Of a stretch of 64,000 nt of DNA, positions 1-64,000 are shown in pieces (within the stretch, counting starts at the first letter, position 1; each line of letters opens with the position of its first letter). Made by a program: the position numbers and the translations under genes. The notes under the pieces are model-generated. The model saw only the letters and a list, made by a program, of their open reading frames with translations. It was not told where the DNA came from and made no database searches. The stretch comes from Prochlorococcus sp. AG-436-M02 (GTDB taxonomy: Bacteria; Cyanobacteriota; Cyanobacteriia; PCC-6307; Cyanobiaceae). Location: positions 1-64,000 of the forward strand of contig QCPL01000001.1 of assembly GCA_003212515.1 (NCBI GenBank), given 5' to 3'.

Positions 1-117
1 ACTGTATACACTTTGTGTAATGTCTATTGCGTAACTAATCAATGTATGATTTGTTACATAAAATTGACTCGCTTAAGCGCTAGTTACATTAGCTTGCTTA
101 GGGGCTATTTAGATGAA

Positions 118-294
118 TTAATGATTGGCTAGCACGATTATTTTTGCAGTTTTTTTCTTATTGCGTTTCATTTGAGATAAATCATCTCTAAGCTGACGCC
201 CATTAAAAAGAAATATTCTAATTGCTTTGCCTTGAATTAAGATGGTTTTTGGTAATTTATACCCAGTTCTTTGACAACTTGTTTGGCTATTAAT
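118..294 (-). other. open frame of 58 codons without a normal start
   Basis: This minus-strand frame runs from an in-frame stop to the terminator at 118-120. It reads as a plausible basic protein tail: ...GYKLPKTILIQGKAIRIFLF, then a stretch containing NGRQLRDDLSQ and a Lys/Arg-rich run, ending in VLANH. No ATG, GTG or TTG lies near its 5' end. The first codon after the upstream stop is ATT at 292-294 and no clear ribosome binding site precedes it. It could be a small gene with a rare start, a decayed gene remnant or chance. Nothing else was recognised in bases 1-305. Confidence 0.3.
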
Positions 295-317
295 TTATTA
301 GGTGGTTGTTATTTCTT

Positions 318-518
318 ATGGCTTTATTTAGGAGGATTCCTACTTATAGAATTTTTTCTTTAAGTAACGGAGTTGATTTGCCTGAAGCAACAGTAACCCT
401 TGCTGGGTCAGTTTTATTATCCGTTCTTTGCTCTATTCTCGTAGGAACATTTATTTATTCATCATCTTCAATTTTGCAAGAATTTTATTTGTCCCTTGTC
501 TCAATATCTCTTTACTAG
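318..518 (+). CDS. possible small membrane protein
   Basis: A 66-residue frame from the ATG at 318; a TTG four codons upstream could also serve. Residues around 28-48 form one hydrophobic segment (VTLAGSVLLSVLCSILVGTF), so one membrane span is predicted. Its end slightly overlaps the 3' end of the convergent exported-protein gene that starts at 868. No family was recognised, and the coding character is weak, so it may be spurious. Confidence 0.3.
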   Translation: MALFRRIPTYRIFSLSNGVDLPEATVTLAGSVLLSVLCSILVGTFIYSSSSILQEFYLSLVSISLY

Positions 519-868
519 CAGAAATCTCTTAACTCTTTCCATTTTTCTAATCCAGTCTCAAAACTTTTAATATCACCTTCAGAGCCATTTTCCTTAAAGG
601 CTTTTATTAGAGATTCAGTAGCTTCTATTCCATACTTTGCTGCTTGCTTCTGTTTTATACAACTTTGTATGGCATCACCATTTTTTAGCTCGTTCTCTGC
701 TTTATCTAGATATTCACTTGCGAGCTTTATATTTTGATTCCAATTATTCATATGACTTTCAAAATTTTCTTTATTGGTTTCTGATGCATTCGCAGGATTT
801 GATATTAGAAAAAGAAAAATTAAAAAAATAATAATACTTTGAGTTAGTGATGAAAATATATTTTTCAT
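515..868 (-). CDS. small exported helical protein
   Basis: A 117-residue protein with a clear signal peptide: positive residues, then a hydrophobic stretch (residues about 10-26, IIIFLIFLFLISNPANA) ending in an ANA-type signal peptidase I site. The mature part is charged, lysine/glutamate-rich and probably helical, with two cysteines (in IQSCIKQK and at the C-terminal residue) that could pair after export. The likely location is periplasm or thylakoid lumen. No family was recognised. It looks like one of the many short strain- or clade-specific exported proteins of marine picocyanobacteria. Confidence 0.6.
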   Translation of the reverse strand: MKNIFSSLTQSIIIFLIFLFLISNPANASETNKENFESHMNNWNQNIKLASEYLDKAENELKNGDAIQSCIKQKQAAKYGIEATESLIKAFKENGSEGDIKSFETGLEKWKELRDFC

Positions 869-1009
869 AGACTTTTGAATTAAGCTGATATGGCTAATTT
901 ATTGTAATAGCTGGAACTGTTAATCTCAATTTCTATAAGTGTATTGAGATTAGTTGTGATTGACAAATCAAAGTCGAATTAGAACAGATGCATATAAACT
1001 TGTTTTTTA

Positions 1010-1083
1010 TCGGAGCGGCGGGATTTGAACCCACGACCCCCACTACCCCAAAGTGGTGCGCTACCAAGCTGCGCTACGCCCCG
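1010..1083 (-). tRNA. tRNA-Pro (anticodon GGG)
   Basis: Read on the minus strand, the segment folds as a standard cloverleaf. The acceptor stem pairs CGGGGCG with CGCTCCG, followed by discriminator A. A D-arm with AGCTTGGTA is present. The anticodon stem CCACT/AGTGG encloses the loop TTGGGGT, so the anticodon is GGG (proline). The T-loop TTCAAAT is flanked by GTGGG/CCCGC. CCA is not encoded. It lies between a small exported-protein gene and a SAP-like membrane protein gene. Confidence 0.95.
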
Positions 1084-1103
1084 ATAGAATTAACTATAAC
1101 AAG

Positions 1104-1493
1104 TTATCGGATCCTTAGTATTTTTTGGGATAATTTTTTTATTCTAGTCTTTAATAATATTGATTTTTTCTTCATCTTCTTTAAGATTCTTCTTTTTAAA
1201 AAATCACTATTTTCAGCTGAATAGCCTTGTATTTTTAATTGCTTAGCAAGCTCCCTTAATTCTTTAAGACTCATTATAGATAACCTTAGTTCAGGGTTGC
1301 TATTCCAAGCAATATCCTTTTCTGGTAAATCTGTATTCTTACTATTATTTTCAATTCCTAATGTTATTTCAGCAAGCCATTCTGGAATAATTACTAATAA
1401 AATAGCTAACAAACCATATATTTTTATTAGCGTTTTAGATGGAGGCTTAAGGCCGTTACCTTTGTCTTGTTCGATCCCACTTTGTTTGTTCAC
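1104..1493 (-). CDS. membrane-anchored protein with SAP/Rho-N-like segment
   Basis: A 129-residue protein. After a hydrophilic N-terminus, residues about 24-42 (KIYGLLAILLVIIPEWLAEI) form one transmembrane helix. The C-terminal part, MSLKELRELAKQLKIQGYSA followed by a Lys/Arg-rich tail, resembles the helix-extended-helix of SAP and Rho N-terminal domains (LxxLAKxLxIxGYS), which often bind nucleic acid. The tail KKMKKKSILLKTRIKKL is strongly basic. A membrane-tethered nucleic-acid-binding role is inference only. The gene lies just upstream of tRNA-Pro on the same strand. Confidence 0.6.
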   Translation of the reverse strand: MNKQSGIEQDKGNGLKPPSKTLIKIYGLLAILLVIIPEWLAEITLGIENNSKNTDLPEKDIAWNSNPELRLSIMSLKELRELAKQLKIQGYSAENSDFLKRRILKKMKKKSILLKTRIKKLSQKILRIR

Positions 1494-1544
1494 TTTTACA
1501 ATTTATTCATTTTAAACTTCTATCTTATAGATTTATAATATTAA

Positions 1545-1712
1545 TTAATATGCTTTTAATTGTTCAATACTTGCCCCTGCTGTATCTTTCCATTGAATAT
1601 CGGGTGAAAGTTCATTCTTAGAGGGTAAGAAAGTGAAAACCAAAAGGAATATTAGTAATATAGTCGCAATAATGATTGAAATTACTGTTTTATCATTAAG
1701 TTCATCATTCAT
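1545..1712 (-). CDS. 55-residue single-span membrane protein
   Basis: Translation from the ATG at 1712 gives 55 residues: MNDELNDKTV, a hydrophobic span VISIIIATILLIFLLVFTFL, then PSKNELSPDIQWKDTAGASI and EQLKAY. An in-frame ATG four codons upstream (1724) is an alternative start. The gene overlaps the 3' end of msrA by 8 or 20 bases, suggesting co-transcription with it. The layout of a short N-terminus, one helix and a polar tail is typical of small thylakoid or plasma membrane proteins. No family was recognised. Confidence 0.6.
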   Translation of the reverse strand: MNDELNDKTVISIIIATILLIFLLVFTFLPSKNELSPDIQWKDTAGASIEQLKAY

Positions 1713-2436
1713 TGTTTTGTGCATCTATAGGACTGTTTGTACTTCGAAGGACACAATGTTTTTCTTCCCAGTTGAAATTATCCCAGATGCTAGGGCTAAG
1801 TTTATAGTTTGAGCTTTTGAAATTGTTTAAAGAAATATTTGTTGGCATTGCAGAGCAATATGGCCTACTTCCTGGTTTTGCAAGGTATTGCTGGTGATAT
1901 TCTTCAGCATAATAAAAAGTTTTAGTTGTTTCAATTTGGGTTTTTATTTCTCCTAACCCGTTTTCTGTTAGAAGTTTTTGATATGCATGAAGGCTGTTCA
2001 GAGCAATCTCATTTTGTTGAGAAGTTGTTGTGAAAATGGCAGATCTATATTGAGTACCTGAATCATTCCCTTGTCGATTAAGTTGAGTGGGGTCATGACA
2101 TTCCCAAAACATTTTGAGCAAATCACTAATATCGATTTTGCTTTTGTCCCATACCACCCTGACTACCTCTGCATGGCCAGTTCTTCCTGAGCATACTTGC
2201 CTGTACCCTGGGTTTTCAACCGTCCCACCTAAATATCCTACAGCTGTTGTTGTGACACCTGGTAATTTCCAAAAACCCTTTTCTGCACCCCAAAAACAAC
2301 CACAACCAAAAAAAATTTCTTCTTCATTTTCCCCTGGGCTTTTGTCAATTATGCTTCCTAGAACATAATGACTAATGCTTGAGCCTTTTAAAGAATCTTT
2401 ATAGCTTTTGTTTGGATTAAGCCAGCTTTGGAACAT
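1705..2436 (-). CDS. msrA: peptide methionine-S-sulfoxide reductase
   Basis: MsrA reduces methionine-S-sulfoxide in proteins and so repairs oxidative damage, using thioredoxin-type reductant in the cytoplasm. The catalytic motif GCFWGAEKGFW is seen near residue 46, followed by GYLGGTVENPGYRQVCSGRTGHAE. The family segment DPTQLNRQGNDSGTQYRSAI lies in the middle, and AEEYHQQYL is near residue 180. At 243 residues it is slightly longer than the minimal enzyme, with an N-terminal extension (SWLNPNKSYKDSL) and a C-terminal tail that are common in cyanobacterial versions. It sits directly upstream of, and overlaps, a 55-residue membrane protein gene. Confidence 0.95.
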   Translation of the reverse strand: MFQSWLNPNKSYKDSLKGSSISHYVLGSIIDKSPGENEEEIFFGCGCFWGAEKGFWKLPGVTTTAVGYLGGTVENPGYRQVCSGRTGHAEVVRVVWDKSKIDISDLLKMFWECHDPTQLNRQGNDSGTQYRSAIFTTTSQQNEIALNSLHAYQKLLTENGLGEIKTQIETTKTFYYAEEYHQQYLAKPGSRPYCSAMPTNISLNNFKSSNYKLSPSIWDNFNWEEKHCVLRSTNSPIDAQNNE

Positions 2437-2712
2437 TTAAATTAAATTTGTATTATCAACCTTTTTAATGGGCTGGGCTTCTAGCTGTATATGATTTAAC
2501 AATGTGGTGACAAATGCAAACAATAAAAACGGGAGGCTTAATACCAGGATTAGGCCTACTCCAATTAAGGCGAAAATTGGCCTAGAAGATCCCATTAGGC
2601 CCAGCCCCCCTGCAAGACTAACGAATATGACTGCCATCCAAGCAAGTATTTGAACATAAATGTCCCCAAAACTTAGATTGCACTTGATGGAGTAGTTAGT
2701 TGGGAGAGTCAT
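2437..2712 (-). CDS. small two- or three-span membrane protein
   Basis: A 91-residue protein with hydrophobic helices at about residues 17-40 (IYVQILAWMAVIFVSLAGGL) and 46-72 (PIFALIGVGLILVLSLPFLL), possibly continuing into a third span. Its stop directly abuts the msrA start, so the two are probably one transcription unit with this gene first. It looks like a conserved picocyanobacterial membrane protein of unknown function; no functional motif was seen. Confidence 0.65.
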   Translation of the reverse strand: MTLPTNYSIKCNLSFGDIYVQILAWMAVIFVSLAGGLGLMGSSRPIFALIGVGLILVLSLPFLLFAFVTTLLNHIQLEAQPIKKVDNTNLI

Positions 2713-2814
2713 TAAATAATTGTTTTTTGATTTTTGTCTTTTACCTAAGCTAGGGAAGTTGTTTTAATATGTATTAGAATAATATCTTTTCAGTGATGAA
2801 GTTTAATGAGGAAA

Positions 2815-4566
2815 TTATTTAACTGAATCAAGTTTTTCAACTGCCTTTTCTCTTTCCCAGAGCTTCTTATAGATACCATCGGCTCTGATTAAAGCTTCAT
2901 GATTTCCTTGCTGTACAAGCCTGCCTTCATTTAATACCAAAATCCTATCACAGGCAGCAGCAGCTGAAAGTTGATGGCTTATCATTAGAATTGTTCTATT
3001 TTTTTGTTGTCTTATTGAAGAAAGTATTGAAGCTGCTGTTTTGTTGTCTACACTTGCAAGAGCATCGTCAAGAACAATTATTGGGGCATTAATTAAAAGG
3101 GCTCTTCCCAGAGCTGTTCTTTGTCTTTGACCTCCACTTAGTGTAATTCCACGTTCACCTACAAGGGTTTTGAATCCATCAGGAAAACCTTTTATATCTT
3201 CAGTTAATCTTGCTTGTAGGGCCGAATCCCTTACTTGGTCAATTGATGCATTGGGTTTACCATATCTTAAGTTGTCTTCTAATGTATTTGTAAATAAATA
3301 ACCTTCTTGAGGTACTAGAGCAATATTCTTTCTTAGCTCTTCAAGTCTTAAATCTAAGACATCATTCCCATCAAGAAATAATTGATTTTTATGTATATTA
3401 ACCATTCTTCCCAAGGCCCTTGCCAGGGTTGTTTTACCACAGCCAACTGGACCAACTATTGCTACTAATTCACCTGGCTCTATTACGAAATTAATATCTT
3501 TTAGAATTTCCTTTTGGTTATCATCATAGTTAATACAAAGCCCTTTAGCTTCTAACTTGCCTTTTACAGGAGATGTTAATAATTTGCTACTAATACTATC
3601 TTTTATAGTAGGAGTGTTTGTTAATAATTCCTCTACTCTTTCAAGACTTACTTGTCCTAATTGGAAAGTATTTAATGTAAAGCCTAAAAGAGCAGTTGGG
3701 AAAACTAGTCTCTCAACATAAAGTATTAATGCAATTAATCCACCGATTGTTAAACTGGCATTTGTTATAAGACTACTTCCGAGTGCAAGGATTAAAAGAA
3801 GTGAAATTGATGAAATTCCTTGCAGAAGAGGAAATAATGTACTTGCAGTTCTTGCAAGATTTATTGCAGAATTTTTGTAATTAGTGTTTAATTTAGAAAA
3901 GGCTGCACCTTCTGCACTTTCTTGACCATAAATCTTTATGGCACTGATTCCTGAAAGATCTTCTTGAATTAGTTCACTTAACTTAGATAGAGCTTCTTGT
4001 TGACGTTTCCTTTGGTTAACCATTCTTCCTCCGAAAAGACGTACAACTCCAAGCATTATTGGATAAAGAGATATTGAGGCAACTGTTAGCCATGGGTTGA
4101 TAGCAACCATCGCTGGAATAGTAAAGGTATAGGCAAGGAATGTATTAGTCAGACTTAGGATTGCAAATCCCAAAAGTCTTCTTATGTTTTCAATATCACT
4201 AGTTGCTCTTGTAATGACTTCTCCACTGCCAATGCTTTGCACCCAGTCAGGATCTTGAATAAGCATGTGATCAAATAAGCGCTGCCTAAGATCAACTTCC
4301 ACTTGCCTGCCAACGCCAAAAACAAGTTGCCTTGAGATAAGACGGACTACTGCCATGACACTTGCGAGGGAAATTATCCAAAAGGATTGTTTTAGAACTT
4401 CTTTAAAGGTGAATCCTTCTTGTAAAGCATCTATTATTCTTCGAACTTCAAAAGGTATTGCAACACTTAAGATATTTACAATCACTAGGCTTATCGCCCC
4501 TAGAACTAATGTCCTTCTGTGAGGCTTCAAATATCTATTTATTAGATCAATACGGAAAACAGACAT
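2815..4566 (-). CDS. half-size ABC exporter (MsbA-like)
   Basis: A 583-residue type I ABC exporter with a fused transmembrane domain (about residues 1-310, six helices) and a nucleotide-binding domain. In the latter are a Walker A motif GPVGCGKTTLA near residue 370, a Q-loop (LVPQEGYLF), the signature LSGGQRQR near 475, Walker B IIVLDDALASVD near 497 and an H-loop (MISHQLS). Such proteins act as dimers in the cytoplasmic membrane, exporting lipids, peptides or drugs. The substrate cannot be read from sequence; MsbA-like lipid flipping or multidrug export are both possible. It is monocistronic in appearance and divergent from the DUF3288-like gene at 4653. Confidence 0.9.
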   Translation of the reverse strand: MSVFRIDLINRYLKPHRRTLVLGAISLVIVNILSVAIPFEVRRIIDALQEGFTFKEVLKQSFWIISLASVMAVVRLISRQLVFGVGRQVEVDLRQRLFDHMLIQDPDWVQSIGSGEVITRATSDIENIRRLLGFAILSLTNTFLAYTFTIPAMVAINPWLTVASISLYPIMLGVVRLFGGRMVNQRKRQQEALSKLSELIQEDLSGISAIKIYGQESAEGAAFSKLNTNYKNSAINLARTASTLFPLLQGISSISLLLILALGSSLITNASLTIGGLIALILYVERLVFPTALLGFTLNTFQLGQVSLERVEELLTNTPTIKDSISSKLLTSPVKGKLEAKGLCINYDDNQKEILKDINFVIEPGELVAIVGPVGCGKTTLARALGRMVNIHKNQLFLDGNDVLDLRLEELRKNIALVPQEGYLFTNTLEDNLRYGKPNASIDQVRDSALQARLTEDIKGFPDGFKTLVGERGITLSGGQRQRTALGRALLINAPIIVLDDALASVDNKTAASILSSIRQQKNRTILMISHQLSAAAACDRILVLNEGRLVQQGNHEALIRADGIYKKLWEREKAVEKLDSVK

Positions 4567-4652
4567 GACTTCAATAATATGAGTACTAATTTAGATTGAA
4601 GAAGGTTAAAAAAGTGCTTTCATCTTTCTACCCAAATTTTGGTTCTTAAGTG

Positions 4653-4958
4653 ATGGAAGGACAAAATCATCCTTTATACACAACTGATCGGGAACTGGTA
4701 AATCGTTTGATTGCTATAAACAACCCTGCGCAAGAGGATTTGATTGATCTAGCAAGGTTATTTATGAGATATGACTCTTTCCCTGGAGCAAAGGATATAC
4801 AGATGGATATGGTGAAAATATTAAAAATATGGGGAATTACCAGAGAAGAACTTAATAAAAATACTAGGAATATTTGGGCAAAAGGATTTAGACCTGGTAG
4901 CTCTTCTGAAGAGATGCTTGGTTCAAGTTTCGATACATCAGAAAATTCTACTAATTGA
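4653..4958 (+). CDS. DUF3288-like protein
   Basis: About 101 residues from the ATG at 4653; an adjacent in-frame ATG at 4650 is equally possible. The start region reads MEGQNHPLYTTDRELVNRLI, resembling the N-terminus of the cyanobacteria-specific DUF3288 family, which begins with a QxHPxYxTDR-type motif. The rest is a mixed-charge soluble domain (LARLFMRYDSFPGAKDIQMD, then ILKIWGITREEL) and a Ser-rich tail. It is soluble and cytoplasmic, with no signal peptide. Family membership is from remembered sequence pattern; function is unknown. Confidence 0.7.
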   Translation: MEGQNHPLYTTDRELVNRLIAINNPAQEDLIDLARLFMRYDSFPGAKDIQMDMVKILKIWGITREELNKNTRNIWAKGFRPGSSSEEMLGSSFDTSENSTN

Positions 4959-5081
4959 TTCGATCACTCTTCTCATATTTTTCTCGTCAGAAGTGAATTT
5001 TCAGGTAATAGTAGATGGTATACCTATTGCCAATTAGTGCAGAGTGCATGGCAAACGGATGTTCTGAGTTGATTCCTAATT

Positions 5082-6107
5082 ATGTCTATTGTTTCTTGGC
5101 CAAAACTCCTAGAAAAGCTTCTGCAATCTAACGAACTCACTAGAACAGAAGCAGAAGCTCTTATGAATGCTTGGCTTAATAATGAGCTATTGCCAGTGCA
5201 GACAGGAGCTTTTTTAGCTGCCTTAAGAGCTAAAAAAATCTCTGGATTGGAACTTTCCACAATGGCAGAGGCTTTAAGAGAAGCTTGTGTTTTCCCGTAT
5301 GAGATCCCAGGAAAATTTATGGTTGACACATGTGGAACAGGAGGTGATGGCGCTGATACTTTTAATATTTCTACAGCTGTAGCATTTGTTTCAGCTTCAG
5401 CTGGGGTAACCATTGCTAAACATGGAAATAGAAGTGCAAGCGGAAAAGTTGGTTCAGCTGATGTTCTTGAAGGTTTAGGCCTTAGGTTAGATGCACCAAT
5501 GCAATCAGTTGTCGATGCTATTGAGAAAACTCAAATTACATTTTTATTTGCACCTGTTTGGCATTCCTCGTTAGTCAGCCTTGCACCTTTAAGAAAAAGT
5601 TTGGGTGTTAGAACAGTATTTAACTTACTGGGACCATTAGTTAACCCATTTAAGCCTAAGGCTCAGGTCCTTGGCGTTGCGAAGGAAGAGTTGCTAGATC
5701 CAATGGCAGAGGCCTTAAGGAATTTAGGGCTTGAAAGAGCTGTGGTTGTTCATGGAGCAGGAGGCTTAGATGAAGCATCTTTGGAAGGACCTAATCAGGT
5801 AAGATTTCTTGAAAATGGAGAGATTAAATCTGAAACCATTCGAGTAGAAGATTTAGGGTTAACTTCTTTCCCTAATAGTGAACTTATTGGGGGGTCTTTG
5901 GAAATAAACAAACAAATTCTTTTAAGCCTTTTTAAAGGGAAAGGAACCCAGGCTCAAAGAGAAGTTGTGGCACTTAATACAGCATTTGTTTTTTGGGCTT
6001 CAGGTTTGGAAACAAACTTAAGAGAGGGCATAAAATTGGCATTAAATTGCATGGATTTGTCTAAACCTTTAAATAGGTTCAATGACTTAAAAGAATTTTT
6101 AAAATGA
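5082..6107 (+). CDS. trpD: anthranilate phosphoribosyltransferase
   Basis: TrpD transfers the phosphoribosyl group of PRPP to anthranilate, the second step of tryptophan synthesis. At 341 residues it has the normal family length. The PRPP-binding motif [17 protein letters not shown] starts near residue 82, followed by the glycine-rich [20 protein letters not shown] and, further on, [13 protein letters not shown]. The ATG at 5082 fits the expected N-terminus. It is followed 52 bases later by carA on the same strand, linking amino acid and carbamoyl-phosphate synthesis by position; no leader peptide or attenuator is visible upstream. Confidence 0.96.
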
Positions 6108-6159
6108 AGCTTTGCGAAAAAAATATTTTGGATTTAGTATCAATTAACTGCTTTTTAAG

Positions 6160-7302
6160 ATGAAATCCTTTGAAAAAAATACAGCGATTTTGCTTTTATC
6201 AGATGGTACTTTGATTGAAGGGAAACCATTTGGTTCTCGAGGCACAGTGTTTGGTGAAATTGTTTTTAATACTGGTATAACTGGCTATCAAGAAGTTATT
6301 ACTGATCCAAGCTATTTTGGACAATTAATTACATTTACTTACCCAGAATTAGGTAATACAGGTGTAAACCTTGATGATCAAGAGTCTGATGCGCCTGTAG
6401 TTAAAGGTGTTATTACAAGGAGATTTGCACATCAGCCAAGTAATTGGCGCTCTAAAAAAACCTTTGAAAGTTGGCTTCAGGATGAGAACGTTGTGGGTAT
6501 TTGCGGTATAGATACAAGGGCACTTGTTAGACATTTAAGAAGTGCTGGAACAATGAATGCTGCTATAAGTTCAACGGGCACAGAATCTCCATCAGAGCTG
6601 TTAAAGAAAATTAGGGAGAAGCCTTTAATGTTGGGACTTGATTTGACCGGTAAAGTGACAACAGAGAAATCTTATAAATGGCAATCAACAACTCCAGTAG
6701 AATTTGACAAAAGAATAAGGAATCAGGATGAAAATCCTTTTAAAGTTGTAGCGATTGATTTTGGAATCAAAAGATCAATTCTTGACCGTTTAGTTTCCCA
6801 TGGTTGTGAGGTGAATGTTTTACCTGCAAGTGCGGAGTTTTCCGATGTTTTAGCCTTAAGTCCTGAAGGTATATTTTTTTCAAATGGTCCTGGAGACCCA
6901 GCAGCTGTTAAGTCAGGTATTGCTTTGGCGCATCGTTTAATTAAGGAAGCGAATATACCTATGTTTGGAATTTGCCTCGGGCATCAGATTTTAGGTTTGG
7001 CTCTGGGATGCAAAACTTTTAAACTACCTTATGGCCATAGGGGGTTAAATCACCCCTGTGGTCAAACTGGACGTGTTGAGATTACTAGTCAAAACCATGG
7101 GTTTGCTCTTGAAGCTTCATCATTAGATAAAACAGTTGTTGAAATAACACATTTAAATTTGAATGATGGAACTGTTGCAGGTATAGCGATGTGTAACAGA
7201 CCTGTTTTTGGTATCCAATATCACCCAGAAGCCAGTCCTGGTCCTCATGATGCTGATTGCCATTTTTCTCGTTTTGTTGAACTAATGTCAGAACGGCGTT
7301 GA
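6160..7302 (+). CDS. carA: carbamoyl-phosphate synthase small (glutaminase) subunit
   Basis: CarA hydrolyses glutamine and passes ammonia to CarB for carbamoyl-phosphate, the precursor of arginine and pyrimidines. The 380 residues comprise the CPSase small-subunit N-terminal domain ([34 protein letters not shown]) and a class I glutamine amidotransferase domain. The triad is visible: Cys272 in [16 protein letters not shown], His355 and Glu357 in QYHPEAS. The ATG at 6160 gives a full-length N-terminus. carB is not in the window. Confidence 0.97.
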
Positions 7303-7351
7303 TCTGTGGCTTATATGCTTTTTGATAACTACACTTCTCTTGTGAAGAATT

Positions 7352-7732
7352 TTGGGGGGTAGTCCCATAAACGATCTACAAAGATTGACTGTCTCTTTGA
7401 GAGGCGGCTTTGAACGAAAAAAAGGCTGTTTGGTTTTTCATTTTACAGGACAACTAGATGCCTACTCAGAAAAGCAATTTACAGATTTCCTGGATGGTGT
7501 TTTTAGCTCCAACAAATTACCAATAGTTCTTGATCTGACAAAGATCGATTTTTTAGATTCTTCTGGCTTAGGCGCAATGGTTCATTCCGCGAAGAAATGC
7601 AAGAAATCCAAAAGATCTTTCGTTGTTGTTGGAAATCCGAGAGTTATTCAAACAATCAAGTTAGTTCGTCTTGAAGAGTTTTTGCATGTTACAACTGATT
7701 TAAATACTGCTTTAAGTCACCTGGCAGCTTGA
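7352..7732 (+). CDS. STAS-domain anti-anti-sigma factor
   Basis: A 126-residue single-domain STAS protein of the SpoIIAA/RsbV type, which releases sigma factors by binding an anti-sigma kinase. The phosphorylatable serine motif is clear: VLDLTKIDFLDSSGLGAMVH, with Ser70/Ser71. The C-terminal helix follows. The TTG at 7352 sits in a run of six Gs (TTGGGGGGT) and has only a weak upstream GAAG. A reading beginning at the GTG at 7340 would need one G fewer in that run, so the N-terminus is uncertain. The stop overlaps the start of the RNase III-like gene (TTGA), implying translational coupling. An RsbW-like partner is encoded at 32670. Confidence 0.88.
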   Translation: MGGSPINDLQRLTVSLRGGFERKKGCLVFHFTGQLDAYSEKQFTDFLDGVFSSNKLPIVLDLTKIDFLDSSGLGAMVHSAKKCKKSKRSFVVVGNPRVIQTIKLVRLEEFLHVTTDLNTALSHLAA

Positions 7733-8142
7733 CTGATTGGATCCGTTGCTTAGAGCCATCAGGTTGTCCTGATGAATTAGGGGCATTGCAATTAGCTTGG
7801 TTAGGAGATGCTGTTTGGGAGTTATATCAGCGCCGTAGATTTTGTCAGCAACCAGCAAAAAGCAAGGATTTACATCTATCGGTGGTTTCTTTGGTTAAAG
7901 CTGAAGCGCAAGCTCTAGCTCTGGAAAATCTTGATAATATTTTGACAGATCTTGAAAGAAAGTTGGTTAAACAAGGACGAAATAGAGTTGGGCGTGGTTC
8001 TCGTAAGGTAAATATTGCTATTTATGGAAAGGCAACTGGATTCGAAACACTTATCGGGTGGTTATTTTTAAAGAATCCAAATCGACTTGCCCAATTGTTG
8101 GATCGATTGCAGGAAATCGATTCTAAAAATCTCAAGAATTAA
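7729..8142 (+). CDS. mrnC: mini-ribonuclease III
   Basis: A 137-residue protein consisting of one RNase III catalytic domain without a double-strand RNA-binding domain, as in Mini-III enzymes that mature 23S rRNA in Bacillus and cyanobacteria. Seen motifs are LAWLGDAVWELYQRRR near residue 24 (containing the catalytic Asp and equivalent of the signature helix), KAEAQA, and RGRNRVGRGSRK-like GRNRVGRGSRKVN. The later KATGFETLIGWLFL corresponds to the second acidic motif. The TTG start overlaps the preceding stop. It is followed after one base by an rRNA methyltransferase, so this pair is consistent with ribosomal RNA processing. Confidence 0.9.
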   Translation: MTDWIRCLEPSGCPDELGALQLAWLGDAVWELYQRRRFCQQPAKSKDLHLSVVSLVKAEAQALALENLDNILTDLERKLVKQGRNRVGRGSRKVNIAIYGKATGFETLIGWLFLKNPNRLAQLLDRLQEIDSKNLKN

Positions 8143-8143
8143 A

Positions 8144-9364
8144 ATGAGCCCAAATGATCGACGCCAAGGAAAATTCTCTAGAAGCTCTTCTTCTGGCGAA
8201 GGTGGAAGAAAAGGAGCAAGATCATTTAAGTCTCGTTGGGACAAGTCAAATAAAGGTGATGGGAATTCCAGTAGGACATCAAAGAAAGAATCATCTAATG
8301 GTGAAAGTTCTTATAATCAGTACTCTCAGGGAGCATCACATCAAAAAGGAGGTATAAAAAATAAAAGAAATTCTTCTTTCTCTAAAAAAGCTTCTTTTAA
8401 TTTTAAGGGACCATCGAGAGGAACTAAAGAAGACCAGTCAATTACTTTTAATGAAAATCTTCCCCATTTTTCTAAAAATAATCAAAAAGCATCTTTAATC
8501 AACGATAAATGGTCGGAGAAAGAAGAAGAAAAGGTTGTTTTTGAGAATGAGTCTAATGATATTTTTTGGGGGAGGCATTCCACTCAGTCAATTCTCGAAT
8601 CAGGTAGACCAATTCATCGGATCTGGTGCACGACAGAAATTCGTAGCTCGCCTCGTTTTTTTCAGTTACTTAAAGATGCAAAGTCAGTAGGTGTTTTAGT
8701 TGAGGAAGTCTCTTGGGCCAGGTTGGGACATGTCACAAGAGGTGGCGTACATCAAGGGATAGCACTTCAAACAGCAGCTTCCGAGACTTATGATTTAAAA
8801 ACCTTGATCGAAGCATGTCGAGCAATGGAAGAGGAGCCAGTCTTAATAGCATTAGACGGTTTGACAGATCCTCAGAACTTAGGAGCAATAGTCAGGTCTG
8901 CTGAGGCTTTAGGGGCTCATGGGATGGTCCTTCCACAAAGAAGAAGCGCTGGTATAACAGGATCAGTAGCAAAAGTGGCAGCGGGTGCTTTGGAACATTT
9001 ACCTGTCGCAAGGGTTGTAAATCTGAATAGATCTTTAGAGGAACTGAAAGAAGCTGGTTATACAGTTATTGGCCTTGCAGGGGAGGGAGATAAAACGGTT
9101 AATGAAATTTCTTTTGATGGACCTTTGGTTTTAGTAATAGGCTCTGAAGGGAAAGGCTTGTCTCTTCTTACACGAAGACATTGTGAAATTTTATTGAGGA
9201 TTCCTTTGAGAGGGGTTACATCAAGTTTGAACGCTTCGGCTGCGACTTCAGTTGTTTTATATGAAGTCGCCCGTCAAGGATGGATGAAAGATTTATCTGG
9301 GCAAGCACCTTCACCTAAAATGGTCCGGGCTAAATTGAGAACAAAGCCGTCTGAAGACAAGTAG
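8144..9364 (+). CDS. rlmB: TrmH/RlmB-type 23S rRNA 2'-O-methyltransferase
   Basis: A SPOUT-class methyltransferase of about 406 residues. The ATG at 8144, just after the mrnC stop, is chosen over an upstream alternative inside mrnC. The first 130 residues are Ser/Lys/Arg/Gly-rich and look disordered (FSRSSSSGEGGRKGARS). Then come the substrate-binding domain (FWGRHSTQSILESGRPIHRIW) and the SPOUT domain with ALDGLTDPQNLGAIVRSAEA, VIGSEGKGLSLLTRRHC and SLNASAATSVVLYE, the SAM-binding knot. RlmB methylates G2251 in E. coli 23S rRNA; the exact target here is inferred. A hairpin terminator follows. Confidence 0.92.
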   Translation: MSPNDRRQGKFSRSSSSGEGGRKGARSFKSRWDKSNKGDGNSSRTSKKESSNGESSYNQYSQGASHQKGGIKNKRNSSFSKKASFNFKGPSRGTKEDQSITFNENLPHFSKNNQKASLINDKWSEKEEEKVVFENESNDIFWGRHSTQSILESGRPIHRIWCTTEIRSSPRFFQLLKDAKSVGVLVEEVSWARLGHVTRGGVHQGIALQTAASETYDLKTLIEACRAMEEEPVLIALDGLTDPQNLGAIVRSAEALGAHGMVLPQRRSAGITGSVAKVAAGALEHLPVARVVNLNRSLEELKEAGYTVIGLAGEGDKTVNEISFDGPLVLVIGSEGKGLSLLTRRHCEILLRIPLRGVTSSLNASAATSVVLYEVARQGWMKDLSGQAPSPKMVRAKLRTKPSEDK

Positions 9365-9443
9365 AAGATGAATCTAAGATTAATGAAAAATTTAAAAACG
9401 ATTTAAATATATTAGATATAGAAAAATGGTTAATTGAACACCT

Positions 9444-9479
9444 AACTAATAAAAACTCGTTTTTCTATTAGTTTTTTTG
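9444..9479 (+). terminator. intrinsic terminator after rlmB
   Basis: A hairpin formed by ACTAATAAAAA and the nearly complementary TTTTTCTATTAGT (one bulged base), with a short TCG loop, followed by a run of seven Ts. It lies 80 bases after the methyltransferase stop and ends the mrnC-rlmB unit. Confidence 0.75.
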
Positions 9480-9519
9480 TTGTTAAGCACTAATATTCTA
9501 AGAGATCATTGCTTAACTT

Positions 9520-9750
9520 ATGGGCCCAATTAGGGCGGTTCGCAGTTTAGGTAACAGTTTTGGTTTAGCTTGGTGGGCTAAAATCGAGACTGGGAATCCT
9601 GATGCTACTTATTGGTTTGGCCCTTTCTTAACCAAAAGAAGTCTTAAAGTAAAGGTGTCAAGCTTTTTGGATGATTTGTCTAGTGAAGGAATTGACTCTG
9701 TTGATCATAGTTTTGTGCGCTGCCGTCGAAGTGAGCCTTTGACCTTTTGA
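9520..9750 (+). CDS. DUF1816 protein
   Basis: A 76-residue protein matching the remembered pattern of the cyanobacterial DUF1816 family: LAWWAKIETGNPDATYWFGP, FLTKRSLKVKVSSFLDDLSS and EGIDSVDHSFVRCRRSEPLT. It is soluble and probably compact alpha/beta. In phycobilisome-bearing cyanobacteria such domains resemble CpcD-type linker pieces, but no phycobilisome genes are seen here, so the function is unknown. It lies between the rlmB terminator and gatA. Confidence 0.8.
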   Translation: MGPIRAVRSLGNSFGLAWWAKIETGNPDATYWFGPFLTKRSLKVKVSSFLDDLSSEGIDSVDHSFVRCRRSEPLTF

Positions 9751-9798
9751 ACCTTCCCATTCTTGTTGACATACTTTTTTGAAAGGAACAAAACAATT

Positions 9799-11265
9799 AT
9801 GTATACCATCTCTGAGTGGCGTCAAAAATTAATTAAGGGGGAAGTTTCTTCCTTGGAGCTTATTAATGAAAAAATATCACGTATAGAAAAAATTGATAGC
9901 ACTATTAACTCTTACTTGTATGTCAATAAGGATAAGGCAAGATTAGCGGCAAAAAAGATTGATGAAGCTAGGGTCGCAGGCGAAACCTTACCCCCACTAG
10001 CAGGTATTCCTTTGGCGATAAAGGATAATCTTTGTACTCAAGGGATTCCGACCACTTGTTCTAGTCGAATGCTTGAGGCTTTTGTCCCTCCTTATGAATC
10101 TACTGTTACTCAAAGGCTTTGGGATTCAGGTGGAATATTGATAGGTAAAACTAATTTAGATGAATTTGCGATGGGAAGTTCTACGGAAACTTCTGCTTTT
10201 GGCGCTACGTCAAATCCATGGAATGTGGCAAGAGTCCCTGGAGGAAGTTCCGGAGGGAGTGCGGCGGCTGTCGCTTCGAGACTTTGCACGGCATCTTTAG
10301 GCTCTGATACAGGAGGTTCAATTAGGCAACCAGCATCTTTTTGTGGCGTGGTTGGTTTGAAACCTACTTACGGTCGGGTGAGCAGGTGGGGACTTATTGC
10401 TTTCGCAAGCTCTTTAGATCAGGTGGGACCTTTCTCCAATAATGTTGCTGATGCAGCAGAGCTTCTTCAGGTTATTGCTGGTAAAGATTCTAAAGACTCA
10501 ACTTCTTTAGATGCTCCTGTCCCAAATTATTCTGAGAACTTATCAACTTCTATTTCAGGGATGAGAATTGGCTTGATAAAAGAGTGTTTTGAGCAAAAGG
10601 GATTAGATGTAGAGGTGAAAGAGTCAATTATGAAGGCAGCTAATACTCTTCAATCCCTTGGCGCAGAGTTGATTGAAATTTCTTGTCCTCGCTTTAATGA
10701 TGGAATAGCCACTTATTATGTCATCGCTCCATCAGAAGCATCTGCGAACTTAGCTAGATATGACGGAGTTAAATATGGTTATAGAGCTGAAGACGTTGAT
10801 GACCTGACTTCTATGACCGCGATAAGTAGAGCTAAAGGTTTTGGTAGCGAAGTTCAAAGAAGGATTTTGATAGGTACATATGCTTTGTCAGCAGGATATG
10901 TAGATGCTTTCTATAAAAAAGCGCAACAAGTTAGAACACTAATTCGACGTGATTTTGAAAATGCTTTTAACAAAGTAGATATTTTATTAACACCAACTTC
11001 TCCTACAACTGCATTTAAGTCGGGAGCAAATCATGATAATCCTTTAGCTATGTATCTTTCTGATTTGTTGACTATTCCAGCTAACTTAGCAGGACTCCCT
11101 TCTATTAGTCTTCCTTGTGGATTTGATTCCTCTGACCTTCCAATTGGCCTTCAATTCATTGGAAATGTTCTTGATGAGTCAAGGTTGCTGCAGGTCGCAT
11201 ATCAGTATGAGCAATCTGCTGAGATTATGAAATCTGCACCTAATTGTGATTTTATAAATTCTTAA
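9799..11265 (+). CDS. gatA: Asp-tRNA(Asn)/Glu-tRNA(Gln) amidotransferase subunit A
   Basis: GatA is the amidase subunit of GatCAB, which converts misacylated Glu-tRNA(Gln) to Gln-tRNA(Gln) using ammonia from glutamine. The amidase signature is complete: catalytic Lys in [28 protein letters not shown], and the cis-Ser/Ser segment [17 protein letters not shown]. The start is placed at the ATG at 9799 ([11 protein letters not shown]), which fits the family N-terminus; an upstream TTG adds 12 residues of little resemblance. Length is 488 residues, normal for GatA. It precedes dnaE by 51 bases. Confidence 0.96.
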
Positions 11266-11316
11266 CTCATTTCACTATATGTAGCGTTGCGTAATAGTAA
11301 GGTCCCCGTATCTTGA

Positions 11317-14300
11317 GTGTCTAGGTATGATGAGCTGATGGGGTTCGTTCCGTTACACAATCACAGCGATTACAGCCTGCTTGATGGTGCTAGTCAGCTG
11401 CCATTAATGGTTAATAGAGCTAAAGAGCTTGGATTTAAGGCTTTAGCTCTAACTGATCATGGAGTTATGTATGGTGCAATAGAACTTTTGAAGCTGTGTA
11501 AGAAAGAGGGGATTAAGCCAATTATTGGGAATGAAATGTATGTAATAAATGGATCTATCTCAGACCCTCAGCCCAAAAAGGAGAAAAGATATCATCTCGT
11601 AGTTCTTGCAAAGAACTCAGTTGGATATAGGAATTTAGTCAAACTTACAACTATTAGTCACCTTAAAGGAATGCGAGGGCGTGGAATATTTTCAAGAGCT
11701 TGCATTGACAAGGAGCTTCTTAAAAAATATTCAGAGGGACTGATTATTTCCACTGCTTGTCTTGGAGGAGAAATACCTCAAGCTATTTTACGAGGTCGTT
11801 TAGATGTAGCTAGAGAAGTTGCAAGTTGGTATAAAGATCTTTTTGGCGATGATTTTTATTTAGAGATTCAAGATCATGGTTCAATAGAGGATCGCATTGT
11901 CAATATTGAAATCTCAAGAATAGCCAATGAGTTAGATATTGAGTTGGTAGCAACAAATGACGCTCATTATCTAAGTGAAAATGATGTCGAAGCTCATGAT
12001 GCGCTTTTGTGTGTTTTAACGGGTAAGCTAATTAAAGATGAAAAACGGCTTAGGTATACAGGAACTGAATATTTGAAATCTGAAAGTCAAATGAAGAAGT
12101 TGTTTCTTGATCATTTAGAAGAAGATGTAATTAATAAGGCAATTACTAACACAGCTTTAGTGGCAGAAAAAATAGAAGAATACTCAATATTAGGATCATA
12201 CAAAATGCCTAGATTTCCTGTACCTAAGGGTAATACACCTACTGAATATCTTCGCAAAGTTTCTGAAAGAGGCCTTGTAGAAAAACTTGGCTTGGAATCA
12301 ATAGATTCTATAGATCAACAATATTTAGAACGTCTAGTAAATGAGATAGATATTATTGATCAAATGGGCTTCCCAACTTATTTTCTAGTTGTTTGGGATT
12401 ATATTAAATTTGCGAGAGAGCAATTAATACCAGTTGGCCCAGGACGTGGATCTGCAGCAGGATCTTTGGTTGCATATTCTTTAGGTATAACAAGTATTGA
12501 CCCTGTAAAGAATGGACTTTTATTTGAAAGATTCCTTAATCCTGAGAGAAAATCTATGCCTGATATTGATACTGACTTCTGTATAGATAGGCGTGGTGAA
12601 GTGATTGACTACGTTACTAAGCGTTATGGAGAAGACAAAGTCGCTCAAATAATTACTTTCAATAGGATGACTTCAAAGGCAGTCCTTAAAGATGTTGCAA
12701 GGGTATTAGATATTCCTTATAGAGATGCAGATCAGTTGGCAAAATTAATCCCTGTTGTTCGAGGAAAACCAGCAAAACTTTCTGAGATGATTGGGGAAAA
12801 TACTCCAAGTATAGATTTTAAATCTAAATATGAGAATGATCCTTTGGTTAGGAAATGGATAGATATGGCTATTCGCATTGAAGGAACTAATAAAACCTTT
12901 GGTGTTCATGCTGCTGGAGTTGTTATTGCATCAGATCCTTTGGATGAATTAGTTCCTTTACAGAGAAATAATGATGGACAGATTATCACCCAATATTTCA
13001 TGGAAGATATTGAATCTTTGGGGTTGTTGAAAATGGATTTTTTAGGCTTAAAGAATCTAACAATGCTTCAAAGAACTGTTAATCTTGTAGAAGAGTCTAT
13101 TGGCGAACGAGTTGATCTTAATGATTTAAGTTTAGAAGATGAAAAAACTTATGATCTTTTATCTAGAGGAGATTTAGAAGGAATTTTTCAACTTGAGTCT
13201 AGTGGTATGAGGCAAATTGTAAGGGATTTAAGACCTTCATCTTTAGAAGATATTTCTTCGATACTTGCTTTATATAGACCAGGACCTTTAGATGCAGGAC
13301 TTATTCCTAAGTTTATAAATCGTAAACATGGACGTGAAATGATTGATTTCCCTCATTCATCATTAGCTCCAATTCTAGGTGAAACTTATGGGATCATGAT
13401 TTATCAAGAACAAATTATGAAGATTGCTCAGGACTTAGCTGGCTATTCTTTGGGTCAAGCAGATTTATTAAGAAGAGCAATGGGTAAGAAAAAAGTTTCT
13501 GAAATGCAAAAGCATCGAGGAATTTTTGTTGATGGAGCAGTTAAAAAAGGAGTTGATTCAAAAATAGCTAATAATTTGTTTGATCAAATGGTCTTATTTG
13601 CTGAATACTGTTTTAATAAGAGCCATTCAACAGCTTATGGCGCTGTTACTTATCAAACTGCATATTTAAAGGCTCATTATCCTGTTGCTTATATGGCAGC
13701 TTTGTTAACAGTTAATGCTGGATCAAGTGAAAAGATACAAAGGTATATAGCAAATTGTAATTCTATGGGAATTGAAGTCTTGCCCCCAGATGTTAATTCT
13801 TCTGGAATTGATTTCACCCCAACAGATGATCGAATTCTTTTTGGCTTGTCAGCTGTAAGAAATCTTGGGGATGGCGCTATTAGACAATTAATAAAATCTA
13901 GAAACGAAGGTGGTCCTTTTATCTCTTTAGCTGATCTTTGTGATCGATTACCTAGTAATGTTTTAAACAGGAGAAGCATAGAATCCTTGATTCATTCTGG
14001 AGCTGTTGATGCTTTTGACCCTAATGGTAATCGTGCCCAGCTTATCGCAAATTTAGATTTGATTGTTGATTGGGCAGGCTCGAGAGCTAGAGACAGGGCC
14101 AGTGGTCAGGGCAATCTTTTTGACTCTTCCGATATAGACGATAGAAGTGATCTCACATCAGCTCCAAAGGCAGCTGATGTGAGTGATTATCCACCAACTG
14201 AAAAACTTAGATTGGAAAAAGAATTGCTTGGTTTTTATTTATCTGATCACCCATTAAAGCAACTTGCAGAAGCTGCAAAACTTATCGCACCAATTAGTCT

Positions 14301-14841
14301 TGTTAATTTAGAGAAGCAGGCTGATAAATCTAAAGTCAGTGTAATTGTCATGATTAAAGAAATGCGAGCAGTCACTACTCGCAAAGGCGACAAAATGTCG
14401 ATTCTTCAGCTAGAAGATTTAACTGGCTCATGTGAGGCTGTTGTCTTCCCTAAGAGTTTTTATAGGTTGTCTGACCATCTTTTGACGGAAGCTCGTTTAT
14501 TGGTTTGGGCTTCAGTTGATCGCAGAGATGAGAATGTTCAATTAATAGTTGATGATTGTCGCTCAATAGATGAAATGAGGTTTGTTTTAATTGACTTGCT
14601 ACAAGATCAGGTTAGTAATATTGAATATCAGCATAAATTAAGAGAATGTATTTACCAGCACAGACCAAGCAGGGATGAACTTGGTGTTAAGGTTCCAGTT
14701 GTAGCAGCAATAAAAGGGAATAACAGTATCAAATATGTCCGATTAGGCCATCAGTTTTGTGTGAAGGATCCAAATGCTTTAATTGAGTCTCTTCGTAAAA
14801 GCTCTTTTAAGGCTAATTGGAGTAAAAGTCTTGTTAATTAA
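11317..14841 (+). CDS. dnaE: DNA polymerase III alpha subunit
   Basis: The replicative polymerase catalytic subunit. At 1174 residues it is contiguous. The N-terminal PHP domain starts with [18 protein letters not shown]; the polymerase active-site acidic pair lies in [15 protein letters not shown], and later [20 protein letters not shown]; helix-hairpin-helix and OB-fold parts follow ([20 protein letters not shown]). Many cyanobacteria split DnaE with a naturally split intein. No intein is present here, as is usual for Prochlorococcus. GTG start. The gene ends two bases before the convergent pam68 stop. Confidence 0.97.
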
Positions 14842-14843
14842 TT

Positions 14844-15254
14844 CTATTTCTTAGGAGGTGTTTTCTTAAAAGCATTACTCATCCTCTTTATATTTGGACC
14901 TATATGTTCTAATCCTAAAAGACTACCAGGAGATTCTTCCCAACTTGCTGAAAGTATTCCGTAACTTAATCCAACTAGACCTATAAAGAAAAACAAAGCT
15001 GAACTGGTTAAAGTAAGTGATGGAGGTATTTCTGCTATCCCTTTAACTATAACTATATAACTTAAAATAAAAACCCCCATACCAAGAAGTGTCGGTATAC
15101 CGGTGGTAAAAATTACTCTCCTTGCCATTCTATTCGCAACAGGTTTAGGTATAAATGATTCACGTTTCTTCCTTGACTTAGTATCCTCAGAGGTTGAAAA
15201 CTTTTTCTCCTTATTCATTTTTTCACTATCCTTAAAGCTTTTCTTATTTTTCAT
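14844..15254 (-). CDS. PAM68-like photosystem II assembly protein
   Basis: A 136-residue member of the PAM68/DUF3464 family, which assists early photosystem II assembly (CP47 insertion) in cyanobacteria and chloroplasts. A basic, Ser/Lys-rich N-terminus is followed by FIPKPVANRMARRVIFTTGI, then two transmembrane helices (TLLGMGVFILSYIVIVKGI and LTSSALFFFIGLVGLSYGIL) and the conserved ASWEESPGSLLGLEH motif. It is downstream of rpsO (30-base gap), an arrangement seen in other cyanobacteria, which supports the call. Confidence 0.9.
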   Translation of the reverse strand: MKNKKSFKDSEKMNKEKKFSTSEDTKSRKKRESFIPKPVANRMARRVIFTTGIPTLLGMGVFILSYIVIVKGIAEIPPSLTLTSSALFFFIGLVGLSYGILSASWEESPGSLLGLEHIGPNIKRMSNAFKKTPPKK

Positions 15255-15284
15255 TTTCTTTAAGGGGATTGATGTGGCTAAAAC

Positions 15285-15554
15285 TTAACCACGAATACCT
15301 AGCTTTGTGACCAATGCATCATAACGGGTTTTACTTTTCTGCTTTATGTAATTAAGCATACGTTTTCTCTGGCCAATCATTTTTAATAAGCCTTGTCTAG
15401 AGGAAAAATCATGACTGTTGTTTTGAAGATGAGAGCTTAGCTGTGTGATCCTTTTGCTTAACATGGCGACCTGTACCTCAGCAGAGCCTGTATCAGTCCC
15501 GTGGGTTTGGTGCTTGTTGATGATTTCTTGCTTTTCTTGAGTATTGAGCGCCAT
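15285..15554 (-). CDS. rpsO: 30S ribosomal protein S15
   Basis: An 89-residue protein of normal S15 length. Family residues are plain: [19 protein letters not shown] and LTSHL-like [19 protein letters not shown], then [15 protein letters not shown]15 binds the central domain of 16S rRNA early in small-subunit assembly. It is followed by the PAM68-like gene and preceded by ruvA on the same strand. Confidence 0.97.
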
Positions 15555-15618
15555 GTTGTTATAGGAAGTTCTTTAGGAAAACTTGATGATCACCTAATCT
15601 AACTTGTCAGAGAGCAAT

Positions 15619-16293
15619 CTATCTAGTTTCTGTATTTATTATAATAAGACTTTGTTTGAAAAGGGTCTCGAAATCAAGGATTTGAGGAACTTGATCGTTG
15701 TCTCCAGTTTCAGATAATTTCGATTTTGCATGTTTTTCATATTTCCTAAAAGCATTCTCGATTTCGGTCTCTTTATAATCCAGATTTATAAGTGCACTTT
15801 TCACTTCGTTTGCGATATCAATATTTAGATCCCCTTCTTGATTAGCCCTTGTTGGTTTTGAATCAATAGTTGCATTAGAAAACTCTACGAGTTTGTTGTG
15901 TAGCTCTACCACTAACCTTTCAGCAGTCCTTTTGCCAATCCCAGGACACTTGACTAAATGGTCGATTTTCTTTTGAGTGATTACATCAACAAGTGTATTC
16001 CCTTCCTTGTTCTCTAGTAGCGCTATTGCCAATTGAGTTCCTACTCCGCTAACACTTATTAATTTACGGAATAAATCCCGATCATATTTTCTGCTAAAAC
16101 CTATTAGATAGGCTCCATCTTCTCTCTGTATTTGATGAGTCCATAGGGTTATCTCTTTTGATTTATTGATTGATTCTAGATTTCGTCTAAGTACTTGTAC
16201 TTCATAACCTACTCCATAACAGGAAAGTACAATCCCTGTTCGAGCTCCATTCTTCCAGGTGTTAATTATGTGTCCCTTTAACCAGCCGATCAT
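15619..16293 (-). CDS. ruvA: Holliday junction DNA helicase subunit RuvA
   Basis: RuvA binds the Holliday junction and recruits the RuvB motor. The 224 residues show the N-terminal OB-fold (MIGWLKGHIINTWKNGARTG), tandem helix-hairpin-helix repeats (LFRKLISVSGVGTQLAIALL and HLVKCPGIGKRTAERLVVEL) and the C-terminal domain III (EVKSALINLDYKETEIENAF), which contacts RuvB. The tail after residue 200 is slightly longer than in E. coli (203 residues). It lies upstream of rpsO. Confidence 0.95.
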   Translation of the reverse strand: MIGWLKGHIINTWKNGARTGIVLSCYGVGYEVQVLRRNLESINKSKEITLWTHQIQREDGAYLIGFSRKYDRDLFRKLISVSGVGTQLAIALLENKEGNTLVDVITQKKIDHLVKCPGIGKRTAERLVVELHNKLVEFSNATIDSKPTRANQEGDLNIDIANEVKSALINLDYKETEIENAFRKYEKHAKSKLSETGDNDQVPQILDFETLFKQSLIIINTETR

Positions 16294-16316
16294 AAGAATC
16301 TTTAATTAAGCTTCGT

Positions 16317-16706
16317 TTAGCCTCCAGCAGCTTCACAGCCAATGGCACTGCCTACAGCTGCACCAATAGGGATTGCCCACCAGCGTCCATCTCCTCTCGA
16401 CATTGCAGCACCCGCAGCACCACCGAGGAGGCCTCCGGCAACTTTGCCATCAGTACAATCATTTGTATCTGTATCTTGAGGGATTGGGCCCCTAACAGTA
16501 GAAGAATGTGATTTGTCACAAGGAACTTCTATTGTCTCAGTCCAACTTTTTACATATCCTGGAGAATCCTCGTTCCCAGGGAAATACTCCTCTCTATATT
16601 CGTTGCGTGTGCATTTTCTTGAGCGTGAATATCCAGCTTGAGACTCGTTTGCTAATGCACTTGGGTAGAAGTTGAGCGCAAAAATTGCAGCTAATAGAAA
16701 CCTCAT
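16317..16706 (-). CDS. exported glycine-zipper protein
   Basis: A 129-residue protein with a signal peptide (MRFLLAAIFALNFYPSALAN, cut after ALA). The mature domain has paired cysteines (KCTRNEY, EVPCDKS, NDCTDG, IGCEA) and the C-terminal third is a glycine zipper: VAGGLLGGAAGAAMSRGDGR, then AIPIGAAVGSAIGCEAAGG. This resembles YMGG/glycine-zipper-2TM outer-membrane or periplasmic proteins. Four cysteines suggest disulfides outside the cytoplasm. Function unknown. Confidence 0.7.
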   Translation of the reverse strand: MRFLLAAIFALNFYPSALANESQAGYSRSRKCTRNEYREEYFPGNEDSPGYVKSWTETIEVPCDKSHSSTVRGPIPQDTDTNDCTDGKVAGGLLGGAAGAAMSRGDGRWWAIPIGAAVGSAIGCEAAGG

Positions 16707-16732
16707 GAGAAGATGACTTTTATTTAAGTTTA

Positions 16733-17617
16733 TTAGAAATCTGGCAAATCGCTAATTGAAATTAATGTTGCACCCAAAACACACACAGCTCCTATAACAA
16801 TGTAAATAGTTAACTGTTCTGAGAAAAATATTATTCCCCAGATACTTGCAAAAAGAACTTGACTGTAATTAATAGACCCAGCATAACTTGCTGGCAAAAT
16901 GGAAAGCCCCTTGGTTATTAGCATCTGCCCCAGCTGAGTAAACACTCCTATTCCTAAAAGCCAAAGCCATTCTGTTCCTATAGGGTAGACTCCTTGCTTA
17001 AGAAGGAATGGCAGTGTTATTGGAATGGATACTAATGGAAAATAAAATACAATTACTAGGTTGTGCTCATCTTTAGATAACTTTCTAACTATTACATAGG
17101 CAAGTGCTGTAAGTAAGGCACCAGATAGAGCTATGCCTACTGACGAAATGGGGAACGTGTTACTCGAATTAGTCCAAAATGGGTTTACTACAACTTGTAC
17201 TCCAATCCATCCAAGGACTATCGCAATAAAAATCTTTTTGTTTAAAACTTCATCTAATAGTAACCATGCTAATAATGCTGTAAAAGTTGGGTATGTGTAT
17301 TGAATAATTGTTGCTGTTGCGAGAGGTAGAGAATTAATGGCTTTAAATACACAAAATAGAGCTCCGGTCCCAATTGCTCCCCTTAAAAAGAGCAGCTTTT
17401 TATTGATTCCCCAAGGATATATTTTTGCATTTACCATTATGACCCTTGTTATCAGAAGACTGAATATTGATCTGAAAAAGACAAGCTCTGCAATAGGGAA
17501 GCGACCGTTAAGTTGCTTTATGCAGACTGACATTAAACTGAAAGCCAAGGCGCTACCAATAAGCAAGGAAATCCCCTCATATTTTTTTTCTTTTTCCATC
17601 CATCTAGCCAACTTCAT
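16733..17617 (-). CDS. DMT-superfamily (EamA) permease
   Basis: A 294-residue integral membrane protein with about ten helices and two EamA repeats. Typical features are SLMSVCIKQL in helix 1, ELVFFRSIFSLLI, FCVFKAINSLPLATATIIQY with the conserved proline, and the second repeat QMLITKGLSILPASYAGSIN. Such carriers export amino acids, purines or other metabolites, but the substrate cannot be predicted. It is divergent from dnaG. Confidence 0.88.
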   Translation of the reverse strand: MKLARWMEKEKKYEGISLLIGSALAFSLMSVCIKQLNGRFPIAELVFFRSIFSLLITRVIMVNAKIYPWGINKKLLFLRGAIGTGALFCVFKAINSLPLATATIIQYTYPTFTALLAWLLLDEVLNKKIFIAIVLGWIGVQVVVNPFWTNSSNTFPISSVGIALSGALLTALAYVIVRKLSKDEHNLVIVFYFPLVSIPITLPFLLKQGVYPIGTEWLWLLGIGVFTQLGQMLITKGLSILPASYAGSINYSQVLFASIWGIIFFSEQLTIYIVIGAVCVLGATLISISDLPDF

Positions 17618-17738
17618 AAGATGTACATCTTTTCTTAGAGTGAGAATTTTTTGAGTTACTTTTTGATAATTCCTGCTATGAACTTAAGACTCATAACTAG
17701 AAACAGACCAATTGCATTATGTCCTTCATAATCAAGTA

Positions 17739-19799
17739 ATGGGAAACCCTCGCATTCATCCACGCACGTTAGACGCGGTTAAAGAAAAAGCGGACATAGT
17801 TGATATTGTTGGCGAGCACGTTGTTCTAAAGAAAAAAGGTAAGGAGTTTGTAGGTATATGTCCTTTTCATGATGATAGTAGGCCCTCTATGACCGTTTCT
17901 CCTGCTAAACAGTTTTACTATTGTTTTTCTTGTGGAGCAGGTGGAAATTCTATCAAGTTCCTGATGGAGCTTCAAAGGCAAAGTTTTGTGGATGTAGTGC
18001 TTGATTTGGCAAGAAAATATCAATTACCTGTTGAGACATTAGAAGGGCCCCAGCACGAACGTTTCCGTCAAGAGATTTCTCGAAGGGAAAGGATTTATAA
18101 AGTTCTTGCTCTGGCAAAAGCTTGGTTTCGTGATCAGTTGATGATCCCTTCTGGAAATAAGGCCTTTGAATATCTTATTAATACACGCCGACTAAATAGA
18201 GTAACTATTGATGCTTTTGACCTTGGTTATGCTCCTGATGGTTGGGACGGTTTGATTAATCATTTGAGTCAAGTGGAAGGAATTTCATCTGAATTACTGT
18301 TAGAGGCTGGTTTAATAATTCCACGTAAAGGACAAAATGGTTTTTATGATCGCTTTAGAAATCGTCTTATAGTCCCAATTAATGATCAGCAAGGTCGGGT
18401 TATTGGTTTTGGTGGACGAAGTTTAGATGGTGCAGAGCCAAAGTATCTTAATTCCCCTGAGACTGATGTTTTTGAAAAAGGTAAGCATCTTTTTGGTTTA
18501 GATAAAGCTGCTAAGGCTATCCGCAAAGCTGATAAAGCCGTTGTTGTTGAAGGCTATTTTGATGTCATAGCTCTACACTCTTCTGGTATTTTAAATGCTG
18601 TTGCTGCTCTAGGCACAGCCCTTAGTAGCCAACAAGTTAAACAGCTATGTCGTTGTAGCGATAGTAAACGAATTATTCTTAACTTTGATGCAGACAGCGC
18701 AGGAGTTCGTGCTGCTAACAGGGCTATCGGTGAAGTTGAACGACTTGCAATGCACGGTCAGTTAGAGCTAAGAGTTTTACAATTACCTTCTGCCAAGGAT
18801 CCAGATGAATATCTACAAGAGCACTCTCCTTTAGATTATACGACGCTTTTAGACAATGCCCCACTTTGGATTGATTGGCAAATACAACAAGTCTTAAAGG
18901 ATAGAGATCTGAAGAAAGCCGATGATTTTCAACGAGCTGTTAGCAGCTTAGTACAACTATTAGTTAAATTTCCACAATCAGCGTTGCGATCTCATTATCT
19001 ACAGAAAGTTGCTGAGCTGTTAAGTGGAGGTCAAGCCCGCCTTGCTTTGCAATTGGAGCAGGATCTTAGAAATCAAATTAAAGGACATCGTTGGCATGGC
19101 CGGTCTAGTCGATATGCTCTTCCAAATGAAGTAAGCCTAAGAGAGCGACTTGAAGCTCAAATACTTCAGCTTTATCTTCATTGTCCTCAGCATCGGGCGT
19201 CTATTCGAGTTGAGTTAAAGCAGCGAGAACTTGAAGATTTTGTTTTGCATCATCACCGATTGATTTGGATTGCTATTACTGATTTTGAAGAGAAACTTAT
19301 AGGGCCAGAATCTTTAGGATCGATTAGGCGAGGTGAAAGTAATTCTGAGAGGTTGTCAGAAATTGATCTTCCAAAAGAGCTTTTAGATCAATTTGTTGCT
19401 GATAACAATACATCCTTAAGTTCTAGCTTGGCGCGTTTGTTAGAACCTAATGAATTTCAATTAACTTTAATTGAACAACCCCTCCATCAATTAAGAGGAA
19501 CATTGGCTGTGTTAGAAAAACAGAAGTCACTTAAACGTTGCAAGCACCTTATTGAAGCCTGGAGCGGCCAAAGATTAGAAACTTTAGAGACATGTATTTC
19601 TGCACTTGTTGAGCAAGAACAAAAGAATCCCAATGAAAAATATGATATGGAAACTAAAATAGAAGAAATGTTTGAAAAATTGAATGTTGAAGCTTTGAAG
19701 TTTCAGGATTTATACTACGAGGAACGTAAACATATTGATTTTTTAGATAAGCAACGTTGTGCTATTTCTAATTCAGATAAAGAAACATTGATAGCCTGA
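17739..19799 (+). CDS. dnaG: DNA primase
   Basis: DnaG makes RNA primers at the replication fork. The 686-residue form starts at the ATG at 17739 (MGNPRIHPRTLDAVKEKAD); a TTG at 17712 would add nine residues. The CHC2 zinc site is Cys41, His44, Cys62 and Cys65 (CPFHDD... CFSCGAGG). The primase core (GYAPDGWDGLINHL, NRLIVPINDQQGRVIGFGGR) is followed by the Toprim domain (VVVEGYFDVIALHSSG near residue 267, NFDADSAG). The C-terminal 250 residues would contact DnaB. The tail is longer than in E. coli, as common in cyanobacteria. Confidence 0.96.
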   Translation: MGNPRIHPRTLDAVKEKADIVDIVGEHVVLKKKGKEFVGICPFHDDSRPSMTVSPAKQFYYCFSCGAGGNSIKFLMELQRQSFVDVVLDLARKYQLPVETLEGPQHERFRQEISRRERIYKVLALAKAWFRDQLMIPSGNKAFEYLINTRRLNRVTIDAFDLGYAPDGWDGLINHLSQVEGISSELLLEAGLIIPRKGQNGFYDRFRNRLIVPINDQQGRVIGFGGRSLDGAEPKYLNSPETDVFEKGKHLFGLDKAAKAIRKADKAVVVEGYFDVIALHSSGILNAVAALGTALSSQQVKQLCRCSDSKRIILNFDADSAGVRAANRAIGEVERLAMHGQLELRVLQLPSAKDPDEYLQEHSPLDYTTLLDNAPLWIDWQIQQVLKDRDLKKADDFQRAVSSLVQLLVKFPQSALRSHYLQKVAELLSGGQARLALQLEQDLRNQIKGHRWHGRSSRYALPNEVSLRERLEAQILQLYLHCPQHRASIRVELKQRELEDFVLHHHRLIWIAITDFEEKLIGPESLGSIRRGESNSERLSEIDLPKELLDQFVADNNTSLSSSLARLLEPNEFQLTLIEQPLHQLRGTLAVLEKQKSLKRCKHLIEAWSGQRLETLETCISALVEQEQKNPNEKYDMETKIEEMFEKLNVEALKFQDLYYEERKHIDFLDKQRCAISNSDKETLIA

Positions 19800-19839
19800 T
19801 TATTTTTATTTTTCCTGTTATAGCTTTTCCCTTTCTGTC

Positions 19840-20310
19840 TTAAAAGCAGAATGCTTTAAGCAAGGAGATTACTTTTCTTGGCCTATCTTCTAAAGCATAG
19901 GCTTCGTATTCTTTTTCTCGTTGTCCGGTTAATTTGGCGGACCCTTCCAATGCCTCAATTTTGTATAGACTCATTTTTATTGCTTTACCTTCGTGGAGCT
20001 GATTAATTGGATTTCCTCCATTGCATTCTTGGGCTATATGTACTGATTCATGTCGGATTGCTCTCCTTATCATAAGACCTGTTTTAAATGAACCCTCTGC
20101 CTTTGGACCTTTTGCGAACATATAGCCGCCATATCTTTTGGCATTGTCTGTACATATGACAATGGTGCGCTGTTCCTTTTTTAAAAATCCGAAGAATTTC
20201 TTACTTATAAGACATAGTGGTGAATTTTCTTCTACTTTGTAATTTGCTTTTTTTATTAACCTTACAATTTCTTTTTCTGGGGAATTAAGAAATAGTATAA
20301 ATTCCAACAT
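19840..20310 (-). CDS. predicted zincin-type protein with HExxH motif
   Basis: A 156-residue soluble protein. It carries RRAIRHESVHIAQECNGG around residue 86, where HESVH fits the HExxH zinc-ligand and catalytic pattern. Further downstream, REKEYEAYALED could supply a third acidic ligand as in gluzincins. No signal peptide is present, so a cytoplasmic location is likely. The N-terminal part (VRLIKKANYKVEENSPLCLI) is unrecognised. A metallopeptidase activity is inference from the motif and its surroundings. It converges on dnaG and lies downstream of umuC on the same strand, with an 82-base gap. Confidence 0.6.
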   Translation of the reverse strand: MLEFILFLNSPEKEIVRLIKKANYKVEENSPLCLISKKFFGFLKKEQRTIVICTDNAKRYGGYMFAKGPKAEGSFKTGLMIRRAIRHESVHIAQECNGGNPINQLHEGKAIKMSLYKIEALEGSAKLTGQREKEYEAYALEDRPRKVISLLKAFCF

Positions 20311-20392
20311 ATGCTTGTTGTTTAGACCTTTGGCTAGTGCTTTTTAAGGATTATATTAGCTTTTCTTTAAATAAGGTTACCCTTATTAATTC

Positions 20393-21658
20393 TCATGCTC
20401 GTACGATAGGGATATCGCTTAAGCGTGTTGTTGCCAAGGCACTTAGATAGCTTCGTCTTATTTTCCATTTTCGATTGATTCCACAGGCAGCCCAATAAAC
20501 TGTGTCGCGACCGTAACGTTTATTCAAGTTATCGATTGCTTTGATTAAGGATTCGTCTTTTGAGCCTTTTAATTCGTTTGTTGAAAGTAAATTTAGTTGA
20601 AGATAATCTGCACTTAGAAGCTTTTGCATTATTACGCCAGCTTTTATTAATAAATAATTTGGATGAAATACCTTAGTTGTTAAGCTAAGAGCAGCTCTTA
20701 GGAGAACTCTTGTATCATTGCTAGGAAGTTCTAGACGTTGTGTTGCAGATTGGCTATAAAAATTTGGCGTATAAAAACTAGTGCGAACGAAAATGGTTAT
20801 AGATGTAGCATTTTGATTGTGTTCTCGTAGTTTTTCACTTGCACGTATAGTATGAGTTGCTATTATTTCACGCAATTCCCCTATGCTATCTATAGGTCTA
20901 CTCAAGCTATTGCTAACACAAGCTTCCTTTTTTGGGATTGCTTGTGATAAGAAATTTATGCACCTGTGGCCTTTTAGTTCATCTTGTAATCGTATGCCTT
21001 TAACGCCAAACTTTTTCTTTAGCTTATTACTTGGCATGTCTCGTAGCTGTAGGGCATTGTGAATTCCATGGATATGACACCAGTGAGCAAACTTGGGGCC
21101 GACCCCCCAAACGTTTCTTACTTCGACTTGTTTAAGGAAATAATCTTGATCATTCTCAATTCCTAAATCAAATATGCCTGAACAACTTGTTATTGTTTTT
21201 GCCAAATGGTTTGCAAGCTTGGCTTGACTCTTGCTTTCGCCAATTCCAATAGCGATTGGCAAACTCAATCTTTGATATGTTATTTCGCGTAATCGACGTG
21301 CCCATGTCATTAGAATGTCATTTGAAGGACGGCTGATTTTTACAAATGCCTCATCAATTGAGTATGCCTCGATTTCTTCGCAATTCGCTTCAATGATGCT
21401 CATCAAGCGTTGACTCATATCAGCATAGAGCGTGTAGTTTGAACTTCTTATTTCAGCTCCAATTCTTTCTAATTGGTGACGTATTTTAAAATAGGGTTGC
21501 CCCATAGAGACACCCATGGCTCTTGCTTCTGCGCTACGCGCTATAACACATCCATCATTGTTTGAAAGTATTACTAAGGGACGATTTGCAATCGAAGGGT
21601 CTATGCTTTGTTCACAAGCAGCATAGAAGTTATTGCTATCTACTAGAGCGATGGGCAT
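20393..21658 (-). CDS. umuC: DNA polymerase V catalytic subunit
   Basis: A 421-residue Y-family polymerase that bypasses DNA lesions. The palm begins MPIALVDSNNFYAACEQSID, with the metal-binding Asp; next are VILSNNDGCVIARSAEARAM and IEAYSIDEAFVKI, with the catalytic Asp-Glu pair. A thumb helix-hairpin-helix (VRNVWGVGPKFAHWCHIHGI) and the little-finger domain follow. Length matches E. coli UmuC (422). It begins nine bases after umuD in one operon, under the LexA-type site at 22105-22120. Confidence 0.95.
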   Translation of the reverse strand: MPIALVDSNNFYAACEQSIDPSIANRPLVILSNNDGCVIARSAEARAMGVSMGQPYFKIRHQLERIGAEIRSSNYTLYADMSQRLMSIIEANCEEIEAYSIDEAFVKISRPSNDILMTWARRLREITYQRLSLPIAIGIGESKSQAKLANHLAKTITSCSGIFDLGIENDQDYFLKQVEVRNVWGVGPKFAHWCHIHGIHNALQLRDMPSNKLKKKFGVKGIRLQDELKGHRCINFLSQAIPKKEACVSNSLSRPIDSIGELREIIATHTIRASEKLREHNQNATSITIFVRTSFYTPNFYSQSATQRLELPSNDTRVLLRAALSLTTKVFHPNYLLIKAGVIMQKLLSADYLQLNLLSTNELKGSKDESLIKAIDNLNKRYGRDTVYWAACGINRKWKIRRSYLSALATTRLSDIPIVRA

Positions 21659-21667
21659 ATGTTTTAT

Positions 21668-22105
21668 TTATTTTTGTGTTATACGACTTAGCTTATGAAT
21701 AGAGACAGTGGCGACCCCCCAGATTTGTATGCTTTCGTAATGACTTAGGTTAATTGCTGGATAATTTGGATGCTCTGATTCTAGGTACGAAATTTTTTTT
21801 CGGTAAGTGAGCCTTTTGACTATGAAAGATCCATTGACTATAGCTACCACAACATCTCCTGGTCGTGGGGTTAGGCTTCGATCAACAACTAATAAATCTC
21901 CATCTAGGATTCCTGCATTACGCATGGATTCGCCACGGACGCGCAGGAAAAAAGTGCTTGAAGGGTGACGTATTAATTCTTCGTTTAGGTCAATGCCGGT
22001 ATCAATATAGTTCTCACCTGGTGACGGGAATCCTGCTAGTACATATTTGCTAATTAACGGAAAGGATAGATTTAGCAGAGATATTCTCACCGACCCTACT
22101 GTCAT
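21668..22105 (-). CDS. umuD: UmuD translesion polymerase accessory / self-cleaving protein
   Basis: UmuD is cleaved to UmuD' during the SOS response and then joins UmuC. The 145 residues show the LexA/UmuD architecture: an AG cleavage site in VLAGFPSPGENY, the catalytic serine in RVRGESMRNAGILDGDLLVV, and the lysine in SFIVKRLTYR. The ATG at 22105 directly abuts or overlaps a LexA-like box and has no Shine-Dalgarno sequence. A GTG five codons in (22090), preceded by AGTAGGG, is a serious alternative that gives a length still compatible with E. coli UmuD (139). Confidence 0.93.
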   Translation of the reverse strand: MTVGSVRISLLNLSFPLISKYVLAGFPSPGENYIDTGIDLNEELIRHPSSTFFLRVRGESMRNAGILDGDLLVVDRSLTPRPGDVVVAIVNGSFIVKRLTYRKKISYLESEHPNYPAINLSHYESIQIWGVATVSIHKLSRITQK

Positions 22106-22137
22106 AGTACATTTATACTAGAGCAGTAGGATCGGTG
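22088..22137. promoter_or_regulatory. LexA-like operator in a 50-bp dyad at umuD
   Basis: The core TAGTACATTTATACTA (22105-22120) is a near-perfect palindrome (TAGTAC versus TAGTAT on the opposite strand). It fits the cyanobacterial SOS box pattern AGTAC-N4-GTACT with one mismatch. Flanking arms CACCGACCCTACTG (22088-22101) and CAGTAGGATCGGTG (22124-22137) are inverted repeats of each other with one mismatch and share the same centre. On the umuD strand, TATAAAT inside the core could be a -10 element very close to the ATG. It fills the gap between rlmH and umuD. Confidence 0.75.
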
Positions 22138-22150
22138 TTGTCAAAGTGCT

Positions 22151-22588
22151 TTACCCTCTGTGATAGGGTCCACCTTTCGTTATAGTAGTTGCTCTATAAA
22201 GTTGTTCTACAAGTAGGAGTCTGGCTATTTCGTGTGGGAAAGTTAAAGGTGAAAGGCTAATGCAAGTATGAGCAGTATTTTTGATGTCAGGACAGATTCC
22301 GTTGGCGCCTCCAATGAGAAATACAACACGTTCTGAGGCGAGCTCTTGAAGGCGTTTTGAAAAAGCAAGCGAAGTAAGTGTTTCTCCTTCTTCGCAAAGA
22401 GGAATTAGTAATTCACCATTCCTAAGAGAAGATCGAATAATTTCAGCTTCTTTTGAAAGATTACTATCTCGTATTTCCGTGATTAATAGACCAGGGAGTC
22501 TTTTTACGTAGAGATTTATGCCAGTTTGTATCCATGGTTTTCGGACTTTTCCTATGGCAAGTATTCGACATCTTGAAGGGTTGATCAC
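22151..22588 (-). CDS. rlmH: 23S rRNA pseudouridine-1915 N3-methyltransferase
   Basis: A 145-residue SPOUT methyltransferase of the RlmH family, acting on the 70S ribosome. The N-terminus RCRILAIGKVRKPWIQTGIN and the middle VVFLIGGANGICPDI (glycine-rich SAM knot) are typical, as are SLSPLTFPHEIARLLLVEQL and YRATTITKGGPYHRG at the end, which is the conserved family C-terminus. It lies upstream of umuD on the same strand with a 45-base gap filled by the LexA-like dyad. Confidence 0.94.
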   Translation of the reverse strand: MINPSRCRILAIGKVRKPWIQTGINLYVKRLPGLLITEIRDSNLSKEAEIIRSSLRNGELLIPLCEEGETLTSLAFSKRLQELASERVVFLIGGANGICPDIKNTAHTCISLSPLTFPHEIARLLLVEQLYRATTITKGGPYHRG

Positions 22589-22609
22589 AGTTTTTTTAGT
22601 TGTTAGAAA

Positions 22610-22999
22610 TTAATCATCTTCTTCTTGCAATAATCTCTCAAAAGAAATATAAAGTTCATTCTGGGGGGATCTTGCGTTTGTAATTGAATTATTTGATCTG
22701 ACTGGAATTTCATTTAAATCTACCTGAGGAAAATTTTCTTCAAGAACTTTTTGCTCTAGGCTTATAGCTTCGGTTTGTCTAAGACGTTCAAGCAGATGGG
22801 CCGGAATATTGCCGTCAGGACTGGCATTTATTAGTTCACCAAAGAGTTTTTTGGGATCTTGTTCAGTTTCTATTGGGTGCAGTTTTTCTTTTAGCTGTTT
22901 ATTTTTTTTTGATGATTTTGTATTAGGCAAAGGTAGGGAACTGGGAAGTTTACGCCCTAACTCTCGTAGGCGTTCTAGGCTATGGGAATCAAAACTCAT
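22610..22999 (-). CDS. hypothetical soluble protein
   Basis: A 129-residue hydrophilic protein with two likely helical segments: MSFDSHSLERLRELGRKLPS at the N-terminus and IPAHLLERLRQTEAISLEQK in the middle. Between them are lysine-rich linkers (SSKKNKQLKEKLH), and the tail is acidic (FERLLQEEDD). It has no signal peptide, cysteine motif or known domain. It lies 21 bases upstream of rlmH, so it is probably co-transcribed with it. Confidence 0.6.
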   Translation of the reverse strand: MSFDSHSLERLRELGRKLPSSLPLPNTKSSKKNKQLKEKLHPIETEQDPKKLFGELINASPDGNIPAHLLERLRQTEAISLEQKVLEENFPQVDLNEIPVRSNNSITNARSPQNELYISFERLLQEEDD

Positions 23000-23148
23000 T
23001 GTTTTTAGTGAAATATGAATTGGATTGGAACTTGAGAAATTCTTAAATATTTATTAGTCTATTTGATATTGTTGATTGTATGAGAGAGGTTTTGCGATTT
23101 GATAGATGTATTGATTTACTAGAAAGTTGTTAAAGGAGAATATTTAAT

Positions 23149-23979
23149 ATGTTGTTTGCAGGTCATAGAGCGCGAAAACGTTATGGTCAGCATTGGCTTA
23201 AAGATGATTCTGTTTTAGAAAAGATTGTTGCAGCAGCAGATTTAAAATATTCTGATCGCGTTTTGGAAATTGGCCCTGGCCGCGGAGCTCTTACTGAAAA
23301 GTTGCTTAGATCTAGAGTTGAATTGGTTCATTGCATTGAAGTGGATTTAGATTTAATAGCCGGATTGAAAAAACGTTTCTCGAAATACTCTAAATTTACT
23401 TTGACAGAAGGCGATGCTCTCTCAGCTTCGTTAGTACCCCCAGATGGAATGCCAATAAATAAAGTTGTAGCAAATATTCCTTACAATATTACGTCACCTT
23501 TATTGGAAAGGCTTATTGGTCGCTTAGGGAATCCAATTAAAGAGCATTACCAGAAGTTGGTGTTGCTTTTGCAAAAAGAAGTTGCAGATAGAATTATATC
23601 TTTGCCTGGTCAGAGTAGCTTTAGTGCAATGAGTGTGAGACTTCAATTGTTAGCTAATTGTCGCAGTGTATGTGAAGTACCTCCAAGTTCATTTAGTCCT
23701 AAACCAAAAGTGCATTCAAAGGTCATTGTTTTAGAACCATTTGGAGTAACAGAAACTATGGGACTTGAAATTGGTAAAAAAGTCGAAGTTTTGGTTAGAA
23801 CAGCATTCTTATCTAGAAGGAAGAAACTGAAAAATACATTAATAGGTTTAATGCCTTTGAAAAATTTAGAGATGTTGGCTTATAAGCAAGATATTAGTCT
23901 TGATCAAAGGCCACAGGAAATTGCACCTAGTAAATGGGTGCAATTGGCAAAAGGTTTGCAAGAATGGGAGCGAAATTAA
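23149..23979 (+). CDS. ksgA: 16S rRNA dimethyladenosine transferase
   Basis: KsgA/RsmA dimethylates two adjacent adenines near the 3' end of 16S rRNA late in 30S assembly. At 276 residues it has the normal length. The SAM-binding motif I RVLEIGPGRGALTEKLL, the acidic IEVDLDLIAGL, and the catalytic NIPYNITSPLLERL (NLPY-type) are clear, and VRTAFLSRRKKLKNTL is typical of the C-terminal domain. An AAAGGAG ribosome binding site precedes the ATG. ispE starts six bases after the stop. Confidence 0.96.
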   Translation: MLFAGHRARKRYGQHWLKDDSVLEKIVAAADLKYSDRVLEIGPGRGALTEKLLRSRVELVHCIEVDLDLIAGLKKRFSKYSKFTLTEGDALSASLVPPDGMPINKVVANIPYNITSPLLERLIGRLGNPIKEHYQKLVLLLQKEVADRIISLPGQSSFSAMSVRLQLLANCRSVCEVPPSSFSPKPKVHSKVIVLEPFGVTETMGLEIGKKVEVLVRTAFLSRRKKLKNTLIGLMPLKNLEMLAYKQDISLDQRPQEIAPSKWVQLAKGLQEWERN

Positions 23980-23985
23980 TAAGAG

Positions 23986-24945
23986 ATGAGTATTACGGAA
24001 TCTGGTCAATTCAAAAAGTTAAGAGCACTAGCACCAGCAAAGATTAATTTGCATTTAGAGGTTCTTGGACTTCGTCAAGATGGATTTCATGAATTAGCGA
24101 TGTTAATGCAGAGCATTGATTTGTTTGATGAGATTGATTTCTTAAAAACAAATAATGCGAAAATTAATCTTACTTCTAATGATCCGACATTAAGTATAGG
24201 TGAGGATAATTTAATTGTGAGAGCAGCAAAATTGATGATTGGATTTGCAGAAGATAAGCAGTTGGGTGCACAAATTCATTTAAAAAAAAATATTCCCATT
24301 GGAGCAGGTCTAGCAGGGGGCTCTAGTGACGCAGCCGCTACAGTAATTGGCCTTAATCAACTATGGGAACTTGGTTTATCAATTGAAGAAATGGAAGGAA
24401 TAGCTGCAGAGCTTGGTTCTGATGTTCCATTTTGCTTGGAGGGTGGAACCCAGCTTTGTTTTGGTCGAGGAGAGTCTTTAGAACCTGTAAATATTGATGA
24501 TTTGGCCGCACAAATGGCGATTGTACTTGTAAAAGATCCTAAAGTAGAAGTTTCTACTCCATGGGCTTATCGACATTATAAAGAGAGAAAATATAGATCT
24601 TATTTGAAGCTTGAAAAAGATTTTCAAGCAAAACGTCAGTTATTAAGAGAGGCTGGTTGGCTGAATCCGCTAACTCCCTTAAGCCCCCCACCGTTACGTA
24701 ACGATCTCCAAGAAGTGATAGAACCCGCAATACCAGCCGTAAAAAATGCTTTAGATTTCCTATCATCTCTAGAAGGAGTGCTTTCTATCGCGATGAGTGG
24801 ATCTGGCCCAAGTTGCTTTGCTATTTTCCCTAATTTTAATTCAGCACAAATGGCATTAAATAATAATAAGAAGCGACTGGAATTATCTGGCTTAAAGGCA
24901 TGGAGTTGTTCATTTAGGACAAAAGGAGTTGATGTAAACCTGTGA
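23986..24945 (+). CDS. ispE: 4-diphosphocytidyl-2-C-methyl-D-erythritol kinase
   Basis: A GHMP kinase of the MEP isoprenoid pathway, feeding carotenoids, the chlorophyll phytyl tail and quinones. The 319 residues begin with APAKINLHLEVLGLRQDGFH, carry the ATP-binding motif IPIGAGLAGGSSDAAATVIG near residue 105, ELGSDVPFCLEGG, and the C-terminal GHMP motif SIAMSGSGPSCFAIFP. It is in an operon with ksgA upstream and overlaps the next gene by four bases (GTGA), implying translational coupling. Confidence 0.96.
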   Translation: MSITESGQFKKLRALAPAKINLHLEVLGLRQDGFHELAMLMQSIDLFDEIDFLKTNNAKINLTSNDPTLSIGEDNLIVRAAKLMIGFAEDKQLGAQIHLKKNIPIGAGLAGGSSDAAATVIGLNQLWELGLSIEEMEGIAAELGSDVPFCLEGGTQLCFGRGESLEPVNIDDLAAQMAIVLVKDPKVEVSTPWAYRHYKERKYRSYLKLEKDFQAKRQLLREAGWLNPLTPLSPPPLRNDLQEVIEPAIPAVKNALDFLSSLEGVLSIAMSGSGPSCFAIFPNFNSAQMALNNNKKRLELSGLKAWSCSFRTKGVDVNL

Positions 24946-25298
24946 CTGATCAGAATCAACATGCGCTTCATTCATCAGAAGATCAGAATGAAATAAATAC
25001 TAAAGAAAAGATTTATCAGACTTCGAGTAAGGGTCCATTAAGTTTTCTATCTGGTGCATTAACTAGTTTTTTCTTTGCATGGCTTTCTTTTCTTTTAAGT
25101 AAAAAGGTTGTTCTTTATTTTGTTTTGCATACTCCTAATTACGCATCACAGTTCGCCCAAAGCATTTCTTCAGCTATGAAAACATTGGCGATTGGAATGT
25201 GCTTCTTAGCCACCTTTACATTTGCTTTTATTGGTATAGGACTGAGTATTGTATTTGTTCGAAGTTTCTTCCAAGACAAGTCCCTTTTAGATGATTAA
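24942..25298 (+). CDS. DUF3082-like two-helix membrane protein
   Basis: A 118-residue protein with a polar N-terminus (about 30 residues, Gln/Asp/Glu-rich), then GPLSFLSGALTSFFFAWLSF starting the first transmembrane helix, a short loop, and LAIGMCFLATFTFAFIGIGL as a second helix. This fits the cyanobacterial and plastid DUF3082 family as remembered. The GTG start overlaps the ispE stop. The family has no assigned function; a thylakoid location is plausible. Confidence 0.75.
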   Translation: MTDQNQHALHSSEDQNEINTKEKIYQTSSKGPLSFLSGALTSFFFAWLSFLLSKKVVLYFVLHTPNYASQFAQSISSAMKTLAIGMCFLATFTFAFIGIGLSIVFVRSFFQDKSLLDD

Positions 25299-25345
25299 TG
25301 TTTGAATATTAATTACGTACATTTCTTTCACAAAGGGGGAGTTGG

Positions 25346-25441
25346 ATGAATCTTCATGATCTAGGATTGTTGGTTCTTTTACTATGCCCTGGAATGTTGC
25401 TATCAGTATTGATTCTTTCTACATTTGCAGCAGGTGGGTAA
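25346..25441 (+). CDS. 31-residue single-span membrane peptide
   Basis: An ATG preceded by a very strong Shine-Dalgarno sequence (AAAGGGGGA, seven bases away) opens a 31-codon frame: MNLHDLGLLVLLLCPGMLLS followed by VLILSTFAAGG. It is almost wholly one transmembrane helix. The size and design recall the smallest photosystem and NDH subunits, but the sequence matches none that I remember confidently. It is probably conserved between ispE/DUF3082 and pdhB. It is short enough to be missed by standard gene calling. Confidence 0.7.
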   Translation: MNLHDLGLLVLLLCPGMLLSVLILSTFAAGG

Positions 25442-25505
25442 CTAGGGCACACTTTGTTATAGCTTGGCTAAGTTACTCTGGATTATCCGGAACTACTTAA
25501 AAACA

Positions 25506-26489
25506 GTGGCAGGGACACTTCTCTTTAACGCTCTTCGTGAAGCCATAGATGAAGAAATGGCTAGAGACCCTCATGTATGTGTAATGGGGGAGGATGTAGG
25601 CCAATATGGCGGATCTTATAAGGTCACTAAGGATTTATACGAAAAATACGGAGAACTAAGGGTTTTAGATACTCCAATTGCTGAAAATAGTTTCACAGGA
25701 ATGGCTGTTGGTGCTGCCATGACAGGGCTTAGACCAATAGTTGAGGGTATGAATATGGGATTCCTTTTACTGGCCTTTAACCAGATCTCTAACAATATGG
25801 GGATGTTGCGTTATACAAGTGGAGGGAACTTTACTATTCCAACTGTTGTTCGTGGTCCAGGAGGTGTTGGCAGACAGCTTGGCGCGGAGCATAGTCAGAG
25901 ATTGGAAGCGTATTTCCATGCGGTCCCTGGGATAAAAATAGTCGCTTGTAGTACCCCTACTAACGCAAAAGGATTGATGAAGGCTGCGATAAGAGATAAC
26001 AATCCGGTTTTGTTTTTTGAGCATGTTCTTCTTTATAACCTCAGTGAGAAACTGCCAGATGGAGAATATGTTTGCTCTCTTGATCAAGCTGACCTAGTAA
26101 GAGAAGGGAAGGATTTAACAGTATTGACTTATTCAAGAATGCGACATCATTGTCTTAAAGCTATTGAGCAATTGGATAAAAAAGGTATTGATGTTGAATT
26201 AATTGATCTGATTAGTCTTAAACCTTTTGACATGGAAACAATTGCTAAGTCTATAAGAAAAACTCATAGAGTAGTAATTGTTGAGGAGTGCATGAAAACT
26301 GGTGGTATTGGAGCTGAACTTATTGCTTTAATTAATGAAAATTGTTTTGATGATCTTGATTGTCGTCCAATAAGGCTTTCTAGCCAAGATATTCCTACAC
26401 CTTACAACGGTCAACTTGAGAATTTAACTATAATACAGCCACATCAGATTGTTGAGATAGCTGAAAAGATGATTAATTCAGAGGTCTAA
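25506..26489 (+). CDS. pdhB: pyruvate dehydrogenase E1 component beta subunit
   Basis: PdhB pairs with PdhA to decarboxylate pyruvate with thiamine diphosphate, giving acetyl-CoA. The start is placed at the GTG at 25506 ([20 protein letters not shown]), which matches the family; an upstream TTG would add 14 unrelated residues. Conserved parts are [40 protein letters not shown] and [20 protein letters not shown]. At 327 residues it has the normal cyanobacterial length. It is followed three bases later by secD. Confidence 0.95.
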
Positions 26490-26492
26490 TTA

Positions 26493-27986
26493 ATGGCACG
26501 TCAACAAGGTTGGTTTGCCCTTTTACTTGCATTAGTAATTTCTGCTTTTTTATTGTGTATTAACTTACCTTTTCAATTAGGCTTGGACCTTTTGGGAGGT
26601 AGTCAGCTGACTCTTGAAGTTCAGCCAAGTAGCCCTTCTGAGAAAGTTACGACTGAGCAATTGGAGGCAGTTCAGGCGGTTTTAGATAGGAGAGTAAATG
26701 GCTTAGGCGTTTCAGAATCTTCTTTAAGAACTGTAGGCTCAAATCAACTTATTCTTGAGCTTCCTGGCGAGCAAGAACCTTCAAGGGCTGCAAGGGTTTT
26801 AGGCAAAACAGCTTTGTTGGAATTTAGAGCGCAACGAGCAAATACAAAAATTGAGATGCAGAAGCTCCAGAAAATAAGGAGTCAGCTAAAAAGTATTGGG
26901 CTTTATCAAGAACTTTCCAAGAATAACAATTCTGAATCTTCAAATCTTCCAAGTATTCAGAATCAACTTGAGGACATAAGAATTTCCTTAGGGTTAAATA
27001 AGTTTGTGGCTAAGAATGAGGCTGAACAAATAGAATTTATAAGAGAAAAAACTAATAATGAGATTGTAAAACTTTTTGAACCTTCATTCTTAACAGGAAG
27101 TGATCTGATTAATGCAGGAAGAAGACAAGAACAAAATCTTTCAAGCTGGGAAGTTACTCTTGCATTTAATAAAGACGGTGGCGAGAAATTTGCAAGATTA
27201 ACAAAATCAATAGCAGGAACAGATAGGTTGCTTGGAATTATTTTAGATGGAGAATCTATAAGTGAGGCTTCTGTTGGGGAACAATTTAAGACAATAGGAA
27301 TATCAGGAGGCTCTGCCACTATTAGTGGCAACTTTAATGCTGATTCAGCAAGGGAACTTGAAGTTCAACTTCGAGGGGGCTCTTTACCTTTACCTGTGAA
27401 GATAATCCAATTAAGAACAATAGGACCATCCTTAGGTGCTGAAAATATTCGTAAGAGTCTATTTGCTGCTCTTTCAGGTCTACTTTTGGTAGCAGTATTT
27501 ATGATTACTTTTTATAGAATTGCCGGTATTGTTGCAATCTTGGCATTATCCTTTTACTCACTTTTTAATCTTGCTGTATATGCTCTTATTCCTGTAACAC
27601 TTACTTTGCCTGGTATTGCTGGCTTTATCCTCAGCATTGGGATGGCTGTAGATGCAAATGTTCTTATTTTTGAGAGGGTTAAAGATGAATTAAGGAGGGG
27701 GAATACCTTAATAAGGTCTATAGAGACAGGTTTCTCTCAAGCTTTTTCTTCAATAATTGATGGCCATATCACTACTTTGATTAGTTGCATATCACTTTTT
27801 TATTTAGGGACTGGTTTTGTAAAGGGTTTTGCTGCAACTTTGGGACTTGGAGTTGTTATGAGTTTGTTTACGGCTTTGAGTTGTACTCGAGTTCTACTTA
27901 GATTTCTTATGAGTTATAAAACGCTTAGAAAACCTACTAATTTTTTACCAATTCAACAACTTCCTAAGGAAATTACAATTACCTAA
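26493..27986 (+). CDS. secD: protein translocase subunit SecD
   Basis: SecD, with SecF, uses the proton motive force to help complete Sec-dependent export. The 497 residues show an N-terminal membrane helix (WFALLLALVISAFLLCINLP), the large periplasmic domain (LGLDLLGGSQLTLEVQ, VLDRRVNGLGVSESSLRTVG) and the C-terminal RND-type six-helix bundle, including ILSIGMAVDANVLIFERVKD. secF follows after nine bases. It is shorter than E. coli SecD (615) but typical for cyanobacteria. Confidence 0.96.
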   Translation: MARQQGWFALLLALVISAFLLCINLPFQLGLDLLGGSQLTLEVQPSSPSEKVTTEQLEAVQAVLDRRVNGLGVSESSLRTVGSNQLILELPGEQEPSRAARVLGKTALLEFRAQRANTKIEMQKLQKIRSQLKSIGLYQELSKNNNSESSNLPSIQNQLEDIRISLGLNKFVAKNEAEQIEFIREKTNNEIVKLFEPSFLTGSDLINAGRRQEQNLSSWEVTLAFNKDGGEKFARLTKSIAGTDRLLGIILDGESISEASVGEQFKTIGISGGSATISGNFNADSARELEVQLRGGSLPLPVKIIQLRTIGPSLGAENIRKSLFAALSGLLLVAVFMITFYRIAGIVAILALSFYSLFNLAVYALIPVTLTLPGIAGFILSIGMAVDANVLIFERVKDELRRGNTLIRSIETGFSQAFSSIIDGHITTLISCISLFYLGTGFVKGFAATLGLGVVMSLFTALSCTRVLLRFLMSYKTLRKPTNFLPIQQLPKEITIT

Positions 27987-27995
27987 ATTAAAACC

Positions 27996-28961
27996 GTGGA
28001 ATTATCTACTGAAACCTTTATCAAAAAACCAAAAATAAGCATCTATCGTAATCGTAAAAAGGTTTGGATTGCATCAGGATTGGCTGTTTTTTTAAGCATT
28101 ATTGGTTTTATTGTATCTTCCCTTGATTCGTCAATAAGACTTCCCATTCGTCCAGGACTTGATTTTACTGGGGGCACTCAAATTAGACTTGAAAGAGATT
28201 GCGATAATAAATGCAAACAGATAAGTACAAAAGTTATTAGTGAAGAGTTAAGTAATTTAAGTCTTTCAAAAAATGAATTATCGCAGAAGTTTTTTGGCGC
28301 AAGGGTTCAGTTATTAGATGATTATAATTCATTATCTATTAGAGTACCTTTCTTATCAGCAAGTGAGAGCAAGGTTGTCATTGAATCTATTGAAAATGTT
28401 GCGGGACCTTTCAAGGCTGGTGGACAATATATAGAAAATATTGGGCCAACTTTAGGCCCCCAGCTGCTTAAAACTACATTGATTTCATTGTTTGCTGCAT
28501 TCGCTTGTGTCGCTTTTTATATTTCTATCAGATTTGATAAGAAATTTTCATTTTACGCACTTCTTGCACTGGTTCATGATGTTTTGATTGTATGTGGTAT
28601 TTTTTCTTGGCTAGGGGTTTATTTAGAGGTAGAAGCTAACAGTTTATTTGCAGTTGCGTTATTAACAATAGCCGGATATTCAGTTAATGATACTGTCGTT
28701 GTATTTGACAGAATTAGAGAGATTAATAAACAAGAAAACTCTTTTAACCCCTCTCAAAAAATTGATATAGCTGTTTCTGCAACACTTACAAGGACTCTCT
28801 ATACAAGTGGAACAACATTGCTGCCTCTTTGCGCTTTGATATTTTTTGGAGGATCTACACTTTATTGGTTTGCAATTGCATTAGCATTGGGAGTAATTAT
28901 TGGAAGTTGGTCAAGCATTGCTTTAGTCCCTTCTTTGTTGACGCTTAATCAAGAAAATTAG
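27996..28961 (+). CDS. secF: protein translocase subunit SecF
   Basis: The partner of SecD, 321 residues. A first helix (VWIASGLAVFLSIIGFIVSS) is followed by the signature RPGLDFTGGTQIRLE, a periplasmic domain with two cysteines (ERDCDNKCKQ), and a five-helix bundle with AGYSVNDTVVVFDRIREINK. GTG start. It forms the end of a pdhB-secD-secF unit. Confidence 0.95.
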   Translation: MELSTETFIKKPKISIYRNRKKVWIASGLAVFLSIIGFIVSSLDSSIRLPIRPGLDFTGGTQIRLERDCDNKCKQISTKVISEELSNLSLSKNELSQKFFGARVQLLDDYNSLSIRVPFLSASESKVVIESIENVAGPFKAGGQYIENIGPTLGPQLLKTTLISLFAAFACVAFYISIRFDKKFSFYALLALVHDVLIVCGIFSWLGVYLEVEANSLFAVALLTIAGYSVNDTVVVFDRIREINKQENSFNPSQKIDIAVSATLTRTLYTSGTTLLPLCALIFFGGSTLYWFAIALALGVIIGSWSSIALVPSLLTLNQEN

Positions 28962-29012
28962 TATTCAATAATCTTGACATTACTATTGGAAACATTATAG
29001 ATATTTATTAAG

Positions 29013-29213
29013 GTGGCGAAATTCCTATATAAAAAGATTAATTTGATAACAATAATCATAGGGTTACTGTCAATTTGGGAGCTTAGAATCGAGATTCGTT
29101 TGCTAATTGAGAATTTTACTTTTATCGGCTTATTTTATGCAATAGGTAAACACCCTTTGCCTATAAGTATATTGCTACTTTTGCCTTATTTTTATGAAAA
29201 ACGAGTGAAATGA
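29013..29213 (+). CDS. small two-helix membrane protein
   Basis: A 66-residue protein with a GTG start and two hydrophobic segments (LITIIIGLLSIWELRIEIRL and PLPISILLLLPYFYEKR). It is downstream of secF by 51 bases and converges on the AI-2E permease. No family was recognised and the coding case rests mainly on its clean membrane-protein pattern. Confidence 0.5.
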   Translation: MAKFLYKKINLITIIIGLLSIWELRIEIRLLIENFTFIGLFYAIGKHPLPISILLLLPYFYEKRVK

Positions 29214-29234
29214 TTATAGATTATCTTTCTATAT

Positions 29235-30320
29235 TTATATCAGCTTAACTGGATCAACCAGATTTTTCTTGTCAAGTATGTCATGTACTAATACTTCTTT
29301 TATTAATACTTGTATAACAACTGCTAGAGGAAGTGAAAGTAGTAATCCTATTGGTCCAAAGATTATAGTAAATATAAACTGTGCTGTCAAAGTTACAGCT
29401 GGAAGAAGTCTTACTTGGTAATGCATTACAGATGGTGTTATCAGATAGCTTTCTAGATTTTGAATAATGATATAACAAATAAGGATTGCAAAACACTTCC
29501 AGGGAGCATCAATTAATGCAACTGATATAGGGAATATTGTACTTACTGTTGGTCCTATATTAGGAATAATGTTTAAGAATCCAGCAATTAATGCATTGGC
29601 AACAACAAGTTTTATCCCAAGTAAATATAATGAAATTCCAGCTAATAAAGCAACAAAAGTTGAACTTATAATAACACCTGTCATCCAATTGCTAAGTGCC
29701 TCTCCACATTCTAAAAGTATACTTCTTGCCCTTCTTCTGTAAAAAGAAGGAATTAGTTGTATTGTAATCTCTCTATAAGAAACTGGTTGGACAGAGATCA
29801 TTAAACTGATTGATAATACAAAAATAGTCTGTATTACTCCAGCACCTAGATTACCTGCAATATCTAATAATCTCTTTAAGCTATCTGTAATTCCATTTGC
29901 TAAAACTACTCCATCTGGTAGTGGGTCAAATTCTTTAAAGACAAAAATATCTGCAGGAACAAAAGAAGAATTTTCACCATAGAAAATCCTTGAGATTCTT
30001 TCAATTGTTAATGTTACTATTTCCCAGAGAGCTTTAGCGGCAGAAGGAAGTTGAATTATCAGTTGTTGAAATTCTTGAGTAAATTGTGGTACAACTATTA
30101 TCATTGACATGCTAAATATTAAAAGAACACTGATTAGCGATATTAATAAACAGATTTGTCTTGGTATTCCTAGAAACTTATTAATTTTACCTGTAAGTGT
30201 ACATAAGGCCATTGCTATTATTACCCCTGCAAAAATTAAAATAACCACGTCTCTTAAACTCCAAATTAAAAGAATTGTGGTTATTAGGAGAGTTAGATTT
30301 AACCAGTTTGAGAATTTCAA
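29235..30320 (-). CDS. AI-2E/PerM-family membrane permease
   Basis: About 361 residues from the TTG at 30320, which overlaps the psb28 stop (TTGA); an upstream TTG at 30356 would place twelve more codons inside psb28. Eight or so helices are predicted, with the family features [54 protein letters not shown] and [18 protein letters not shown]. The family contains autoinducer-2 exporters (TqsA) and Na+/H+ antiporter-like proteins; the substrate is unknown. It is probably co-transcribed with psb28. Confidence 0.88.
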
Positions 30321-30694
30321 GGCGCTTGTTTTTCTGAATATCCCATACCATTGCAATCAGCGTAACGCTTGGCGAACCTCATGAAACGTTCAAATTCGTT
30401 CTCGCTCTTCCAAACGTATGTAGCTTCAATCGCACTTGGCTGGCCATTAAGAAAACGAGCCTTTACTTCTCTTGTATTTAGAACTCCTTCGTCATCTAGC
30501 ATTTTCATCCCTTTAATTGTCCCATCTTTGACAGCAGATAATGCTTTGGGCTCTTCAAAAGTGAAAAGAGCTTGCCCGGTTCTACCGTCGCGACTTCTTG
30601 TAAGTCTAATTTCCGGGACGGTTGGTTCATCAATACCTTCTAAAAAGCTAATCGAAGCTTTGTTCTTTGTTTCAGACATGTTCTTTTGAGACAT
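30317..30694 (-). CDS. psb28: photosystem II assembly protein Psb28
   Basis: A 125-residue Psb28 protein, a soluble cytosolic-side factor that binds photosystem II assembly intermediates around CP47 and cytochrome b559. Conserved parts are [56 protein letters not shown] and the end [19 protein letters not shown] second in-frame ATG lies five codons in (30679), so the first residues are uncertain. The stop overlaps the start of the AI-2E permease. Confidence 0.94.
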
Positions 30695-30743
30695 GTCTTA
30701 GATAGTACTGAAAATGGCATTGATATTGTGAGGAAATTATTTG

Positions 30744-31787
30744 TTAATACAAAAGACCACTTGCAATAATTTTCTTTGCAGAAGACAGGTCGCTTAATCC
30801 TGATAAATCAACTATTTCCTTTTTTGCAAACTTTTTAAGCTCGTATTCATAGCATTTGTCGTAATAATCAAGAATTGCTAAACATGCGTCATTCCAAGAG
30901 CCTACCTCTATTGATTCTATGGCTTTCTTTGTGCGTTGAGGGCCTAAACGCTTGCTGATTTTTATAGTTGCATCTTTAAGATCTGTTTTTTTATGCCGGC
31001 TGTATTGATCAACCAATGTTTTTATTCTTTCATTTTTAGTTTTTATTATTTCAAGCACGCGAGCTTTTTTCATTTGATCGAAAAACTTATTTGGAATTCT
31101 GCATTTGCCAAGATTTGCGCTTTCTGCTTCAAGCCAGATTACTTTGGAGCCCTTTATTTCTGAATTGTGGAGAGCTTGAGCTAAGAAATTTTCAAATTGC
31201 TCACAAGTAGGTTGGGGTCCTAATCCAAGCCCTCCATAGCTACTTCCTTTATGGTTTGCTATCCCTTCTAAATCAATAGTAAAAATTCCTTTCTTTGAAA
31301 GCTCTGCTAACAAAGGGGTTTTGCCAGTCCCTGTTTTTCCTGCCAATAGCCTTAAAGGCCAGTCTTTTTCAAATTGATTTATCGCCCATCTTCGATAAGT
31401 TTTGTAGCCTCCATTTAATAAAACAGGGCTTAAGCCAAGTGCATTAGCAAGCCATCCTATGCTCATTGAACGCATTCCTCCTCTCCAACAATAAATTCTT
31501 AAATGAGAATTAGTAGATTTTGATTGTTCAAATTCTAATCTTGTTTTAATTATTTCCAACTTGGGAGAAGTAATCTTAAGAGCTGCTATAATTGCATTCT
31601 TTCTACCTTTTCTTTTATATAAGGATCCAATCAAGGCTCTCTCTTCGTCATTGAATAAAGGGATGTTTTTTGCACCTGGCCAATGACCTTGATTAAATTC
31701 TTTTGGACTTCGGATATCAATCAAAGGTCCCTTTAGTCTTCTGAATGTTTTTAGAGAATATGAAGTTGGTATTCCGATGCCTGACAT
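30744..31787 (-). CDS. mnmH: tRNA 2-selenouridine synthase (rhodanese/P-loop)
   Basis: MnmH (SelU/YbbB) changes 2-thiouridine at the wobble position of certain tRNAs through a geranylated intermediate to 2-selenouridine. The 347 residues show an N-terminal rhodanese domain (PLIDIRSPKEFNQGHWPGAK, and the catalytic Cys in IYCWRGGMRSMSIGWLANAL) joined to a P-loop domain (LAGKTGTGKTPLLAEL near residue 150). selD is not in the window, so whether selenium is used here is open. Confidence 0.92.
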   Translation of the reverse strand: MSGIGIPTSYSLKTFRRLKGPLIDIRSPKEFNQGHWPGAKNIPLFNDEERALIGSLYKRKGRKNAIIAALKITSPKLEIIKTRLEFEQSKSTNSHLRIYCWRGGMRSMSIGWLANALGLSPVLLNGGYKTYRRWAINQFEKDWPLRLLAGKTGTGKTPLLAELSKKGIFTIDLEGIANHKGSSYGGLGLGPQPTCEQFENFLAQALHNSEIKGSKVIWLEAESANLGKCRIPNKFFDQMKKARVLEIIKTKNERIKTLVDQYSRHKKTDLKDATIKISKRLGPQRTKKAIESIEVGSWNDACLAILDYYDKCYEYELKKFAKKEIVDLSGLSDLSSAKKIIASGLLY

Positions 31788-31825
31788 AGTGGAATGAAGA
31801 TGAATATTTAGACCGGTGGAGAGTT

Positions 31826-32545
31826 ATGCCATCTGAAACACCTGAATCAACCAATATCACTATTGAAGAGTTGCTTCAAAAGTTTTCTAGTGGTTCAGAA
31901 AGACAAAAAAGACGTCTTATTCCTGAATTGGAATCAAGAGCTAATGACTTGAGTGGACTTGGATCAAATTTATTTAATGGTTTTGATCAGGAATCAGATG
32001 ATTGGACTATGGGCTGGATTTTTCAAATTCTGAATAGACATCAACAACAGTTTCTATCAGAATTTTTGAAAAAAGAACCATTGCCATGGTTTGTTACTCC
32101 TTCTTCAAGTGGCATTGACTATAAACCTTTGCAGCAAAGCCTTTTGGAAGAGCGCTTTGAAGCTGCTGATCGAATTACCAGTGAAATATTACGGAAATTA
32201 GCTGGTGATGGAGCAATGGATCGCGGATACGTTTATTTCACTGAGGTTGCAGGAATGGATATTGAAGATCTAGTTACCTTGGACCGCCTTTGGGTAGCCT
32301 ATTCTCAAGGAAAATTTGGGTTCTCAGCACAGGCTCGTCTTTTAGAGTCTTTAGAAGGACGTTACGATAAGCTCTGGCCAAGAATTGGTTGGAAATTGGA
32401 TGGTGTTTGGACTAGGTACCCAAAAGCATTTACATGGACACTTGAAGCCCCTGAGGGGCACATGCCCTTAGTAAATCAATTACGAGGTGTACGCTTGATG
32501 GATGCTTATATGAATCATCCATTTTTAAAAGCCAGAAGAAAATAA
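31826..32545 (+). CDS. GUN4-domain tetrapyrrole regulator
   Basis: A 239-residue Gun4 protein, which binds protoporphyrin IX and Mg-protoporphyrin and stimulates magnesium chelatase ChlH in chlorophyll synthesis. An N-terminal helical domain (about residues 1-85) is followed by the GUN4 core with SSSGIDYKPLQQSLLEERFE, AADRITSEILRKLAGDGAMD, FTEVAGMDIEDLVTLDRLWV and the porphyrin-pocket-like FGFSAQARLLESLEGRYDKL. It is divergent from mnmH. Confidence 0.93.
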   Translation: MPSETPESTNITIEELLQKFSSGSERQKRRLIPELESRANDLSGLGSNLFNGFDQESDDWTMGWIFQILNRHQQQFLSEFLKKEPLPWFVTPSSSGIDYKPLQQSLLEERFEAADRITSEILRKLAGDGAMDRGYVYFTEVAGMDIEDLVTLDRLWVAYSQGKFGFSAQARLLESLEGRYDKLWPRIGWKLDGVWTRYPKAFTWTLEAPEGHMPLVNQLRGVRLMDAYMNHPFLKARRK

Positions 32546-32669
32546 GTATGAGAATTGGATTTAGAAAGTTAGTTTATTTAAGGGCATATGTGAGGTCTTT
32601 TCTAGACGCTCTTGCTTTTAGTTTTGTATTTTGAATTGCCAAAGCTTTCAATCTTTTATTTTTTACCGA

Positions 32670-33059
32670 ATGAGGTTATTCCGATGGACGGAATTTGTTA
32701 TCCCATCAAGTCTGAACCTTAGATTAAATTTAAAGCTTCTAATAGAACCAGTTAAACCTAAAAAGACTAGAGAACGTATTGAATTAGGATTACATGAAGC
32801 GCTTGTTAATGCAGTTGTTCATGGAAATTCAAATAGTCCTGGTAAATTTATAAGAATTAGAAGAATAATTACACCAAATTGGCTAATTTGGCAAATCCAA
32901 GATCAGGGGGATGGGATAAAACTTTCAAAAAGAAGTTTTAGCTTGCCTTCTGAGCTTGAAGCTGAAAATGGTAGGGGGCTTTTTTTAATTCAAGAATGTT
33001 TTGACGATGTTCGTTGGAGTAGTAAAGGTAATAGGCTGCAAATTGCTTGCCGGCGATGA
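32670..33059 (+). CDS. RsbW-like anti-sigma serine kinase / HATPase
   Basis: From the ATG at 32670 this is 129 residues of a single GHKL (Bergerat) ATPase domain. The N-box is ELGLHEALVNAVVHGNSNSP, the G1 box IQDQGDGIKLSK and the G2 region ENGRGLFLIQECFDDVRWSS. Such proteins bind sigma factors and phosphorylate STAS antagonists. A TTG at 32631 would add 13 residues. The STAS protein at 7352 is a possible partner. It follows gun4 by about 120 bases on the same strand. Confidence 0.85.
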   Translation: MRLFRWTEFVIPSSLNLRLNLKLLIEPVKPKKTRERIELGLHEALVNAVVHGNSNSPGKFIRIRRIITPNWLIWQIQDQGDGIKLSKRSFSLPSELEAENGRGLFLIQECFDDVRWSSKGNRLQIACRR

Positions 33060-33066
33060 TCTTTAA

Positions 33067-33321
33067 TTATCTAGAGGGACATCCAGGGTCTTTAACTTCC
33101 TCTCTTAGCCATCGAAGGGATTGTTCAATAAGCTCTTCAATATCAGATTCCTTACCTTCATTGACAATCTGAGAAAGAGCACTAGCTAATAATTCTGCTG
33201 CTCTCCGAGATTTATTATTCTTTAACTTATGCCAGTTGTCATCTTTTAAAACTAGTTTTGAATGAAGAGAACGTATTAAATTGTTAATTTCAATAGACCA
33301 AAAGGTTTTTTCAAGTGTCAT
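33067..33321 (-). CDS. small helical protein
   Basis: An 84-residue soluble, mostly helical protein (KTFWSIEINNLIRSLHSKLV, RRAAELLASALSQIVNEGKE, EELIEQSLRWLREEVKDPGC). Its ATG directly abuts the stop of the DUF1350 gene (33322), so both form one unit. It looks like a conserved picocyanobacterial small protein, possibly the DUF6439 type, but I am not certain. Function unknown. Confidence 0.7.
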   Translation of the reverse strand: MTLEKTFWSIEINNLIRSLHSKLVLKDDNWHKLKNNKSRRAAELLASALSQIVNEGKESDIEELIEQSLRWLREEVKDPGCPSR

Positions 33322-34056
33322 TTATTTTTCAGTAGCGTATGTATAAATTGTATCTATTAAACTGCCTAGCTCATCAACTTTATAATTATTTTCAAAGCTT
33401 ATATCAGATAGTAAATTCTTGAAACCGCTATTTGCAGGAGTAAGATGGTTCCCTCTCAAGTTAATTACTATGGAATTATCTCTTTTCCTAATTTGAAGAT
33501 GTTGTAAAAGTAGTTTTGTTTGATCAATTTCATCATCTTTAAATCTAATCAACAAATTTCTTGGCTGAATATACTGTTTGCTAATAATATTCATTGTTTC
33601 TAGTGGACTTGGGCTAAATTCACTATTAATATTAATTTTTTCCTTCAACTTTCCAAGCATAGGTATAGAACTATCAGCTTTAAAATTATTGAAGCTTAAA
33701 CCTATAAATGATTTACTTTTTCTTCCTCTGTCAGGAGATATTAAATGCAATTTACAGCCAAGGCTATGACCAATTCTTACTGGGGAAAAGGATTCATTGC
33801 CAATTCTTAATTCAAGCTTATTTCGACACTCTCTGAAATCTTTCCAAGCTTCATTAGCTTGTAACTGATGATCAAATCCAGGGATATAGCTCCATGCATG
33901 TATGGCAATATTTTTGGAGCTAAGACCTTCAAGTAGTCTTTTGTAACTAATATTAGGAGATATTCCAAGGTAACTGCCACCAATCATTTCTATTAATTGT
34001 TTTGGCCTTGATGGCCAAATGCACCAAGTACGATTTATCTTTCTCCATTGAGCCAT
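33322..34056 (-). CDS. DUF1350 protein (alpha/beta-hydrolase-like)
   Basis: A 244-residue protein resembling the cyanobacterial/plant DUF1350 family: RPKQLIEMIGGSYLGISPNI near the start, AIHAWSYIPGFDHQLQANEA, and PVRIGHSLGCKLHLISPDRG, where GHSLG is the nucleophile-elbow motif of alpha/beta hydrolases. The middle is YIGLSFNNFKADSSIPML-like. An esterase or lipase-like role is possible but unproven. It is followed at once by the 84-residue gene. Confidence 0.85.
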   Translation of the reverse strand: MAQWRKINRTWCIWPSRPKQLIEMIGGSYLGISPNISYKRLLEGLSSKNIAIHAWSYIPGFDHQLQANEAWKDFRECRNKLELRIGNESFSPVRIGHSLGCKLHLISPDRGRKSKSFIGLSFNNFKADSSIPMLGKLKEKININSEFSPSPLETMNIISKQYIQPRNLLIRFKDDEIDQTKLLLQHLQIRKRDNSIVINLRGNHLTPANSGFKNLLSDISFENNYKVDELGSLIDTIYTYATEK

Positions 34057-34200
34057 TCTGATTTGCTTAGGGCGATAATTATAAACACTATAAATATAGA
34101 TTAGTAAAAAATAATATTCATAGATGTTTTATTATTTGACTTATAATTGGACATCTTTCTTTATTAACTATAATTGTAAGAAGATAAGATTCTAGAATGA

Positions 34201-34944
34201 ATGCAGAAGGAACTGGAGCTTTTTAGCAATGGATTTTGTATAGATGAGGAGGCTTCTTCTATCCCAGAGTTTTTATTGATTCTTGATACAGAGACAACAG
34301 GCCTTGATCCATGTCAGCATCAATGTATAGAAATTGGCTCAATTCTTTTTCATGTTGAAAGTAGGTCGGTTCTTGCTCAGAATTCTTTTTTAATGCCAGC
34401 TCTTACTAACTCGGCAGAAGTAATTAACAAAATTTCCCCTTCAATTACTCAGTTAGAACAACCTTGGGAAGTTGGTTTGAAATATTTTGACGCACTTTTG
34501 GACAAGGCGGACTTGGTTTTGGCTCATAATGCTTCCTTTGATAAGCAGTGGTTTGGAATTCATCCTCTCCCTGAGATCTCTAAACCATGGATATGCTCTT
34601 TAGAAGATATTTGCTGGCCTTCAGAACTTGGTCTTAAAAGTAAGCCATCAGTAAAGGACTTGGCGCTTGCTTATGAAGTCCCTGTTTGGAGCGCACATCG
34701 TGCTTTGACTGATTGTATATATTTGGCTGAAGTCCTTAAACGCTGTAAAGATTTAGAAATTCTTTTAATGCATGGACTAGAGCCAAGAAGACTTATGAAA
34801 GCAGAAGTATCTTATGACGAAAGGCAATTGGCTAAGAATGCAGGCTTTAGATGGAATGACCCTGTTAAAGGGGCTTGGACAAGACGTATAAGTGAAAGAG
34901 AAATTAGAAAACTACCATTCCCAGTTACAAATGTGGATTTGTAA
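34201..34944 (+). CDS. DnaQ-like 3'-5' exonuclease
   Basis: A 247-residue DEDDh exonuclease domain. Motif ExoI is ILDTETTGLDPCQHQCIEIG, ExoII is LVLAHNASFDKQWF, and ExoIII is WSAHRALTDCIYLAEVLKRC with the catalytic His. The C-terminal 60 residues (RRLMKAEVSYDERQLAKNAG, FRWNDPVKGAWTRRIS) form a small extra domain found in similar DnaQ-like proteins, probably a nucleic-acid-binding or regulatory add-on. It could be a DNA-repair or RNase T-like exonuclease rather than the replicative epsilon subunit. Confidence 0.88.
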   Translation: MQKELELFSNGFCIDEEASSIPEFLLILDTETTGLDPCQHQCIEIGSILFHVESRSVLAQNSFLMPALTNSAEVINKISPSITQLEQPWEVGLKYFDALLDKADLVLAHNASFDKQWFGIHPLPEISKPWICSLEDICWPSELGLKSKPSVKDLALAYEVPVWSAHRALTDCIYLAEVLKRCKDLEILLMHGLEPRRLMKAEVSYDERQLAKNAGFRWNDPVKGAWTRRISEREIRKLPFPVTNVDL

Positions 34945-35083
34945 TTAAGATAAAGGAATACCCCTCTTATTCATATATTCATATTTTTCAGTCCTTTGAA
35001 GAGACTTGGTTTATTTCTTTTAAGAGAACTTCTCCAGGCATTATTCAAAGTAAAAAGCATTTTCTACATACGAAGAAAAAGTT

Positions 35084-35332
35084 ATGAAGTTGGAGAAGCA
35101 TAGAATAAGAAGAAGTTTGAGCCATTGGCAGCAAGTAAGAAGTTGGGCCAGATTAATTAGAGAAGCAGAGATTCTTTGGAAAGTTGATCATAAAGAACTT
35201 AAGAGGCTTGGAGCTTTGGAGTTGTCTCAGTTGATTAGAGAAATTCCCCCTTCTTACAGAAGGCGAATAAATCTTTGGCTTATTAAATTTTCTGTGGCTA
35301 CTAGGTTTGACTACAAGCAAAATGGTGACTGA
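35084..35332 (+). CDS. small basic hypothetical protein
   Basis: An 82-residue basic, probably helical protein, MKLEKHRIRRSLSHWQQVRS then WARLIREAEILWKVDHKELK. It has several Trp and Arg residues and no membrane span. It is 141 bases upstream of hisS on the same strand. No family was recognised. Confidence 0.6.
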   Translation: MKLEKHRIRRSLSHWQQVRSWARLIREAEILWKVDHKELKRLGALELSQLIREIPPSYRRRINLWLIKFSVATRFDYKQNGD

Positions 35333-35473
35333 CCTATTTTTTCTTTGAAAAATCTAATTGAGCATTATTTGAAGGGGAATTATTTTAGGTTCCAAACTTC
35401 CCACAATATTTGTTTTTCTAGGTTTAAAAAAAGTTAAATTGATAAGGCAAACTATATTTTGTAGCAGTTTGAA

Positions 35474-36739
35474 TTGACTAAACTTCAATCGCTTCGAGGA
35501 ATGATTGATCTTTTACCTTCGCAAGTTGAGCGATGGCAAAAGGTTGAAGCTTTTGCGAGGGATCACTTTCGAAGGGCTAATCTTGGAGAGATCAGGACAC
35601 CTTTGCTTGAACATACCGAATTATTTGCAAGAGGAATTGGAGAGGCAACAGAGGTAGTTGGTAAGGAAATGTATTCTTTTTTTGATAGAGGGAATAGATC
35701 CTGCACCCTTAGACCAGAAGGAACAGCATCGGTTGTAAGGTCTGTAATTCAAAATGGTCTTCTTAGTCAAGGTTCTCAAAGACTTTGGTATATGGGACCG
35801 ATGTTTAGATATGAACGCCCTCAGGCTGGGAGACAAAGGCAATTTCATCAAATTGGCGTAGAGTTTTTTGGATTATCTTCTGAGATAAGTGACGCAGAGC
35901 TTATAAGTATTGCTTGGGACTTCTTGAATGAACTTGGCTTAAGAGATTTGAAATTAGAAATTAACAGCTTGGGCACAACAGATGATCGAAAAAAATATCA
36001 AGAAAGTTTAGTTTCTTGGTTAGAAAACTTTTCAGAATTATTAGATGAGCACGTATTAGAACAAATAAAGAAAAATCCATTGCGAATTCTTGATAGCAAG
36101 AAGCCAAATATTCAGGAATTACTTAACGAAGCGCCAAAGCTTGTAGATTTCTTAAGTAATCAGAGTAGGAATAGGTTTTTAAACTTACAGGTTATACTTA
36201 ATAGTTTAGGAATACCTTTTACTATTAATACTAAATTAGTTAGAGGTCTTGATTATTATTGTCATACAGCTTTTGAAATTACCAGCTCTCAATTAGGAGC
36301 ACAAGCGACAGTTTGTGGTGGAGGTAGGTATGATGGACTTGTTGAGCAATTAGGTGGTCCTAAAACACCCGCTATAGGTTGGGCTATAGGTCTGGAAAGA
36401 TTACTAATATTATTAGGAGAAGATGCTTTTGAAAAACAATTCCCAGAAGTTTATATAGTAAATAAAGGTCCGAAAGCTGAACTAGAATCTTTAACTTTGG
36501 CGAGAGATCTTAGAGCATCAAATTTTTTTGTTGAAATAGATTACTCTGGATCTGCTTTCTCAAAGCAATTTAAAAGAGCTAATCGTTCGAATGCTTCTTG
36601 GGCAGTTGTCATTGGGGATGAAGAATTAAAACAGGAGGAGATTCGTTTGAAAAGACTTAAAGGCAAAACAAAAGACCCCAATGAATATCTAGTTAAAAGG
36701 TCAGACTTTAATCAAATCATTGAAAGGCTAAGATCATGA
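35474..36739 (+). CDS. hisS: histidyl-tRNA synthetase
   Basis: A class II synthetase of 421 residues that charges tRNA-His. Seen motifs: [20 protein letters not shown] at the N-terminus, motif 2 [20 protein letters not shown], the histidine-A motif [15 protein letters not shown], and motif 3 in [16 protein letters not shown]. The C-terminal anticodon-binding domain follows ([20 protein letters not shown]). It uses a TTG start. Confidence 0.96.
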
Positions 36740-36773
36740 TTTGTTTTAGCTTTAATTTATTTAAAACTTAGCC

Positions 36774-37019
36774 ATGAAGATATTCCTTTTATTGTTGTTA
36801 TTAGCACTTTGCTTTTATATTTTCTGTTTTGTTCTTTTAAGAAAGAAAAAAAGATTTCTTAGAACTAAATTTAATATATATCAATGGATCAATATGGGAA
36901 GAGATAGTAGAAGAAAAATGGATCAGGAAGATAAATTATATGTTATGCATAAGAAAAAAGATTTAATAGATAAGATAAGAAAGGAATACAAGAATTATAA
37001 AAAATCTATAAACAAATAA
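36774..37019 (+). CDS. small membrane-anchored basic protein
   Basis: An 81-residue protein with an N-terminal membrane anchor (KIFLLLLLLALCFYIFCFVL) followed by a strongly basic, lysine-rich cytoplasmic-type tail (RKKKRFLRTKF, IDKIRKEYKNYKKSINK). It follows hisS by 34 bases and precedes the Trp-rich gene by four bases, so it may belong to their transcript. No family recognised. Confidence 0.6.
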   Translation: MKIFLLLLLLALCFYIFCFVLLRKKKRFLRTKFNIYQWINMGRDSRRKMDQEDKLYVMHKKKDLIDKIRKEYKNYKKSINK

Positions 37020-37023
37020 TATT

Positions 37024-37383
37024 TTGAGAGATTGGCCTCCTGTTAAAGCTTGGACAAGTCTTTTCCCTATTAAGGGTAGGAGACACTTTGTTGCTATTAA
37101 TTATGGTATTGAAGAAGGAGTTCGTTGGGTTAATCTAGTTTGTGTTGTTGATGGGAGCCTACGCTTTAGGGCCTTTTTTGAAGATTTGAATGATTCAAAT
37201 AGTTGGTTGCCTGGGTGGCAAGATATTGATAATCACAATAAAATAAAAGAAATTACTTATAGTAAAGATAAATATTCTTATGACTTTGAGAATGCCTGCC
37301 TTCATCCATCAGATGATTCAGGCCTTTCCCTTTCGTCAAAAAGCAATGACTACCGACCTTGGTGTATAGATGAAAAGGATTGA
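37024..37383 (+). CDS. Trp-rich conserved protein (TIGR02450-like)
   Basis: A 119-residue protein with a TTG start. The first 70 residues, with WPPVKAWTSLFPIKGRRHFV, VRWVNLVCVVDGSLRFRAFF and DSNSWLPGWQDI, resemble the small Trp-rich TIGR02450 family of cyanobacteria and gamma-proteobacteria. The remaining 45 residues are a polar extension (SKSNDYRPWCIDEKD at the end). Function unknown; the match is from pattern memory. Confidence 0.65.
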   Translation: MRDWPPVKAWTSLFPIKGRRHFVAINYGIEEGVRWVNLVCVVDGSLRFRAFFEDLNDSNSWLPGWQDIDNHNKIKEITYSKDKYSYDFENACLHPSDDSGLSLSSKSNDYRPWCIDEKD

Positions 37384-37482
37384 GAATTTGACAGCCTTGT
37401 ATTTATACCTATTTTGGCAACTACCCCTTACTTCATTCTTTTTTTTGCGCTACTAAAGAAAAAATAACTTTGATTTATTGAA

Positions 37483-37722
37483 ATGCATAATAATCAATGG
37501 CTCCTTGAGGAAGATGCCAGTAGGCATTTAGGAGTTAGTCAAAAGACTTTGCAGCATTGGAGAGAAATTGGATATTTAAAACCAGGAACGCATTGGAGAA
37601 GTGCCCCTAGTATTAGTTACTTGCCATGGAAGCCTAAGGTTATTTATCATCTACGTTGGTGCAGGGAAATTATTGATTATTGGCGTGAAAGGGATGCTCC
37701 TATGACTGACTTGGCAGCATAA
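37483..37722 (+). CDS. small MerR/excisionase-like DNA-binding protein
   Basis: A 79-residue protein whose N-terminal half, WLLEEDASRHLGVSQKTLQH then WREIGYLKPGTHWRS, fits a winged helix-turn-helix of the MerR/AlpA/excisionase kind, with a recognition helix around GVSQKTLQHWRE. The C-terminal half (YHLRWCREIIDYWRERDAPM) is helical. It may act as a small transcription factor. No phage or integrase gene lies nearby, so an excisionase role is unlikely. An AT-rich gap follows before pcb. Confidence 0.7.
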   Translation: MHNNQWLLEEDASRHLGVSQKTLQHWREIGYLKPGTHWRSAPSISYLPWKPKVIYHLRWCREIIDYWRERDAPMTDLAA

Positions 37723-37891
37723 AAAGATTTGTGCTTTTACATATAATTTTAGTTTAAAGATTTTTTATTATTGAATAATTTAGTTTTTTTTATTAAAAAA
37801 CACTCCATCAAATTATTCAATTATCTTATAAAGGGTATATTATTTTCTAAAATGATTTGCTAAAATATAATGCTTTTTCTATCAGTTGAAT

Positions 37892-38047
37892 TCAAGCTGG
37901 AAAATTTTCAGGCAAATTTGGTATAAATCTTTTGAAGAATGTGATTAGGAACCATAGAATTACAATATTGCCTGTCATAGCTAGAGCAAATCTGATTCTC
38001 ATATCTTTTACTAAGGGGAGAAGATACTCCCATAATTTTAAAAACAT
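37892..38047 (-). CDS. 51-residue single-span membrane protein
   Basis: On the minus strand, the ATG at 38047 opens 51 codons: MFLKLWEYLLPLVKDMRIRF, then ALAMTGNIVILWFLITFFKR and FIPNLPENFPA. One transmembrane helix is clear, with basic residues on either side. It lies in the roughly 600-base space upstream of pcb, divergent from it. No other coding region was seen in 37723-38327, which is otherwise AT-rich and presumably carries the pcb promoter and leader. Confidence 0.6.
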   Translation of the reverse strand: MFLKLWEYLLPLVKDMRIRFALAMTGNIVILWFLITFFKRFIPNLPENFPA

Positions 38048-38327
38048 ACTTTTTCTTGAATTATTCCCTTTATATTAAACCATTGAAAAACCTTAGGTAT
38101 CTGCAGCCTTTTTTTCTATCGAATCATTCTCCTTAGTCGACGAATTTTATAACCTAAAGGAGTGTTTGAAAAGCTATTAACTCAGTGAAGGATATAGATC
38201 TTGTCTGTTTAGACCAAGTATTCTTTCTTTAAAAAGACTTACACATTGTAAAAGGTGTAGCCTTTACCCACTTTCTTTTCTCATTTTTCGTTAGTGTCAC
38301 AGCGCTTTCCCACCTTCTTGCACTCTA

Positions 38328-39383
38328 ATGCAGACCTATGGAAATCCAGACGTCACCTACGGGTGGTGGGCTGGTAATTCTGGGGTCACCAACCGCTCAG
38401 GAAAATTCATTGCAGCACATGCCGCTCATACCGGTTTGATTGCTTTCTGGGCTGGTGCCTTCACACTTTTTGAATTAGCTCGTTTTGACCCTTCAGTACC
38501 TATGGGTCATCAACCTTTAATTGCTCTTCCTCACTTAGCTACTCTTGGTATTGGCTTTGATGAGGCTGGAACTTTTGTCGGTGGAACCACTGTTACCGCA
38601 ATAGCAATTGTTCATTTGATCTTGTCAATGGTCTATGGAGCAGGAGGTCTCTTGCACTCCCTGACTTTCCCTGGTGATATGCAAGATTCAGAGGTACTTC
38701 AGGCAAGAAAATTCAAGCTTGAATGGGACAACCCAGATAATCAGACCTTCATTTTGGGACATCATCTTATTTTCTTAGGTGTGGCCAATATTCAGTTTGT
38801 TGAATGGGCAAGAATTCATGGAATATGGGATGCCGCTGCTGGCAGTATTCGTCAAGTTGAGTACAATCTCAACCTTTCTTCCATTTGGAATCATCAGTTT
38901 GATTTCCTTTCAATAAACAACCTTGAAGACGTTATGGGTGGCCATGCCTTCCTAGCTTTCTTCATGATTACCGGAGGTGCATTCCACATAGCCACTAAGC
39001 AAGTTGGCGAATACACCAAATTTAAAGGTTCAGGTTTGCTTTCAGCAGAAGCTATCCTTTCTTGGTCCCTGGCTGGTATTGGCTGGATGGCTATTGTTGC
39101 TGCTTTCTGGTGTGCAACAAATACAACTGTTTATCCAGTTGACTTTTTTGGAGAGGTTCTAGACCTTAAGTTTGGGATTGCTCCTTATTGGGTTGATACT
39201 GTTGACCTACCTAATGGTGCTCATACATCTCGTGCTTGGTTAACAAATGTCCATTACTTCCTTGGTTTCTTCTATATTCAAGGACATTTATGGCATGCTT
39301 TACGTGCAATGGGATTTGACTTCAAACGTGTAGCAAGTGCTGTAAGTAATATTGGTACTGCATCTGTAACTTTGAATGATTGA
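38328..39383 (+). CDS. pcb: Pcb divinyl-chlorophyll a/b-binding antenna protein
   Basis: A 351-residue six-helix protein of the Pcb/IsiA/CP43 family, the main light-harvesting antenna of Prochlorococcus in place of phycobilisomes. It begins MQTYGNPDVTYGWWAGNSGV. Chlorophyll-ligand histidines appear in KFIAAHAAHTGLIAFWAGAF, IVHLILSMVYGAGGLLHSL, ILGHHLIFLGVANIQFVEWA, MGGHAFLAFFMITGGAFHIA and YFLGFFYIQGHLWHALRAMG. It lacks the large lumenal loop E of CP43. The paralogue letter cannot be assigned. No Shine-Dalgarno sequence precedes the ATG, and a strong terminator follows. Confidence 0.95.
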   Translation: MQTYGNPDVTYGWWAGNSGVTNRSGKFIAAHAAHTGLIAFWAGAFTLFELARFDPSVPMGHQPLIALPHLATLGIGFDEAGTFVGGTTVTAIAIVHLILSMVYGAGGLLHSLTFPGDMQDSEVLQARKFKLEWDNPDNQTFILGHHLIFLGVANIQFVEWARIHGIWDAAAGSIRQVEYNLNLSSIWNHQFDFLSINNLEDVMGGHAFLAFFMITGGAFHIATKQVGEYTKFKGSGLLSAEAILSWSLAGIGWMAIVAAFWCATNTTVYPVDFFGEVLDLKFGIAPYWVDTVDLPNGAHTSRAWLTNVHYFLGFFYIQGHLWHALRAMGFDFKRVASAVSNIGTASVTLND

Positions 39384-39436
39384 TATTTTCTCTCAGTTTT
39401 ATGGACTTAGTTCTATAAAATTGGTTTAAATATAAG

Positions 39437-39468
39437 AAAAGGCTCACTATTAATAGTGAGCCTTTTTT
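39437..39468 (+). terminator. intrinsic terminator after pcb
   Basis: A perfect inverted repeat GGCTCACTATT/AATAGTGAGCC, extended by AAAA and TTTT on its outer edges and followed by a T-run (CCTTTTTTCTT). It lies about 55 bases after the pcb stop and fits a strong rho-independent terminator isolating the antenna gene from the next gene. Confidence 0.92.
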
Positions 39469-39535
39469 CTTATTAGATTAAGAATTCTTATTTTGTTTAT
39501 TAATTATCTGAAGCAAATTTTTTGAACTTGGAAAG

Positions 39536-40933
39536 ATGAGTAGATTTAATCAACTCTTACATAAGCAATTTCTTTTTGATTCATTTCCCAATTTAGTTAT
39601 TGCTATAGGTTTTCTGTTTATTTTTGCCATACTTTTGATTATTGGAAGGAGGATTGACTCTGCATTAAAACTAGAAAGACTAGGAATTCCTATATCTATT
39701 TTGTTTGGTATATTTGCTCTTTTAATTGGGCCTCATGGTCCTATACCACTTTTCCCAGAATCAATTACAGATATTTGGATCAAACTCCCAACTCCTTTGC
39801 TAACGCTTGTGTTCGCAACACTTATGTTGGGCAAGCCTTTGCCATCTGGTAATGGTTTGTGGCAGCCAGTTGCATCTCAAGGATTATTGGCCCTTCTTTT
39901 AGGCTTTGGCCAATATTTAATAGGTGGGATTGTTCTTTTACTATTTCTTATCCCTTATCAGGGAGTTGATCCTTTGATGGGATGTCTAATTGAGATTGGC
40001 TTTGAAGGTGGGCATGGAGCTGCATCTGTTATGGGTCAGAGTCTTGAAAGATTAGGCTTTCCAGAAGGTCTTGACCTTGGATTAGCAATGGCAACAGTTG
40101 GACTTTTGTCCTCGACTTTGTTAGGAAGTGGTTTGGTAGTTTTGAGTAGAATCTTTGGATGGATTAGATTTGATTTAGATGAATCATCCAAGGATATTCC
40201 CTTGGAGCAGAAATTTTCAATAGGACAAAAATTAAAGGATTTTGCCGTTAATCTTGCTCTCGTAGGATTAGCTGTTTTTTGTGGCGTTATCCTTCTTGTT
40301 TTTGTTCGTATTGTTGGAAGATTTTTAGGTGGAACCTTTGATGAGGTTTTGTCAGTTTTTCCAGTATTTCCTTTAGCTCTTCTTGGATCTCTTCTAATCA
40401 GATTTGTCTTGGAAAAGTTTGAAAGAACGGAATTGGTTTCTGAGATATTACAGAGAGAAATTGGAATTCTTTCAACGGACCTTCTTATTACAACAGCAAT
40501 GGCAGGACTTGATTTACCATTGTTACTCAATGATTGGATTCCTTTGTCATTACTTTCATTAAGCGGCTTAGTATGGAATCTATTTGGTATGTTTTTATTC
40601 TCAAGATTTTTATTTAATGAGCATTGGTTTGAGAGGTCAATAATTGAATTTGGAAATGCAACTGGTGTTGCAGCAAGTGGGATACTACTTTTGCGTCTAG
40701 CTGATCCAAGAGACAAGACAAACACACTACCGATATTCTCTATAAAGCAATTATTTCTTCAACCATTTCTCTCAGGCGGATTAATAACAGTTATAGCACC
40801 AATATTTATAATTAAATTTGGTTTAATTGGGTGGACAGAAATTTGCGGAATATTAACATTATCCTTTATTATTATTTCTATTTTAGTGAAATTTGAAGAA
40901 TACCAAGTACCTTTAGAAAATTCTAAACTTTAG
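39536..40933 (+). CDS. GltS-like sodium/solute symporter
   Basis: A 465-residue polytopic membrane protein resembling the sodium:glutamate symporter (GltS) family, though longer than E. coli GltS (401). About ten to twelve helices are predicted. GltS-like features are GIPISILFGIFALLIGPHGP, GCLIEIGFEGGHGAASVMGQ (a glycine-rich re-entrant loop), and in the second half FGNATGVAASGILLLRLADP, the matching loop. Substrate preference cannot be read. Preceded by the pcb terminator, it should have its own promoter. Confidence 0.82.
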   Translation: MSRFNQLLHKQFLFDSFPNLVIAIGFLFIFAILLIIGRRIDSALKLERLGIPISILFGIFALLIGPHGPIPLFPESITDIWIKLPTPLLTLVFATLMLGKPLPSGNGLWQPVASQGLLALLLGFGQYLIGGIVLLLFLIPYQGVDPLMGCLIEIGFEGGHGAASVMGQSLERLGFPEGLDLGLAMATVGLLSSTLLGSGLVVLSRIFGWIRFDLDESSKDIPLEQKFSIGQKLKDFAVNLALVGLAVFCGVILLVFVRIVGRFLGGTFDEVLSVFPVFPLALLGSLLIRFVLEKFERTELVSEILQREIGILSTDLLITTAMAGLDLPLLLNDWIPLSLLSLSGLVWNLFGMFLFSRFLFNEHWFERSIIEFGNATGVAASGILLLRLADPRDKTNTLPIFSIKQLFLQPFLSGGLITVIAPIFIIKFGLIGWTEICGILTLSFIIISILVKFEEYQVPLENSKL

Positions 40934-40981
40934 TAGAACTAATTTTTTTATATAATAAAATTATCAATTTTAGAGTTCATA

Positions 40982-41239
40982 ATGAGATCTAGCGACATTA
41001 GGGATATCCCTCCACAGGAATCTAGAGAGAAATGGTTTAAAAGTCATCTTCTAGCAAGGGAAGTTGAACTTAAAGAGTTATATGAAATGCCTCAACAAGA
41101 GTTGGACTTGTTAATGGCTGAAACGGCTGAGCTAAGAAGTGATCTGGGGAATAGGGAAAGGAATATAGGAAAGTTTTGCACGGCTGGATATTTTCTTGAA
41201 TTGGCTAGGATTATAGACAAAAGAAGAATTGAGAATTGA
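40982..41239 (+). CDS. small soluble hypothetical protein
   Basis: An 85-residue hydrophilic, mostly helical protein (IPPQESREKWFKSHLLAREV, ELKELYEMPQQELDLLMAET). It follows the GltS-like gene by 48 bases on the same strand. No domain recognised. Confidence 0.6.
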   Translation: MRSSDIRDIPPQESREKWFKSHLLAREVELKELYEMPQQELDLLMAETAELRSDLGNRERNIGKFCTAGYFLELARIIDKRRIEN

Positions 41240-41266
41240 TTTAGTAAACCAAGTGATCTAATTACA

Positions 41267-41965
41267 TTAGGGATAAGTTATCTCTTCAGGGAATAAAATT
41301 TCTTTTTTGGAGGATTCCCAAAACTTATTTTTTTTCATTAAAATAGGGTATAAGGGATGATTTAAATAATAATCTAACCATAATTTTATTTTTAAAAGAT
41401 TATTATTTAAATCAAATTCTTCTTTATTTACTAGACGATATTGTCGAACAAATGGCCAAAGACACCAATCAGCAATTGTTTCTTTTGATCCTACAAGCCA
41501 AGATAGAGATTGCTCCCTTGAACGAGAGGTCAATTTTTCTTCCCATCTTCTTAAAATAGTTTTCAAAGCATTGTTATGATACTCCGGAATTGCATCTTTA
41601 TACCTATTAGGATATTTATATCTATCCAAGTGATATTTGAAAATATTATCATTTTCTTTAATTAGTTCTTCAATTTCTTTATTGTCTTTTTCCCCTTTAT
41701 GGAGAAAGTTGTTATTCATATTAGAATTTTTTATAGCCCAAGTCATAATATCTATGCTTTCATCAATTACTTTCCCATTGGCTAGTACTAAAACAGGGAC
41801 AGTTCCTTTTTCTGATGCTTTAGTGAGATCTTTAGGCTTATTTGAAAGTTGAACTTCCCTTAAATTTACTTGTTTCCTACATTGTAAGAGTGCCCATCGT
41901 GCTCTTATTGCGTATGGACACCTTCTGAATGAATATAATATTTCATTGCTCATTGCTAAGGCCAT
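41267..41965 (-). CDS. glutathione S-transferase family protein
   Basis: A 232-residue thioredoxin-fold plus alpha-domain GST. The N-terminal region YSFRRCPYAIRARWALLQCR carries the CPYA motif, with the redox or Cys-type active site of omega/beta-like GSTs, and VPVLVLANGKVIDESIDIMT is the glutathione gamma-glutamyl site (ES motif). The C-terminal helical domain includes TIADWCLWPFVRQYRLV. Probably a cytoplasmic glutathione-dependent thiol-transferase. Confidence 0.88.
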   Translation of the reverse strand: MALAMSNEILYSFRRCPYAIRARWALLQCRKQVNLREVQLSNKPKDLTKASEKGTVPVLVLANGKVIDESIDIMTWAIKNSNMNNNFLHKGEKDNKEIEELIKENDNIFKYHLDRYKYPNRYKDAIPEYHNNALKTILRRWEEKLTSRSREQSLSWLVGSKETIADWCLWPFVRQYRLVNKEEFDLNNNLLKIKLWLDYYLNHPLYPILMKKNKFWESSKKEILFPEEITYP

Positions 41966-42101
41966 TATGAGTTCAATTATAATTCTATTTGAAAGGTTTT
42001 TATGACCCGTTTGACTTTGTCAAAAGGTCAATTATAATTAACCAAATTTCTTTATATACTACTTATTCTCCTTTTAAGAGGCTCTTTATCGGCAATGTTC
42101 A

Positions 42102-42650
42102 ATGTCGGGACATGTTTATTTAATTAGAAAAGGCAACTTTTTTATGATTGGTAGCGCCAGGAATATTGATAAGCAGATGAGGAAGATAAAGCCAGATGAG
42201 ATTATTTCTACTTTAGAAATGGAATATCCAGACGTTTTTGAAGCTAGACTTTTGAGACGCTATAGGGATGTAAGATTACCCGAATCTGCATATTTTCAAT
42301 TATCAGAAAAACAATTATCTGATTGCAAAAAGCAGTTAGGCTTAAAAAGTAAAATTCCAAAAACAATAGAAGCTGAGTTTTTTATTGCTATTACTGGGTC
42401 TCTACTCTTATTCCTAAGCTCATCAATTTTACTTCTTCGTATAAGCCTTTATCCTTTTTTAGAACTTTCACTGGCGTTTGCCCTTTCATCACTGCCAATG
42501 TGGCTTTTGTTTATTTCAGGAAATTTCGGAGGATATTTTAATAGTGATTTGAGACTTTTTACCTCTTGGTTCAATAGAATAAGAGCGCTTCTGGCAGCCT
42601 TGCTACTTTCATTATGCTCTTATTTGTTTTTTAGTAAGGTTCCCTTCTGA
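42102..42650 (+). CDS. GIY-YIG-like domain fused to membrane helices
   Basis: A 182-residue protein. Residues 1-80 (GHVYLIRKGNFFMIGSARNI, then EYPDVFEARLLRRYRDVRL, and SAYFQLSEKQLSDCKKQL) resemble the T5orf172/Mug113-like branch of the GIY-YIG fold, with VYLIR and F-IGSA in place of the GIY/YIG strands and an Arg and Glu at plausible catalytic spots. Residues 90-180 contain three membrane helices (FFIAITGSLLLFLSSSILLL, LAFALSSLPMWLLFISGNF, LLAALLLSLCSYLFF). A membrane-anchored nuclease-like domain is unusual; catalytic activity is uncertain. Confidence 0.65.
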   Translation: MSGHVYLIRKGNFFMIGSARNIDKQMRKIKPDEIISTLEMEYPDVFEARLLRRYRDVRLPESAYFQLSEKQLSDCKKQLGLKSKIPKTIEAEFFIAITGSLLLFLSSSILLLRISLYPFLELSLAFALSSLPMWLLFISGNFGGYFNSDLRLFTSWFNRIRALLAALLLSLCSYLFFSKVPF

Positions 42651-42756
42651 TTGTTTCATTAATAAAAACTATTAATATAGACTTGCGCAGTAAATAGAAA
42701 GCATGATTATAAGTGTAAGATCTTAAACTTGATTCTTATCATTAGTTAACTTAAAT

Positions 42757-43014
42757 ATGAACTATTCACCTTACTTAAAATTGTTTGAGCCAGTACAAGA
42801 ACAACTCTCAGGAGTTTACTCTACAGCTACATTAGTTATCAGTATTCTTTTAGTTCTTTGGGCTCTAAATTTTATTGTTGGATTAATAACTAAAATATTT
42901 TCATTAGGAAAAACCATCGGAACTTTTTATCGTAATTTTATTCACAGATACTTAAGAATTTTGATTTATAGTTTGTTAAACTTATTCTCAAGAAAAAAGT
43001 TAGCTAAGGATTAA
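42757..43014 (+). CDS. small single-span membrane protein
   Basis: An 85-residue protein with one strong membrane helix (TATLVISILLVLWALNFIVG) and a basic C-terminal amphipathic region (YRNFIHRYLRILIYSLLNLF). It is convergent with the SDR gene (stops 10 bases apart). No family recognised. Confidence 0.6.
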   Translation: MNYSPYLKLFEPVQEQLSGVYSTATLVISILLVLWALNFIVGLITKIFSLGKTIGTFYRNFIHRYLRILIYSLLNLFSRKKLAKD

Positions 43015-43024
43015 ATATTTATAG

Positions 43025-43747
43025 TCAAATTTTCTCAAGGTTGCAATTGATATTAATCTCAAATGGGATACAATTATTTGGAAGCTCAAGGATTCTTGAA
43101 ACAATCAATCCAATATCTTTGGGCTGAGTCATCTCTTCTTTTCTAATACTTCTTACATCACTTGCCATTTGAGTGTTTACCCATCCAGGATTGATAGTAG
43201 TAACTCTTAGGCCATAATCCCAGCCTTCATTCCTAATAGTCTGAGATAGTCCCATTAAAGCAAATTTCGTGGTTGTGTAACTTGCTAATTTACCTTTTGA
43301 TCTTTTACCACTCATTGAAATAAGGACTATAATTCTAGAATCTTTATTTTTGATAAGATATTTCCAGCAAGCCCTTGTAAGTATCCATGGACCCATTAAA
43401 TTCACCTTCCATAATTCTTCAATATCCTCTTCTTCATCATCTTCATAATTGAAAGGAGTTTTTTTTAATATTCCTGCACAGTGTATTAATGTATCAATCT
43501 TGCCATATTTATCTTTAGTTTTCTCTACCCATAATTCTGCACTAGTTTTATCTTTAGCTTCATATTTGCTAAACATTAAACTATCATCTTTGATTCTAAA
43601 AGTGGAACCTTTTGACTCTTCAACACTTTTTAAATCTCTTAACCCAATACTTACATTGTGACCATCTTTAAATGCTTGTTCTGCAATTGATCTCCCTATT
43701 CCTCTGGAGGCACCACTAATTAATATATTTCTCTGATGCTTAGACAC
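43025..43747 (-). CDS. short-chain dehydrogenase/reductase
   Basis: A 240-residue classical SDR with a Rossmann fold: the NAD(P) motif NILISGASRGIGRSIAEQAF at the N-terminus, an NNAG-equivalent IHCAGILKK, the catalytic Ser in IIVLISMSGKRS, and the Tyr-Lys pair in YTTTKFALMGLSQTIRNEG. Its start overlaps the end of crtL-b by eight bases, so it is translationally coupled to carotenoid cyclisation; a role in carotenoid or isoprenoid reduction is possible but not shown. Confidence 0.88.
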   Translation of the reverse strand: MSKHQRNILISGASRGIGRSIAEQAFKDGHNVSIGLRDLKSVEESKGSTFRIKDDSLMFSKYEAKDKTSAELWVEKTKDKYGKIDTLIHCAGILKKTPFNYEDDEEEDIEELWKVNLMGPWILTRACWKYLIKNKDSRIIVLISMSGKRSKGKLASYTTTKFALMGLSQTIRNEGWDYGLRVTTINPGWVNTQMASDVRSIRKEEMTQPKDIGLIVSRILELPNNCIPFEININCNLEKI

Positions 43748-45059
43748 TTGGCTTCAGGAACTTCCAAAGTAACTTTAGCTCTCTGCCTTTCATTTCCATT
43801 AAGCCCCATTTAACATTAATAGGTGCTCTTTGGAACATAGTCCACATTGCATTTACGAGTTCTTTTAATGTTAATGTATTTGTAAGAAATTTATACCATT
43901 GATTGTTTGATAAGCCAAAAAAACTTTTGAAAAAATATCTTAATTGTCCCTCTTGGAATCGCATCAATTTCTCTAATCCAAATTGGTAGAGGGCTTGTTT
44001 CCTTCTAAGTTCTTTAGGCCAAAGTGTTTCCCAACCTATTTTTGCAATTTCCGATGGTGTTTTTGATTTGTCTTTAATGGCTTTCGCAATTGCTTTTGCT
44101 AAGGATGGGGCTCTTCTAAGTAAACCACCAACTAAATAACCTGATGCTGGATGAACCATCCCTGCGGCCCCACCAAAGCCAAGAATTGATTGATTTAAAT
44201 CTGGTATAGGGATATTCATTGGTAGAAAAATTCCGTGTTCTTCATGCTCAACTTTTAAAATCTCTATATTTCTATGCTTTAATCTTGATTTAAGTCTTGT
44301 TTTTAGTGTTTCTATCTCCACTGGAGGAGCTAAACCTAAGGAGGTTTCTTCTAAGAAGAATTTTCCATTACCCATATCCATTGCATATAAAAACGTAGGA
44401 GGATCTAGCTTTTCATTTTTATTCAGATGATTGCATCTATAGTCCATCAAGACAAATTGACCTTTATCAACAGGCGGTTCACTGAATTCACCTACTATTC
44501 CATAACATGTTTGTACAGCTATATCTCCATTATTTGGAATATTAAGAAAAACTGGGTCATAACCAGAAGCATCGACAATTAGTTTTGAAACTATCCTGTC
44601 ACCATCAGTGGTTGTAACAGTACTGTTCTTCGAATTAATTTCAAAATTTTCTGCTTTGCCCCTATAAAAATGTATAGAAGCTTCCTTGCATTGATTTAGC
44701 CAATATTCTTGAAGCTTTTTCTTATCAAACAGGCCATAGTCTCGATTGTGTTGAATTGGTTGATTGTGAAGCGAGTTTTTGTCTGTTGATCCTTTCCCTA
44801 GAAAACTAACTGTATTGGACCAACGATGATTTAATAAATTCTCTACGCCTAATTCATCTACTTCTTCTCCCCAAATTCCATATGTGTAAGGCCATGGTTC
44901 AGATGGATCATGTAATGAAAGTAGACCAACTTCAAGATTTTCTTGGCCTAGTGCTGCTGCTATTGATAAGCCACTTGGACCAGCTCCTATTACTAATACG
45001 TCCATAGGTGATTTTGTACCCATGCTTATCAGAGCATGCTCCTTAAGCGAAACTTGCAA
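43740..45059 (-). CDS. crtL: lycopene beta-cyclase
   Basis: CrtL-b cyclises the ends of lycopene into beta-ionone rings for beta-carotene and zeaxanthin. The 439 residues begin with the FAD-binding LVIGAGPSGLSIAAALGQ, then PWPYTYGIWGEEVDELGVEN, HRWSNTVSF and the family DYRCNHL region; GFGGAAGMVHPASGYLVGGL is the C-terminal cyclase motif, followed by RFQEGQLRYFFKSFFGL. The sequence agrees closely with the remembered Synechococcus CrtL rather than the epsilon enzyme CrtL-e. It leads an operon with an overlapping SDR. Confidence 0.93.
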   Translation of the reverse strand: MQVSLKEHALISMGTKSPMDVLVIGAGPSGLSIAAALGQENLEVGLLSLHDPSEPWPYTYGIWGEEVDELGVENLLNHRWSNTVSFLGKGSTDKNSLHNQPIQHNRDYGLFDKKKLQEYWLNQCKEASIHFYRGKAENFEINSKNSTVTTTDGDRIVSKLIVDASGYDPVFLNIPNNGDIAVQTCYGIVGEFSEPPVDKGQFVLMDYRCNHLNKNEKLDPPTFLYAMDMGNGKFFLEETSLGLAPPVEIETLKTRLKSRLKHRNIEILKVEHEEHGIFLPMNIPIPDLNQSILGFGGAAGMVHPASGYLVGGLLRRAPSLAKAIAKAIKDKSKTPSEIAKIGWETLWPKELRRKQALYQFGLEKLMRFQEGQLRYFFKSFFGLSNNQWYKFLTNTLTLKELVNAMWTMFQRAPINVKWGLMEMKGRELKLLWKFLKPSV

Positions 45060-45333
45060 ATGATAAATAACTTATCCAGTCTCTTAGGCACTTTGCCCCT
45101 CCTTTCTAGACTATTGATAAGAGAATAACCTGAAGTGGTCTTTCAAATACCATTCATTGAATTTTTATTTACTAGATGTAGCTATTATGTTGTTAATCAG
45201 TACAGATTTTTTTTATTATTGATGTCTTCGACTCATTAATGTTTTGTAAAACAATTTCCAAGAGATTATATTTACTCTTTAATTAATCTAAAATGCTATT
45301 CTTCTAGTACTTTTTTAACTTGCTTCGATTGCT

Positions 45334-46368
45334 TTGAGTATAATACCTAAAATGAATTATAAAAATCAAAGAAGAATACTTATAACGGGAGCTACTTCTG
45401 GCATTGGATATCAAGCTGCACGATATTTTCTTGAAAATGATCATAAGCTAACTGTCTTGTGCAGGAATTCTTCAAGGGTTGACTCTACTATTAATTCCTT
45501 AAAGAGTGATAATATACCCATCTCAAGAATTGAAGAATTAGCTTGTTTTCATATTGTTGATTTATCTGATTTGAATTCAATACAAGAATTTGCTGATTTT
45601 CAACTTTCAAGGAATTCTATAATAGATACTATAATTTTCAATGCGGGACTTCAATACACAGGTTCAAAAGCTATAAGAAGATCTCAGCAAGGAATAGAAC
45701 TAACTTTTGCTGTTAATCACCTTAGCCATTTTTATTTAGCTCATAAATTATTTCCTTTACTTTATAAATCAACCATACCTAGAGTTGTTATTACCGCATC
45801 AGAGGTGCATAATCCTCAATCCCCAGGAGGGCAGGTAGGTAAAAGAGCAGGTCTTTCTGAACTTGAAGGTATTAAGAAATTATCAGACTTTGAAATGATA
45901 GATGGAGTTTCCCTTTTTGATGCTGACAAGGCTTATAAAGATAGCAAACTATGTAATGTTTTATTTGCTAAAGAATTATCACGTAAACTTGTCATGAGAA
46001 ATATTGATATCCCTATTATATGCTGGGCTCCTGGTTTAGTAATTCCTTTATCTAAAGAAGGTTTTTTTAGACATAGCAGACGAAATAATGAATTTGGTCA
46101 AATTTTATTTGCTTTTATAGCAAGGGATTTATTGCGTATCACAGAATCACCTCAGAATGCAGGTAAGATTCTTTTTAACTTATCAACTTTTGAGTCATAT
46201 CAGAAGGAGAAATTTCTTTACTTGTCTAATAATATTAAGACCATAGGCAAAATGATTTTAAAAGAAAAAGCTATTAGCAGTGAGGCAAATAATAAAGAAA
46301 AAGCCAGAATTCTTTGGGATTCATCTTATAATTTAATTAATAAGTTTGTTTCTATAAATTCAATCTAA
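45334..46368 (+). CDS. POR-like short-chain dehydrogenase
   Basis: A 344-residue SDR. The cofactor motif is RILITGATSGIGYQAARYFL, the NAG motif IIFNAGLQYTGS, the serine is in VVITASEVHNPQ, and the catalytic pair in ADKAYKDSKLCNVLFAKELS. The YKDSK-xCN form is typical of light-dependent protochlorophyllide oxidoreductase rather than of ordinary SDRs, but the rest is more like retinol-dehydrogenase-type SDRs, so it may be a POR relative rather than POR itself. A TTG start at 45334 or an ATG at 45352 is possible. Bases 45060-45333 upstream hold no gene and probably carry its promoter. Confidence 0.8.
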   Translation: MSIIPKMNYKNQRRILITGATSGIGYQAARYFLENDHKLTVLCRNSSRVDSTINSLKSDNIPISRIEELACFHIVDLSDLNSIQEFADFQLSRNSIIDTIIFNAGLQYTGSKAIRRSQQGIELTFAVNHLSHFYLAHKLFPLLYKSTIPRVVITASEVHNPQSPGGQVGKRAGLSELEGIKKLSDFEMIDGVSLFDADKAYKDSKLCNVLFAKELSRKLVMRNIDIPIICWAPGLVIPLSKEGFFRHSRRNNEFGQILFAFIARDLLRITESPQNAGKILFNLSTFESYQKEKFLYLSNNIKTIGKMILKEKAISSEANNKEKARILWDSSYNLINKFVSINSI

Positions 46369-46378
46369 TTAACAAGGT

Positions 46379-47395
46379 CTATTTAGAAAGATGAATAGTT
46401 TGTGTTGGGAAGGCAAAGGCTATCTTTTCTTTTTCGAATAACTTCATTATTTCAAGATTTATTTTTTGTTGTGCGTTCATTGCGGAAAGGTAATCATTTG
46501 TTGGTATGTAATAAACAAGTTCGAAAATAAGGCTACTTTCACCAAACTCTGTAAAATGGCATCTATCAAATAATGCATTTTCTGTTTGATCTATTATTTT
46601 CTTTATCATCTTAGGAATTAATTGCATTTGAGTATAATTAGTATCGTAAGTTACACCAATTTTATGAACTAAACGCCTTTGCTTCATTTCCGCATAGTTA
46701 GAAATAACTCCATTGGTTAAGTTACTATTACTCATTACTATAATCTCTCCATTAATACTCCTCATTCTTGTAGACCTAACACCAACTCTTTCCACTTTTG
46801 CTAGAACACCATCAATATGTATAAATTGACCGTTCTGAAAAGGCTTATCTAAAAGTATAGTTATATATTCAAAGAACTCTTGAACAGGCTCTTTTAAAGC
46901 AAGCCCTGCTCCTATGCCACCTGCACTTAGTAAAGCCCATATTGCTGCCATTTGTACGCCCACATTATTTAAATAAAAAACAATTCCAATACACCATATA
47001 ATTGCTCTTACCATTGGGCTTAGTGACTTAAGCATTGTACTTACAGCAGCATCATTTATTCTCTCTGACCAACGTTGAATTAACCTAAGAAGTATTCTAT
47101 TTATAAGCCTAACTATTAGGATCAATAGAATTAATTTAAAAATACCATTAATACCTTCATTGAGACCAAAACTAGTTGTTTTAATTGCTAATATTTTCCA
47201 TGAAGTAAATGCACTGATAGATATCCCTAAGGGCTTGATTGTCTCTAGTATTACCTTGAGTACGTAGTCATCAGTTTTGCTTTTTGTTCTTTTAACTACT
47301 TTGTTGAAAACACTCCTAAGGACTTTAGATCCAACAAGTGTAATTATAATTCCTAATATAAATATGCAGCCGGAGCTGATTAACCTTGTGTACAT
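46379..47395 (-). CDS. MscS-family mechanosensitive channel
   Basis: A 338-residue small-conductance mechanosensitive channel homologue that would release solutes upon hypo-osmotic shock. Four N-terminal helices are followed by the pore-lining helix (IWALLSAGGIGAGLALKEPV, glycine/alanine-packed) and the cytoplasmic beta domain (KVERVGVRSTRMRSINGEII, MSNSNLTNGVISNYAEMKQR). It converges on the POR-like gene with stops 10 bases apart. Given the nearby compatible-solute-like genes, osmotic balance is a plausible context. Confidence 0.9.
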   Translation of the reverse strand: MYTRLISSGCIFILGIIITLVGSKVLRSVFNKVVKRTKSKTDDYVLKVILETIKPLGISISAFTSWKILAIKTTSFGLNEGINGIFKLILLILIVRLINRILLRLIQRWSERINDAAVSTMLKSLSPMVRAIIWCIGIVFYLNNVGVQMAAIWALLSAGGIGAGLALKEPVQEFFEYITILLDKPFQNGQFIHIDGVLAKVERVGVRSTRMRSINGEIIVMSNSNLTNGVISNYAEMKQRRLVHKIGVTYDTNYTQMQLIPKMIKKIIDQTENALFDRCHFTEFGESSLIFELVYYIPTNDYLSAMNAQQKINLEIMKLFEKEKIAFAFPTQTIHLSK

Positions 47396-47529
47396 TTGAT
47401 CAAAGTAATTAGCTTATCTAATTATGACACCTAAATTAAATTTTAGCTATAAATTACTATTTTGATCTTTAAGGCATTTTTTTATATTTCTATTAGTCAT
47501 TATTTGTTTAATCTCTATTGTTTATACTC

Positions 47530-48132
47530 TCACTCTCTAATTCTTTTTATTATTTTACTAACTTCTTTAAATCTTGAATTTGATGCTGTTTTGCATAATT
47601 CAAATATTGCCATCTCCGATGATGAAATAGTAATTCCAGCATTAGCCATCCTATTTATTGCCATGTTGTGATCATAACTGTTTCTGCTCATAACAGCGTC
47701 AGAAATAACTTGAACATTAAAGCCATATCTATAAAAATCAAATGCACTTTGCATAATACATACATGTGTTTCTACTCCAGTTATTAAAATATTCTCTATC
47801 TTCCTCAACTCTAATTCTTTGATTAAACCATTACATGCATAACAAGAAAAACTCATCTTAGGGAAAATATTAGATTCTTTTACTTTTATTAGCTCCTCAA
47901 TTGTATTGCCAAGTTTTTGAGGATTTTGCTCTGAATAAAATGTATTAACATCTAGTAATTGACATGCATCAGATACCTTATTCAGATTAAAAATCATGTT
48001 TTCACTATGAGGAATGCCCTTGATTAATTTTTCTTGAACATCAATTATAATTAATGCCGTTTTGTTGGCTTCGAAGAGATTAACGGCATTATTATCTCTT
48101 CCTGTAGTGCTTTCAGACTCTGATTTAATCAA
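47530..48132 (-). CDS. isochorismatase-family cysteine hydrolase
   Basis: A 200-residue hydrolase with the family triad: Asp in ALIIIDVQEKLIKGI, Lys in FPKMSFSCYACNG and the nucleophile Cys in ILITGVETHVCIMQSAFDFY, followed by VISDAVMSRN. The family includes nicotinamidases and isochorismatases; the specific substrate is not evident. It is divergent from fur (157-base gap). Confidence 0.88.
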   Translation of the reverse strand: MIKSESESTTGRDNNAVNLFEANKTALIIIDVQEKLIKGIPHSENMIFNLNKVSDACQLLDVNTFYSEQNPQKLGNTIEELIKVKESNIFPKMSFSCYACNGLIKELELRKIENILITGVETHVCIMQSAFDFYRYGFNVQVISDAVMSRNSYDHNMAINRMANAGITISSSEMAIFELCKTASNSRFKEVSKIIKRIRE

Positions 48133-48288
48133 AACTAAGGTTGGTAATTATTGGTAACTTCTAAATATTATATTTTTTTTCATAGTTTATCAAGTTAAAA
48201 TTCTCAACTTTTGGGGGTAATTACCTAGCTAGGGATATTTACTCTTCTCGCATTAGCTTGTATTATTGAGAATATCTTATCTATAGAT

Positions 48289-48741
48289 GTGAAACTAAAC
48301 GCAGGATATTCTTCATTAGCCTCTCCTCTTGAATTAGGCCTTCACAAGAGCGGGCTTCGGCTTACTCCTCAGCGTAAGAAAGTTTTGGATTTGTTTCAGA
48401 GAATAGGAAGTGGTAATCATTTAAGTGCTGAAGAGGTACATGCCCATCTTTTACAGATGAAGTCGAGGGTTTCTTTGGCAACTATTTATCGAACACTTCG
48501 ACTCTTAGTAAGAATGGGCTTTTTACATGAACTAGAGTTAAGTGAAGGGGGACATAGATTTGAATTGTTAAGCAAAGATCACCCTGATCATCATCACTTG
48601 GTTTGCATAAATTGTGGCAGGACTGAAGAATTTGAAAGTGATGAAGTGGTTGATGCAGGTCGTAAGGCTGCAGAAAACAAAGGCTTTAAATTGATTGAAT
48701 CTACTTTGAACGTTAGGGCGTTATGTCCACAATGTATTTAA
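48289..48741 (+). CDS. fur: Fur-family metalloregulator
   Basis: A 150-residue ferric-uptake-regulator-type repressor. The winged helix is visible: LGLHKSGLRLTPQRKKVLDL, GNHLSAEEVHAHL, and VSLATIYRTLRLLVRMGFLH. The metal-sensing part carries DHPDHHHLVCINCGRTEEFE, with His residues and a CxxC, and a second CxxC in ALCPQCI at the C-terminus (structural zinc). Close agreement with cyanobacterial FurA favours iron control over Zur or PerR. GTG start. An AT-rich promoter region with GAATATCTTATC lies upstream. Confidence 0.92.
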   Translation: MKLNAGYSSLASPLELGLHKSGLRLTPQRKKVLDLFQRIGSGNHLSAEEVHAHLLQMKSRVSLATIYRTLRLLVRMGFLHELELSEGGHRFELLSKDHPDHHHLVCINCGRTEEFESDEVVDAGRKAAENKGFKLIESTLNVRALCPQCI

Positions 48742-48752
48742 TATATAAATTT

Positions 48753-49682
48753 TCAAGTAAGAGAACCTCCACAGCTTGATCCATTACCAGCAGTACACCC
48801 AAAACAATGGCTATCTACAGTAATTTCTTTTGCTTCCATAATTATATTTCCTTCTGATAAATCTTTTAATGTTCTAGGAAATATATTAACTGCCTTCCCT
48901 AATTGTTGATTAAAATCACAATCAAATAAATTTCCCTGCCAGTCAACACTTAGAGTACTTTTGCACATTACTGATTTAAGATTATCTGGATTATGATTTT
49001 TCTCCAGTAAATTTTGATAACTGTTTAACTTTCCTTGTTTCTGAAGATATTGTGCGAATCTGTTAATGGGCATATTTGCAAGAACAAGAAGATTATTAAA
49101 TCTAATTCCATATTTTTTATTTAGAACATTCTTATATTCTTTTTCTAAATCATTTTGGGAAGGTGGTAAGTTTGCACCGATTGGATTGTATACAAGATCT
49201 AACTTTAGTTCTCCTTCCTCATTTCCATAACCTAAGTTGTTTAAGATTTTTAATACACTAATACTTTTTTTAAATACATCTTTACCACGCTGCTTATCTA
49301 CATTCTCTTCTTCATAGCATGGAAGAGATGCTACTATCTTTACTTTAGATTCAGCAAGATATGTGGCCAGATCTTTATAGCCAGGCTCTAAAAGTATTGT
49401 TAGATTGCATCTGTCTATAATATTTATATTTAGTTTAGAAGTCTCACTAACAAGTTCTTTGAAAAGAGGATGCATTTCCGGCGCACCACCTGTAATATCT
49501 AGGGTTTGAATTCTATATTTATTAATTATCTTTGGAATCAATGAGATATTAAATGAATCCATCATTTCTTTCCTATGAGGACCTGCGTTGACATGACAGT
49601 GCTGGCAGGATTGGTTACATTTGTATCCCAGGTTAACTTGTAATGTCTTTAAGCTACCTCTCTTTATATTTGGAAATTCCAT
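48753..49682 (-). CDS. arsS: ArsS-like radical SAM protein
   Basis: A 309-residue radical SAM enzyme with the cluster motif NLGYKCNQSCQHCHVNAGPH (CxxxCxxC), TLDITGGAPEMHPLFKEL, and a Cys-rich C-terminal domain (SVMCKSTLSVDWQGNLFDCD, and SHCFGCTAGNGSSCGGS). This architecture fits the arsenosugar-biosynthesis ArsS family (radical SAM plus DUF3641). It may make arsenosugars from methylated arsenic; no arsM is in the window. It is downstream of the StpA-like gene on the same strand and converges on fur. Confidence 0.88.
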   Translation of the reverse strand: MEFPNIKRGSLKTLQVNLGYKCNQSCQHCHVNAGPHRKEMMDSFNISLIPKIINKYRIQTLDITGGAPEMHPLFKELVSETSKLNINIIDRCNLTILLEPGYKDLATYLAESKVKIVASLPCYEEENVDKQRGKDVFKKSISVLKILNNLGYGNEEGELKLDLVYNPIGANLPPSQNDLEKEYKNVLNKKYGIRFNNLLVLANMPINRFAQYLQKQGKLNSYQNLLEKNHNPDNLKSVMCKSTLSVDWQGNLFDCDFNQQLGKAVNIFPRTLKDLSEGNIIMEAKEITVDSHCFGCTAGNGSSCGGSLT

Positions 49683-49742
49683 TTCTATAGAATTACTTAT
49701 TTATAATTTTAACTTAGAAATAACTCTAGTGCTTTAAGTATC

Positions 49743-50960
49743 TTAATTAGCTAAAAATGCTTTCCTTTCTCTAGCGAAATTAATTATCCACTCCTTGTAC
49801 TCTTCTGGACCTTTGTCCATTACAACCGTAAAGTTAAGCTCGTCTTGTTCATCAGTAATTCCTTTAAAATCACCACCGCTTATTGAAGGTCTATATACTT
49901 CTCCAAAACTACTATCCACAAAAATAATTTGATTATCCTTATTATAAACTTCTCCTAGCCTTTGAATGAGTGTTAAGAATCCTCTGTCACTTCCTCCTCT
50001 AAGCCATTGATTAGTTTTCTGATCTTTTGTTGAAGTGATTGTATCGCCTACACCTATGATTGTTGGCATCTCCTCGTGTCCAACTTTTATTTCACAAAGA
50101 TTAATTAGCTTTTCTATTGTGTTAGGGGCATTTCTAACGTTGAAATCTTCACCAAAAGGATAATTCCCTGTTTTGTAAGAAAAATATTTATTTAATAGAA
50201 CTAATAGACCTGCTTGTTTTAATGCACCTTTTATAATTAACTGTATGTCCGTGCTTCCTATATCCTCTGTTGTTGCATATTTAACAATTTCACTTCCATT
50301 TTGAGTCCCTAAGTTTGGTGATATGTGCAAATAAAAAGAATTCTCTAACCCTGACTCTGATGAAAAACTAATTATTTTATCCATTACATCTTTCATTATT
50401 GATTGAAGTTTTACTATTTTCTCGAGATCATTGTTAACCATTAAGAATAGGCTATTAAGATTTATTGCAGGAGAATATCTAGTATCACAAACAGCTATAT
50501 CAACTTCAATCTCTATTCTTTTATAGTCAATTTCAGGGAAGTATTTAAGTAGTTCTATTTCCAAGAGATTCTTCATTTTTATAGGGACACTATTAAGGAA
50601 TAAGCTCTCTTTCTTGCTTAAACCTAATGTCTCAACATTTCCAAAATTATCTTGGTACTCTATGCCACAAGCTGCCAAGCCTGGCAAATATAGACCTTTC
50701 TCTTTTGGAATTGTATTTGATCCAAAGGCTGTTTCTATTATTCTATTAACTCCTCTTCGCCCTTCGTGTTCACCGCATGTTAATACAGAAAATTCATGAC
50801 CAAGCTTTGAAACTTCTTGTACAAATCTTCTATCTATTTCCCTTTTAAGGGGATTCTTAACTAAAGGAATGCATACGCCATCAATGTCTTGAACAAATAG
50901 TATGTCTTTACATTTTAGTAATTGATCAATGTAAGCATCTATTTTATTTTTGAGAAGCAT
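49743..50960 (-). CDS. glucosylglycerol-phosphatase-like protein
   Basis: A 405-residue protein resembling glucosylglycerol 3-phosphate phosphatase (StpA/GgpP). It opens with a HAD-type nucleophile region KDILFVQDIDGVCIPLVKNP, then FVQEVSKLGHEFSVLTCGEH and GRRGVNRIIETAFG, and ends with a HAD-like acidic motif in MPTIIGVGDTITSTKDQK. In cyanobacteria StpA dephosphorylates the osmolyte precursor. Here the synthase ggpS is not seen, and the diverged sequence leaves substrate open. It is divergent from the Rossmann protein at 51143 over 182 bases. Confidence 0.82.
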   Translation of the reverse strand: MLLKNKIDAYIDQLLKCKDILFVQDIDGVCIPLVKNPLKREIDRRFVQEVSKLGHEFSVLTCGEHEGRRGVNRIIETAFGSNTIPKEKGLYLPGLAACGIEYQDNFGNVETLGLSKKESLFLNSVPIKMKNLLEIELLKYFPEIDYKRIEIEVDIAVCDTRYSPAINLNSLFLMVNNDLEKIVKLQSIMKDVMDKIISFSSESGLENSFYLHISPNLGTQNGSEIVKYATTEDIGSTDIQLIIKGALKQAGLLVLLNKYFSYKTGNYPFGEDFNVRNAPNTIEKLINLCEIKVGHEEMPTIIGVGDTITSTKDQKTNQWLRGGSDRGFLTLIQRLGEVYNKDNQIIFVDSSFGEVYRPSISGGDFKGITDEQDELNFTVVMDKGPEEYKEWIINFARERKAFLAN

Positions 50961-51142
50961 ACTTTATTGAAAGAAATTTCATTTGATTCACCATAGCACC
51001 TATTCTCTATATATAATATTTCATGAGATTCAAAGCCTCTATTTTTTAGAATCTTTATACTTTTCAATGCATTTAATTATATATACACTATACTTGAGGG
51101 AATCATTAGATTTTTACTTTCTTAATATTTTTATTATTTCTG

Positions 51143-52663
51143 ATGAAAAATAATTTCTTTGAGAATTGTAATGATAAACAGTCTATTGCATTAAGACTTA
51201 AGCAATTACAATCTGCAAAAGTTGGATTTTATAGTGTTGGTTTGTATCCAGCTTCATTAGCTTACAATTGTGCGATGCAAACAGACAGCATTAAGTTGCT
51301 TCTAGCTCCAAGGCCAGGTAGAGATATTTTAGGAGCATTTTCAGAAGAATCCAGGAAGCAACTTAATCCAAAATATGTGGAAAAAATGATTGAGATGTCG
51401 TTTTCTTTGGAAGATGGAATTAAAAGATCATATACGTTGGAGGATTTGTTCTTGAAATGTGATTTAGTAATTCTTTCTGCAAATAGCAATCATATCGAGA
51501 ATGATTTATTAGAGGCCTGTAGAATAAGAAGAATTTTGGGAAAAGAAGATGTTATTATAGCCTGTTTGGTTGGTTCATTTACTTATGATAAGGAAACTAA
51601 TTCGCCTTCTCTTTTATGCCAAAAAAATAATAACTTAGCATTCTTCTCCGGCTTCCATCGACATGGTGCATTACGTAACCCTATGGATAGCTTTACAGCT
51701 AATTTCTGTCATCCTGAACCTTTAAATGCATTGCTTGGTGCTCGTTTGTTAGATAGTTTATCTCCTAATATTCAGGTTTCTTCAGGAGTCCATAATGTTG
51801 AAGGTCAATATATCAAAGCTTCAAAAAATATTTCATCGATTTTTGCAGGCTTTGGACATACATTTCATAAAGAAAATCCCGGACTTCTGCCAACTTTGCT
51901 TACATTGTTATTGCATCAATGTTTGGATCAGGCAGCCACTGTTTCCATGAGTAGAGTTGATAGAAATAATTTTTACTCTAATGACAATCTTCCCTTAACC
52001 GAAATTGGTTATGGCGTACAAAGGATAGAAGCAGCACTTTCAAAAGATGGTGCTATGGAGAAAGTTAGAGACCATACTTTTAGTCAACTTACAGCAATGA
52101 TTGCTGATGTGAAAGGTAGCATGATGCTTCCTGTGTCAGGTAAGCCAACAAGAAATTTCCAAGTGGGACAGATATTTGCCAACCAAATTCATAAATTAAA
52201 GCGATGCCCTCATCACCTTGACGAACTTATTGATTGGTGTCAGTTTGAAGGACTATCATTAGGTGCTTTAGAAGGTATAAATTCTTTAAAGTATTGGCCA
52301 GAAATTCTGCAAAAATATTCACTATCATATCAAGACACTTCTATGATTAACCTTCTTTATTTGTCTATTTTTTCTAATCATGATGTTAAAAAAGATATAT
52401 ACAGTATTTTGACTGATAGCAGAGAACTAACTAGGTTTTGTCAAGAATCTGTTAGGCATGAATCTTCTTTGAGGATGAATCTTTTTTTGAATAATATTGA
52501 CAGGAAGGATGTAATTGATTTTATTTCTGATGCTGTACTTCATAAAGAGTTTGACACCATTAAATTTAATAATATCTTTCAGTCACAAAGGGATCTTACT
52601 ATGTCTAAAGAAGACTCAGCTTATTCAAAAATCAAACAGAATATTTATGACTTGTTTTCTTAA
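51143..52663 (+). CDS. GpsA-like Rossmann dehydrogenase
   Basis: A 506-residue protein that resembles NAD-dependent glycerol-3-phosphate dehydrogenase in layout. The N-terminal domain begins SAKVGFYSVGLYPASLAYNC, a weak Rossmann motif lacking the usual GxGxxG. Near residue 225 it carries VEGQYIKASKNISSIFAGFG, matching the GpsA helix with catalytic Lys-Asn (KN, then AG). PLTEIGYGVQRIEAALS is in the later helical domain. The cofactor motif is altered, so catalytic competence is uncertain. It is probably paired with the kinase-like gene downstream. Confidence 0.65.
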   Translation: MKNNFFENCNDKQSIALRLKQLQSAKVGFYSVGLYPASLAYNCAMQTDSIKLLLAPRPGRDILGAFSEESRKQLNPKYVEKMIEMSFSLEDGIKRSYTLEDLFLKCDLVILSANSNHIENDLLEACRIRRILGKEDVIIACLVGSFTYDKETNSPSLLCQKNNNLAFFSGFHRHGALRNPMDSFTANFCHPEPLNALLGARLLDSLSPNIQVSSGVHNVEGQYIKASKNISSIFAGFGHTFHKENPGLLPTLLTLLLHQCLDQAATVSMSRVDRNNFYSNDNLPLTEIGYGVQRIEAALSKDGAMEKVRDHTFSQLTAMIADVKGSMMLPVSGKPTRNFQVGQIFANQIHKLKRCPHHLDELIDWCQFEGLSLGALEGINSLKYWPEILQKYSLSYQDTSMINLLYLSIFSNHDVKKDIYSILTDSRELTRFCQESVRHESSLRMNLFLNNIDRKDVIDFISDAVLHKEFDTIKFNNIFQSQRDLTMSKEDSAYSKIKQNIYDLFS

Positions 52664-52728
52664 AGCTTAGAATAAGTTTTGAATACTATTTCTATGTCAT
52701 ATCGCTTAATCTGTGAGATTTAATTTAA

Positions 52729-53880
52729 TTGACTTATTCTTCTTCAATAGATGAAGACTCTGTGATTTATATTGCGTTGTCTTTTCTCCCTACTGATTAC
52801 CAGCTTAATATTAAAAGGATTGAATCTGGCCTGATCAATCAAACTTTTATAATTTCTCCAATAGTTTCAAATCACTTCACACCTTTTATTCTTCAACTTG
52901 TTTGTTCTGATGTTTTTCAAAAACCTATAGATCTTGTTTTTAACTACCAGCTTATAGAGCAATCCCTTCAAGCAAAAGTATCATTGGGAGGTAATATTAA
53001 TAAATCAGATATTATCGTCCCAAAGTTACTTTTTAATTTCCAAACCAACAAGAAATTTATTATTTACAATGGTAATTTCTGGAGGGCTTTTGAATATATT
53101 CCTAATTCAATTTCTTATAATATAACTCCTTCAGAAGAAATAGCTTTTAATCTTTTCAGTGGCTTATCACTATTTCATTACTATACTTCAAATATTTCAT
53201 CAGATTTAGTTGTACCAGTTATTCCAGATTTTCATAACACACCCAAGACCCTATCAAACTATAAATCTGTATTATCCTCATTTAATTCTTCAGATAATCA
53301 TAGGACAGACAGCGAGTATTTATTATATTTGATTTCTATAGCAGAGAAAGATAAATCTTGCGCCTTTCTCTTGGAATATCCTAAGGCTTTAAATGATATT
53401 TCATTTGGTCTTATTCATGGAGACCCTAAAATTAATAATTTTCTTTTTGATGAAAAGACTGATAAATTTATCTCTTTAATTGATTTAGATACTTTTCAAT
53501 CTGGATATATTTTATATGATTTAGCAGATTGTATACGTTCAACTTGTAATCCATTAGGAGAAGAACCATCTTTGCAGGAGGATATTTATTTCAGCTTAGA
53601 TTATTTTGAAAAAGCTCTTTATGGGTATTTCTCAGAAAAAAAGTCTATTATTTCAAAAAATGATTTAGTTAACCTTCCTAATAGCATTAAGGTAATTACA
53701 TATGAACTAGCTTTAAGATTTCTAACTGACTACCTGAAAGGGAATGTCTATTTTCATATAAACTATGAAAATCATAACTTAGATAGGGCAGATGCGCAAT
53801 TTCGCTTGTTAGAAAGTATCAATTATCAATGGGATCAAATTATAGAGATCAATAATTCTTTAGTTTCTTCCATGTTTTAA
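52729..53880 (+). CDS. APH-fold phosphotransferase (NahK-like)
   Basis: A 383-residue small-molecule kinase of the aminoglycoside-phosphotransferase/choline-kinase fold. The catalytic loop is FGLIHGDPKINNFLFDEKTD (HGDxxxxN), and ISLIDLDTFQSGYILYDLAD holds the DFG-equivalent IDxD. The N-terminal part (LINQTFIISPIVSNHFTPFI) is the nucleotide-binding lobe. Similar proteins phosphorylate N-acetylhexosamine, homoserine or choline. It lies 65 bases after the GpsA-like gene. TTG start. Confidence 0.78.
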   Translation: MTYSSSIDEDSVIYIALSFLPTDYQLNIKRIESGLINQTFIISPIVSNHFTPFILQLVCSDVFQKPIDLVFNYQLIEQSLQAKVSLGGNINKSDIIVPKLLFNFQTNKKFIIYNGNFWRAFEYIPNSISYNITPSEEIAFNLFSGLSLFHYYTSNISSDLVVPVIPDFHNTPKTLSNYKSVLSSFNSSDNHRTDSEYLLYLISIAEKDKSCAFLLEYPKALNDISFGLIHGDPKINNFLFDEKTDKFISLIDLDTFQSGYILYDLADCIRSTCNPLGEEPSLQEDIYFSLDYFEKALYGYFSEKKSIISKNDLVNLPNSIKVITYELALRFLTDYLKGNVYFHINYENHNLDRADAQFRLLESINYQWDQIIEINNSLVSSMF

Positions 53881-53972
53881 TCAGAATAATTTCGAGAGTC
53901 ACTATTCTGATAATCATTAGTAGCTTTATATGCTATTAGTATTGTTATATTGATAGTGCTTGTTTTAATTAA

Positions 53973-54677
53973 GTGGCTAAAGAATTAACTCATCGGGCTG
54001 AGGAACTAAAACTTCTCGGATGGTCTCAGCAAGATCTTTCCAGGTATATAGATCTTTGGGATTATAGACAGCGTTGGGGTGCAATCAATTTGGAAAGAGA
54101 AGATCGACAATTTTTGCGAAAGGCAGAAGCTTCTCTTCCAGAAATAACTTCTTCTAAACCGAGTGTTAAAAAGCCAATAAAGGAGAAATCATATTATTGC
54201 AGACTCGTTTTCTTTCTGAATCAAATGTCTGATGCTGAGAAGTCTTTTGAAATTCCATCTTCTTCTAAAGGTTTGTGGCCAATAATTTTAGAAGAGGAAT
54301 TAAGGTTGCTTGATTATTATGAACCTGTTTTAGGCTTGCCTGATACGTTGAAATCTAAACTTCTTATTCCTTTTAGAGAAAATATCATTTCTTCGTTATT
54401 AGAAGATTATAGAGATTCCATCCAATCGTTTGATTTTGATTTCAATACCTCTCTTGATTCTTTTAATACTAAAGAAAACAAGAAATGGCAACGGTTACGA
54501 GATGGTGTTGAAAAGGATGAAAAACTTTACCCTGTCATTGATGCTACTCATTTGGATGAATGCAGAATTCATATTAGACAGGAGCTTTTACCTATGATTA
54601 GAGACCTTTTCCCATCATTAGCTGAAACTTCTAAGCCAAATCCACCAGAAGAATGGATTCCAGAATCAGAATCTTGA
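53973..54677 (+). CDS. hypothetical protein (cyanobacterial)
   Basis: A 234-residue soluble protein with a GTG start. The N-terminus AKELTHRAEELKLLGWSQQD is followed by LSRYIDLWDYRQRWGAINLE and charged helical stretches; a Pro/Ser/Lys linker lies near residue 60. It ends in a Pro/Glu-rich tail. No domain was recognised. It is 31 bases upstream of metY. Confidence 0.7.
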   Translation: MAKELTHRAEELKLLGWSQQDLSRYIDLWDYRQRWGAINLEREDRQFLRKAEASLPEITSSKPSVKKPIKEKSYYCRLVFFLNQMSDAEKSFEIPSSSKGLWPIILEEELRLLDYYEPVLGLPDTLKSKLLIPFRENIISSLLEDYRDSIQSFDFDFNTSLDSFNTKENKKWQRLRDGVEKDEKLYPVIDATHLDECRIHIRQELLPMIRDLFPSLAETSKPNPPEEWIPESES

Positions 54678-54699
54678 GCTAAAAATAAAGATAGATTAG

Positions 54700-56034
<1,335 letters not shown>

Positions 56035-56053
56035 TGACTATAGGAGTAATTTT

Positions 56054-56948
56054 ATGGCTTTAATCTTGCCACGTGGTTATCACAAAATCTCAGCAGTTGA
56101 GCGAAATCATATTTCATGGATAGAGCCAGATTTAGCAAAGCGACAAGATATAAGGCCTCTAAGGATTGGTATATTAAATATTATGCCCTTAGGTAAGCAA
56201 TATGAATTTAATCTTCTTCATCCGCTTGGTCTTTCTCCACTCCAAATAGAACCTATTTGGATAAGACTAAGCACGCATAATTATAAAACTTGGGATTTAT
56301 CTCATTTATCAGAACATTACGTTGGATGGGAAGAAGCAATGTCTCCAAATCCTTTAGACGGATTAATTATTACTGGAGCTCCAGTTGAACACTTAGCTTT
56401 TGAGGATGTTAACTATTGGTCTGAATTAGTTAAACTTATTAACGAAGCGAGGAAATACTGTGCAAGTACTTTAGGACTTTGCTGGGCTGGATTTGCGCTT
56501 GCTTATTTGGCTGGTGTGAATAAAAAGGTTTTTGAGAAAAAGCTTTTTGGTGTTTTTAAAATGAAGAGTCTTATTCCTGCTCATTCAATTATGGGTACTC
56601 AAGATGATACTTTTTTCTGTCCTCAAAGTAGACATGCAGGTTTACCGGATGATGAGATGGAAAAAGCTCAGGAAAAAGGTTTATTGAGACTTTTAGCTTA
56701 TGGTGAGAAAGTAGGATATACAATTTTTGAAACAGTTGATCAACGTCAGCTTATGCATTTGGGACATCCAGAATATACCGTTGCAAGATTACTTTCAGAA
56801 ATGGAGAGAGATAAAGCAAGAGGAGATGTGCCCCCCCCCAGAAAATTTCTACCCTGATAATCCTAAGACTTCTTGGAGGTCTCATAGAAATTTAATGTTT
56901 CAACAATGGCTTTGGTTTTGTTATCAGCGAGTAAGCCTTAAAAATTAA
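56054..56948 (+). CDS. metA: homoserine O-acyl(acetyl)transferase, frameshifted in a C9 tract
   Basis: A MetA family enzyme that acylates homoserine. The catalytic Cys143 is in STLGLCWAGFALAYLAGV, and His/Glu are in LMHLGHPEYTVAR. The residue that sets acyl-donor choice (E112 in ITGAPVEHLAFE, equivalent to position 111) is Glu, which is associated with acetyl-CoA use and fits metY next door. The frame runs into a nine-C run (56831-56839) and terminates at 56857 as PPPRKFLP. If one C is removed it continues ENFYPDNPKTSWRSHRNLMF and QQWLWFCYQRVSLKN to 56948, the family's true C-terminus (about 297 residues). Real frameshift, slippage or base error are possible. Confidence 0.88.
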
Positions 56949-56974
56949 AATATTGTTTTAGGAAAACCAAAATA

Positions 56975-57535
56975 TTGCAAAGCATTCCTATAGTTATTTA
57001 TCGCAAATGGATTAAAAATGATAGTGCAAGTTTATTAACTAAACAGATATTTAATAATACTAATTGGGATCAACCAAAAGCTAAGGTTTATGGAAAGAGC
57101 TACTTAGTTCCTCGTTTAACCTCTTTTTTAGCAATTAAGGGAGTTACCTATAGCTATAGTGGTGTAGTTCATAAGGGTCAAGGTTGGCCAAGTTGGTTTG
57201 TTCCTCTATTAAGGGAAGTTCAGGATTACTGTGATGTTGATTTTAATGGTTGCTTGTTAAACCTTTATCGAAATGGTGAAGACTGCATGGGCTGGCATGC
57301 TGATAACGAAAAAGTTTTAGATTCATCTAAGCCTATTGCCTCGGTTTCATTAGGTGCCAAAAGAGACTTCCTTCTAAAGAATTTAATGAGTCTAGAGAAA
57401 TATTCTTTTTCACTTAATAATGGAGATCTATTGCTTATGAAGAAAGATTGTCAGAGACATTGGATTCATTCACTCCCTAAAAGAAAAAAAGTAAAAGAAC
57501 CAAGGATAAACCTTACCTTTAGAAAGTACTTGTGA
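56975..57535 (+). CDS. AlkB-like 2-oxoglutarate/Fe(II) dioxygenase
   Basis: A 186-residue AlkB-family enzyme that would demethylate alkylated DNA or RNA bases. The iron site HxD is in CMGWHADNEKVLD, and a distal His-Arg set is in CQRHWIHSLPKRKKVKEPRI, NLTFRKYL. The early segment KVYGKSYLVPRLTSFLAIKG and GCLLNLYRNGEDCMGW are typical of the AlkB/ALKBH2 group. TTG start at 56975, 26 bases after the real metA stop, so it is probably in the metY-metA operon. Confidence 0.9.
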   Translation: MQSIPIVIYRKWIKNDSASLLTKQIFNNTNWDQPKAKVYGKSYLVPRLTSFLAIKGVTYSYSGVVHKGQGWPSWFVPLLREVQDYCDVDFNGCLLNLYRNGEDCMGWHADNEKVLDSSKPIASVSLGAKRDFLLKNLMSLEKYSFSLNNGDLLLMKKDCQRHWIHSLPKRKKVKEPRINLTFRKYL

Positions 57536-57591
57536 ACATACAAATAAAAATATCTTAAAATTAAAAATTCAAGGTGAGGTTGCCTTTTAAT

Positions 57592-57846
57592 TTAATCTGA
57601 TTCAGGTTTTGAGGCCAACTCAGCCGCCGCCGCCGCCGCTTTTTCTGATTTTATTCTTGCAGCTTCTTTTTCAGCAGCTATTGAAGCAGCTTTTGCAGCT
57701 TCTGCCTTTTCTTTTTCTAAAGCTACAGCAGCAGCTTTGGATTTATTTAATTTAAGAGTTTTATTATCTGCAAACTTTAGAGCTGTGATGAGAATTGGAA
57801 CGTGCGCAATTCCACCTGCTAAAACCAACGCTTGACTGTAAGCCAT
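57592..57846 (-). CDS. small Ala-rich membrane-anchored protein
   Basis: An 84-residue protein. The N-terminus (MAYSQALVLAGGIAHVPILI) is a hydrophobic segment, and the C-terminal half is a heptad-like Ala/Lys/Glu helix (SKAAAVALEKEKAEAAKAAS, IAAEKEAARIKSEKAAAAAA), ending in ELASKPESD. It likely forms a long charged alpha-helix anchored at the membrane. The Ala run is encoded by a GCC/GGC triplet repeat at 57623-57639, unusually GC-rich here. Function unknown. Confidence 0.65.
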   Translation of the reverse strand: MAYSQALVLAGGIAHVPILITALKFADNKTLKLNKSKAAAVALEKEKAEAAKAASIAAEKEAARIKSEKAAAAAAELASKPESD

Positions 57847-58002
57847 TCTCCTACTTATATCTAGTCCTAATTATTACATTCTTATATACCCAGTTAAACC
57901 TGTTAGTTGTAAAATTTTTTATTTTATTGCGTATTTTCTCCTATCAACCTTTTTAATTAATTTTTAACGTTATAAGAACAGAATTATTGATAACTTTAAT
58001 TT

Positions 58003-59580
58003 CTATCCATGAGAAGGTTCTTGGCCTCCTAATCTTTCAAATAAATTCAAACTTTCATCATTTAGTCCAACAACATTAACATTTGATCCGCCAATACTTA
58101 GTTTCCTAATTATTTGATCTAGAGCAGTTACACCACTTTGATCCCAAATATGTGCCTTACTCATGTCAATAGTTATTTCTCTGGGATGATCATGTGTGTC
58201 AAAGCCTTGAAGAAAGTAAATCTTACTTACAAAGAATAATTGTCCAGTAACTTCATAGACTATTTCTTCATCACTAACATTTATTGCTTTTACATTTATA
58301 ACCTTTGCAACTTTTCTACTAAATAAAATGCCAGCTAGAGCAACTCCGGCAATTACTCCAAGAGCCAGATTATGCGGAGTTGTTAACATTGTTACTGAGA
58401 AAGTCATTAACATCACTGCTGTATCACTTCTGGGAATCTTTGAGATATTTTTTAAACCGTTAACATCAGCTGTGCTTATCGAAATAGTTATCATTACAGC
58501 AACTAATGCAGCCATTGGTATTTGTTCAAGCCATTGCTTACCTAATAAGATCATTAAAAGAAGACTTATGCCTGATGCAAAAGTTGAAAGTCTTGTTTTA
58601 CCTCCATTTTCAGTATTCATTACAGACTGACCAACTAAGGCACAACCGGCCATTCCACCAAATAAAGATGAGACAATGTTGGCAATTCCTTGGCCTCTGG
58701 CTTCAGTATTCTTATTAGAGTTTGTATCGGTAATATCATCTAAAATATCTTGAGTCAAGAAAGTTTCCATCAGACCAACTAAGGATATTGCTAAGGCGGT
58801 AGGAAGAACTATACCAAATGTTTCTAGGTTAAAAGGTACTTTCCCTTCAGTTACTGAACCGAATGGTAGTGAAAAACTAGGAAGTCCCAATGGCAATTGC
58901 CCAAGATCTTTAACTGTTGGTATATCTAAATTTAGGCTTATAGTTATTACAGTTAACAATAAAATAGCAACTAGTTGTGATGGTATTAAACGAGTAATTT
59001 TAGGAAGAACATATATTATTATTAATCCTAAAATTACTAATAGCCAAACAATAGGTATTTGAATACCTGTTGGTAATGAATGATTACTATGAGTGTTAAT
59101 TAAATCTTCACCATAATGAAGGTTTAAGCCTAATTGTGGCAGTTGAGCTTGAAAAATAAGTAAAGCTAATGCATTAACAAAACCACTTAAAACTCCAGTT
59201 GGAACAAATCGCATCTGATATGCAAGTCGCAAATATCCCCATAGGATTTGAAAAACACCTGTTAGTAATCCTGCAGCAATAAGGTAAGACAAGCCAAGGC
59301 CTTCTCCTTGTGCATTCCCTGTAGCTACTACACCAGTCATTAAAAGGGCAGTCGAACCTGTCGCAGAGGTAATCATTCCCATGCGACCGCCAACAATCGC
59401 GATTGTTATTGAAAGACAAAACGCACCAAAAAGCCCGACTTGTGGGTCCACTCCTGCTATTCCAGAGAATGCAATTGCCTCCGGAATCATTGCAAATGCA
59501 ACTACAAGCCCAGATAAAATATCTTTTCTCGGATTGGAGGCCCAATCCGAGAAAAGATTTATTCTTGTTTTACTTAGCAT
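58003..59580 (-). CDS. SulP-family anion transporter (BicA-like)
   Basis: A 525-residue SulP/SLC26 protein with about 12-14 membrane helices and a C-terminal STAS domain. It begins [20 protein letters not shown], then [20 protein letters not shown] and [24 protein letters not shown] features are [17 protein letters not shown] and [20 protein letters not shown]. In cyanobacteria this group includes the sodium-dependent bicarbonate transporter BicA; sulfate or other anions are also possible. It is convergent with nothing nearby and follows the FAD oxidase on the same strand. Confidence 0.88.
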
Positions 59581-59610
59581 TAATTAGAGAATTCCTTTTG
59601 AGACGCTATA

Positions 59611-60891
59611 TCAAAGAGGGAGCAAAATTCCTTCTGGATCAAATTTTGATTTCAATTGCTGTAGTTCTGGTAACCAAGCTTTAAAAGCTGCTTTTATTTC
59701 TTTTTGATGCCAATGAAGATGAGGATGTATTTGAGCTAAATGTACACCAGGAAAATATTTTTCAAGTTCTATCCATCCATTCTCAATCCAGTCAAGGCTT
59801 TTCTTTCTTTGCTCGTTATTACCAGCTTCCCAAGTTCCAGTTATCCAAGGTTTCCACATAGAGTTCCTATGAACAAAGGAAGATAAGTTTTTTACTTCCG
59901 TCATAGTTGCTCCCCCTAATTGTTGCGCAGAAATGTAGCAACTTGGATTGGGTTTATTTTGCATAAGCTTTTCTATTGTTTTTACAAGCTCATAAGATTT
60001 ATTTCTTAGTGGAGGGCCAAGAATTCCAACAACTTCTGAGTATTTGTTTTGATTAAATGAATCAGAGGGTATTGGAAGGTTAAATCTATTTAATTGGGTC
60101 AAATCTTCTATTTGTGAAGTCTTAAAATCATCTGATTTGGGAACTTCATTGATAATTTCTGTAAAACCCTTTTCAGAATAATTTTCTTTAAATTCATATA
60201 CACCAAAGGCTTTAATAGTTTCACCCCACATCCAATATAAACTAGCTTGAATAGGCCATTGCTCTGAAATCGAGATTGTTTCTGCTAATTGCTCAGGTTC
60301 TAAAGTTGTTTCCCATACTCCAAGAGGTTTTAGTTGATGAGTTTTAAGCTTTATATGTGTAATTATTGCAAGGAAAGGCGCTGCTCCACAGAGTGCTTTC
60401 CATTGAACTAAATGGTCTTTACTAGAAGAATGAAGAGGTTTCTTTAATTTAAATTTCTCACCATTTGCCCAATAACCACCTAACTCTTTTATTTGATCTA
60501 TTGCTAATCCATACTTTCTACTTAATGGACTAATCCCACCGGTTAAGATGTATCCAATACCAGTTGATCCTGATATCCCAATCGGGAAAGATCTTTTATG
60601 ATCTTTTAGCTCTTCTATAAGAGTTTTCATGTCAACACCTGCTTCTATTAGAACTTCATTTTGTGCTGGATAAAATTCAACTTTTTTAAATCTATATCTA
60701 AGGTCAAGGGTCCAATGATCTTTGGCTGCGCACCCACTTGAGGTACTCCCAGAACAAATCATCAAAGGCTTGGGATTGATTTTGTTCGTTCTTATTAGAT
60801 TTAATAAATTCGCGTCAAGATCTTTATAAACACCTGCTATTTCAAGATCTTGGACCTGTGTGTTTAGAAACTTGTTTTTCCTTTCAGGCAT
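59611..60891 (-). CDS. FAD-linked oxidase (GlcE/PCMH type)
   Basis: A 426-residue FAD-binding oxidoreductase. The PCMH-type FAD domain covers about residues 35-215 (KPLMICSGSTSSGCAAKDHW, VLIEAGVDMKTLIEELKDHK, FPIGISGSTGIGYILTGGIS), and the C-terminal substrate or BBE-like part ends in PELQQLKSKFDPEGILLPL. Members include glycolate and D-lactate dehydrogenase subunits and BBE-like enzymes; the substrate is unclear. It is probably in one unit with the SulP gene downstream. Confidence 0.85.
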   Translation of the reverse strand: MPERKNKFLNTQVQDLEIAGVYKDLDANLLNLIRTNKINPKPLMICSGSTSSGCAAKDHWTLDLRYRFKKVEFYPAQNEVLIEAGVDMKTLIEELKDHKRSFPIGISGSTGIGYILTGGISPLSRKYGLAIDQIKELGGYWANGEKFKLKKPLHSSSKDHLVQWKALCGAAPFLAIITHIKLKTHQLKPLGVWETTLEPEQLAETISISEQWPIQASLYWMWGETIKAFGVYEFKENYSEKGFTEIINEVPKSDDFKTSQIEDLTQLNRFNLPIPSDSFNQNKYSEVVGILGPPLRNKSYELVKTIEKLMQNKPNPSCYISAQQLGGATMTEVKNLSSFVHRNSMWKPWITGTWEAGNNEQRKKSLDWIENGWIELEKYFPGVHLAQIHPHLHWHQKEIKAAFKAWLPELQQLKSKFDPEGILLPL

Positions 60892-60960
60892 AAGTCAGAA
60901 TATTGATTTTAAATTGGATTAATTCTTTTTCTTGTTAGATTTTGTTCTCTTCTCACTATT

Positions 60961-62061
60961 TTGTTTATTGTTTTTATAAATGCAAGAAGAATTTTGATTT
61001 CAGGGCTTTTAGATAAACTTCATCCCAAGAACAATATAGGGGTTCTTATTATTGGTCACGGCAGCAGAAATGTCCATGCATCAAATGAGTTCTCAGAATT
61101 GGCAAAGTCTATTCAATCGTTGCTGCCTTCAGTCCCAGTCACATATGGATATTTAGAGTTTTCTCGACCAATTATCTCTGAGGCATTAGATACTCTACGA
61201 GAACTTTCTGTAACTAAGGTTATAGCCATTCCTGCCATGTTATTTGCTGCAGGCCATGTGAAAAATGATATACCTGCTGTTCTTAATGCTTATTCAGCTC
61301 GTACAGGACTGGAAATAATCTATGGAAGAGAACTTGGAGTAGATAATGCTTTAATTAGCGCTGCAGGAGAAAGAATAATTGAGGCTATCAAGTCTAATTC
61401 TGCAGTTAATTTAGATGAGACACTTCTTGTAGTAGTTGGCCGAGGCTCTTCAGATCCAGATGCAAATTCAAATGTTTCCAAGATTACAAGAATGCTTGTT
61501 GAATCGATTGGCTTTGCTTGGGGGAGCACTGTATATTCCGGAGTAACTTTTCCTCTTGTTGAACCTGGTTTAAGGCATTTGCTAAGAATTGGCTTTCGAA
61601 GAATTATTGTTTTTCCGTATTTCCTCTTTTCTGGAGTTCTTGTAAGTAGAATTAGAAGACAGGTAAATGAAGTATCTAAGGATAATCCTGAGATTGAATT
61701 TATAAATGCTGGATATTTAGGTAATCACCCAAAAGTAAGAGAAACATTTCTTGCCAGGATCAATGAGACTTTGTCAGGGGATACCTCAATGAATTGCTCA
61801 CTTTGCAAATATCGTTCAAATTTGCTTGGTTTTGAAAACGAAGTTGGCTTTCCACAAGAAAGTCATCATCATCATGTTGAAGGATTAATGCAAGGCTGTG
61901 ATTTGTGCAAAGAAGAATGTACTGGTGAATGTGAGTCTTTAGAAGCTGATGAAAAGGGAAAAGACCTTAACCATCACACCCATACGCATGCTCATTATCC
62001 GCATGCAAAGCATCCCTTAGGACCTGTCACGCTTCGCAATTACAAGATGGGTGAATTATAA
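60961..62061 (+). CDS. cbiX: sirohydrochlorin chelatase with Cys/His-rich tail
   Basis: A 366-residue long CbiX with two tandem chelatase-fold domains. The N-terminal metal-site motif is IGVLIIGHGSRNVHASNEF, and the second domain includes LLVVVGRGSSDPDANSNVSK. The C-terminal 80 residues carry the MxCxxC motif MNCSLCKYR, a second MQGCDLCKEECTGECES, and His runs (ESHHHHVEG, NHHTHTHAHYPHAKH). In Bacillus CbiX the equivalent MxCxxC binds a [4Fe-4S] cluster. It inserts Fe or Co into sirohydrochlorin for siroheme or B12. TTG start. Confidence 0.9.
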   Translation: MFIVFINARRILISGLLDKLHPKNNIGVLIIGHGSRNVHASNEFSELAKSIQSLLPSVPVTYGYLEFSRPIISEALDTLRELSVTKVIAIPAMLFAAGHVKNDIPAVLNAYSARTGLEIIYGRELGVDNALISAAGERIIEAIKSNSAVNLDETLLVVVGRGSSDPDANSNVSKITRMLVESIGFAWGSTVYSGVTFPLVEPGLRHLLRIGFRRIIVFPYFLFSGVLVSRIRRQVNEVSKDNPEIEFINAGYLGNHPKVRETFLARINETLSGDTSMNCSLCKYRSNLLGFENEVGFPQESHHHHVEGLMQGCDLCKEECTGECESLEADEKGKDLNHHTHTHAHYPHAKHPLGPVTLRNYKMGEL

Positions 62062-62139
62062 AAAAATACCAATTAATGGTCGCCTCATCTGTCTCTTTCT
62101 CGAGAGAGTCTATCTAGACTCATTGACTATAAGTAGTTC

Positions 62140-62322
62140 TTATCGTTGAGGTCCCAATGTTTTTCCAGAGCTCTTTCCACAGCTTTTAGCAGGCTTTTCC
62201 ACTGACTTTTCGTGATAGTGGTATAAATACTTACTTTTGTGGGATTCTCCGGCTTTATTTGTTTCCTTTTTCGCTGGGTTGATGATAGTGTTTTTTCCAT
62301 ATTCTTTTTTAATCTTTCGCAT
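62140..62322 (-). CDS. small basic hypothetical protein
   Basis: A 60-residue, highly basic protein (MRKIKKEYGKNTIINPAKKE, TNKAGESHKSKYLYHYHEKS, VEKPAKSCGKSSGKTLGPQR). It lies in the space between cbiX and the DUF2811 gene, on the opposite strand from both. It has no membrane span and no recognised domain, and no clear Shine-Dalgarno sequence precedes the ATG. It may be a real short gene or chance. The rest of 62062-62412 shows no feature beyond a short CTCTTTCTCGAGAGAG inverted repeat. Confidence 0.4.
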   Translation of the reverse strand: MRKIKKEYGKNTIINPAKKETNKAGESHKSKYLYHYHEKSVEKPAKSCGKSSGKTLGPQR

Positions 62323-62445
62323 AATGCACTGCTATGAGATGAGTCTTATCCTGTCTCGTGAATTGGTATAAAATCTTTCTTTGCTTTGACGATTTTGGAA
62401 ATCTTGTAGATATTGGTCTTGAAAAGAAATGGCTATGTCCAAAGA

Positions 62446-62757
62446 ATGGAATTACCTCAACTCAAATCAATCAAAGAAGCAAATGAGTTTTCACCTTTAG
62501 AAGAAACTCCACTAACTCTGGGGCAGAAGCTATCAGAAGAAAAGAAAATCACAAATGAAGTTTCGGTTAGTCTTGAGGCTGAGATACCAGAAGAGCTTTA
62601 TAACGGCATGAAGGAGTTTATTTGTACTAATCCGCAATGGGACCAATATCAGCTGATGAGCTCAGCACTTGCTAATTTTCTTTTTCAAAATGGCAGTCAA
62701 GATAGGGCAGTAACAGAAAGATATTTGAATGATTTGTTTAATTTGGCTGATTCTTGA
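62446..62757 (+). CDS. DUF2811 protein
   Basis: About 103 residues from the ATG at 62446 (MELPQLKSIKEANEFSPLEE); a TTG at 62413 would add 11. The second half, EVSVSLEAEIPEELYNGMKE then FICTNPQWDQYQLMSSALAN and FLFQNGSQDRAVTERYL, matches the cyanobacterial DUF2811 domain, a small helical domain of unknown function. The N-terminal half is polar and probably disordered. Its 3' end overlaps the convergent GMC gene by 20 bases. Confidence 0.82.
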   Translation: MELPQLKSIKEANEFSPLEETPLTLGQKLSEEKKITNEVSVSLEAEIPEELYNGMKEFICTNPQWDQYQLMSSALANFLFQNGSQDRAVTERYLNDLFNLADS

Positions 62758-64000
62758 GAGCTGCTAAACAAGCACGCCTTGTGATAGCCATCATTGTGAG
62801 AGTGGGACTCTGCCATGCGGAGGTAGGCCAGCATGCACCATCAACAACTTTGACATTTTTACATCTCCATAAGCTATTCCATTTATCTAACACACTGTTT
62901 TCTTCACTAGTTCCCATTGGAGCTCCACCTACTTCGTGTATGTAATACCCAGGAGGCGGCGGACCTAATTGAAGAGCTATCGATTGCTTTGAGATTTGTT
63001 TAAAAAATGGTGCTTTTATTAACTCCTGAAGCGGTCTCATCTCTGCGCCTGATATCGAAATACATTTTTCAATTGTCTTGTTCATATGCGAAACCATTTT
63101 CAATTCATTTTCATGCCATTTGCAATTTATATGAGGAATAGGTATCCCCCATTTATCAACTTTTTTTGAAAGGGTAACTTTGTTATCTGAATAAGGTAAT
63201 ACTTCTCCATGACCTATTAGAAATCCTGTTTTAGTATTTGGTTTGCTTTTAAAGAAAGCTGGCGGCTCGAAACGATCAATTGCACCCCATATTCCATAAC
63301 CTCTAATAAAATCTATTTCAATATCTGAATCTAATTTTGTACCAAAGGGTATGAAAAAGCTTCCCGCTCCAGTTAGTTCATGCTTATTATGATTTGCCCT
63401 AATACTTTCATTATGAATAGAAAAGAAACGACATGTAGAGATATGATCCATTAAACACGTTCCTAATTTACCTGATGGGTCGATCAGCCCATTTCCTTGA
63501 TACTCTCTCGATGAATTTAATAATATTTTTAAACTTTGTATTGTCGATGCGGCTAGAAAAATTAATTTACAATCTATTTTTTTTCTCTCATTTTTTAATC
63601 TATCAATAACTATTAAACCATTTGCTTGATTGCTGATCTTATTTATTATGATTCTCTCAACTATGTGATCTGTAAGAATTTGAACTTTATCAGTTTTAAG
63701 AGCCTCTTTTAAGCTACTACCTATACTACTTGATGGAGGCCATGGCCCATCTCTTTTTGCATCATGTGGACCAAAACCTCTAGAGTGAATTACAGGATAA
63801 TTGAGCTTATCAATTAAGTTTTTTACAAATATATCCTCAGTACTAGTAAAAGGTAAACTATCTAAATAATTCCCATTTGGCAATTGATCTAGATTGTCTT
63901 TATTGCCATGTACTCTTAAGAATTTTTCAATATAACTATAATAATTTTCTAGGTCTAAATAATTTATAGGCCATTCGGGCCCATAACCATCGATGGAGGC
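62738..64000 (-). CDS. GMC-family oxidoreductase (5' end beyond window)
   Basis: A partial gene; the reading frame stays open to base 64000, so the N-terminal FAD-binding motif is outside. The upstream residues read ASIDGYGPEWPINYLDLENY then YSYIEKFLRVHGNKD, a typical GMC stretch. Visible parts are KLIFLAASTIQSLKILLNSS (AAST/AGA-like motif), LGTCLMDHISTCRFF (conserved DH), HEVGGAPMGTSEENSVLDKW (catalytic His) and VKVVDGACWPTSAWQSPTLT, the C-terminal GMC signature. It likely oxidises a sugar, sterol or alcohol, with FAD. Confidence 0.9.
   Translation of the reverse strand, partial: ASIDGYGPEWPINYLDLENYYSYIEKFLRVHGNKDNLDQLPNGNYLDSLPFTSTEDIFVKNLIDKLNYPVIHSRGFGPHDAKRDGPWPPSSSIGSSLKEALKTDKVQILTDHIVERIIINKISNQANGLIVIDRLKNERKKIDCKLIFLAASTIQSLKILLNSSREYQGNGLIDPSGKLGTCLMDHISTCRFFSIHNESIRANHNKHELTGAGSFFIPFGTKLDSDIEIDFIRGYGIWGAIDRFEPPAFFKSKPNTKTGFLIGHGEVLPYSDNKVTLSKKVDKWGIPIPHINCKWHENELKMVSHMNKTIEKCISISGAEMRPLQELIKAPFFKQISKQSIALQLGPPPPGYYIHEVGGAPMGTSEENSVLDKWNSLWRCKNVKVVDGACWPTSAWQSPTLTMMAITRRACLAALKNQPN

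What the first reader, a model, noticed from the sequence alone, without database searches (positions are those of the whole stretch)
56820..56948. Nine-cytosine tract puts the conserved C-terminus of MetA out of frame
Seen: the metA frame reaches GTG followed by CCCCCCCCC (56831-56839) and stops at 56857 with an unrelated tail. The +1 frame after the tract encodes ENFYPDNPKTSWRSHRNLMF and more, matching the MetA family end (WRSHxNLLF-type). One fewer C would restore a full 297-residue enzyme. A G/C homopolymer of this length is rare in such an AT-rich genome. Known: such tracts drive transcriptional slippage or phase variation in other bacteria. Inference: methionine synthesis could be tuned or switched by tract length, or this is an assembly error.
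Basis: partly seen in the sequence, partly recalled or inferred. Interest (0 to 1): 0.75.

Follow-up and report, generated by a model that had tools for sequence, protein, structure and literature searches.

The report
Extra cytosine breaks metA reading frame
One extra C in a run of cytosines puts the end of a methionine-synthesis gene out of frame in this Prochlorococcus draft genome; single-cell draft genomes of the group show the same kind of one-base slip in many unrelated essential genes, and the complete genomes checked do not, so it is most likely an amplification or assembly error and not a genetic switch.

Summary
C9 lies at 56831-56839. The metA frame (56054-56857, 267 aa) leaves its family there, and the missing C-terminus (ENF...WRSHRNLMFQQWLWFCYQRVSLKN) is in the next frame, ending at 56948. 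All 80 closest relatives are full length (296-311 aa) in one frame, and none has more than five Cs at the site.

The switch or tuning reading is not supported. The tract is private to this assembly. Its genome is a fragmented draft (53 contigs, 82.8% complete); six of the ten other drafts in its genus match named single-cell genomes.

At G/C runs of 9 or more inside recognisable genes, drafts of the group are frameshifted in 8 of 21 cases (Fisher p = 0.0036), in unrelated housekeeping genes (genes like icd, aroC, priA, queC, pstS, by my reading). Near-complete genomes show 0 of 19. Every draft shift is one extra G/C, the signature published for whole-genome (multiple displacement) amplification artefacts. 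In the same genome 86 A/T runs of 8 or more inside genes carry no frameshift.

Best reading: a +1 slip in a C8 run, probably made during single-cell amplification or assembly (about 0.68). Rival: a real, private slippage mutation (about 0.25). A programmed or phase-variable metA is about 0.05.

The parts
56054..56857 (+). metA (homoserine O-acyltransferase, PF04204), read as a 267-aa frame that leaves the family at the C tract
56831..56839 (+). C9 homopolymer, one C more than the family frame allows
56841..56948 (+). the conserved C-terminal 35 codons of metA (ENFYPDNPKTSWRSHRNLMFQQWLWFCYQRVSLKN) plus stop, in the +1 frame
54709..56034 (+). neighbouring ORF upstream, sulfhydrylase-like (MetY-type) by inspection, 19 bases before metA; context only
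   Evidence: identity read by eye, not tested

Best explanation
The C9 is a +1 slip in what is a C8 run (CCC CCC CCA GAA) in the living organism. It was most likely introduced when the DNA of a single cell was copied by phi29-type whole-genome amplification, or when homopolymer reads were resolved in assembly. The real gene then encodes an ordinary 297-residue MetA. Shown: the extra base relative to the family, the intact conserved tail in the next frame, its absence from 80 relatives, and the excess of identical +1 G/C lesions in draft over near-complete genomes. Inferred: that this unnamed draft is a single-cell genome, and that the base was added in vitro.
For: All 80 nearest homologues are intact, with 5 or fewer Cs at the site. 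The genome is a 53-contig, 82.8% complete draft; six of the ten other drafts in its genus are the same DNA as named single-cell genomes such as AG-363-C02, AG-409-K04 and AG-436-C13, from plates described in PMC6122165. At G/C runs of 9 or more, draft genomes have 8 frameshifts to 13 in frame, and near-complete genomes 0 to 19, p = 0.0036. The hit genes are unrelated and mostly housekeeping, and all shifts are +1, including a second one in this genome at G8 in a HEAT-repeat-like gene. An icd-like gene has G10 and is broken in one draft, while another draft with nearly identical flanks has G9 in frame. Within this genome, 554 aligned genes (518 kb) show only two frameshifts, and 86 A/T runs of 8 or more show none. 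Published amplification artefacts have the same profile: mostly insertions, G/C, in homopolymers, frameshifting (PMC5467262). The single-cell pipeline itself reports about 3 indels per 100 kb in benchmark cultures. The tail is still conserved: 4-15 synonymous and 4-9 nonsynonymous codon differences of 35 against four relatives. No MetX-type enzyme is found in the genome to replace it.
Against: The other long G/C run with clear homology in this genome (G10 in a glgC-like gene) is in frame, so errors are not universal. Raw reads could not be seen. The window's own genome has no name here, so its single-cell origin is inferred. The comparison of drafts with near-complete genomes mixes genera and uses 40 classified tracts.
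Confidence: 0.68

Rival explanations
1. The C9 is real: a recent, private replication-slippage mutation (C8 to C9) in this one cell or strain, which truncates MetA or leaves it dependent on occasional ribosomal or transcriptional slippage. It is ordinary mutation at a mutable run, not a system.
For: Long G/C runs are mutation hotspots, and bypass at homonucleotide runs including C and G has been measured (PMC3812077). CCC-C is the classic +1-slippery proline sequence, up to about 1% in E. coli when placed at codon 2 (PMC4519876). Both tRNA-Pro isoacceptors (GGG and UGG) are present in the genome. The conserved tail shows that any real event is recent.
Against: Standing loss-of-function alleles should be rare, yet 8 of 21 classified runs of 9 or more in draft genomes are broken, including genes like icd, aroC and priA that a photoautotroph should need, against 0 of 19 in near-complete genomes. 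No alternative homoserine acyltransferase was found in the draft.
Confidence: 0.25
2. The tract is a functional switch: metA is tuned by tract length (phase variation) or by programmed +1 frameshifting or transcriptional slippage at CCC-CCC-CCC-A.
For: Sequence anatomy is compatible: a slippery proline run, an open +1 frame with the conserved tail, and a 0-frame stop 18 bases after the tract. Poly-C phase variation and +1 shifting at CCC are known elsewhere.
Against: No relative out of 80 has the tract or a split frame; all avoid it with CCT/CCA/CCG codons. Singleton frameshifts are, in the survey of PMC3711429, typical of indel mutations or sequencing errors, whereas programmed ones cluster across relatives. 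The same lesion occurs at G/C runs of unrelated genes.
Confidence: 0.05
3. The short 267-aa MetA is a normal, functional variant.
For: The catalytic-type motifs (LCWAG, HLGHPEY) lie upstream of the tract and are intact (motif roles from general knowledge of the family).
Against: All 80 closest homologues keep the tail, with NF......T.WRSHRNL.FQQWLWFCYQ.VSL at 95% or more in the marked columns. The family profile runs to position 298.
Confidence: 0.02

Closest known systems
Homopolymer indel artefacts of whole-genome (multiple displacement) amplification (Buckley et al. 2017, PMC5467262)
   Same: Single-base insertion, G/C, inside a homopolymer, loss-of-function frameshift, enriched in amplified samples
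   Different: Described for human exomes and variant calling; here seen in draft, single-cell-type Prochlorococcus assemblies, where assembly as well as amplification may contribute
Poly-C/poly-G phase-variable loci of pathogens (for example type III methyltransferase genes)
   Same: Coding G/C tract whose length sets the frame
   Different: Here the tract is not shared by relatives, the gene is biosynthetic, and there is no evidence of length polymorphism within the species
+1 ribosomal frameshifting at CCC-C / CCC-N (Listeria phage PSA, pheL; tRNA-Pro UGG/GGG)
   Same: Proline CCC run followed by an open +1 frame
   Different: No conservation of a shift site in any relative, and no stop codon or stimulator at the site
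MetA, homoserine O-acyltransferase (PF04204; solved relatives 2GHR, 2VDJ, 2H2W, 6MTG, 7CBE)
   Same: Sequence and family match over residues 3-267, and the tail in the next frame
   Different: The reading frame as assembled lacks the last ~35 residues

Membership tests
MetA / HTS (PF04204) | Significant match to the family profile | tested here: met
   E = 2.7e-84, positions 2-264 of 298; tail ORF 248-296
MetA / HTS (PF04204) | Full-length single frame including the C-terminal WRSHRNL...WFCYQ block | tested here: not met
   Frame stops at 56857; block is in the +1 frame
Amplification/assembly homopolymer indel artefact | Single G/C insertion in a G/C run, frameshifting | tested here: met
   C8 to C9 relative to family frame
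Amplification/assembly homopolymer indel artefact | Lesion class enriched in amplified or draft genomes over unamplified complete ones | tested here: met
   8/21 versus 0/19, p = 0.0036; draft status used as proxy for amplification, confirmed by name for six genomes
Amplification/assembly homopolymer indel artefact | Raw or unamplified reads show the shorter run | not testable with these tools
   No reads held
Phase-variable (slipped-strand) locus | Tract retained at the same site in relatives | tested here: not met
   At most 5 Cs in 80 relatives
Phase-variable (slipped-strand) locus | Mixed tract lengths within one population | not testable with these tools
   One genome per species is held; no reads
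Programmed +1 frameshift gene | Conserved shift site and split frame across orthologues | tested here: not met
   All 80 orthologues are in one frame
Programmed +1 frameshift gene | Measured production of the fused product | not testable with these tools
   Needs proteomics or a reporter

The most novel reading that the evidence does not exclude
In this uncultured Prochlorococcus lineage the C tract in metA is real and variable in length, so that methionine synthesis is switched off and on by slippage, with partial rescue by +1 frameshifting on CCC-C.
Probability: 0.05. Interest if true: 0.6.

Novelty: not a real feature. Interest (0 to 1): 0.13.

Why it matters
As biology it is probably nothing. 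As a caution it is useful: draft (single-cell) Prochlorococcus genomes carry recurrent +1 frameshifts at G/C runs of 8 or more, so an apparent loss of genes such as metA, or those resembling icd, aroC and priA, from such genomes should not be read as auxotrophy or gene decay without checking the tract. If the metA tract were real and variable, it would be a rare case of a biosynthetic contingency locus in a free-living photoautotroph.

Tried and rejected
(1) A normal short C-terminus was rejected: 80 of 80 relatives are full length. (2) A conserved tract was rejected: at most 5 Cs at the site. (3) A generally error-ridden assembly was rejected: two frameshifts in 518 kb of aligned coding sequence. 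(4) Replacement by MetX: none found in the draft, with the caveat of 82.8% completeness. (5) Absence of tRNA-Pro GGG, which would favour slippage, was rejected: both isoacceptors are present. (6) Three apparent frameshifts in near-complete genomes turned out to be a non-coding tract just upstream of rpoA and were removed, together with four in-frame calls at the same leader. (9) Three literature searches for cyanobacterial or methionine parallels gave nothing specific to metA. (10) The bias toward +1 was not used as a formal test, because selecting runs of 8 or 9 and longer favours finding insertions.

Full report
Observation. The sequence is as described. C9 occupies 56831-56839, the 0-frame of metA runs 56054-56857 (267 aa), and the overlapping +1 ORF (56727-56948) carries ENFYPDNPKTSWRSHRNLMFQQWLWFCYQRVSLKN. 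Pfam HTS (PF04204) is split across the two: positions 2-264 in the first ORF and 248-296 of 298 in the second. NCBIfam MetA models match in the same way. It is the only C7+/G7+ run in the window.

Family comparison. The 80 closest homologues in GTDB species genomes (77-91% identity, Prochlorococcus and close relatives) are all 296-311 codons in one frame and all have the tail. The site is normally CCT CCT CCT/CCA GAA, with no more than five consecutive Cs. The window reads GTG CCC CCC CCC A GAA, most simply CCC CCC CCA GAA with one extra C. The tail is still conserved: 4-15 synonymous and 4-9 nonsynonymous codon differences of 35 against four relatives. The lesion is therefore recent or not real. 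No MetX-type homoserine acetyltransferase was found in the genome.

Is the assembly generally bad? No. Reference ORFs from a near-complete congener (G002) were aligned to 812 kb of the window's own genome: 554 genes, about 518 kb of coding sequence, two frameshifts. One is metA; the other is in a diverged gene near C12:5252. In those genes there are 86 A/T runs of 8 or more and none is frameshifted. A further frameshift was seen by eye at a G8 run in a HEAT-repeat-like gene at C2:39322. The genome has four G/C runs of 9 or more in the 812 kb, where Markov models expect none. One of them, G10 in a glgC-like gene, is in frame.

Draft versus near-complete genomes. G/C runs of 9 or more were collected from 30 near-complete genomes and 31 drafts of the family. 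Those lying inside genes with a homologue in another genome were classified automatically. After removing seven cases that are one non-coding tract upstream of rpoA, the tally is near-complete 19 in frame and 0 shifted, drafts 13 in frame and 8 shifted, Fisher p = 0.0036; p = 0.020 if two cases near gene ends are also dropped. The shifted genes are unrelated (names by my reading of the translations): metA, aroC, icd, queC, pstS, priA, a hemF-like gene and a HEAT-repeat gene. Each has one extra G/C. The icd pair is telling: G9 in frame in G004 and G10 broken in G012, with nearly identical flanks.

Status of the drafts. Six of the ten other drafts in this genus (G005, G006, G008, G010, G011, G013) are the same DNA as named Prochlorococcus records from plates AG-436, AG-412, AG-409, AG-363 and AG-439. 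PMC6122165 describes these plates as single cells amplified by MDA or WGA-X.

Mechanism. MDA-enriched indels in human data are mostly insertions, richer in G/C, in homopolymers and frameshifting (PMC5467262). The single-cell workflow reports about 3 indels per 100 kb in benchmark cultures, so one lesion of this kind is well inside its error budget. The parsimonious reading is a C8-to-C9 slip made in vitro or in assembly. A real mutation in that cell is the main rival. Even then the CCC-CCC-CCC-A context would give at most low-level rescue: about 1% +1 shifting was reported at CCC-C in its most slippery position in E. coli (PMC4519876). A switch or programmed frameshift would be expected to leave a conserved site in relatives, and there is none; singleton frameshift genes are considered likely indels or errors in PMC3711429.

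Limits. No reads are available. Only 40 tracts could be classified; they come from several genera and not every tract per genome was fetched. Near-complete status is used as a proxy for unamplified DNA.

Noticed in passing
Genomes G221, G237, G229, G159, G126, G144, G213 (loci behind): A poly-C tract of variable length (C9 to C16) lies in the leader just upstream of rpoA in seven near-complete genomes of one Prochlorococcus-like genus (g17). It is non-coding and its length differs between species; it could affect rpoA expression.
   Followed up: partly
G000:C2:39322-39329 (locus L096): A second G/C-run frameshift in the window's own genome: G8 in a HEAT-repeat-like gene, frame restored in homologues with one G fewer.
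   Followed up: partly
G000:C12 around 5252 (locus L117): A possible frameshift near a C5 in a diverged gene (57% identity to the reference); not resolved.
   Followed up: no
G020, G004, G012, G008, G005, G010 (loci L317, L251, L272, L257, L254, L266, L267): +1 frameshifts at G/C runs of 9 to 11 in genes read as aroC-, priA-, icd-, hemF-, queC-, pstS- and HEAT-repeat-like in draft genomes.
   Followed up: yes
Genus-wide: Drafts of the genus carry G/C runs up to 14 long, while the three near-complete genomes stop at 9.
   Followed up: partly
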